From: a virus
IMG/VR virus record: IMGVR_UViG_3300022752_000209
Coordinates: 1-35,034 of that record
Strand: one strand, 5' to 3'
Length of the DNA: 35,034 nucleotides
Shown here piece by piece: positions 1 through 35,034 of this stretch; positions within the stretch are counted from its first letter, which is position 1; the number at the start of each line of letters is the position of its first letter. The position numbers were made by a program, and so were the translations under genes. Below the pieces are notes generated by a model. The model searched no databases, was not told where the DNA came from, and worked only from the letters and a program-made list of their open reading frames with translations.

Positions 1-860
1 CAGAATAAACTCTTGCATTGGTGAAGTAAAGATTGATTACTTCCGATACATTTGCCGTGGTTAAAAGAGGACTTATATTAGCATAGGATCTAGCATTGGT
101 GAAGTAAAGATTCGTTCCCTCGGCTATATTACTTGTGTTTAAATCTGTTACATTTGCTTTAAGTGCCAGATTACCTGTTACCGCGGAATAAACTCTCGCA
201 TTGGTATAATAAAGATTCGTTACTTCATTAACATTTGCTGTTGTCAATAATGGGCTAATATTGGCATAAACACGTGTATTAGTATAGTAAAGATTAGTAC
301 CTTCAGCTACATTACTTGTGTTTAAGTCTGTCACATTAGCTTTGAGTGCCAAATTCCCTGTTACTGCAGAATAAACTCTTGCATTAGTAAAGTAAAGATT
401 CGTACCTTCTGATACATTGCTTGTGTTTAAGTCTGTTACATTAGCTTTAAGTGCCAGATTACCTGTTATGGCCGCATAAACTCTCGCATTGGTATAATAA
501 AGATTCGTTAATTCTGATACATTTGCCGTGGTCAACAATGGACTTATATTGGCATAAACACGTGTATTGGTGTAGTATAAATTTGTTAACTCACTAATAT
601 TAGCTGTTGTCAATAATGGACTAATATTTGCGTAGGTTCTGGCATTGGTGAAGTAAAGATTCGTTCCCTCAGCTATGTTACTTGTGGTGAGATCAGTTAC
701 ATTGGCTTTGAGTGCTAGATTACCTGTTACGGCAGAATAAACTCTTGCATTGGTGAAGTAAAGATTGATTACTTCCGATACATTTGCCGTGGTTAAAAGA
801 GGACTGATGTTGGCATAGACTCTTGCATTGGTAAAGTATAGATTGGTACCTTCTGATACA
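1..860 (-). repeat. NLYFTNAR in-frame repeat array in the fibre gene
   Basis: Ten copies of an NLY(F/Y)TN(A/T)R motif can be read. Two unit types are interspersed: a 26-residue unit continuing VYANISPLLTTANVSE, and a 35-residue unit continuing VYSAVTGNLALKANVTDL. Bases 1-73 and 733-805 are identical by eye. The 732-base offset equals 244 codons, which is exactly the sum of four units of each length. The array runs into the left edge, so its full size is unknown. Confidence 0.9.
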
Positions 861-2401
861 TTTGAAGTAAATAGATTTTGATATACATTAGCATATACAA
901 TGTTTGTAACAACCGCATTGGGTATAGTTACATTTCCTGCAGTATTAAATGTGAATACTGCTGTATTTGCGGTAATAGTAGTATTAGTCTCGGTACCATT
1001 GTATGAACTTGCAATTATATTGCCCGTTGCTATTACATTATTAAAGGTGACATTTGCTGTTGTGGAAACATCTTGACCAATAGCAACAGTGGGGGTTATT
1101 CCTTCGCCCCCAAGATTAGTTAAGAATACACCTGTTCCAGCAGTTAAATTGGATACATAATCACCAGTAGTATCTGTACCTAGAGCAACAGAATTTGGTT
1201 GTATAGTTGTGATTATGCTTAATGTGTTACCCGTTAGATTATTTAACAGAACATTTGCTGTTCCCGTTACATCACCAGATAAAGTAACATTAACAAATGG
1301 ATTTCTGTTGATTGTAGTTGCAGTAAGAGTACCAGTTACATCTAAACTCTTATTAGCTACCCATTTGTCTCCAGACGAAGCATATGTGAATGTGGCACCT
1401 GCTCCATCGATTGAAATGCCTGCGCCATCTGCTGCAGCAGCACTTATGGCACCATTCGCCAGTAATAAATTTTTATCTTCTATTACAACTGTTTCAGTAT
1501 TAAAAGTTATCGTATTACCCTGAACCAATAGATTACCAGTGATTATGGCGTCGCCGTCAATAGTAACATTGGAAGCAGTAATATCGTTACTTAATAATTT
1601 ACCAGATACTGATACATTTGCAAAAGTAACATCTGATGTCGTAGCAACTGCTTGTCCAATTGCTATTGTTGGTATGGCACTTTCGTTGCCAAGATTTGAA
1701 ATAGTTACACCCGTGCCAGCAACAAGATTAGCTACATAGGCACCTGTTGTGTCCGTAGCTAATCTGATACTATTTGGTTGTATATTTGCGATAAATTGAT
1801 TACCATCTGCAGTTGAGATGGTAAAGGAATTACCGGAAGAAGTAAAACTAGATACTCCGGCAACTGCAACATTGGCTGCTGAAGATAATCTGCCCTGTTG
1901 ATCAACTACAAAAACAGGAATACTTGAAGAACCACCATAAGTTCTCGAAGAAACTCCAGTATTTGAAAGTGCAATAGTAACATTGGCATATTCCCCTCCT
2001 TGATTCGAGGCGACTACACCTACACCTGCTATCACATTATTAACAAAAGAACCAGTAGTATCTGTTCCAAGTCTTATAGAATTTGCTTGAATATTGGCGT
2101 AGAATGTGCTACCGTCAGAAGTAGCCAATATAAAACTATTACCAGATACCGTAAAATTTGAAACACCAGTTACGGGAGTATTGCCGGCAAATAGCAAAAC
2201 GCCATTGGGCATCACAGTAATAACTGCTACATTACTTGAACCACCATACGTTCCTGCTATTATACCAGTTTGTACAGCAGCAAAACTACCTGTGGGGCCT
2301 TGGGGTCCGGCAGGACCAGCAGGCCCAGGTGGCCCAACAGTCCCACCTTTATTGATTACTACTTGTGCTTTTTTCGGTTTAGTAGCATTAACTACTGTCA
2401 T
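1..2401 (-). CDS. Large tail-fibre/adhesin protein, C-terminus beyond window (partial)
   Basis: The frame is open without a stop from the ATG at 2401-2399 to the left edge, giving at least 800 residues. A GAGGT ribosome site lies 6 bases upstream of the ATG, which overlaps the TGA of the upstream gene (ATGA). The N-terminus has a short collagen-like Gly-X-Y run (GPPGPAGPAGPQGPTG, about residues 23-38). Next come beta-rich modules with recurring YGGSS...DxQGRLSSAANV and LGTDTTGxYV motifs, and a NTETVVIEDKNLLLANGA segment known from marine phage fibres. From about residue 515 onward there is an array of NLYFTNAR repeats. This architecture is typical of trimeric phage tail fibres, so a host-recognition role is inferred. 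It shares modules with the gene at 10759-12810. The C-terminal tip, which would carry receptor specificity, is not in the window. Confidence 0.8.
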   Translation of the reverse strand, partial: MTVVNATKPKKAQVVINKGGTVGPPGPAGPAGPQGPTGSFAAVQTGIIAGTYGGSSNVAVITVMPNGVLLFAGNTPVTGVSNFTVSGNSFILATSDGSTFYANIQANSIRLGTDTTGSFVNNVIAGVGVVASNQGGEYANVTIALSNTGVSSRTYGGSSSIPVFVVDQQGRLSSAANVAVAGVSSFTSSGNSFTISTADGNQFIANIQPNSIRLATDTTGAYVANLVAGTGVTISNLGNESAIPTIAIGQAVATTSDVTFANVSVSGKLLSNDITASNVTIDGDAIITGNLLVQGNTITFNTETVVIEDKNLLLANGAISAAAADGAGISIDGAGATFTYASSGDKWVANKSLDVTGTLTATTINRNPFVNVTLSGDVTGTANVLLNNLTGNTLSIITTIQPNSVALGTDTTGDYVSNLTAGTGVFLTNLGGEGITPTVAIGQDVSTTANVTFNNVIATGNIIASSYNGTETNTTITANTAVFTFNTAGNVTIPNAVVTNIVYANVYQNLFTSNVSEGTNLYFTNARVYANISPLLTTANVSEVINLYFTNARVYSAVTGNLALKANVTDLTTSNIAEGTNLYFTNARTYANISPLLTTANISELTNLYYTNTRVYANISPLLTTANVSELTNLYYTNARVYAAITGNLALKANVTDLNTSNVSEGTNLYFTNARVYSAVTGNLALKANVTDLNTSNVAEGTNLYYTNTRVYANISPLLTTANVNEVTNLYYTNARVYSAVTGNLALKANVTDLNTSNIAEGTNLYFTNARSYANISPLLTTANVSEVINLYFTNARVYS

Positions 2402-2733
2402 TTAGTAACCTCGGGCATAACTGTTATGATTCCCTCGACAATACGAGAGACAGTATAGGTAGCATTTTCTACTACCTCTACATCATAAAGATATCTGCCC
2501 ACCTTGAGATTAGCTGTAGTATTTGCATTCAAGGATAAAGTAACATTGCCGTTAGTAGGTGAAGATATGTTAGCAATCAGATTAGTTGCTGTTGTGGAAT
2601 AATATGATCTTCGCATCTGCGAACGAGCTTGATACCCAGTAAGATCAATTGCTGTACCATCATCATTCAAATAACGAACAATGATTTCAAAATTAGTGCC
2701 TTGATCCAAAACTAGATTTGATATAACAGCCAT
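2398..2733 (-). CDS. Small beta-sandwich virion protein
   Basis: This 111-residue protein starts MAVISNLVLDQGT and has a predicted all-beta pattern. A Gly-Arg-Tyr motif (GRYLYDVEV) precedes a final strand EGIITVMPEVT. I recognise the pattern from small proteins beside tail-fibre genes of marine T4-like phages, where they are usually labelled structural or hypothetical. The start is well supported: an AGGGGG ribosome site and a perfect late-promoter box lie upstream. It is translationally coupled to the large fibre gene that follows through an ATGA overlap. A role in fibre attachment or baseplate decoration is inferred only from position; no catalytic motif is present. Confidence 0.75.
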   Translation of the reverse strand: MAVISNLVLDQGTNFEIIVRYLNDDGTAIDLTGYQARSQMRRSYYSTTATNLIANISSPTNGNVTLSLNANTTANLKVGRYLYDVEVVENATYTVSRIVEGIITVMPEVTK

Positions 2734-2751
2734 AATTTCCCCCTATCTCAA

Positions 2752-2759
2752 TATTTATA
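2752..2759 (-). promoter_or_regulatory. T4-type late promoter box TATAAATA
   Basis: On the minus strand this reads TATAAATA, the T4 late promoter consensus recognised by gp55-type sigma. It lies in a 64-base intergenic gap. Initiation 5-6 bases downstream would leave a leader of roughly 12-14 bases containing the AGGGGG ribosome site of the gene starting at 2733. The spacing fits known late promoters, but the 8-mer is not rare in AT-rich DNA. Confidence 0.65.
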
Positions 2760-2797
2760 AGGGTACTATTTTGGCTGTTAGAATTAAAACATTGATA

Positions 2798-3181
2798 TCA
2801 CAAAGGTTGCAATGCCTGCCAAGAAACTGTTTCCTCATTCCATGCGTACATCTTTGGAGGATCACCGGTTCCAGAATCTTCTGGCATTGCAACAGGTGCT
2901 TCCCAGTGACATGATGTCTCATTTAGTACCCAACTATTAAATGGTTTCGGAGGAATAAAAGCATCACGCTGTGAATCAAAACTATAACCTATACCGGCAT
3001 AGTTTTTTCTAAAATTAGCATTGTAGCTAGTTTGCTTCCACGTACCACCCAATAGTCTTTCAAGATATGCTGCGCCAATGTGTTCTTTTTCAACACCATT
3101 TGCATCTGCGGTATCTTTGTTATCCACGACTACAACACGCAATACTACATTGTTCTGATCTATTTCTGCAAAATGTGCCAT
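2798..3181 (-). CDS. Conserved marine-phage protein of unknown function
   Basis: This protein has 127 residues and begins MAHFAEIDQNNVVLRVVVVDN. A central stretch (GGTWKQTSYNANFRKNYAGIGY) and a proline-rich segment near residues 77-82 (IPPKPF) match a family I recall as very common near the tail-fibre locus of cyanophages and related marine myophages. No function is established that I know of. The start is supported by an AGAGGT ribosome site. Tryptophan- and aromatic-rich C-terminal motifs (SWVLNE, CHWEAPVA, MYAWNEETVSWQ) are compatible with a small fibre-associated or chaperone-like protein, but this is inference. Confidence 0.75.
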   Translation of the reverse strand: MAHFAEIDQNNVVLRVVVVDNKDTADANGVEKEHIGAAYLERLLGGTWKQTSYNANFRKNYAGIGYSFDSQRDAFIPPKPFNSWVLNETSCHWEAPVAMPEDSGTGDPPKMYAWNEETVSWQALQPL

Positions 3182-3204
3182 TTTTACCTCTAAAAGATAT
3201 TAAA

Positions 3205-3855
3205 TTAATCTAACTCCAGAAGAGTCAAATCGTTTGCTTCCCCCACCGTTCCAACTAAAAATGTATTAAATGATAATGAAATTCTAGTAGATTCGGCAGA
3301 TACTTTTTCAACCATGTGTTCCAAAGAAGAGGGGAAAAGAAAAAGTTGCCCTTTTGTTGCCCCAAACCACCATGATTCACTATTCCAGGTATTCCAATTA
3401 TTTGGAGGCATCTTGATTGTAGGAATATCCCCGTTATAAAAGAAAATTTTATCCTCAATTGTAGATTCAATGTAATAAACACCCGATACAAATGAATTAG
3501 GATGACGATGCTTGTGATGGTACTCACCCTTTTTAGTATAATTAACCCATGATTGAGTTATTCTCAATCCAACTTCGTGTTTAGGATTATATACCTCATG
3601 AAAAAATAAATTCATTTTTATTTCAAGTGCTTTTTTAAAAGCTGCCAATTCTTTATTATTAAGAATTTTATTATCTATACTTGTAGTATTTCCCATATTA
3701 CTACGTTGGGGTTGTTCAAGTAAAAATTTTAATTCTTTTTTACTTAGTTTATAATCTAAACTATAAGATCCAACAGGTGTTGGGAATAAATTGTATATTA
3801 CCGAGGATGATGGTAAATTATTTATTTCTGTTGGTGGTAATAGAATATCATTCAC
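3205..3855 (-). CDS. Putative 2-oxoglutarate/Fe(II)-dependent oxygenase (2OG-FeII_Oxy_5-like)
   Basis: This 216-residue protein carries the pattern of the 2OG-FeII_Oxy_5/TIGR02466 family. The segment SWVNYTKKGEYHHKHRHPN leads into SGVYYI, with candidate metal-binding His116 and His118. The distal half of the double-stranded beta helix, FLFPSSLEHMVEKV, supplies His180, and Arg191 is a candidate 2-oxoglutarate contact. Such enzymes are frequent in marine T4-like phages; their substrates are unknown. It overlaps the preceding small gene by four bases (ATGA), so the two are probably co-translated. It belongs to a different subfamily from the hydroxylase at 9213-9809. A protein substrate in the virion is a guess. 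Confidence 0.8.
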   Translation of the reverse strand: MNDILLPPTEINNLPSSSVIYNLFPTPVGSYSLDYKLSKKELKFLLEQPQRSNMGNTTSIDNKILNNKELAAFKKALEIKMNLFFHEVYNPKHEVGLRITQSWVNYTKKGEYHHKHRHPNSFVSGVYYIESTIEDKIFFYNGDIPTIKMPPNNWNTWNSESWWFGATKGQLFLFPSSLEHMVEKVSAESTRISLSFNTFLVGTVGEANDLTLLELD

Positions 3856-4151
3856 TTAAGTGCCTCTTCAATTTGTTTTTGCTGTATACCCATTTCGATT
3901 AATTGTTCGGGCAAATAGATAGTATTAATAGAATCTTCAAATGCTTTAATTTTATCTATTACTTCATACACCTCTTCAATTGTGGGGCAGGGTCTTGGAT
4001 CATCCCATCTGGAAAAATGATTATTGGAAATTTCCCACTTGGCACCCGGTCTAAGTAAATGCATAGCTGTATCAATACCCATTAATCTATAAACTTGAAA
4101 CTCTTTATTTGTAAGTTGTTTCTCTTCTACTTTTTTTCTTTTGGCCATCAT
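3852..4151 (-). CDS. Conserved hypothetical protein in the fibre locus
   Basis: This protein has 99 residues with a basic N-terminus (KRKKVEEKQ). A compact conserved centre, HLLRPGAKWEISNNHFSRWDD followed by PRPCPTIEEV, precedes a charged helical C-terminus. I recognise the RPGAKWxxxNxxFxxWDDPRPCPT pattern from small genes beside fibre genes in T4-like marine phages, but know of no assigned role. Two ATGs lie in tandem at 4151 and 4148; an AAGGAGAT ribosome site serves either. A near-consensus late promoter box (TATAAATT) sits 23 bases upstream. It overlaps the oxygenase gene by four bases. It may be a fibre-assembly accessory, by position only. Confidence 0.7.
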   Translation of the reverse strand: MMAKRKKVEEKQLTNKEFQVYRLMGIDTAMHLLRPGAKWEISNNHFSRWDDPRPCPTIEEVYEVIDKIKAFEDSINTIYLPEQLIEMGIQQKQIEEALK

Positions 4152-4173
4152 ATCTCCTTATAATATTATTAAT

Positions 4174-4181
4174 AATTTATA
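4174..4181 (-). promoter_or_regulatory. Near-consensus late promoter box TATAAATT
   Basis: Seven of eight bases match TATAAATA on the minus strand, in the 51-base gap upstream of the gene starting at 4151. The spacing to the start codon (22 bases) resembles the perfect boxes in this window. The match is imperfect and the surrounding DNA is very AT-rich, so support is modest. Confidence 0.4.
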
Positions 4182-4202
4182 TACTTAGAAACAAGCAGTT
4201 TA

Positions 4203-4688
4203 CTATGATTGAATATTAGTTGGATAAAGAACAGCAATAAGTTCTTCTACTGTTGTAGAAGCTAAAATAGCACTTTCCTTTTGAGCACAGTCTGATATAA
4301 TTTTAGCCCTACTTTCAACCACATCTGTTGGTATATCTATTCCTCTTTCAAATTTTCTTAAAACTATCCAATCTGTTTGTGCAAGAGTAATATTAGCATT
4401 TTGTTTTGTTTCTTGAACATATTGAGTTTTAAGTTTATCTAAATCTTTTGGTGTTGTAGTATATTCTCTGACAGGTTTACCATTTATAAGTTTTACTTGA
4501 TCCCCTACCCAGTAAAAACGTTGATCTGGTTCGGTTGGTTCAAGTATTTCAACTACTCCTAAACTCATTAATCGTTCTGTAGATAAATCCCAAATCCAGT
4601 TGAATCCATAATCTACTCCATTAATAATTAATTGTGATCTGGTATCAATAGTTTTAACTATCTCGCCGTTTTGAATAATTGCAAACAT
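4203..4688 (-). CDS. Putative tail-fibre assembly/chaperone-like protein
   Basis: This 161-residue protein has an N-terminal beta part (MFAIIQNGEIVKTIDTRSQL). A C-terminal helical part carries LAQTDWIVLRKFERGIDIPTDVVESRAKI. The TDWxxxRxxERGxxIPxxVxxxR pattern resembles the C-terminal region of DUF4376-type and tail-fibre-assembly proteins, in which a helix with TDW precedes an arginine-rich helix. It lies directly downstream of the 802-residue adhesin, whose last codons contain its GAGGT ribosome site. That position is where a dedicated adhesin chaperone is expected. The function is inferred from pattern and neighbourhood. Confidence 0.65.
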   Translation of the reverse strand: MFAIIQNGEIVKTIDTRSQLIINGVDYGFNWIWDLSTERLMSLGVVEILEPTEPDQRFYWVGDQVKLINGKPVREYTTTPKDLDKLKTQYVQETKQNANITLAQTDWIVLRKFERGIDIPTDVVESRAKIISDCAQKESAILASTTVEELIAVLYPTNIQS

Positions 4689-4691
4689 TTT

Positions 4692-7100
4692 TTACCTCGC
4701 AAGAGCGTATTTGAAGGGGTTTTGGGCAAATACCATGTAGATGTAAGTTCCGCTAGAAGCATTTACAACTCCTAAAGAAGCAGAACGAAGTTTGAACCCG
4801 TTAGACAAAATATCTATAACTCTATTTGTGTTTGTTTCTTCTACGTAAGACCCGTTTGCAAATAAAACAGTTTGAGTTGCATTATAACCGAGTCTCACCG
4901 AATCCCACATGACCCAATCTTCAGAAGAATCAGTTCTTTTTACCATTACAAACGCCGGTCTAAACCCTGTGTACACAAAAGGCCCATCAGCACTTCCGTT
5001 GCCTGTATAGCTACCAAACGCTGAGAAGCCGGGGATGGCTGCAAACAGATAAGCAACATATGTGTCGCCATTCGCATTAACTGCCGCATCCGTGCCGACA
5101 CTAAAAACTGACGATGTTGGTGATGTGCTATTCCAATACGTTGCGCCAGACGTTGATGCCGCCGTCGTATTAAGCATTAAATAATTCGTGTTGGCTATGC
5201 TTGTGTGCCATGTCGGCCAACCCTGATCGGTACTCGCTGTCGTTCTTGCCTTGACGATAATCAAGCTTGGCGCAACACCAAGATTGTGGGCAATCGTGCG
5301 GTTTGAACCATTGCCTGTATAGGTCACAATATCAAACCCGGAAGCAACGCTTTCTTTCCACTGCCATGCAACATAAGTGGCGCTTGATGTATTGACCTGC
5401 GCTAAAGAACCAACCGTAAAGCCATCAGAGCCAAAGGCTGTTAGGCCGGTTGTTTCGGTTGTTTCATCTGTTGTCGTGTTGGACTCCAGCTGCTTCTGCA
5501 CGCCGCGCACGGCGTCGTACAGGCCGTGATCAGTCGCAGCGGATCTGCTCTTGACCCAAACAAAGTCAGGCTGAAATCCGACGCCTGTGATCGACTGTGT
5601 GGAGCCTGTACCTGTGTACAGCACCGTGTTGAAGTAATCATCCCCCTGCACCACGGTTGGCGTGGATAGGTTCTGCGTGCAGAGTGCTTTGAAGCCCGAT
5701 GGGGCGGTGTAGGCGAATGGACGTTGGCCGAAGTTCCAGTTTCCTTGCGGAGAATTAGAACTAATAGCAAAAAAATATGTACTAGCTGCTAATCCGCTAT
5801 AAGCATTTCCTTGATTAACACCGTTTTTATAAAAGGTCAAAGTTCTGTCATCAGCGTTAAATGCAATGCCGATTGTGTCTCCGGTTGTATACGATGCCGC
5901 ATAACTTGCGGCAGAGCCATTGGTGTATTTACTTCCAACGTTACCATAAGACCATCCATAAGCGTCAAAGCCCAACCAAGAATTCGCTGCCGCTGTTGTA
6001 GCGATACCAATATGTGTTGACACTCCAGCGTTAGAAACAAAATATTCGCAATACCATTTGCCAGACGACATTCCAAAAGTCGTAAGGGTTAATTTATCAA
6101 CCCCGCCAACAACATCTAAATTGCCGTTAGATAGGGTATTCCCACCATTACTTAAAGGATTCATCGTACAGTAATTCCCCCGCACCTCGCCGCCCAGACC
6201 TGTGTCCGATCCATAAGGCGTCGGCGTATCCACCATCGAGTCGTTACCAGCACCAGCCGACACGCTGAAGTTGTTAGGCGTCCAGTTGTTGCCGTTGCCT
6301 GAGTAGTCTTTGCCCAGCGTCGTGCTGGTGGTGTTGCTGTTGTCGCTGAAGTTCAGGTAGAAGCCATTGGTGCCGTAAGTGCCGGTGTAGGCTTTAGGAG
6401 TCCATACGCCCGTGATTGCATTTGTTTCACCGAACGATGAAGGCGTGAGGGCTTGACCGTCGATGAAGTTGATCTCGGTGAGATAGCCGTCGATTTCGTA
6501 TCCACTACCGCCACCAAATCGACCAATATATGTGGCTACATTGTTATTGATTTGATAATCTGTATTCTGCGTTGGGTATGTGGCTATCGAAAAAGCCGTA
6601 ACCTGAGTTCCGTTTATGTAAACTTTGACGCGATTTGAATCGGTTGCCTGCGTTGTATCAAAAGCAACTACAAGGTGATACCAAGCGCCGACATCTCTAT
6701 AAACAGCCGTGGTATTGAGTCTAAAGTTGTAACTACCGGAATAGTCGTAAACCTCAATAACGTCGGTTGTAGCAAGGAATTGAAAACCGGTTGTAGTAGA
6801 AGGTCCGGCTGTAAATATACTCTGTGAAGCACCGCTCGTTATCTGACTTCTTTTAATCCACCCACTCCATGTCCAAGTCTTTCTATTGCTTGCAGACGCA
6901 GGGGTTCGACTTAGATAAGCCGAATCGGCTCGGTTAAACCGCAGGCTGCGCTGAATCTGATAACCACTTACTTCTTCTGGTGTTTCTGTCCACAATCCTA
7001 ATTTTCTATAATAAAACTGATTTGTGGCGGTGTGTATACCTTGATTATTGGTTGCGGTCGGTGTTTTATCAACACCAACAAATCCGCTATTGTATCTCAT
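4692..7100 (-). CDS. LamG/SPRY-domain tail adhesin with GC-rich mosaic segments
   Basis: This 802-residue protein reads as four parts. A short N-terminal anchor covers about residues 1-45. A concanavalin-like LamG domain covers about 51-225 (WSGWIKRSQ, WYHLVVAFD, VKVYINGTQV, YLTEINFIDGQALTPSSFG). A linker contains KDYSGNGNNWTPNNFSVSAG. A SPRY-like domain covers about 345-475 (GKWYCEYFVS, IGIAFNADDRTLTFYKNG). The C-terminal region, about 490-800, has repeated F.PDFVWVK/AFVMVK motifs typical of DUF7483 receptor-binding proteins. Carbohydrate or receptor binding is inferred from these folds. It is coupled to the upstream small gene by TAATG. Base composition is striking: several segments exceed 55% GC by hand count while neighbouring genes are AT-rich, which suggests recombination within the gene. 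Confidence 0.8.
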   Translation of the reverse strand: MRYNSGFVGVDKTPTATNNQGIHTATNQFYYRKLGLWTETPEEVSGYQIQRSLRFNRADSAYLSRTPASASNRKTWTWSGWIKRSQITSGASQSIFTAGPSTTTGFQFLATTDVIEVYDYSGSYNFRLNTTAVYRDVGAWYHLVVAFDTTQATDSNRVKVYINGTQVTAFSIATYPTQNTDYQINNNVATYIGRFGGGSGYEIDGYLTEINFIDGQALTPSSFGETNAITGVWTPKAYTGTYGTNGFYLNFSDNSNTTSTTLGKDYSGNGNNWTPNNFSVSAGAGNDSMVDTPTPYGSDTGLGGEVRGNYCTMNPLSNGGNTLSNGNLDVVGGVDKLTLTTFGMSSGKWYCEYFVSNAGVSTHIGIATTAAANSWLGFDAYGWSYGNVGSKYTNGSAASYAASYTTGDTIGIAFNADDRTLTFYKNGVNQGNAYSGLAASTYFFAISSNSPQGNWNFGQRPFAYTAPSGFKALCTQNLSTPTVVQGDDYFNTVLYTGTGSTQSITGVGFQPDFVWVKSRSAATDHGLYDAVRGVQKQLESNTTTDETTETTGLTAFGSDGFTVGSLAQVNTSSATYVAWQWKESVASGFDIVTYTGNGSNRTIAHNLGVAPSLIIVKARTTASTDQGWPTWHTSIANTNYLMLNTTAASTSGATYWNSTSPTSSVFSVGTDAAVNANGDTYVAYLFAAIPGFSAFGSYTGNGSADGPFVYTGFRPAFVMVKRTDSSEDWVMWDSVRLGYNATQTVLFANGSYVEETNTNRVIDILSNGFKLRSASLGVVNASSGTYIYMVFAQNPFKYALAR

Positions 7101-7459
7101 TACTGCAGAACCTCAAAGGAACAAACAGCATCCAGATTAGCTATGGTGTTATAAGAGATAACAGAAACATTATCACCTTCCATTAAGTAAAATCCATCTG
7201 CTTTAGTGATTACAATAAATGATGAATTATTTGGAACACTGATATTTGATGCCAGGGAATAATAACTATTTTGTTTACCTAGACTAACTGAAATATTTGC
7301 AGCAGAAGATACCTTGTTGGTTACTCTTAAAGTATTTAACTTAACGACTGTATTACTATTGGCTGTATTGGTTACTATAGCCTGCAAAGAAGTATTCACA
7401 GAAACAACAGTTGTGTTACCAGTTATACTTGTAACAGCTACAATATTTGGATTAGCCAT
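7100..7459 (-). CDS. Small beta-rich virion protein
   Basis: This 119-residue protein starts MANPNIVAVTSITGNTTVV. It has alternating hydrophobic strands rich in Asn, Val and Ser, and ends in AVCSFEVLQ. The motif series VPNNSSFIVITKADGFYLMEGD, followed by the DAVCSFE ending, matches small structural proteins that I recall as abundant in marine T4-like phages. GGAATATAA precedes the start. Its stop overlaps the ATG of the LamG/SPRY adhesin (TAATG), so it may be an attachment or cap protein for that fibre. This role is inferred from coupling only. Confidence 0.75.
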   Translation of the reverse strand: MANPNIVAVTSITGNTTVVSVNTSLQAIVTNTANSNTVVKLNTLRVTNKVSSAANISVSLGKQNSYYSLASNISVPNNSSFIVITKADGFYLMEGDNVSVISYNTIANLDAVCSFEVLQ

Positions 7460-7467
7460 TTATATTC

Positions 7468-7674
7468 CTATGAACCAAAAATAATAGAAAATGCAATTGC
7501 CTTACCAGTTACTGCTGTAGTAGCTCTGGCGTTTGTAAAATAAAGATTGGTGCCTTCTGTCACATTACTTGATGATAGTGGCGCGCCTTGAATAGTATTA
7601 CTGGTAGTGTACAAATAGTAATTATTTGCCACGTTAGCAGTAATTCTTCCCAATCTAACTGTTTGTTTAGCCAT
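7468..7674 (-). CDS. Mini-protein carrying one NLYFTNAR fibre repeat
   Basis: This 68-residue protein begins MAKQTVRLGRITANVANNYYLY. Residues near 38-50 contain EGTNLYFTNARA, continuing TAVTGKA, the same motif as the repeat array of the large fibre gene at the left of the window. It ends in a hydrophobic tail (IAFSIIFGS). The gene has its own perfect TATAAATA box upstream but no clear Shine-Dalgarno sequence. It could be a free-standing fibre-repeat unit, a small adaptor that packs against fibres, or a remnant of a longer fibre gene. An independent promoter and an intact frame argue against simple decay. Confidence 0.65.
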   Translation of the reverse strand: MAKQTVRLGRITANVANNYYLYTTSNTIQGAPLSSSNVTEGTNLYFTNARATTAVTGKAIAFSIIFGS

Positions 7675-7689
7675 TTGTTTTTATTTTCT

Positions 7690-7697
7690 TATTTATA
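7690..7697 (-). promoter_or_regulatory. T4-type late promoter box TATAAATA
   Basis: A perfect minus-strand TATAAATA lies in the 26-base gap upstream of the small gene starting at 7674. It would drive that gene and the tail adhesin genes downstream. The leader would be about 10 bases and shows no purine-rich ribosome site. Confidence 0.6.
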
Positions 7698-7700
7698 TTT

Positions 7701-8066
7701 CTAAGGTGTAGGAAATGTTGGCCAAACTACTTCTTCAGGTGAATTAAATCTTAAATCTAGTTGTTTCATTAAATTTAAATAACGATTAATTTTAGTAACT
7801 AATGTAGGATCTAAATCTTCTCCTACATTACTTGATAACATTTCATAATTTGAGGAAAAACATAATGGGCAGTTTTGTTTTCCTTTTTCTAAACGTGTAA
7901 CGTGATTCGTAAAAAGATGGGTACAGTTTTTACATCTGCAATTATAATCATAAACACCATTGTAATAGGTAGAAAATATTAATTCAACCAATCTATCTCT
8001 TTCTTCAAGTACTTCAGCCCAAACAGGATCAACTGAAATTGTTCTTGAAAACTCTACACTAGACAT
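7701..8066 (-). CDS. Zinc-ribbon protein with tail-chaperone-like C-terminus
   Basis: This protein has 121 residues. Cys45-x2-Cys48 and Cys66-x2-Cys69 (with an extra Cys43) form a likely zinc ribbon between residues 43 and 69. The C-terminus, LMKQLDLRFNSPEEVVWPTFPTP, ends like the short tail of phage tail assembly chaperones, where a helix is followed by V-W-P-x-x-P. It overlaps the preceding gene by eight bases; that gene also ends in a WP..P motif. A metal-stabilised assembly factor for fibres is plausible but not established. I do not recognise a named family for the whole protein. Confidence 0.65.
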   Translation of the reverse strand: MSSVEFSRTISVDPVWAEVLEERDRLVELIFSTYYNGVYDYNCRCKNCTHLFTNHVTRLEKGKQNCPLCFSSNYEMLSSNVGEDLDPTLVTKINRYLNLMKQLDLRFNSPEEVVWPTFPTP

Positions 8067-8484
8067 TTGGTTCGTTTGGCCAATCTACGTTAAATGGATC
8101 CATTTGATTAGTAATGTTTCTTAACTGAGTTCTATAGTTTTTCCAAGTATCAACCCAATCTGCACTTTTATTTTCTACAACAGAAGGCAGTTCGGTCCAA
8201 TCAGTATTTCTAAGTTTATTATTTCGTTCTTCTTTTACCTTATTCCACTGATTATTTTCGTAGATATTTTTAATATCCATTAGTTGATCGATATCGGCAT
8301 CGGAATCTAATGCTTGATTTAAAGTCAAAAAACCAAAGTTATGCCCGGCATAATTTAAATCTATGTAATTACCTTCGTAAATATCAGATAAACCAGTAAT
8401 ATTTCTCCATGTCTCAGGAATAGGTCCATAACTAATAGCAATTTTATTCGTTTTATCAAAACAATAAAAAACTTTGGTTGTCAT
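8059..8484 (-). CDS. Phage tail assembly chaperone-like protein (Phage_tail_APC type)
   Basis: This protein has 141 residues. The C-terminal half shows ERNNKLRNTDWTELPSV, then DTWKNYRTQLRNI and finally VDWPNEPNV. The order R-N-x-L-L-x-x-T-D-W, then W..YR..LR, then WP..P is the signature of Pfam Phage_tail_APC (PF16778), known beside tail-fibre genes. The N-terminus (KVFYCFDKTNKIAISYG) is a variable beta part. An AGAGGAA ribosome site precedes the start. By family, it likely helps fold or trimerise one of the neighbouring fibres. Which fibre is its client cannot be told from sequence. Confidence 0.75.
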   Translation of the reverse strand: MTTKVFYCFDKTNKIAISYGPIPETWRNITGLSDIYEGNYIDLNYAGHNFGFLTLNQALDSDADIDQLMDIKNIYENNQWNKVKEERNNKLRNTDWTELPSVVENKSADWVDTWKNYRTQLRNITNQMDPFNVDWPNEPNV

Positions 8485-9219
8485 TTATTCCTCTTTAATT
8501 TCTTTTCTTTTCTCTCTCAACTCATGTGTGTACACATGTTTTCTAGTTTGTTGCCTAATGTGTATATCATTTAAAATTTTTTGCTCTTTTTTGGTCATCA
8601 CTCTAGGTACAACTTCAGTTTTAAGAGTACTTCGTTTTATTGGTATTACCTGTACTAATGGTGTCCCTGCTTCAACAATATCATCATAATCTGGTAAATG
8701 CCAAACAGCAGGAAAATTGACCTGTTTCATATATTTATCAGTATCAACTAATCCCCCTAAACAAGTAAATCTTTTATCAAAATGATTAACTGGGGGAATA
8801 AACATAGATGACCATCCTGGCGCCGTTTTAATTACCCATGCATTGAGAAACTTAATAGGCATTGAGTTTCCACCTGGCCAAGTATTACCTCCAACTTGCT
8901 CCATACTATGAAATTCTGCTTGTTTTATCATAGGCGTTCCACCTATCTCAGTAAATTTTAAATCTTTACTGGTTCTTATATTAACATCACCTTGTAAAGG
9001 TATAATCCATCCCGCAGTCATCACGTCCATCATTGGTAGGCATTTTTTAGCGGTCATACCTTTAGAATTAAAATGATCTCTACCGTTGTTATACGGTTTT
9101 ATATTACGATACCATTTCGGAATAAACTTAGCAGCAGGTTCTGGAGCAGGTATATTTCCAAATAAATTTTCTTCCACATAGAATTCTATAATGGGATTTT
9201 TATAGAATAACTTCAGCAT
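8485..9219 (-). CDS. DUF6065-like conserved phage protein
   Basis: This 244-residue protein has motifs in the order IPKWYRNI, KKCLPMMDVMTAGWIIPLQGD, PIKFLNAWVIKTAPGWSSMF, PPVNHFD, GLVDTDKYMKQVNFPAVW and GTPLVQVIPIKR. I recognise this order as the DUF6065 family, found in many marine phages and some bacteria. No activity is known to me. The C-terminal 40 residues are highly charged and helical. It overlaps the prolyl-hydroxylase-like gene by seven bases, forming a tight pair. Family members often accompany phage oxygenase genes, which may hint at a shared modification pathway; that is inference. Confidence 0.75.
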   Translation of the reverse strand: MLKLFYKNPIIEFYVEENLFGNIPAPEPAAKFIPKWYRNIKPYNNGRDHFNSKGMTAKKCLPMMDVMTAGWIIPLQGDVNIRTSKDLKFTEIGGTPMIKQAEFHSMEQVGGNTWPGGNSMPIKFLNAWVIKTAPGWSSMFIPPVNHFDKRFTCLGGLVDTDKYMKQVNFPAVWHLPDYDDIVEAGTPLVQVIPIKRSTLKTEVVPRVMTKKEQKILNDIHIRQQTRKHVYTHELREKRKEIKEE

Positions 9220-9809
9220 ATTCTACTCCCAACACACCAACCAACTAGGCTCTTTCTTTCACCCTTAGTTACAGGTGTAACTCTGTGGGGGAAAAAACTT
9301 TTAAAGAAAAGTATCTGACCCTTTTCAAGTTTAAATATTTTAGGTTTAGATACATTACCAGAATAAACTATTTGAAATTCACCACCTTCATATTCCGACG
9401 GTTCACTCAAACACATAGAAAAGCTTAACTTTCTATCCTCAGGTTGAGTACTTAGATACGAATCAAAATGCCAATCGTAATGTTGATGACTTTCTGAATT
9501 ATATTTTGTATATTGTAAGGTTTGCAAGTAATCTAAATCCATCCAAAAAGAGGAATGATTTATAGTAGCGACTAAATCAACTAATTTTTTGTAGATCCAC
9601 TCTGTCTCTTTTTTAAGCGATAACCAAGAAATAGTGCTATCTCTAGTTTCCAAATTAATTTGACTATTACCACTTGAACCTACTCTTGCTGCTTCAAATA
9701 TTTCTCTTTCACATTGATCTTCAATAATATCAATCTCGTCACTGGTAAATAAATTTTCCCATAATACCAAAGGTGGTAATTCTGGGGTAAACAAAGGAAT
9801 TTTGTACAT
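9213..9809 (-). CDS. Prolyl-4-hydroxylase-like (PKHD-type) 2OG-Fe(II) oxygenase
   Basis: This 198-residue protein shows the complete catalytic set of the P4H/PKHD superfamily. HxD is at His114-Phe-Asp116 (YDWHFDSY). The distal His175 is in SFFPHRVTPVTKG, and Arg185 in GERKSLVGW is positioned to bind 2-oxoglutarate. LSFSMCLSEPSEYEGGEF is the typical core strand-turn. The protein is a bare catalytic domain without extensions, as in marine phage homologues. Its start lies two bases after the stop of a gene encoding a Pro-Gly-Asn repeat protein, so that product is an obvious candidate substrate. Family knowledge predicts hydroxylation of a peptide side chain; the proline target is inferred. Confidence 0.85.
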   Translation of the reverse strand: MYKIPLFTPELPPLVLWENLFTSDEIDIIEDQCEREIFEAARVGSSGNSQINLETRDSTISWLSLKKETEWIYKKLVDLVATINHSSFWMDLDYLQTLQYTKYNSESHQHYDWHFDSYLSTQPEDRKLSFSMCLSEPSEYEGGEFQIVYSGNVSKPKIFKLEKGQILFFKSFFPHRVTPVTKGERKSLVGWCVGSRIC

Positions 9810-9811
9810 AA

Positions 9812-10759
9812 TTAATCAAATGTTATATTAACACTGCCTCCTGATGGAATAGTAATAGGAACAGATAAGTTATTCAAATTTAAATAGGGCAAATAAACAG
9901 GTGTTCCTGCTACAGATGGTGCGTTACCTCCTGCAGGACCGCCTGGAAAATTTATACCAAACACTGAAAAGGGTTGCCCAGCAGTTCCTGGTTGTGCTGG
10001 ATTAGTGGGATTCGGTGGGTTGGGTGTGGGAGAGTTAAAATTTTCATTACCTGGATTAGGGGGATTTAAATTTTCATTTCCAGAATTTGCACCAGCAGGA
10101 TTACCTGGATTAGCAGTTACCACCTCAGAGACATAATATACAACACCAATATAACATTGGTAGGGAGGTTGTCCTAAAAAACCTATACCTGGTACAGTTA
10201 TGTTTGATCTGGTGCCTTGAAATCTTTCACCTGGTTGATCTAATGGATTTGTTGTTCCCGGTGCTAATTGGTCATTAGTATTTGCAGGGGTATATAGGGC
10301 TAATACATTTTGCCCAGATAATCCTAATTGCGCATAATCTGGTTCCCAACCAGAACGGTCCCCGGGAGAATTATCAAAATAACTGAAAGGTCCATATCTA
10401 CTTATACAAAGGTCAGTAATGGGACTATATGGTCTACCATCATCTGCCGATCTAATTTGTCGTGAAAAATTTACCGAACCTGGCACCGCAGGTTGTGCGG
10501 GATACGGTTGCGGGGGGTTAAATTGCCCAGACGGATTACCAGGCCCAGGTGGATTAAATGATCCAGTCGGAGAGCCTGGTTGTGCTGGAGTGGGATTTCC
10601 TGGTTGCCCGGGTATACTTGGATTTCCTGGTTGCCCTGCACCAGCTATAGTTACTATAGACTTACCATACGGGACACTTAAATTGCCAGAAGCATTAAAG
10701 GTAACTGTTTTTCTTTCTATTCTCCAGCTTCTGTCTTTAGTTACATTTCTGAAAAACAT
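9812..10759 (-). CDS. Proline/glycine/asparagine-repeat virion protein
   Basis: This protein has 315 residues. Both ends look beta-rich: KTVTFNASGNLSVPYGKSIVTIAG near the start and VPITIPSGGSVNITFD at the end. Between them are two low-complexity blocks, residues about 43-94 and 217-280. Both are built from PGNP, PGQP, NPPNP and similar units, and they flank a globular centre. The opening resembles small glycine-rich structural proteins of marine T4-like phages. The blocks could form extended polyproline-II or collagen-like rods in a fibre. The stop of the upstream fibre gene overlaps its ATG (TAATG), and a prolyl-hydroxylase-like gene follows two bases later. A structural role is likely; the exact position in the virion is unknown. 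Confidence 0.75.
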   Translation of the reverse strand: MFFRNVTKDRSWRIERKTVTFNASGNLSVPYGKSIVTIAGAGQPGNPSIPGQPGNPTPAQPGSPTGSFNPPGPGNPSGQFNPPQPYPAQPAVPGSVNFSRQIRSADDGRPYSPITDLCISRYGPFSYFDNSPGDRSGWEPDYAQLGLSGQNVLALYTPANTNDQLAPGTTNPLDQPGERFQGTRSNITVPGIGFLGQPPYQCYIGVVYYVSEVVTANPGNPAGANSGNENLNPPNPGNENFNSPTPNPPNPTNPAQPGTAGQPFSVFGINFPGGPAGGNAPSVAGTPVYLPYLNLNNLSVPITIPSGGSVNITFD

Positions 10760-12810
10760 TATGCCTTAGCATCCTTACTTGCTAATGTTCCAATGTATGA
10801 ACTACCTGAATTGTAAGTAAAAAATGTCCAAACATCTATTGCATTTACATTGCTTGTTCTAGGAGGAATATTAGCAGCACCACCTGCCCAGTATACTGTA
10901 CCTGGCCAAGTAATAGTGTTGCCATTATGAGAATTTAAAGTTATAAGAGAAAAACTACCCAATCTATTTGTGGGTGGATTGCTAAATGTGAATGTCTTAT
11001 TACTATTCATTACGCAGAAAAATACACCTGAATCTGCCAAATTAATATCTATAGTTGTGGAAGATGATGTGATATTACTAACATATTCTGAGTATGTTCT
11101 AAATAAAGCATTACCTTGAACATTTATATTTGATGTAGTTATATTCGAAACAGTAGTTGATGAAAATGCAGTATTTAGTGTTACATTTCCTGCAGAAGTA
11201 ATATGACCAAAACTATTTACCGCAAAATACCCTATACTATCAGATCCACCATAGGTAGAAGCTGATACACCTGAGGCATCATGCGAAAGAGTAATTGTCC
11301 CCGATGATGCATTCGCTGAGATTGGAGCAGTGTTACCTAGATACACCACACCTGTATTTGTAATAGTTAAAACAGCGCTCTCAGATCCCGAACCTGCTAC
11401 AGAAATACCGGTTCCACCTGCTGCTGTTGCAACATAATTACCGCTTGTATCAGTGCCCAGTGCTATATCACCCATTGAAATATTTGCTGCTCTCGTAATT
11501 CTTCCTTGAGCATCAATATCAAAAGATGGAATTATTCTAGATGAACCAAATGTGTTTGCTGTTACTGCTACGTTTGGTATATTTGCTGTAAAAGAACTAC
11601 CATCAGCAGTTTGGATAATAAAGAATCTATTGTTAGATGTAAAACTAGTAACGCCGGCCACATTAACATTTGCTGCACTTGTTATTCTTCCTTGAGCATC
11701 AACAGTAATAACAGGTACCTTTGATGTCCCGCCATATGTATCCGCTGTTACTGCTACGTTTGGTATATTTGCAGTAAAAGAACTACCATCAGCAGTTTGA
11801 ATAATAAAGAATCTATTATTTGATGTGAATGTTGAAACACCAGCAACATTGACATTTGATGCAGAAGAAATTCTACCATCTGAACCTATAGTAATAACGG
11901 GTACCTTTGATGTCCCGCCATATGTAGTGGCTGAAACACCTGTTGCTGGTAAATCTACTTGTGTGAATGTGCCTCTGGTGGCTGATATATTTCCTGCAGT
12001 TACATTTCCACTAAATCTACCTTGCACCGAAACAATTGCTGAACCCCCTGCTTCAGGGGCATTTGCAGCAATTAAATTGTAAACATTCACGTTACCTGTA
12101 ATATTCTGAGTAGCAGCAATGGTAGTTGTGCCGGTAATTATTAAATTACCAACAGTAACATTACCGGTAAAAGATCCTGTTGCAGCATTTATTCGATCTA
12201 TTGCAGTAACATTGCCCCCGGATAATAATACATTACCAACATTAGCTGTTACTATATTTGCTTTTAAAACTGTCAAATTACCAGTAGTTAGGTTTGCGGT
12301 GACATTGGAATCTTTTACAACAAATAATCCATCATTTAACAATGCCGCATTTCCCAAACCAAGTGTTGTTCTGGATGTTGCGGCATCAATATCATCTAAC
12401 AATGTTCTTGCATAGGATGTTAATACTGTTCCAGATGCTGTAGTGGTGCCAGTATAATACACCAATCTATCTGCAGCAGGTGTGATAGATGAGACTGCGT
12501 CAAGTGCAGTATCCCATGCTTGAACATTAATACCTATTGCTAAACCAAGATTTGTTCTTGCAGCAGTCGCAGTGCTTGCCCCTGTTCCACCATCTGCTAC
12601 TGCCAAATCAGTAATTCCTGTAATTGTGCCGCCTTTGATATTAATATTAGTCACATTACCAAGATGCGTACTATTACCCAAAAAAGTATAGATGTCGAAG
12701 AAATTATTGTTGGTCTTTACAAAAGCAGTACGCAAGGCATCGCCATCGCCGCTATTAGCTGCTGTCCCTACATTGACATTTGAAAAGGAATTACCGTTGA
12801 AAATAGACAT
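10759..12810 (-). CDS. Tail-fibre-like repeat protein
   Basis: This 683-residue protein has a short N-terminal head domain (MSIFNGNSFSNVNVG, then a helix ending FVKTNNNFFDIY). Next is ADGGTGASTATAARTNLGL, a widespread phage tail-fibre motif. Many NVTAGNI/GNVTVGNL beta repeats follow, along with three copies of a 62-residue unit beginning YGGTSKVPVI and continuing through FTSNNRFFIIQTADG. The C-terminus (VWTFFTYNSGSSYIGTLASKDAKA) resembles the ends of fibres with a simple beta tip. These features and its location predict a trimeric fibre. It shares the QGR.(S/T)SAANV and LGTDT(S/T)G modules with the left-hand fibre gene, so the two are partial paralogues. Confidence 0.8.
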   Translation of the reverse strand: MSIFNGNSFSNVNVGTAANSGDGDALRTAFVKTNNNFFDIYTFLGNSTHLGNVTNINIKGGTITGITDLAVADGGTGASTATAARTNLGLAIGINVQAWDTALDAVSSITPAADRLVYYTGTTTASGTVLTSYARTLLDDIDAATSRTTLGLGNAALLNDGLFVVKDSNVTANLTTGNLTVLKANIVTANVGNVLLSGGNVTAIDRINAATGSFTGNVTVGNLIITGTTTIAATQNITGNVNVYNLIAANAPEAGGSAIVSVQGRFSGNVTAGNISATRGTFTQVDLPATGVSATTYGGTSKVPVITIGSDGRISSASNVNVAGVSTFTSNNRFFIIQTADGSSFTANIPNVAVTADTYGGTSKVPVITVDAQGRITSAANVNVAGVTSFTSNNRFFIIQTADGSSFTANIPNVAVTANTFGSSRIIPSFDIDAQGRITRAANISMGDIALGTDTSGNYVATAAGGTGISVAGSGSESAVLTITNTGVVYLGNTAPISANASSGTITLSHDASGVSASTYGGSDSIGYFAVNSFGHITSAGNVTLNTAFSSTTVSNITTSNINVQGNALFRTYSEYVSNITSSSTTIDINLADSGVFFCVMNSNKTFTFSNPPTNRLGSFSLITLNSHNGNTITWPGTVYWAGGAANIPPRTSNVNAIDVWTFFTYNSGSSYIGTLASKDAKA
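11485..11945 (-). repeat. 62-codon tandem repeats in fibre gene
   Basis: Bases near 11558-11640 recur near 11744-11826, offset by 186 bases (62 codons), with about four differences in 83 positions by eye. Flanking parts of a third copy begin near 11900. The repeated protein unit starts YGGTSK and includes NNRFFIIQTADG. High DNA similarity suggests recent duplication or ongoing homogenisation. Confidence 0.85.
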
Positions 12811-12822
12811 TAATTCTGAACC

Positions 12823-13029
12823 TTATCTGTTTAACAGTTCACGTAGCATATTTTTTATTTCATTCATCTCTGATTTCATATTATTTATTTCAGATTCAAC
12901 ATGTATTGTTTTATCCCTCATTTGTTTTTCTTTAACATATCGATTATATCCTGAACTATCTTCAGATATAATACCTTTTGAAAAAGAATCTCTAATTAAA
13001 TTGGGATGATCTTTGACTTTTAACTTCAT
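12823..13029 (-). CDS. Small coiled-coil protein of the baseplate/fibre operon
   Basis: This 68-residue protein has an N-terminal KVKDHPNLIRDSFSKGIIS and a segment YNRYVKEKQMRD, then a heptad-like helix (IHVESEINNMKSEMNEIKNML). The KDHPxLxRDxxSxAIxNxxxxxYxxYxxxR pattern is familiar from small genes between structural genes in T4-like cyanophages. It has no known enzymatic role. It overlaps the upstream structural gene by four bases and precedes the fibre gene by 12 bases. A coiled-coil adaptor linking a fibre to the baseplate periphery would fit, but this is inferred. Confidence 0.7.
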   Translation of the reverse strand: MKLKVKDHPNLIRDSFSKGIISEDSSGYNRYVKEKQMRDKTIHVESEINNMKSEMNEIKNMLRELLNR

Positions 13030-14870
13030 GCTAAACTAACTATACGTAGATTTTTACACTTTGGAATTCTTGCTGGGTTATCTGATAGTAATACTATTTT
13101 CAATTGCAATCCATCAAATTGTGCTAGGTTTTCTACTACTTTAGTAGTTTCGTAAAATTCACCACTTAATGATTGATTTATAGTAATATTTGTTATTTCT
13201 ATAAATTCTTTTTCATTTAAATCTGCAGTTTCTCCAACCAAACTTGTTCTATAATAAAACTTAATATTGGTATCTGCAGGTTTTGCTACATCTACAAAAA
13301 ACTTAAATGCTGTACAAGGATTAATAAAATTAATTTGTCTAGTTATATATTTAGATAAAGATGAACTACCTTTAGCAGCCTCTTCTGCTATATACTGTAT
13401 GCCATTTCTAATTATGATATTAGCGTTTGCTGCAGCATTGGCTAATTCTGTTACTATTGTTCCATATACAAGAATATTGGCACCACTATTTTGTACTTGT
13501 AATACTCGCACGTTTCCATTGTTATTGGAACCTTGAATATTAATTATTGTTCCTTTGTTGATGGAAACTGCATTGGCTCTTGCATTTGTATTTGCCAAAT
13601 TAATGGTGCCAGTATTTGTAGACAAATTAGTAAAACTTATTGTATTGCCATAAGAAACCGTCACTATATCTCTAGAAATATGTTCAGTTTCGAATGTTGG
13701 ATTGTTTACTATATTGTTTATTAATACTACACCCATCTTGTGAGTGTCAATTACGGGGGCAACATATTGATTAGTAGTATTTAATTCTAATCTATAAGCA
13801 ATGCCTGAAGAATTAGATAACCCATAGTATCTATTGATCGTGGAAGGTAGTACTCGTAAGTTATCAAATTCATAATCTTTATCATCCTCAATAGTAGTAA
13901 ACGAGGTATCTATAACATATGCATTACTAGTTGTTTTAATTTTTTGTACAACAGATGTTTCTGGGGGAGACAAAAATGCTATTGATGGATACAAAGTGGT
14001 AAATTGAATATCACTAACTCCAAGCAATTTTTGTCCACCGAATCTAGTTTTTGTGGTAACATTAGCATCTACTGCCTGAGGCAATTGAACAGTATAAGAA
14101 TTTAATCTGATATTAGAAACAGCCATACGAATACCAGTAATTACATTTGATCTAATACCAAAGATATTAGAATCCCCGAAACCATTAATATTAATGGGAG
14201 ATATACCGGTATATGATCCGGGTATCAATCCGTTATTTGGATGATACACCTTCATCTCCGGGCTGTTAGGAATAACCTCCAGAGGATCACTTTCTAAAGT
14301 TTCAATTCTTCCCGTGATATTGGCTGGCCATAAATCTACAGTAGCAGTCTGCCCAACAGTAAATTTTGCTCGATACAATGTAAATTTTAAATCTTGTAGT
14401 TGATCAGGTGACCAGGTAGATGAATTTTGAGACTTGAATAACACCCCGACTGTTGGTTGTTTTTGTACCACCAGTCCCGTTATTTTATCTGTATTGCCTA
14501 ATTCAGAAATCCATACTTTATATTTTAAAGAGTCACTATTCAAACACAGTGCATATTCCCCTGCATCTACAAAAACTGGATTTGTAAAATTAACTGTAGT
14601 TACAGCATTGGAGGTAATACTGATATTAACGTTAGCAGCAGGCACCGAAACTTGTGAAAAAGGTACTATAAATGTGCCCGGCAATCCATCTTTCATCTTT
14701 CTAATTTCTAAACCAACCGGCAAATTTGAATCCTTGGTTGCAAAATAAAGATCAACTTTAGTTAAAATACTTGGTTCAGAAACAATAAAAGATTGCGCCA
14801 TTGGATCCATCATAGGAGCCAATTCACTGGGATAAAAATTTGTATTCTTTTGATATCTATTGATTGCCAT
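13026..14870 (-). CDS. Large virion structural protein, probably peripheral baseplate
   Basis: This protein has 614 residues. The N-terminus reads PMAQSFIVSEPSILTKVDLYFATKD, then LPVGLEIRKMKDGLPG. This module (AQSF.V.EP..LT.VDLFFA.KD) recurs in large structural proteins of marine T4-like phages. The rest is beta-rich without catalytic motifs. It starts one base after the DUF4815 gene stops and ends overlapping the small coiled-coil gene. In related phages equivalents follow the DUF4815 protein, so it is probably part of the same sub-assembly, perhaps the functional counterpart of T4 gp9/gp10. That equivalence is not visible in sequence. Confidence 0.75.
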   Translation of the reverse strand: MAINRYQKNTNFYPSELAPMMDPMAQSFIVSEPSILTKVDLYFATKDSNLPVGLEIRKMKDGLPGTFIVPFSQVSVPAANVNISITSNAVTTVNFTNPVFVDAGEYALCLNSDSLKYKVWISELGNTDKITGLVVQKQPTVGVLFKSQNSSTWSPDQLQDLKFTLYRAKFTVGQTATVDLWPANITGRIETLESDPLEVIPNSPEMKVYHPNNGLIPGSYTGISPININGFGDSNIFGIRSNVITGIRMAVSNIRLNSYTVQLPQAVDANVTTKTRFGGQKLLGVSDIQFTTLYPSIAFLSPPETSVVQKIKTTSNAYVIDTSFTTIEDDKDYEFDNLRVLPSTINRYYGLSNSSGIAYRLELNTTNQYVAPVIDTHKMGVVLINNIVNNPTFETEHISRDIVTVSYGNTISFTNLSTNTGTINLANTNARANAVSINKGTIINIQGSNNNGNVRVLQVQNSGANILVYGTIVTELANAAANANIIIRNGIQYIAEEAAKGSSSLSKYITRQINFINPCTAFKFFVDVAKPADTNIKFYYRTSLVGETADLNEKEFIEITNITINQSLSGEFYETTKVVENLAQFDGLQLKIVLLSDNPARIPKCKNLRIVSLA

Positions 14871-14871
14871 C

Positions 14872-17800
14872 TTATGGTCCTACCTTGACTAATTTTTTAC
14901 CATCGTAAATCATTCCCATTATTGCTTGGCCCGCAATAACAATGGATAATCTAAAGGACAAGGTTTGTTCATCTGGATTATCACCTAATAATGTTTGAGC
15001 AAATTCCCCAGTAGGATCTTCCGCTAGTTGTACCAATATATCTATAAAGACCGGATGCATACCTACTTCTGCTGCCCTTGCTCTACCAGATGCAATAGCT
15101 CCTTCTGTTGTGCCTGTTGCTGCTAAACCTTCAGTATATCCTACTCTCCAACCATTATTAAATTGTTCTTGTAAGGAAGAATAATTATTAGAAATAACCT
15201 CATTGGCGCCGGTTATCAACCCCGTAGCCAATTCAGTAATAGATTGATTTAGATTTGCAAATTCTTTATTAATTACCGAGTCGGTAAAATTATTATAATC
15301 GAATCCTTCATCCGCAGTAAAATAATTCTCTACTTGTACAGCGCCACCCACCGTATCTAATCCCGCTTCATTTACATTTGGAATATCTTCCGCTGTGAAT
15401 CCTGCTTGTTCAATGTAATAACCAATAGCACTTTGTATTCCAATATCTCCTGCAGATCCAATTGCTGCTGATAACTCTCCTGTTACTGTGTATACCGGAA
15501 CATCCTCAACCTTAACATTTGCATTGTCCCCGTTACCTGCACCCGGGAATCCTTTTGGTCTTAGCGTAGTAAATTCATCTTTAATCACAAGATCTCCTGA
15601 TGCCTGAAATACTGCGTCGGCATATGATGTTCTATCTAATCCATTGGTATATGAATCGGAAACTCTAAAAATCTTATTACCGACTGGCATGTTCAAATCT
15701 TTTGATCTGTAGCAAAATTTGCCTTTTAGATTTCCTTTATCATCAGTAATTAGATCAGTATTATATGAAACATTAGAAACAAAATATGCACCTTTAAATT
15801 GAGCTATCGTATTGGCGCTGGTATAATCTAAGGTAGTATACTGAGAAACATCAACATCGTCAAAAAACGAATACATGATAGTATTTGGTTTTAATCCAGA
15901 TACTTGAAAACCAATATCTACATCTCTCATTTTAGGTATTACTACTCTTGAAACTATCTTTTCACCCGTAGTCGTAGAATCAAATGTTTCTACGATTTCG
16001 AATCTTGAACTTGATAATTTACCAAATGCATCAGTTGTCTTAATGACTGAGGTTTTATTGGTTGTGGTATCTACGACTTTGGATTCGCTCTTTTCATCAC
16101 CGAACCAGAAGTTTCTCCATGCGCCCCAAATAGAATCATATCCGACTCTTGCTTGCGAAAAAGATGTCAATGTATCGTAATTACCATTATTATTTTCTTT
16201 TAATACGGGTAAAGTCAATGTATCAAACCAAATATCAGATGATGGTTTCAATGTCATCACGCCTCTAAAGGTTACAATATTAAATGGATTAATAAATTCA
16301 TCTTTAGATGCTATCGGATTTTGTACCAATATCTCATCAGTATAGGTCGGTAAAATACAGTCACCTACTTTTGTATAACTGTTAGCTGATCTAAGAGAAG
16401 AAAAGTTAATATAAACTTCAGATTGCTCATATAGTTTTACGAAATCCTGCGAGAACCTTGGTCTTAATTCTCTCTTGTTGGTATCAATTGCTACAGAATA
16501 ATCTTGATTAGTTACATCGCCCACACCGTGCCCACTAAAATTATCTACAATAAATCCATTTTTAAATCTATCAAAACCTTCAGCATCTTGAATTTGTAGT
16601 GCTGCTGTCTCATTTTCTAGTAAATTTAATGTAGTATAATATTCTAAATTTTTAACTCTATTTTCTATACGACCAATATCTCGCATCGTATACCTACGAT
16701 TATCGATTTCAGTTATTTTAATATCGGATTCTACATTAAAAACATATGCATTTTGTTTAAGCACATACAATGCCATCGCATCATCTGGTGTTCTTGGTTC
16801 AACTGAAGTAGCTGAACTTGGACCAGCTACAATATATGCATTACCAGTTTTATCTAAAACTATTTTATCTGTTTTGGGCAAATAATATTGATAATCAGTT
16901 TGAAAATCTACTTCTGCATTTAAAAATTCTGTTTGAGATGAACCTGCTCCAGAAAATGCAGTGCCGGCATCCCCTATTCTTGGTCTAAAATCTAAACAGT
17001 CTCTTAGATTAAAAGTTTTACCTAGTATGTTTATACTTGGTATAGATTTATAATCTATATCTGAATATGAATCAACAGAAAAATAATCACCCGAACCATG
17101 CGAGAAATAATCAAATGTGATTCTAATAGGACCCGTGGGTGGCGTTTTGCCTGGTTTTAAAATAATTCTACCAAGATCATAGAACGTAGATCTTTGTCCA
17201 TTATCTAAATCATATCTATCAGTTATATCGGACGCACCCGAAGAATTATATGAAGTTCCAAAAGCTGTATCGGACATACTTATAGACTTTAATCTATAGA
17301 TATCTGCTTTATCTAAAGAAATAATTGCTGCAGTTGCCCCAGCCTTTGTTGTCACATCTGTAGTAGAATTGATATTTAATGTTTTAGATTTTCTCAATGC
17401 TGCTGCATTAGTTTTATTAATTGTAGTAATTGCTCTAACTGCTGCAGATGTTAAAGAAGCATTTGCTGATAGATTAAAGGTAATATTTTTACCAGTTGGC
17501 GTACCGCTTCTAGTGACTTTACTGGTTAAATCTTGCCAAGTTCCATCTGCTTGTACAACTAGTTGATAATTATCTGTTGAATAAGGAGCAAAAGTTTCAT
17601 CCGTTCCTGCAGTAAGTGTGTATTGCCCACTTGATAATGAAAAATCGTAAATTCTTCTTACTTGATAAACTGTTTCTGTATTAGTTGGATCTATTGTTTT
17701 AATAATTTGATATGGCAATTCAAAAACATAAAATTGTTTACTTCCTTCTTGTATTCTTGCTTCATTCAATGTATAATTCACACCGGTTACAGTTATTGAA

Positions 17801-19407
17801 GCATTTGTAACTGCTGTTAAAGATATAGCATTAGTAATAGATGATATTCTAAATAATTGACTACCTACAGAAATAAAGTCACCTCCCTCAAGATCAGTGT
17901 CGAAAGTGGTACCTGATCCTGTTATAGTGGGAGAACCACTTGTGGTTGATACTGTTCCATTTAAAGCTACTTGCGTCGGAACAATATTAGCAGTAAAATC
18001 CACAAATGCACTATTATCATAATATACTTGTTTTACATCTTCCTCAAACTTATAACCCGTAGCCATATTAACATCAAATAGATAAAGTTTATAAACTGCA
18101 GTAGATCCTCCAACAGTGCCTGAATAATAGTCAACTGCTCTTACTCTTGCATTTCCTACAATATTAGCACCACTTGCCGGAGAACCTTTTGCTGTAGTAT
18201 ATCTGTCATACAACTTTATTTGAACTGTATTTGTAATATCCGGTATACTGTAGACATCAGTAATATATAGATAATTTCCAACCTCAGTAGAAACTGTACC
18301 CGAATTTACGTTAGCAAAACTTCTTGCTTTATTTCCTATAATATACTTTTTATTAATATTCTCAATTTCGTAACCTTTTACATATGCTTTTCCTCTAGAC
18401 AAGGATGCCACATATAGATTATCATTACCACCATCTGCTTCAGTTAAATATCCATCTCTAATAGCATTACCAGATTTTAAATGACTAATTACTTCTAAAC
18501 CAAAAGGTCTAACAATATAATCACCTGATTCGTCATACGTGCGACGAGCTAATGTGTCAGCCAGTAAGTTATATTCCACAGTGGGTTTTAAGAAAGTGAT
18601 TTCATTATTTTCGATTCGCATTAATTCTATAAAATTAGAATCATCAATTGAAGAATTAAAAGTTAGGCTTCTTGCCTCCAGTGTCAAGTCTATTTTGTAT
18701 CTGTCTGCCCCCGGTGCAAAATAGTTGGATGTGCCAATTGCTGGATCCAATAACGATGAATCATCTGCATCATCTATAATTTTTTCAGTAATTAAAAATC
18801 CTACCTTTTTATCTGCTGTAGTTAGACTATATTTGCTTACAATTAAAGTAGAATTTGAAAAATAAGCAAAATTTCCTTTTGTAAATACTACACCTTGACT
18901 AATATTAAATGCTGTGCCCGAACCACATGGAGTAACCACAGCTGCTCTAACTGATATCGTGGAAGTTGAATTGACTAAAATCTCGTTGGCTTCAAATTGA
19001 GATGTAGATCCAGTTGTACCAGAGTTAATATATTTTACGTAGATGGTAGGAGGATCTTCACCAATAGCTACTGTTTGATTCACAACAATGGCTTTTAGCC
19101 CAGTACTTTGCCCTGTTAATGTGTCTCCTACTAGGTCTTCAATAACATCATCGGCATCAACAGAATTATAAGTTGATTGTAATTTAACAAACTTATAGTT
19201 GCGTTCAAAATGAATTTGACCAGGTTGAACTATAGAACCTTCTTTAAAAATATGTGCGCCGAATCTTTCTATTTGTTTTTGTAGAATAGATTGTAATTGA
19301 GTAAGTTCTCTAGCTTGAACTGCTCTTCCCGGCCTAAACAGTATTCTATAAAACTGTTTGGACTCATTGAAATCGTCATAATATGGACTCTGATTACTTA
19401 CGTACAT
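14872..19407 (-). CDS. Giant DUF4815-family virion structural protein
   Basis: With 1511 residues this is the longest complete gene in the window. The N-terminus, SPYYDDFNESKQFYRILFRPGRAVQARELTQLQSILQKQIERFG, is the hallmark of DUF4815, followed by FKEGSIVQPGQ. The middle contains structural motifs such as NRRYTMRDIGRIENRVKNLEYYTTLNLLE and FIDNF-like segments. These are usual in the large baseplate or tail proteins located after gp8 in cyanophages. The C-terminal 200 residues are acidic and predicted helical. No enzymatic residues are apparent. It probably builds the baseplate periphery in place of T4 gp10-gp12 elements; this placement is inferred from gene order. Confidence 0.8.
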   Translation of the reverse strand: MYVSNQSPYYDDFNESKQFYRILFRPGRAVQARELTQLQSILQKQIERFGAHIFKEGSIVQPGQIHFERNYKFVKLQSTYNSVDADDVIEDLVGDTLTGQSTGLKAIVVNQTVAIGEDPPTIYVKYINSGTTGSTSQFEANEILVNSTSTISVRAAVVTPCGSGTAFNISQGVVFTKGNFAYFSNSTLIVSKYSLTTADKKVGFLITEKIIDDADDSSLLDPAIGTSNYFAPGADRYKIDLTLEARSLTFNSSIDDSNFIELMRIENNEITFLKPTVEYNLLADTLARRTYDESGDYIVRPFGLEVISHLKSGNAIRDGYLTEADGGNDNLYVASLSRGKAYVKGYEIENINKKYIIGNKARSFANVNSGTVSTEVGNYLYITDVYSIPDITNTVQIKLYDRYTTAKGSPASGANIVGNARVRAVDYYSGTVGGSTAVYKLYLFDVNMATGYKFEEDVKQVYYDNSAFVDFTANIVPTQVALNGTVSTTSGSPTITGSGTTFDTDLEGGDFISVGSQLFRISSITNAISLTAVTNASITVTGVNYTLNEARIQEGSKQFYVFELPYQIIKTIDPTNTETVYQVRRIYDFSLSSGQYTLTAGTDETFAPYSTDNYQLVVQADGTWQDLTSKVTRSGTPTGKNITFNLSANASLTSAAVRAITTINKTNAAALRKSKTLNINSTTDVTTKAGATAAIISLDKADIYRLKSISMSDTAFGTSYNSSGASDITDRYDLDNGQRSTFYDLGRIILKPGKTPPTGPIRITFDYFSHGSGDYFSVDSYSDIDYKSIPSINILGKTFNLRDCLDFRPRIGDAGTAFSGAGSSQTEFLNAEVDFQTDYQYYLPKTDKIVLDKTGNAYIVAGPSSATSVEPRTPDDAMALYVLKQNAYVFNVESDIKITEIDNRRYTMRDIGRIENRVKNLEYYTTLNLLENETAALQIQDAEGFDRFKNGFIVDNFSGHGVGDVTNQDYSVAIDTNKRELRPRFSQDFVKLYEQSEVYINFSSLRSANSYTKVGDCILPTYTDEILVQNPIASKDEFINPFNIVTFRGVMTLKPSSDIWFDTLTLPVLKENNNGNYDTLTSFSQARVGYDSIWGAWRNFWFGDEKSESKVVDTTTNKTSVIKTTDAFGKLSSSRFEIVETFDSTTTGEKIVSRVVIPKMRDVDIGFQVSGLKPNTIMYSFFDDVDVSQYTTLDYTSANTIAQFKGAYFVSNVSYNTDLITDDKGNLKGKFCYRSKDLNMPVGNKIFRVSDSYTNGLDRTSYADAVFQASGDLVIKDEFTTLRPKGFPGAGNGDNANVKVEDVPVYTVTGELSAAIGSAGDIGIQSAIGYYIEQAGFTAEDIPNVNEAGLDTVGGAVQVENYFTADEGFDYNNFTDSVINKEFANLNQSITELATGLITGANEVISNNYSSLQEQFNNGWRVGYTEGLAATGTTEGAIASGRARAAEVGMHPVFIDILVQLAEDPTGEFAQTLLGDNPDEQTLSFRLSIVIAGQAIMGMIYDGKKLVKVGP

Positions 19408-19416
19408 GTGTCGCCT

Positions 19417-20730
19417 TTAAAATTCTATCACTAAGTATAGTGATTCAGTTTGATCTATAGCTCTTTGAATCGGTCTAAATGTATCTACATAAAGTATAAA
19501 TCCGGAATCTGCTTTAATTTCTGGATTGGTAATAGATAAAATAGTACCGGTAGCTCCCGCTGCACCTGTAACTATGTCTCCCGCAGAAAATGCATTAGCA
19601 TTGGCTGTCTTACTTTCTGCTTGAAAATATCTAATATTTGCCTTTGAATTGCCTGCATCTGCAGATATAGAAGTTATCACTGCATTAGCTTTTGAATTGC
19701 TACCATTAATAAATTCATCCAAAACATAATTACCCGACACATTAGCTAAATATAGATTGGTTGTAGTTCTATATGCCGATCCACCAGCTACTGTTGTCGT
19801 ACCATACAACTCAGGATCCTTAATAAGACCCGAAATTCTAAAATCATTATCGATTGGAAAAATGCCGCTTTCTTCATTTTCTAATCTGGCATTAATCATA
19901 ACATAATAACCACCAAGCTCTAATCTAGAATTGGCACCATGTCCTCCCTTGGGACTTATAATTGCTCTTGCTGCTGCATTTGAACCGCCGCCTCCGGAAA
20001 TAGTAATGTTAGCATATCTATAACCAGAACCAACATTTACCATATTAATGGCAGATACTACATTAGCGCTTAAAGTTGCATTTGCTGTAGCACCAACCCC
20101 ATCGCCTGTAATAGTAATTGTTGGTGCAGTATTATACCCTGTTCCAGAATTAGTAACTTGAACAATGTTTATAGAACCATCTATCGCTGCGTTAGAAACA
20201 TCTGTTATTTCTGTTTCTACATACATAAAATCTGAGGTCAGGAATCTAGATAACTTAGCAGCGGGTATGGTGTACATATACTTCCATTTGTATCCATCTG
20301 CCGTTGTAATTACACTTGTGGATGTTCCTGTAGGTTTAGTATTCGATTGGCCGCTATTATTGTTGTATAAACACTTATAAACATTATAATTTGCCGGATC
20401 TATAATATAGAACTGACTACCAAAAATATTACTTAATGTATGGTCATACTGAGTATAAACTGTCCCAGCTGTCCAATTGTATCTGGGTATAACATATGCT
20501 ACGTCTGTACCCAGAACACGTTTCATAGCAATCATTCTGTCATACAATCTATACTGAATAGATGAATTATCAGATTCAGTAACTACTGTACCTGTACTAT
20601 CCAAATTATTTGGCCAGGCATCAGTTCTTGCTATAAAAACGTAGATATTAGAAGAAGCCGGTTCGGTAAAAGCTTCTACAAATTGTTCTGCGTTATGGTG
20701 TTTAAATGCGGTAGTTACTAAGGCGCCCAT
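19417..20730 (-). CDS. 8: Baseplate wedge subunit gp8
   Basis: This 437-residue protein matches the T4 gp8 family by its N-terminus. HHNAEQFVEAFTEP is followed by IYVFIARTDAWP, RLYDRMIAMKRV, YVIPRYNWTAGTVYTQYD and DGYKWKYMYTIPA, which together form the gp8 signature. T4 gp8 is 334 residues. The excess is largely explained by an insert at about 188-258 with two GxGY.....I.I.G units, a beta module also seen in the neighbouring gp7-like protein. In T4, gp8 is a dimer in the wedge between gp6/gp7 and gp10. The gene has a perfect late-promoter box upstream and an A-tract just before ATG, but no clear ribosome site. Confidence 0.88.
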   Translation of the reverse strand: MGALVTTAFKHHNAEQFVEAFTEPASSNIYVFIARTDAWPNNLDSTGTVVTESDNSSIQYRLYDRMIAMKRVLGTDVAYVIPRYNWTAGTVYTQYDHTLSNIFGSQFYIIDPANYNVYKCLYNNNSGQSNTKPTGTSTSVITTADGYKWKYMYTIPAAKLSRFLTSDFMYVETEITDVSNAAIDGSINIVQVTNSGTGYNTAPTITITGDGVGATANATLSANVVSAINMVNVGSGYRYANITISGGGGSNAAARAIISPKGGHGANSRLELGGYYVMINARLENEESGIFPIDNDFRISGLIKDPELYGTTTVAGGSAYRTTTNLYLANVSGNYVLDEFINGSNSKANAVITSISADAGNSKANIRYFQAESKTANANAFSAGDIVTGAAGATGTILSITNPEIKADSGFILYVDTFRPIQRAIDQTESLYLVIEF

Positions 20731-20750
20731 ATTTTTTTTCGATTATCTAT

Positions 20751-20758
20751 TATTTATA
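20751..20758 (-). promoter_or_regulatory. T4-type late promoter box TATAAATA
   Basis: A perfect minus-strand TATAAATA sits in the 32-base gap between the gp7-like gene and gp8. Initiation 5-6 bases downstream leaves a leader of about 15 bases, most of it an A-tract abutting the gp8 ATG. It would give gp8 and the peripheral baseplate genes an independent transcript. Confidence 0.65.
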
Positions 20759-20762
20759 TGCC

Positions 20763-23510
20763 CTAGATGGGAATATAAACCGTGTTATCTACAGTATATT
20801 CTAATGTATCTATAGTAATTCGTGTGCTATCTGCTCTCACATTTCCAAGAATTTTAATTGGATAAAAGTTGGGTGATACAATAACATTCTGAACTCCTAC
20901 TAAAGTTGTATCAATAATTACTTCACCAAATACCTCAAACCCAGCAGGATGTAAAAGCTTTTTGACTGCTTCTCTCCATGCGCTTAAAGGCTGAGAAGAT
21001 CGAATCACATATGAAAATGGTTGATAAAAAACTCTATTATCTGTACCTATTCTACCTTCTATAACAAAATCCTCATCTAATTTTCCTGCATTATCAATCC
21101 AACGCCCTTGACCAATACCCACGGCACCAATATTAGCTTGCAGATTAGCAGATTTAGAGTAATAAACCGTTACATTTCCTCTAGTGTTAGCATTAGCAGA
21201 TGTAAATGTAAATGCCCTCGGATGCGGAACAGATAATACAGTGAAGGTTTTTGCAAAATCTTCTATATCATCGGGTAAAATAGAAGTCACTACTACATTA
21301 CCGGATGTATTTCTAATGTTAGATGCCACATTAGCAGTTACGTAAATTGATCTCACTGTTGGTACAGATTGTACTAAAACTGTAGTGTGTCTGTTTATTA
21401 TATTACTTACATTCTTATTGGATATAACTACGTTCCCCCTAGTATTTGCATTGGCAAAAGAAAATCCTATGCTTCTAAAAGTCGGGTAACCATTGCTTGT
21501 TACTACTGCAGTAATTGTAGTATTAACTAAGGTATTTGGGTAACCATTTGAAATAGTAATAGTGCCTGTTGCATCTGCATTAGTTCTGGAAAAAATTAAT
21601 CTTCTGGTATTTGGAACAGATGTGACTGTAGCAATCTCGGTCACATTTTTTAATTTACTAGTTACCAAGTAAACATTAGCATATCCTACATTAGATTGAG
21701 CATTGGCTGTTGCATAAATGATAGTATTACTGGCAATATTGGCAACAACAAACACATTACTATAGTTAATGGTGATGGTATCTCCCACTATTACATTGGA
21801 ACGAAAATATGTACCATTGCCATTAATAACATTACTATTTAAAATAATATTGGCATTGCCTGCTAACTGAGGCTTATTTGTATCGTTTTTAGTCAGCGCA
21901 GTATTATAGGTAACATTAATTACATCACCTACTCTATAAGGATGGCTTTTTTGTAGAGTTATATCTGGACCAGGAATACCACCAAATGCTACAACGACCT
22001 GATTACCAACCAATTCAAATGTTCCGAATACTACGTTACTAATAGTATCTTGAAAGTTTACACTAACATTTTGCCCGGTAACAAAATTATGTGGAGAAGT
22101 AAATACCACATTGGCTGTACTATTGGGACTGTTTACAATATAAACACCGGATGTTGCATTAGTATAGTTACTAGTAAATGCTACATTAACATTAGCACCT
22201 GGCACAAAATTATGTGTTTCATTAAAATTAACTAAAACATTAGTATTGTTAATTATTTGAAAAATACCAGTATATAAATCTACATCTGTTTTATTGAATA
22301 TTGCATTAACATTGTCCCCTGCTACCAATTCATGTTTTATGGGTGTATTTACAAGAACAATATTGCCTTCTAATAAAAATCTAGATGTATAAAATTTATT
22401 TGTCGTATATGTAATAGTTACCGATCCATTAGCATTGGCATTACCGAATATTTTATCAGCTGTAAATGTCTTAAGATTAGGAATAGAAGTAACTGTTAAT
22501 GTTATGTTAGAATTGTTGTAAACGTTGCCTGTAGTAAACTTTGCAACAACATTATCACCTATAACTAGACTATGATTATTGGATAATCGAATTGTTGCAA
22601 TATTTGACAATAAAGCATATGTGCCAACCTTAGTTTCTGTTGGCGCACCTATTGTAACATTTGGTTTAGTATCATATGCTAGACCAAAATTGGTCATTCG
22701 TATATCTCTAATGCCACCTGCATCAGAAACACTATTTACTATAGCAGTAGCTGATCTACCTGTATTGCCAGTTATGGTTATTGATTGTCCCGCGGCGTAT
22801 CCCAAACCTGAAGCCACAACATCTATATCACGAATAATGGGTAATAAATTGGCTGATACAAATGTAGTAGACCCCGATAAAGTATTTGCTAATTTAATAC
22901 CGCGAATATTTTCACCGGGTAAAAATTCGCCCACAATACTGTCACCATTGAGATATATCTCGTAAATGTCATCGCCCAGTGATTGAAAAGATATAACCGC
23001 TTCAACTATCGCTGAGGAATTAGATGTATTACCGGATATTAATGTTCCTTCTAGATCAAATGGGCTACCAGAAATGGCAGTTGCCCGCATAATATAATCT
23101 CGTGTCCATTTTCCATCAGAAGGTTTTAGTACTGATTCATATGGATAAATAAAATCAATTTCTTCATCAAATAAAATTCTAAAAAGAAGACGATATGCTT
23201 CCTCTGAACCCTTAAGCTTATTTAAATCTCTTGCATGTTTTACAAATGATCTTTTATCCGCCAATACATTTTTAGGTAAACCTAAACTATATTGATCTAA
23301 AAAATATTGTAAAAACGAATCTATTGTAGAATCAATATCTGCATATGATCTGGCATTTTGCAGTAATTCTTGGGCTCCTTGATCTTGCTCAATAAATTTA
23401 TAGTAGTATTCCAAAAATATTTTAAAAGTTTCATAATCTGTGGATATATGCTCAGGTAACTGAGATGAAACTAGTATAGATAGTTTTTCTTTTAATCTAG
23501 TTGTTGGCAT
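20763..23510 (-). CDS. gp7-like baseplate wedge protein with internal beta repeats
   Basis: This protein has 915 residues. The first 140 are helical and distinctive: LPEHISTDYETFKIFLEYYYKF, DIDSTIDSFLQYFLDQY, KHARDLNKLKGSEEAYRLLFRILF and LKPSDGKWTRDYI. They match the large structural protein found between gp6 and gp8 in marine T4-like phages. Gene order makes it the positional counterpart of T4 gp7 (1032 residues), though I see no direct T4 gp7 similarity. The region 300-790 is an array of beta units of two kinds: H.(F/L)V.G.NV...F units, and SVP......ANANTRGNV units near 338, 628, 671, 714 and 758. The C-terminus contains a conserved block, RQPFSYVIRS-like, through KKLLHPAGFEVFGEV. It is coupled to gp6 by TAATG. 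Confidence 0.75.
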   Translation of the reverse strand: MPTTRLKEKLSILVSSQLPEHISTDYETFKIFLEYYYKFIEQDQGAQELLQNARSYADIDSTIDSFLQYFLDQYSLGLPKNVLADKRSFVKHARDLNKLKGSEEAYRLLFRILFDEEIDFIYPYESVLKPSDGKWTRDYIMRATAISGSPFDLEGTLISGNTSNSSAIVEAVISFQSLGDDIYEIYLNGDSIVGEFLPGENIRGIKLANTLSGSTTFVSANLLPIIRDIDVVASGLGYAAGQSITITGNTGRSATAIVNSVSDAGGIRDIRMTNFGLAYDTKPNVTIGAPTETKVGTYALLSNIATIRLSNNHSLVIGDNVVAKFTTGNVYNNSNITLTVTSIPNLKTFTADKIFGNANANGSVTITYTTNKFYTSRFLLEGNIVLVNTPIKHELVAGDNVNAIFNKTDVDLYTGIFQIINNTNVLVNFNETHNFVPGANVNVAFTSNYTNATSGVYIVNSPNSTANVVFTSPHNFVTGQNVSVNFQDTISNVVFGTFELVGNQVVVAFGGIPGPDITLQKSHPYRVGDVINVTYNTALTKNDTNKPQLAGNANIILNSNVINGNGTYFRSNVIVGDTITINYSNVFVVANIASNTIIYATANAQSNVGYANVYLVTSKLKNVTEIATVTSVPNTRRLIFSRTNADATGTITISNGYPNTLVNTTITAVVTSNGYPTFRSIGFSFANANTRGNVVISNKNVSNIINRHTTVLVQSVPTVRSIYVTANVASNIRNTSGNVVVTSILPDDIEDFAKTFTVLSVPHPRAFTFTSANANTRGNVTVYYSKSANLQANIGAVGIGQGRWIDNAGKLDEDFVIEGRIGTDNRVFYQPFSYVIRSSQPLSAWREAVKKLLHPAGFEVFGEVIIDTTLVGVQNVIVSPNFYPIKILGNVRADSTRITIDTLEYTVDNTVYIPI

Positions 23511-25360
23511 TATAGCGCGACATCAACTGCAGTTACTGTTAAACCTTGTAATCTATTTGCAAGAGAATCTAAAGTGCTATCATCCAACACTAAAATTTGT
23601 TCTCTATTAACAGATAGATCATAGGAAGCTTCTTGCATTTCTGCAGTTATTCTTAAATCAGTTTGCCCGGCAGGATAACCAACGGGGGTAAAATTATTGA
23701 TAGTTAAAGTTCCCGTGGCGTAATTTACTATTCCAATATTATTGATTATAATTACGCCCGATACGGCATCTTTTAGCTGCAGAGTTCCGGTTCCATTGTA
23801 ATTGATTGGATTATCGTTTGGAGAATCCACAATTGTGACCGCTGAAACAGTTCCACCACTTATAACATTAAATCTGGTGGACTTGACACCATACGGATAA
23901 ATTTTATTATAAAATCTAATAGCATTGGGTCCCGTAAAAGAATTAGAAACATTTAGAGTCGGCTGTATTCTTTTTTGCAGATTTATTCCTATTAAAGATC
24001 CAACGATTGCTGTACTTGATGCATCTATAGCACTAGTTAATTTTGAATAATAAAAATTAGCATCAAATTTTTGTAAATTATTACTAAAGAAATTTTGAAT
24101 AGCTGTTGTTACCAAAGAAACGAATTGCGAATTAGATAGTGTAGTATTTCTACTATTATACTTAACTGTAACATTTAAATTAACATAAAAATATTCGGGA
24201 TCCACAAAATCTATTTGTATTCCCAATAATTTTTTCGGGGACAATATTGTGTTTTTAATAAATTCTTTAGTTGAATTACTAATAACGTAACCTGTGTATG
24301 GTTTTAACGATATTAAAATTTTACCATAAATGGGAGGATCATTGTCCTCCCCACCCCAGACTGCTATCGACTCTGCTAAAGGATAATTGGTTTGTATAAT
24401 AGATTTAAAATCTGCAGCGGTAACTGCTCTATTTTGTGCAAGATATTGTCTCGGTGCATTAAATTTAATTTCAGATAATGTTTCTTTAGGCGCACCGCCT
24501 GTTGAATTATCATTTACAGTAATTATTACATTACTATTGCCATTGATTGTACCGGTTAATGTAAATGATTGATCTATAATATTGGACACATTTGCTGCAT
24601 CTCCGGACGAAACTAGATATTGAATTATAACTAAATTGCCGGGTGTTAACGTAGCACCAAGAACTCCATCACCAAAATAAATTTGATATCTGCCGTTAGC
24701 ATTTTCTTCCAAGAAATATACCTTGGAACCTGCTTCCACCCTCGTTAAATCTGTTGCTAAAGTATATACATTTTGAGTAGTATCCGCATTAGAATTTTGT
24801 ACAATTATTCTTAAGGTTGAAGTGTCAATATTTTGCGCAGGTATTTCAAATTTTTCCGCAGTATTGCCGAGAGCTACCGTATACTTGTATTCGAAGTTTT
24901 GTCCTTCTTTGATCAATATACTACTAAAAATATACTGCCCCCCGGAAGGAGTTATTGTATATGGTTCCAAATTAACAAATGTATAAGTGCCACCATTAAA
25001 GGCTGAGGTAAACGTAGTATACCTATCCATCGTTAAAGATGCGGGAGAGCCGGCTGGACTATTTACTTGTACTGTTATAGTAGCAACTGCTCCTCGTACA
25101 GATCTCGGCGTATAACCAAGATGTTTCGCGATGGATACAGCCGAGGTTCTTTTCACTGCACTATCCAAAAATAATTCATTAATTACCATATTAGCAAGAT
25201 AGGCATTATAATGAGTATTATATGCTAATAAATCTATTAATGTAGATAATGCAGAACCTTCAAAATCATAATCAGTAAACTCGGTCTGCCCATGTAAATA
25301 GGTTTTCAGATTAGTTTTTATGGTGTCAAAATCAAGTTCTGCTACTCGTAAATTTGCCAT
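23510..25360 (-). CDS. 6: Baseplate wedge subunit gp6 (baseplate J family)
   Basis: This protein has 616 residues, close to the 660 of T4 gp6. The N-terminus has the standard gp6 block: DFDTIKTNLKTYL, TDYDFEGSALSTLIDLLAYNTHYNAY, NELFLDSAVKRTSAVSIAKHLGYTPRS. The central Baseplate_J motif reads QNRAVTAADFKSIIQTNYP, followed by VWGGEDNDPPIYGKI. In T4, gp6 forms the continuous inner ring of the baseplate and with gp7 makes the (gp6)2-gp7 wedge core. It starts next to the gp25 stop, the partner with which gp6 interacts. No anomalies are seen. Confidence 0.92.
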   Translation of the reverse strand: MANLRVAELDFDTIKTNLKTYLHGQTEFTDYDFEGSALSTLIDLLAYNTHYNAYLANMVINELFLDSAVKRTSAVSIAKHLGYTPRSVRGAVATITVQVNSPAGSPASLTMDRYTTFTSAFNGGTYTFVNLEPYTITPSGGQYIFSSILIKEGQNFEYKYTVALGNTAEKFEIPAQNIDTSTLRIIVQNSNADTTQNVYTLATDLTRVEAGSKVYFLEENANGRYQIYFGDGVLGATLTPGNLVIIQYLVSSGDAANVSNIIDQSFTLTGTINGNSNVIITVNDNSTGGAPKETLSEIKFNAPRQYLAQNRAVTAADFKSIIQTNYPLAESIAVWGGEDNDPPIYGKILISLKPYTGYVISNSTKEFIKNTILSPKKLLGIQIDFVDPEYFYVNLNVTVKYNSRNTTLSNSQFVSLVTTAIQNFFSNNLQKFDANFYYSKLTSAIDASSTAIVGSLIGINLQKRIQPTLNVSNSFTGPNAIRFYNKIYPYGVKSTRFNVISGGTVSAVTIVDSPNDNPINYNGTGTLQLKDAVSGVIIINNIGIVNYATGTLTINNFTPVGYPAGQTDLRITAEMQEASYDLSVNREQILVLDDSTLDSLANRLQGLTVTAVDVAL

Positions 25361-25762
25361 TTATCTTACTCTAGTTAATGCTGTTGTGAGAGTTACTGGT
25401 TTTTCAGAGTTAATCAATTGAAATTCGATTGAAACTTCTATACCATTTTCGTCTGGTCGAGGATTAATTTTAACATCATTCAATCTTACTCTGGGCTCAA
25501 ACTTATTCACAACATCTATAATAGTTTGTTGCATTGTTCGCTCTATAATAGGATCCCAATTTTCAAATAACAATGAATGTATTTGACATCCTATTTCTGG
25601 ATGAAAGGGCCTTTCATAATGTTTAGTAAGTAATAAATTTCTTAGTGATTGTTTAATTGCATCTTCATCCGTTTTCTTGACAATATCTGCAGATGAGGGA
25701 TGGGACGTAAATAAAAAACTAAAATCCTTGAATTGTCTTATTTTTCTGTCTATTGTAACCAT
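25361..25762 (-). CDS. 25: Baseplate wedge subunit gp25
   Basis: This protein has 133 residues, the same size as T4 gp25 (132). It carries the GPW/gp25 fold motifs KQSLRNLLLTKHYERPFHPEIGCQIHSLLF, the EPR motif at residues 89-91 (KFEPRVRL) and a final strand pair. Gp25 clamps gp6 dimers in the inner baseplate and resembles T6SS TssE. It is coupled to the PAAR gene upstream (TAATG) and is adjacent to gp6 downstream. Confidence 0.93.
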   Translation of the reverse strand: MVTIDRKIRQFKDFSFLFTSHPSSADIVKKTDEDAIKQSLRNLLLTKHYERPFHPEIGCQIHSLLFENWDPIIERTMQQTIIDVVNKFEPRVRLNDVKINPRPDENGIEVSIEFQLINSEKPVTLTTALTRVR

Positions 25763-26007
25763 TAGTTAGCTATTACTTTAGTGCTGCCTTGGGTTATGGT
25801 GTCGTTTCTAGTATCTCTGTCACCTATTCTGCATACAGCAATACCATCAACAAAAATTTTACTGCTGCCCTGAACCATAGAATCATTTCTGGTATCTAGA
25901 TCGCCTACACGCACTGCACCTAAACCATCCACAAATACTTTACTACTACCATTATTCTTAGTATCGTTTCTGGTGTCTTTATCACCAATTCTAGCTATTC
26001 CGGGCAT
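25762..26007 (-). CDS. PAAR-repeat spike-tip protein (gp5.4-like)
   Basis: This 81-residue protein contains three units exactly 27 residues apart, at residues 6, 33 and 60: R(I/V)GD.DTRND, followed by GS(S/T)K(V/I)(F/I)V(D/A). The ARxGD...GSxxVxVxG pattern and MPGIARIGD start identify a PAAR protein. By family it caps the trimeric spike and sharpens the membrane-puncturing tip, as T4 gp5.4 does. It lies next to the spike gene, as expected. Unusually, no histidine is present; typical PAAR tips bind metal through His and Cys. Here TRND occupies the turn where His is usual, and the only cysteine is Cys59. Confidence 0.88.
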   Translation of the reverse strand: MPGIARIGDKDTRNDTKNNGSSKVFVDGLGAVRVGDLDTRNDSMVQGSSKIFVDGIAVCRIGDRDTRNDTITQGSTKVIAN

Positions 26008-26028
26008 ATTAATATTTATTGGATAAAT

Positions 26029-28371
26029 TTAGGCCAACTGAGATAAACCATCAGCAAATTTTGCATGATTATTGAATGTCATTACTTGGGTTCTATTTTG
26101 TTTATTAATATCTAACGAAATATGAATCCAGGGATTCATAGTTGTTGAAGCATATTCAAGTAATAACTGATCGTAGTTTAATTTAGATGCTAATATTTTA
26201 GCTATTTCAAAATATTCTTTTTTGGGTATATTCTTAAACTGAATATCAACTGCCTGCCCCAAGGGATGTTGACTTGCGCTTGCTCCTGTTGCAACTCTAA
26301 ATGCACTGGTCACATACATATTGGGATATAGCTTAAGTACAGGTTCACAAATATTAAGAGCTACTCCGGATAGGTTGTATAATATTTGACCATATGATTT
26401 TCCTACCTGTGAAACTAGTTTGTATCTTGAAACTGCTGCTTTCGAGGATAGCATTCCAAGAGTAAAATTAGGAGATAAATTAAAATTATCCGGCGCCTCA
26501 CTAATAGATTTTAGATCCTCAGACGGCATTATAAAAGCAGTATTTGTAGTCCTGGGTGATGATGAATCCAATTCGACAGGTGTTTGATTCATTTCATTCT
26601 TAGAAACTATACCTTCTCTAATTGCTTTGTTTTTGGTATCATTTATTTCTGCTTGAGAAGATGTTGGTTCCTCAGCAGACAACACATAATTATCTGCTAT
26701 TGTTAGATACAAAGGATCACTAATATCTATTACAGCAATATCTTTACGTCCTGTTAGTAATCCTACCAAAGAATGTTCCGCTTTGTCTGCCTTTTTGGAT
26801 TCGTCAGCAGAAACAGAATTCTCTGCTGAACCACCATTTAATTGTATAGTGCCGCCAGGGTCTACGTTAAAGTTTCCGCCAGTAATGTAATTTTGGTCTG
26901 ATCCTGTTTCAGAATACAAAGACGTGCTTTGTTTAAGATACAAATTATCTGAAGTAAAATAACTATTATTTTCTACTAGATTATGACTATCTCCGCCCAC
27001 TTGATTGTAATAATTGGTATCAGTTTTACCGTAATAATCATTAGTAAAAACATACATACTTGATGATGCATTGTTGTGTATTACTTTTGAATTTATCTTA
27101 GTAACATTTCCAGATTTTAAATTCATTTCTACGTCTGCTTCTATATAGACATTAGAACTTCTAATACTAAATGTTTCAACAGATGATAAATTAAAAGTGC
27201 CACCAGCCTGTGCAGTAATATCATTATGACAAATTATGTTTGTGTCACCTTCTACTTCTATATTAGCATCGTTACCTACAAAAATATTACAAGCACCATT
27301 TACAGAAATATCCGCCTTACCGGCAATTGATATCTTGCCGTTGCGATCTATTATCTCATAACTTGATCCCTTAGTTCTTTTTATTACTGAACCATTGGAA
27401 TCAATTTCTATGAAAGTGCCTGATTTGTGATAAACATGCAATCTTTCTGAACCAGGCGTATCATCTATTTCGATAATATGCCCGGATTCTGTTTGTGTAA
27501 CCTTATTGTACGGATATTCTCCCTTATAAGGTGATTCGGGTTGTGACCAAGATTCTCCGCCAGGAAGTTTGGCACCAACCATTCGTTCTTCATTTTTCTT
27601 TTGTACAACTGTTCCATTAACATCACCAGTTGCTAACTTATTTGTATCCGATCTACCTGCATATTCTTTTGTTGGATATGTGGCTGTGGGATCAGTAAAT
27701 CCGACCTTGGTTACTTCTAACTTGGAAACATTGTCTTGATTATTAACATCAAAATTTCTAGATTCACTTAATGCTTTACTTACCAAAGAAGAATTATACT
27801 GATCATTATATCTTTTTAATCCAGCATCAGCATTACCATCTTGAAATAGATTGTCTATGCCTGTTACTACAGGTGTTATATTGGCACCCGTTTCAAAAAC
27901 ACCATTTGAAAAATTTAATAGCGCTATACTTACGAGTCTATTAGAATCTTTTAAAATACTACCCAATATATTTTGTCTAAGTGAATTAAAATTTGGATTT
28001 TTAAATCCACCTTGAAGATTTAATCTTAATAGTTCATCTACTCTTTTATTAATATCTGTCCCTACTTGTGCATTTACGGTAGGATTGATACTATTTTTTA
28101 AAGTATCATTTAAATCTGCAGGGTTTAAATTGCTAGAAACCAAATTTACAGGATTTTTGCCTCCAGATAAATTATTTGGTATTTGATTTAAAGAATAATT
28201 GGCTTCCTTATTAACAGTACTTGATATATCTTTAGCAAGCGTAGTAGACAATGCGGGCAAGATTGTATTTATTACCGTATTAGTTAAAGGTATATTATTT
28301 TGTCCTCTCAATGCCGTATTAAGAGTACCAGTTAATCTTGCGCCTATTTGCGCTGTTAAATTATCACTCAT
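26029..28371 (-). CDS. Tail spike with beta-helix and C-terminal M15-type zinc DD-peptidase
   Basis: This protein has 780 residues. About 1-210 is helical and Asn/Leu-rich. About 260-430 is a VgrG/gp5C-like beta-helix: GHIIEIDDTPGSERLHVYHKSGTFIEI, then alternating ISIAGKADISVNG and ANIEVEGDTNI strands. About 620-780 is a peptidase M15-like domain: TSAFR, SQHPLGQAVDI with His702 and Asp709, Glu739, and PWIHISL with His750. These match the zinc-binding and catalytic residues of VanY/M15 carboxypeptidases. The protein therefore combines the membrane-piercing needle with a peptidoglycan-peptide-cleaving enzyme. It is encoded between the gp5 OB-lysozyme gene (4-base overlap) and the PAAR tip. T4 puts OB-fold, lysozyme and needle in one gp5; here they are separate. 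Confidence 0.82.
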   Translation of the reverse strand: MSDNLTAQIGARLTGTLNTALRGQNNIPLTNTVINTILPALSTTLAKDISSTVNKEANYSLNQIPNNLSGGKNPVNLVSSNLNPADLNDTLKNSINPTVNAQVGTDINKRVDELLRLNLQGGFKNPNFNSLRQNILGSILKDSNRLVSIALLNFSNGVFETGANITPVVTGIDNLFQDGNADAGLKRYNDQYNSSLVSKALSESRNFDVNNQDNVSKLEVTKVGFTDPTATYPTKEYAGRSDTNKLATGDVNGTVVQKKNEERMVGAKLPGGESWSQPESPYKGEYPYNKVTQTESGHIIEIDDTPGSERLHVYHKSGTFIEIDSNGSVIKRTKGSSYEIIDRNGKISIAGKADISVNGACNIFVGNDANIEVEGDTNIICHNDITAQAGGTFNLSSVETFSIRSSNVYIEADVEMNLKSGNVTKINSKVIHNNASSSMYVFTNDYYGKTDTNYYNQVGGDSHNLVENNSYFTSDNLYLKQSTSLYSETGSDQNYITGGNFNVDPGGTIQLNGGSAENSVSADESKKADKAEHSLVGLLTGRKDIAVIDISDPLYLTIADNYVLSAEEPTSSQAEINDTKNKAIREGIVSKNEMNQTPVELDSSSPRTTNTAFIMPSEDLKSISEAPDNFNLSPNFTLGMLSSKAAVSRYKLVSQVGKSYGQILYNLSGVALNICEPVLKLYPNMYVTSAFRVATGASASQHPLGQAVDIQFKNIPKKEYFEIAKILASKLNYDQLLLEYASTTMNPWIHISLDINKQNRTQVMTFNNHAKFADGLSQLA

Positions 28372-29447
28372 ACTTTAATTAGTTTAATTAAATCAGATTT
28401 TTCGGCTTGCCATCTATTTTTAACATCCTCTTGAATATTAACCGAACTAGATTTAAAAAATACCCTAACGTTATTTATTTTATAATTTGAAACCAATTCA
28501 ACAATGTCTTTATCTGTTAATTCCGATTTGCCTTCTAATGGTGTCAAGAAAACATCTGTTCTACCTGGTCCAAGTTGCACTGCTGTCGACCAAACCAAAT
28601 CTTGAACGCCTGGGCCAAACTTAGTCAAATCCAAACCTTTTCTCTTTAAGTTTGCTATCATAATATTATAATATTTTTCTTGAATATAATCATGTTGATC
28701 TTTCTTGAATTCTGCAGCATTTGATGACGCAATAGATTTCCACATACCATCAAATTGCGTTGTTGCTGGTTCCATATCTGCAAATTTATCTTTAAACTTA
28801 GATGCTGCTAAATAATCCTTTAACGGTGATTTTTTAGAATTGGGTCTAGCTTGACCATTGGGGAAAGTAGAAGGCAAGTAGGATGCAAATTGATATGTCC
28901 CGTAAGATGCCCCACCATAATCTCCCGTGCCGGCATAATTGTTTATAGTGCCAGGTCCCTTGCCACCTGATTCATATTTTTCAGAAGTTTGACCTATTTC
29001 CCACCCTTCAACTGTAGGAACACCTGATCTGATTGGTTCACCTTGGCCATCCCTTACAACTTCTCCTTGGCCATCCCTTAGTACTCCATCATTGGTATTT
29101 CTAGTGGGTGGTTGTTCTGGTGTCACTGAAAATACTTTGGGGGCAACTTTGGTAGCAATTGTACCAAAAATTGCAGGTTGTTGCATATCGGCCCCGTCTA
29201 GGAAAAATCCTATAACCCATGTTCCTTCTACGGGTCCAATGGGTGAAGATCCTATGCCCGATATTGCTGCGGATGTTATGGGTTGTATTGGCACTGCCCA
29301 AGGCAAATCTATGGTGGGTAATAAAGTTTTATCGTCTGTATGATAACCATAAATTCTTACTCGGACTCTTCCTGCTTTCTCAGGATCCATTCTATCTTCA
29401 ACTACCCCTATCCACCAAATAAAACCATCTTTATTAAATATATTCAT
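28368..29447 (-). CDS. 5: Baseplate hub gp5-like: OB-fold plus lysozyme-like domain
   Basis: This protein has 359 residues. Residues 9-100 form the gp5/VgrG OB-fold (FIWWIGVVEDRMDPEKAGRVRVRIYGYH, LPWAVPIQP, GTWVIGFFLDG, QQPAIFGTI). A linker carries two RDGQGE repeats (about 124-138). Residues 150-340 look like a lysozyme-superfamily enzyme: YESGGKGPGTI with candidate catalytic Glu159, a hairpin containing GGASYGTYQF (178-187), and VQDLVWSTAVQLGPG. The enzyme part is not T4-lysozyme-like in sequence. The fold assignment rests on the glutamate-hairpin pattern. The gp5C needle is absent and supplied by the next gene. It is coupled to gp27 by TAATG, its hub partner in T4. Confidence 0.82.
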   Translation of the reverse strand: MNIFNKDGFIWWIGVVEDRMDPEKAGRVRVRIYGYHTDDKTLLPTIDLPWAVPIQPITSAAISGIGSSPIGPVEGTWVIGFFLDGADMQQPAIFGTIATKVAPKVFSVTPEQPPTRNTNDGVLRDGQGEVVRDGQGEPIRSGVPTVEGWEIGQTSEKYESGGKGPGTINNYAGTGDYGGASYGTYQFASYLPSTFPNGQARPNSKKSPLKDYLAASKFKDKFADMEPATTQFDGMWKSIASSNAAEFKKDQHDYIQEKYYNIMIANLKRKGLDLTKFGPGVQDLVWSTAVQLGPGRTDVFLTPLEGKSELTDKDIVELVSNYKINNVRVFFKSSSVNIQEDVKNRWQAEKSDLIKLIKV

Positions 29448-30802
29448 TATGATTCATCCTTTACTAATGAATCCTTAACAACTTCCATAATCATTTTGTG
29501 TTCATTTCTGTTTATTTTGTGATGAATAGAGGTAATAATATAATAACCCGAGTATAATTTATCTTGTGCATCTGTTTGCTTATCACTTTCGTCTTTAGGT
29601 CCCAGTGAAGGAAACTTAAATTTAATCATTGCTCCAACTTCAATATCTGTTCTTCCCGGAACAGTTAATAACAACTTAAGATTGGTTAATTCTAATAGTG
29701 TAGATTTTCTATTACCATAGATATCTTTTATTTTTTCATTTACATTGCCAGAAAATCCTGTAAATAATTTAGGATTTATTGGATAAAAATGAATACTGGA
29801 TGCAGGATTTCTTACACTATTTTCTGCAAAAATTGGAACTGATTTTTCGCCTGACGAGTGAATATAATTTTTATATTGATTCACGTGGTCATAATCAATT
29901 AAATCATATACCTTATTAAAGACATCTAACGTAATTAATCTATTTGCCAAATAACCGTTAGTATAATTTTTTATGTGATCAGTTGTAGTAATCATTTCAA
30001 CAGATTCGGTTAATAATAGTTCTCTGTTGATATCTGTTTTACTTTGTTCATCTCTAATATTAGCAGCTGCCAAAGTGTATTCGCCCACAAAACTTTTATT
30101 CTTATTTGTAAAATCAAATATTGTTTCTATTGAAGTAAAATAGAAAGATTTATTTGATTCAAAAAATAAAAAGTTACAGGCTTTACCTTCTTTAGGGATA
30201 GCCTTAGATGCCAACCAATTGATACATTTGAACGGCGACCATCCTGGGCTAACAAACTTAACTTTGTTAGCTGTTTCCGTCAAGACTTTTAATTGTGTTG
30301 TTGCTTCTTTTTCTACTAGATTATCGTTGTTTGGATCATCAAAATTTCTATTTATCGCAATATATTCCTCAAAAATTTGTATAACAACATCATCTATATT
30401 GCCCTCAAAACTTCTATAAAGAGGCAATAAAATATCCGCAATCATTTCATGAGATACAAAATGTAATGTATACATTTGTGTATTTTCTTTTACTATTGCC
30501 CTATCCGTCAATTGATAAATTCTAAATACTTTACTAATTGTAGCCTCTGTCGGAAAGGAAGGAGTTTTAATTTTAAGAATTAAAAATTCCTCGCCCGTTA
30601 TAGGTAATTTTTCTATCAAATTTCTACTGTCTGATATAAGAATATCCCCATATAGAGATCCAGCAAATATATCCTCATATAAATTAAGTTCTATAAAAAA
30701 TAAATCTATATCGAGATCTACAATGTAGCCAGTTGCACTAAGTAGTTTCAAAGCCTCAATAGTAATGTCACCTGCTTTTTGAATACTATCAGTCGAACTC
30801 AT
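29447..30802 (-). CDS. 27: Baseplate hub subunit gp27
   Basis: This 451-residue protein (T4 gp27 is 391) has the gp27 arrangement. The N-terminal tube-like domain reads DLDIDLFFIELNLYEDIFAGSLYGDILISDS. Next come EEFLILKIKTP, VFRIYQLTDR, YTLHFVSHEMI and the central PGWSPFKCINWLASKA followed by FLFFES. A C-terminal strand set contains LLLTVPGRTDIEVGAMIKFKFPS. Gp27 trimers form the hub torus that adapts the six-fold tail tube to the three-fold gp5 spike. The gp5-like gene follows with a TAATG junction, and gp53 precedes with a four-base overlap. Confidence 0.9.
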   Translation of the reverse strand: MSSTDSIQKAGDITIEALKLLSATGYIVDLDIDLFFIELNLYEDIFAGSLYGDILISDSRNLIEKLPITGEEFLILKIKTPSFPTEATISKVFRIYQLTDRAIVKENTQMYTLHFVSHEMIADILLPLYRSFEGNIDDVVIQIFEEYIAINRNFDDPNNDNLVEKEATTQLKVLTETANKVKFVSPGWSPFKCINWLASKAIPKEGKACNFLFFESNKSFYFTSIETIFDFTNKNKSFVGEYTLAAANIRDEQSKTDINRELLLTESVEMITTTDHIKNYTNGYLANRLITLDVFNKVYDLIDYDHVNQYKNYIHSSGEKSVPIFAENSVRNPASSIHFYPINPKLFTGFSGNVNEKIKDIYGNRKSTLLELTNLKLLLTVPGRTDIEVGAMIKFKFPSLGPKDESDKQTDAQDKLYSGYYIITSIHHKINRNEHKMIMEVVKDSLVKDES

Positions 30803-31293
30803 AGTGATATTTTATTCTCAAATTCTGATTCAACCGCAGAAACATATCTTGGCTTAAGAAGTTTAATTCTTCTTTTTGTTTCGTTTACATCATTCTCATA
30901 GTCAAAATTAGATATTGCTGTTGCCGTTGGATGGGTATTGTTTACCCAATTACCACTACCATCTTCCCAATGATGAGTTGCTTGTATGTTAGCTGTCCCA
31001 TATTTTGATCCAACATATTCAGTGAGGATGTAAGTTGACAATGGCCACTCATATCTGGGATCAATGATTTCATTTACATGAAGTATTAACCAATGATATT
31101 CTGGACTACCGTAGATTCTATCTGCAAGTCTTTCGGGCGTTTCTCCGTCTCTTACATCATATTCATCAAATAAGGCGGCATTGCTTGTTATCTCGTCACT
31201 AATAGTGACTCTTCTAAAAATATCTTTTATTACTTGAACAGAATCGAGATTATCCAATGAGTAGACATCATATGGAAATTTTTGAAAATACAT
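30799..31293 (-). CDS. 53: Baseplate wedge subunit gp53
   Basis: This 164-residue protein (T4 gp53 is 196) has the gp53 core: ETPERLADRIYGSPEYHWLILHVNEIIDPRYEWPLS. It aligns well with the T4 segment PEELANAIYGNPQLYWVLL...DPYYGW. The LysM-like N-terminal portion and a C-terminal KRRIKLLKPRYV are also present. Gp53 connects adjacent wedges around the hub. Its start overlaps the gp48 stop (TAATG) and its end overlaps gp27 by four bases. Confidence 0.9.
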   Translation of the reverse strand: MYFQKFPYDVYSLDNLDSVQVIKDIFRRVTISDEITSNAALFDEYDVRDGETPERLADRIYGSPEYHWLILHVNEIIDPRYEWPLSTYILTEYVGSKYGTANIQATHHWEDGSGNWVNNTHPTATAISNFDYENDVNETKRRIKLLKPRYVSAVESEFENKISL

Positions 31294-32477
31294 TAGTAAC
31301 CTTCCACAATTTTCTCTTTGGTAAGAATTTCAGTTTCTTTGAATGATAAGTTAAGATTTACTTCAGATGGTGCACCGTCCTTGAATGATGTAAATACTTC
31401 TCCACCATAGTCCACACTCATATCTGTTAGTACACATGGTGTAAACTTATGAAAATATTTGTTCTGTTCATTGCCGAAATAATATGCTATTTGAAACTCT
31501 GCAGGATAAATGAAAAATAATCTATTTTCAGATAACTCAGGGTGCATATGAAATTTAAATAGCTTAATAATTCTTTGGATATCCTCAACTTCTTTTGGAT
31601 TTTTAGGCATTAAACGATACTTGAAATTAAATGATCTAAAATCTATTGCCTCAAATAAAACTTCTCTAAAAGGATTTAAAGTTGTTTTAGATGAAGCACT
31701 AATAATAGATTTAACGTCCGTGCCCCCAAAAATTGAAGGTAATTTAGCCAATCCCATCATAGCTGCTTGTGCTGCTTCGCCACCTATGTTCATTGCATTT
31801 TTAAAAGTCTCACTTATATCAGCACCACCAACTTGACCTATAACACCCGCAAGGGTTCCTAAATCTTTATTAGAATACTGAGAACTATATTTAACTGATG
31901 GTTTATCTTCAATGTGTAAAGCAATAACATCAGATATTCTATAGGATGTGTCTGGTTTAAGAATCCCTTGATCTAAAATTTTATTGGCAATAGCACCACC
32001 TGCCCCAGCGCCTATTGCGCCGGCTGTTCCAACTACTAATGTATCGGGGGCTACTCTACCTGCAGCATTAGCAGCAGTTTTGGGTTTTGCGCCTGTTTTA
32101 GGTACAGCCTCGGTAATTTTCTTCGCGCCCATTGCCGCAATACTTGCGCCCACCACTGCACCTGCTGCAACCCCCAAAACTTTACCTGCTGTTGACATTT
32201 CATCTGCAGATAATTGTGCAGCATTGTTTCTACGTACTTCAAATAATCTAGTTTGTCCAGTGTCGTATTTAGATTTACCTCGAACATTAATTGAGAACGA
32301 AATATAATGCTGTAATTCATTACTACCTAGATTATCAGGGAATCTTATCACATTAATACCAAATTTGGAATCTGTTCTGGTAGTAATTATTTCGCCAACT
32401 TTTTGTTCAAAATTGCCTACACCGACTTGTGTTTCTCTGAAATCGTTTTCTATTCTACGTAAGGCAGCAGTTGACAT
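31293..32477 (-). CDS. 48: Baseplate tail-tube cap gp48
   Basis: This 394-residue protein (T4 gp48 is 364) ends in the characteristic block FEAIDFRSFNFKYRLMPKN, then IIKLFKFHMHPEL, FFIYPAEFQIAYYFG, FTPCVLTDMSVDYGG and SFKDGAPSEVNLNLSFKETEILTKEKI. Gp48 sits on the hub and, with gp54, starts tail-tube polymerisation. The middle contains two Gly/Ala-rich hydrophobic stretches, about residues 99-118 and 147-165, with small-residue spacing like glycine zippers. They could pack against each other or against the tape measure. The gene is the first of the leftward operon. Confidence 0.88.
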   Translation of the reverse strand: MSTAALRRIENDFRETQVGVGNFEQKVGEIITTRTDSKFGINVIRFPDNLGSNELQHYISFSINVRGKSKYDTGQTRLFEVRRNNAAQLSADEMSTAGKVLGVAAGAVVGASIAAMGAKKITEAVPKTGAKPKTAANAAGRVAPDTLVVGTAGAIGAGAGGAIANKILDQGILKPDTSYRISDVIALHIEDKPSVKYSSQYSNKDLGTLAGVIGQVGGADISETFKNAMNIGGEAAQAAMMGLAKLPSIFGGTDVKSIISASSKTTLNPFREVLFEAIDFRSFNFKYRLMPKNPKEVEDIQRIIKLFKFHMHPELSENRLFFIYPAEFQIAYYFGNEQNKYFHKFTPCVLTDMSVDYGGEVFTSFKDGAPSEVNLNLSFKETEILTKEKIVEGY

Positions 32478-32485
32478 ATTTTTCC

Positions 32486-32493
32486 TATAAATA
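32486..32493 (+). promoter_or_regulatory. T4-type late promoter box TATAAATA (rightward)
   Basis: A perfect plus-strand TATAAATA lies in the 42-base divergent gap between gp48 and gp4. Initiation 5-6 bases later would give a leader of about 20 bases before the gp4 ATG at 32520. It is the only intergenic space able to serve the rightward genes in view. Confidence 0.65.
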
Positions 32494-32499
32494 GTTAAT

Positions 32500-32511
32500 T
32501 ATTTATTTATT
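32500..32511 (-). promoter_or_regulatory. Candidate leftward late promoter (two overlapping AATAAATA boxes)
   Basis: On the minus strand two overlapping AATAAATA octamers each differ from TATAAATA at one base. They lie 23-34 bases upstream of the gp48 start. They could drive the leftward baseplate operon from the divergent gap. Low sequence complexity limits confidence. Confidence 0.4.
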
Positions 32512-32519
32512 ACCAAAAG

Positions 32520-32978
32520 ATGTATAAAGAAACATACAAAGGAAAATATAGAGTAATTAATCCCCTAAAGTATAAGGGGGACATACACAATGTAACTTAC
32601 AGATCACTCTGGGAATTAAAATTTATGAAATGGTGCGATGGGAATCCATCCATTCTAGAATGGGGATCTGAAACTTTTATTATTCCTTATGTGTCTCCAA
32701 TAGATAAAAAAATACATAGATATTTTGTAGATTTTTATATAAAAGTTCAAAATAAAGAGGAAGGTGTACAAAAATATCTTATAGAAATAAAACCAGAAAG
32801 ATTTACCAAACCCCCACCTATACCAAAAAAGAAAACTAAACAATTTATAAATGAAGTTTTTCAATATGGCGTCAATGAAGCAAAATGGAAAGCAGCATTT
32901 GAATATTGTGAAGATAGGAAAATGAAATTCATGATACTAACTGAAAAGGATTTGGGGATTCAAATTACTAATAAATAA
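32520..32978 (+). CDS. 4: Head completion protein gp4 (TnsA-like nuclease fold)
   Basis: This 152-residue protein (T4 gp4 is 150) shows TnsA-type endonuclease residues in order: Glu32 in YRSLWELKFMKW, Asp71 in RYFVDFYIK, and Glu89-Ile-Lys91 in YLIEIKPE. These form a PD-(D/E)xK-like active site. Gp4 is needed for late head maturation before tail joining in T4. The reading frame begins at the first ATG after the late-promoter box; only a weak AAAAG precedes it. Its family placement is clear. Whether it cuts DNA during head completion is not settled, to my knowledge. Confidence 0.88.
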   Translation: MYKETYKGKYRVINPLKYKGDIHNVTYRSLWELKFMKWCDGNPSILEWGSETFIIPYVSPIDKKIHRYFVDFYIKVQNKEEGVQKYLIEIKPERFTKPPPIPKKKTKQFINEVFQYGVNEAKWKAAFEYCEDRKMKFMILTEKDLGIQITNK

Positions 32979-32982
32979 TAAT

Positions 32983-33546
32983 ATGGCAACCTTATTTACT
33001 ACTATTAAATCAGATCCAAAAGAAACTGATAAAGCTATTCAATGGTATAAAAATCAGATTCGTCAACTCGGATCAGTTAATCCCACCAATATTATGCAAG
33101 ATCGTAATCATTTAGTAAATAAAATTATGCCAGGTAAAATGTATTTGTTTTTCTATGATCCAAAGTTGAAAGATAAATTACCCTATTATGATAGATTTCC
33201 ATTAGTTCTTCCGTTTAGAAGAATGTCAGATGGTTTTATAGGATTAAATTTACATTATTTACCATATTTAGCAAGATTTAAATTATTGGGTTACTTAACA
33301 GATTATCTCAATAATGACAAAATGGATAATACAACAAAATTGATGTTTTCATGGAGAATTTTAAATAGTTCTTCTAAATTAGCGCCAATGAATGCATGTG
33401 TAAAACGTTATCTTTTAGATCACGTGGAGTCTAGATTTTTTGAAGTACCCATTAATAATTGGATAACTGCTTCACAGTTGCCTGTAGAAAAATTTATCGG
33501 TGCGGATAAAAATGCCGTATGGAAAGATTCCAGAAAGAAATACTAA
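32983..33546 (+). CDS. Putative DNA end protector protein (gp2-like of marine T4-like phages)
   Basis: This protein has 187 residues. Motifs are MPGKMYLFFYDPKLKDKLPYYDRFPLVLPF, then GFIGLNLHYLPYLAR, TKLMFSWRIL, CVKRYLLDHVESRFFEVP and WITASQLPVEKF. I recall this family from marine T4-like genomes under the label DNA end protector (gp2). It is next to gp4, as gene 2 is in T4, which supports the label. I cannot see direct similarity to T4 gp2 itself, so the role is tentative. Its TAA overlaps the next ATG (TAATG). Confidence 0.55.
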   Translation: MATLFTTIKSDPKETDKAIQWYKNQIRQLGSVNPTNIMQDRNHLVNKIMPGKMYLFFYDPKLKDKLPYYDRFPLVLPFRRMSDGFIGLNLHYLPYLARFKLLGYLTDYLNNDKMDNTTKLMFSWRILNSSSKLAPMNACVKRYLLDHVESRFFEVPINNWITASQLPVEKFIGADKNAVWKDSRKKY

Positions 33547-34148
33547 TGACTACGTTTTCTCTAGATAGATTTAGATCACAAGTTTTATCTGAAGGTTTAG
33601 CAAGAACCAATCGTTTTCAGGTTTTTATTATACCCCCTTTAGCTATGAATTCATACAAGGATAAAGCAACACTCGTTAGTTTGTATTGTGAGGAAACTAA
33701 TTTTCCCCCACTTTCTACTACTGTTAAATCCTACAAACTATTTGGACCCGCTCATCAAAGAGCGGTATCCTCAGAATTTGGAGGAGAAGGCATCTCCATG
33801 ACTTTTCATATTGATAGTAGTATGTATGTTAAGCGTTTCTTTGAGGAATGGATGTATGCGACAGTAGATCCTGAAACATTTTTATTAAATTATCATAAGG
33901 ATTATGCTTCTAATATTCAAATAGATCAATTGGATGAAGAAGATAATATAGTTTATCAATGTGAAATAATAGATGCCTTTCCAAGATCAATTAATCTTCT
34001 ACAATTAAATAATTCTGCACAAAATCAAACTCATCGTTTAACTGTAATGTTTGCTTATAGAAGATGGTATGGTTTTACCGATAGAGAATTAGGTATTCAA
34101 CAAGTAGTCCCCGAAAGAACAAATATTGACAATATTCCACGACAATGA
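33546..34148 (+). CDS. Baseplate tail-tube initiator gp54-like (gp19/gp54 fold)
   Basis: Starting at the ATG coupled to the previous stop (TAATG), this protein has 200 residues. An upstream in-frame ATG at 33519 lies inside the preceding gene and is less likely. The N-terminus (FSLDRFRSQVLSEGLARTNRFQVFI) is typical of the tube-protein family. The strands GISMTFHIDSS, RFFEEWMYATVDPETFLLNYHKDY, CEIIDAFPRSINLLQLN and HRLTVMFAYRRWYGF fit the gp19/gp54 tube fold. Gp48 is already present in the window, and tube gp19 usually sits near the sheath gene. Gp54, which primes tube assembly on the baseplate, is therefore the best guess; it is shorter than T4 gp54 (320). Confidence 0.7.
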   Translation: MTTFSLDRFRSQVLSEGLARTNRFQVFIIPPLAMNSYKDKATLVSLYCEETNFPPLSTTVKSYKLFGPAHQRAVSSEFGGEGISMTFHIDSSMYVKRFFEEWMYATVDPETFLLNYHKDYASNIQIDQLDEEDNIVYQCEIIDAFPRSINLLQLNNSAQNQTHRLTVMFAYRRWYGFTDRELGIQQVVPERTNIDNIPRQ

Positions 34149-34159
34149 GGTAAATAATT

Positions 34160-34855
34160 ATGGCTTTGCCTAAACTTGAAGTACCAACATATGAATTAAA
34201 ACTACCATCAACTAATAAGCTTATTACATACAGACCCTTTCTGGTAAAAGAACACAAAGTACTGTTGACACTACAAGATGCTAATGCTGAAGAAGTATCT
34301 AGAATTATAAAAGAATTGGTTGATGTTTGCACATTTAATAGTCTAAAAATTGCAGATTTGGCTAATTTTGATATTGAATATATTTTTCTTCAACTTAGAT
34401 GTAAATCTGTAGGTGAAACATTAGATTTACTAATTAATTGTGAATGTGGTAATAAGATTGAACATAAGGCAAATCTTTTAAACGCACAGGTTGTCAAAAA
34501 AGATGGTCATTCTAATAAAATTCAATTAACCCAATCCATTGGTATCGAAATGCGATATCCTAGTTTTGATGAAGTATTGAAGGTGTATGAATCAGAAAAT
34601 AAAGAAGATATTATTAAACTTGTTATTAAATGCATCAAGGGTGTTTATAGTAAAGATGATTACTGGGATTCATCCGAACAAACAGAACAAGAACTAATAA
34701 ATTTTGTTAATGATTTTACAAAAGAACAATTTAATAAACTAGAAGAATTTTTTGTAAGTATGCCCAAGCTGGAACAAGTACTTGAGGCAGATTGCAATAA
34801 ATGCGGAAAACATAATGTCGTAAAATTGGAGGGCCTACAAAGTTTTTTCGTCTAA
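34160..34855 (+). CDS. 26: Baseplate hub protein gp26
   Basis: This 231-residue protein (T4 gp26 is 208) begins LPKLEVPTYELKLPSTNKLITYRPFLVKEHKVLL, the typical gp26/T4_baseplate opening. It continues with FNSLKIADLANFDIEYIFLQLRCKSVGE. Two cysteine pairs, Cys94-x-Cys96 and Cys212-x2-Cys215, may bind one zinc. A GAGG site lies 8 bases upstream of the ATG. Gp26 is an assembly factor of the hub. By fold position it resembles the gpG-type chaperones that load the tape measure. Its last codons overlap a slippery sequence that can shift translation into the gp51-like frame. Confidence 0.85.
   Translation: MALPKLEVPTYELKLPSTNKLITYRPFLVKEHKVLLTLQDANAEEVSRIIKELVDVCTFNSLKIADLANFDIEYIFLQLRCKSVGETLDLLINCECGNKIEHKANLLNAQVVKKDGHSNKIQLTQSIGIEMRYPSFDEVLKVYESENKEDIIKLVIKCIKGVYSKDDYWDSSEQTEQELINFVNDFTKEQFNKLEEFFVSMPKLEQVLEADCNKCGKHNVVKLEGLQSFFV
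34828..34855 (+). promoter_or_regulatory. Candidate programmed -1 frameshift site at the gp26 end
   Basis: In gp26 frame the bases 34843-34849 read T TTT TTC, an X_XXY_YYZ slippery heptamer. A GGAGGG element ends at 34833, nine bases before it. This is the geometry of the Shine-Dalgarno stimulator in the dnaX frameshift. The zero-frame TAA follows at 34853-34855. After slipping, the -1 frame is open to the window edge. Confidence 0.65.
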
Positions 34856-35034
34856 GTCTTTCTCAGGATTCGTTGATTAATTATTTTAAAATGAATTTTG
34901 CTTTGATACATCACCATAAGTATTCTTTAACAGAATTGGAAAATATGATGCCCTGGGAAAGAGAAACCTATATTGCATTGTTAATGCAGTATATACAAGA
35001 GGAAAACGAAAAACTTAGAATGCAAAAAAAGAAT
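34849..35034 (+). CDS. gp51-like hub assembly factor, probably expressed as a gp26 fusion (partial)
   Basis: The -1 frame relative to gp26 is open from 34816 to the window end. From the slip site it reads RLSLSQDSLINYFKMNFAL, then HHHKYSLTELENMMPWERETY and a charged helix (QYIQEENEKLRMQ). The YSLTELENMxPWER pattern matches short gp51-like hub assembly proteins that I recall next to gp26 in marine T4-like phages. The first ATG is at 34891 and has no ribosome site. An AGGA precedes a TTG at 34873, so separate initiation there is an alternative. The conserved-looking residues before the ATG favour a fusion product. The C-terminus lies outside the window. Confidence 0.65.

Follow-up and report, generated by a model that had tools for sequence, protein, structure and literature searches.

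Gene 26 of T4-like phages probably encodes a short and a long form of a tail assembly chaperone through −1 ribosomal frameshifting

Gene 26 in the analyzed stretch of DNA, an IMG/VR contig of 35,034 bases (hereafter the window), is in all likelihood the gene of a tail or baseplate-hub assembly chaperone which is made in two forms through −1 slippage. The comparison with its relatives makes −1 frameshifting at the end of gp26 almost certain. The gene lies at the very end of the window and the gp51-like part runs past it. The features of the junction, all on the + strand, are as follows.

33519..34148, +, upstream neighbor, tail tube protein (gp19-like); matches to phrog_45 (1.3e-34) and phrog_3629 (5.8e-32)
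34160..34855, +, gene 26, short form of 231 aa (TAC-N-like); matches to PF12322 T4_baseplate (E 1.6e-58) and phrog_150 (5.3e-64)
34828..34833, +, GGAGGG, candidate Shine-Dalgarno (SD)-like stimulator 9 nt upstream of the heptamer; SD-like pairing above the synonymous-codon null
34843..34849, +, slippery heptamer T_TTT_TTC; kept in 312 of 321 loci, with silent positions fixed
34849..35034, +, gp51-like C-terminal domain as a −1-frame extension, truncated at the contig end; matches to phrog_634 and phrog_150, pN/pS 0.26
34853..34855, +, 0-frame stop TAA, end of the short form; read from the sequence
34873..34875, +, TTG, considered as an internal start of the −1 frame and rejected; absent in most relatives
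34891..34893, +, ATG, considered as an internal start of the −1 frame and rejected; without SD-like sequence before it and variable in position

The last codons of gene 26 are GAG GGC CTA CAA AGT TTT TTC GTC TAA. In the −1 frame no stop occurs between 34813 and the contig end (35034); this frame encodes FF followed by RLSLSQDSLINYFKMNFALIHHHKYSLTELENMMPWERETYIALLMQYIQEENEKLRMQKKN, and its first ATG is at 34891. The earlier note, which had proposed the frameshift from the window alone, described the heptamer in the gp26 frame, GGAGGG nine bases upstream, the open −1 frame and an ATG at 34891 lacking a ribosome site. All of these are found in the sequence as it described them, including the absence of an SD-like sequence before the ATG. 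The −1 frame of the nearest relative, at 84% identity, ends 194 nt past the gp26 stop. The −1-frame peptide of the window matches phrog_634, annotated as "baseplate hub assembly catalyst" (5e-24), as well as positions 235-277 of phrog_150, which are the C-terminal end of that family; the T4-type gp51 matches phrog_150 across its whole length. In-frame T_TTT_TTY occurs three times in the 10,645 codon positions of the window, one of them being the gene 26 junction, and therefore the heptamer proves little when a single window is considered. A second in-frame T_TTT_TTC is located in the gene at 9213-9809 (−), 28 codons before the end of that gene. A terminator-like hairpin within gene 26 (34541-34559, +) is probably a chance occurrence (one found, 0.3 expected).

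Homologues were taken from named phages as well as from viral contigs and genome bins. This yielded 323 loci, each having one gp26, and the stop is readable in 321 of them. The sequence N_TTT_TTN is present in frame at the gp26 end in 312 of the 321 loci, nearly always as T_TTT_TTC or T_TTT_TTT, so that the conservation of the heptamer expected by the earlier note is borne out. In most cases (267/312) a single codon lies between slip site and stop, and the −1 frame is open for 158-209 nt in every uncut locus of the 312. Among the named phages, the slip site is found in P-SSM2, P-SSM4, S-PM2, Bellamy, HTVC008M, Melnitz-2 and phiM12, and also in PG216 (KVP40-like), nt-1, Aeh1, Ahp1, LPCS28 and YB07. 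The nine loci without N_TTT_TTN comprise six Ackermannviridae-like phages and the loci L106, L203 and L327, the last being masked by N. The gp26 frame is broken at the junction in L203 and further upstream in L106, apparently by indels, which may be either homopolymer assembly errors or real variants.

The silent positions of the site are fixed as well. The first Phe codon is always TTT (background of 70-74%), and the codon preceding it nearly always ends in T (background of 63-66%). Given the codon use of the individual genes, the probability of T at both silent positions throughout 47 representatives below 50% identity is ~10^-21, a naive figure which ignores shared ancestry and refers to a site located by its TTT. 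The conservation of N_TTT_TTN across the relatives is far beyond chance. A chance heptamer, or a sequencing or assembly frameshift within one fused gene, would be conceivable from one window alone; its probability is practically nil, and it is refuted by the recurrence of the same junction in >300 loci from many assemblies and many cultured phage genomes.

The codons which follow the slip site and precede any possible start were analyzed in the 23 of the 33 window-group sequences which have no ATG, GTG or TTG before codon 17 of the −1 frame. Their pN/pS is 0.26 in the −1 frame versus 0.99 in both other frames; like all group statistics given here, this value ignores phylogeny and counts related sequences as independent. 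The other groups agree with the window group in this respect, and the −1 frame before the ATG is thus conserved, a check that the earlier note had proposed. Since the 0-frame has already ended past the slip site, these codons can be reached in the 23 sequences only by shifting. Selection on the protein encoded before any start means that internal initiation is not a sufficient explanation.

Nevertheless, a separate gp51 CDS is annotated in the database records of P-SSM2, S-PM2, HTVC008M, phiM12 and others, in line with the reading that gp51 is a separate short protein, initiated at an internal TTG or ATG of the −1 frame and coupled to the gp26 stop. In part of the cyanophages an ATG is found shortly past the gp26 stop, at a distance of 5 nt in some, and a separate short gp51 could also be initiated there. 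As a general explanation this is very improbable: besides the 23 of 33 sequences described above, whose startless codons are still under −1-frame selection, the position of the start varies and that of the heptamer does not, and in T4 gp51 the domain is joined to a PF12322 domain. For instance, in 26 of the 33 window-group relatives the first ATG is five codons further on than 34891. No TTG or ATG start with its own ribosome site, which would have spoken against the earlier note, is conserved among the relatives. TTG 34873 and ATG 34891 of the window were rejected as initiation sites, as they are not conserved, have no SD-like sequence and lie downstream of the region under coding selection.

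The upstream element was evaluated as pairing to the anti-SD within the seven codons upstream of the site. The pairing exceeds that of synonymous-codon resamplings in all representatives taken together (z −12.5) and in each group (z −3.7 in the window group, −8.4 in the P-SSM2 group, −8.7 in the S-PM2 group and −4.9 in the HTVC group). Six other places in the gene show neutral pairing or pairing weaker than the null, the latter being the case in the controls at shifts 45 and 60. On this evidence the SD-like element upstream of the heptamer is under selection. The conservation of GGAGG proposed by the earlier note stands in part, i.e., SD-like pairing is stronger than expected, but only 66 of the 312 loci have GGAGG itself, and many cyanophages add a stem where the window's clade has none.

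Downstream of the site, RNA folding exceeds the synonymous null strongly in the P-SSM2 group (Z −25) and in the S-PM2 group (Z −11.5), and it weakens further downstream. Among the controls, folding also exceeds the null at codons 30-44 (Z −6.0) and at codons 5-19, a stretch shared with the stem. In P-SSM2, for instance, the stem AGTATGGCTCA-tgaagatct-TGAGTCATACT begins five bases past the heptamer, and different stems are located at the same place in other lineages. One common stem for all cyanophages was considered and rejected, the P-SSM2 register fitting only part of its own group (mean of 6.6 of 11 pairs). Rfam gave no match. In the window's group there is no excess structure beyond the synonymous null (Z +0.8, for pseudoknot-free folding), and therefore the signal of the window would consist of the slip site and the SD-like element and would not be stem-stimulated. 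T_TTT_TTC in the window has the X_XXY_YYZ form of a slippery heptamer, with no stem found 5-9 nt downstream of it.

The selection on the SD-like element and on the cyanophage RNA stem, both of which are signs of ribosomal slippage, also bears on the possibility that RNA polymerase slips on the T6 run and produces mRNAs with an altered number of U, from which the long form would be read. Six consecutive T can in principle make the polymerase slip and a contribution is conceivable, but the run stays at six T, mostly C-ended, and shows no lengthening. We consider this even less probable than internal initiation, and ribosomal −1 slippage is retained as the preferred reading.

The Ackermannviridae-like phages differ in the site itself. 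In the ACKERMANNVIRIDAE variant gp26 ends in GAR ATT TTC ATY TAA with no canonical heptamer; Kevin has GTT TTC ATC TAA, and Kuja, K441 and SUMAE have CTT TTY. An open −1 frame with a related domain is still kept after gp26 (L087, L093, L094, L099, L088, L089 and L343-L360). This downstream domain is hypothetical or unannotated in the records seen. To judge from the codons, only the step of the second tRNA, tRNA-Phe, could re-pair well at such a site. There is about an even chance that a single homologous frameshift site has swapped its stimulators between clades: an SD-like element in the window's clade, an SD-like element together with a strong lineage-specific stem in cyanophages, a non-canonical [A/G/C]TT TT[C/T] in the Ackermannviridae-like phages, and gene duplication in T4 and its near relatives.

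The two-gene arrangement of T4 is informative for the meaning of the two forms. In a search of 22 phages and contigs, two PF12322 copies were found in T4 and a single one in each of the other 21, all of which have the layout of gp26 with a −1 frame. Two copies are also present in RB51, RB43, phiP4-3, Aeromonas phage 31, KARL-1 and FL15. In the T4-type RB51, gp26 (1.9e-63) and gp51 (3.5e-54) each match the whole of PF12322. By their sequences, T4 gp26 and gp51 are thus paralogues. Aligned with the others, T4 gp51 continues without a change of frame past the position at which they shift, and from that position on the −1-frame domain aligns with the C-terminal tails of gp51 (hhalign P 2e-12, probability 97.7%). 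The −1-frame domain is thus homologous to the tail of T4 gp51. Since the two T4 genes are paralogous and gp51 crosses the shift point in frame, gp26 would correspond to the short form and gp26-51 to the long form. The proposal of the earlier note, that gp26 and gp51 are made as short and long forms like lambda gpG and gpGT, gains support from these paralogous genes.

In the phylogenetic tree, all gp26 and gp51 sequences of the two-gene phages are placed on one side of a branch (98/97), and their gp51 sequences form one clade (100/99); monophyly of the T4-type gp26 sequences has an AU p of 0.21. The frameshift is present outside Straboviridae and in the straboviruses PG216/KVP40, nt-1, Aeh1 and LPCS28, an indication that it is ancestral. 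The simplest history which we infer starts from an ancestral frameshift, which gave way a single time to a gene duplication in the lineage leading to T4. The genes gp51 and gp26 are still in tandem on one strand in RB43 (1501-2244 and 2237-2794 of locus L204), whereas in T4 they are divergent (2803-3429 and 3480-4229 of L091); this difference suggests a tandem duplication followed by an inversion. T4 gp51 is needed for assembly and is absent from the final particle, and the evidence on T4 gp26 in the hub is contradictory (review PMC3004832).

Both defining parts of the T4 gp26/gp51 family are found in the predicted proteins, i.e., the PF12322 domain in gp26 and the gp51 C-terminal domain in the long form. 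The arrangement is also that of a chaperone pair, in that the short gene has a slippery site close to its end and the open −1 frame is conserved. Tail assembly chaperone families are highly diverged. AlphaFold models reached a pLDDT of 90.2 for a T4-type gp51 and 87.7 for gp26 of the window, the extra domain being modeled as three helices. The gp51 and gp26 models gave no match among solved structures at E ≤ 0.001, those of tail assembly chaperones included, and neither did the sequence profile search of PDB. Against predicted viral proteins, the gp51 model matched gp26 proteins and the "tape measure chaperone" of Citrobacter phage Moon (E 1.7e-3). As the models resemble no solved structure, membership in the tail assembly chaperones follows from the arrangement and the two-form logic and not from the fold. 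Directly upstream of gene 26 in the window is the tail tube gene. On the other side the window breaks off within gp51; two genes downstream, the relatives have a large gene whose tape-measure matches are all weak. A small holin-like gene (phrog_3427, 4e-6 to 6e-8) lies between the gp51 domain and this large gene, for instance at 3890-4309 of L010 and 3901-4473 of L003.

According to the proposed mechanism, most ribosomes would stop at TAA 34853 and release the short form of 231 residues. A minority, aided by the SD-like GGAGGG upstream, would slip back one base on U_UUU_UUC, the two tRNA-Phe moving simultaneously from UUU-UUC to UUU-UUU, where both would re-pair perfectly with UUU. The slipped ribosomes would enter the −1 frame and produce a minor long form of ~295 residues with the gp51 domain. 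By analogy to lambda gpG/gpGT, a role in coating or binding the tape measure protein may fall to the shared part, and tail tube or hub subunits may be recruited by the rare extra domain. The occurrence of slippage, its rate and the binding roles of the forms are all deduced from sequence comparison and this analogy.

Frameshifting in E. coli dnaX similarly uses an SD-like stimulator ~10 nt upstream, but dnaX has A_AAA_AAG and a strong stem, in contrast to the stemless clade of the window. In lambda, gpG and gpGT arise through a single −1 frameshift shortly before the short gene ends, and the virion contains neither of them (Atkins et al. 2016, PMC5009743). The likeness to gene 26 is one of arrangement, and the window differs in having U_UUU_UUC with an SD-like element and a contractile T4-type tail. 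Likewise, Vandenendeviridae/Andersonviridae (phage Adele, PMC12846349) resemble it in arrangement, with a conserved −1 frame and the poly-T GTTTTT at the end of the chaperone gene.

The tail assembly chaperones of T4-like phages have, by its title, been identified by Vladimirov, Gautam & Davidson (Virology 2022;566:9-15). As summarized in the PRFect preprint (PMC10274946), some T4-like phages do without frameshifting and have one gene for the short form and another, fused one for the long form, which as far as this summary goes fits gp26 and gp51 here; the Adele paper (PMC12846349) cites the same study for poly-T slip sites in T4-like TAC-N genes. From the summary and this citation, the core of the frameshift-chaperone idea has probably already been published, and a two-form T4-like tail chaperone is probably not new in principle. 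The title of that study stresses a non-frameshift mechanism, whereas the marine, Schizotequatrovirus, Emdodecavirus and Menderavirus lineages examined here keep the frameshift signal. In the open literature on gp26/gp51 frameshifting, where the 2022 article is represented through its citations, no paper describing it directly was found. What the present analysis adds is the breadth, the selection test of the −1 frame, the stimulators and their turnover between clades, the count of one versus two copies, and the non-canonical site of Ackermannviridae.

These results correct the annotation of gp26/gp51 in many non-T4 members of the T4 supergroup, including abundant viruses of marine bacteria, in which gp51 is most likely the end of a longer protein and not a separate gene of 40-60 residues. 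They also offer a natural series of variants of one frameshift site, with a stem, without a stem or replaced by gene duplication, in which the way that frameshift signals arise and vanish may be studied.
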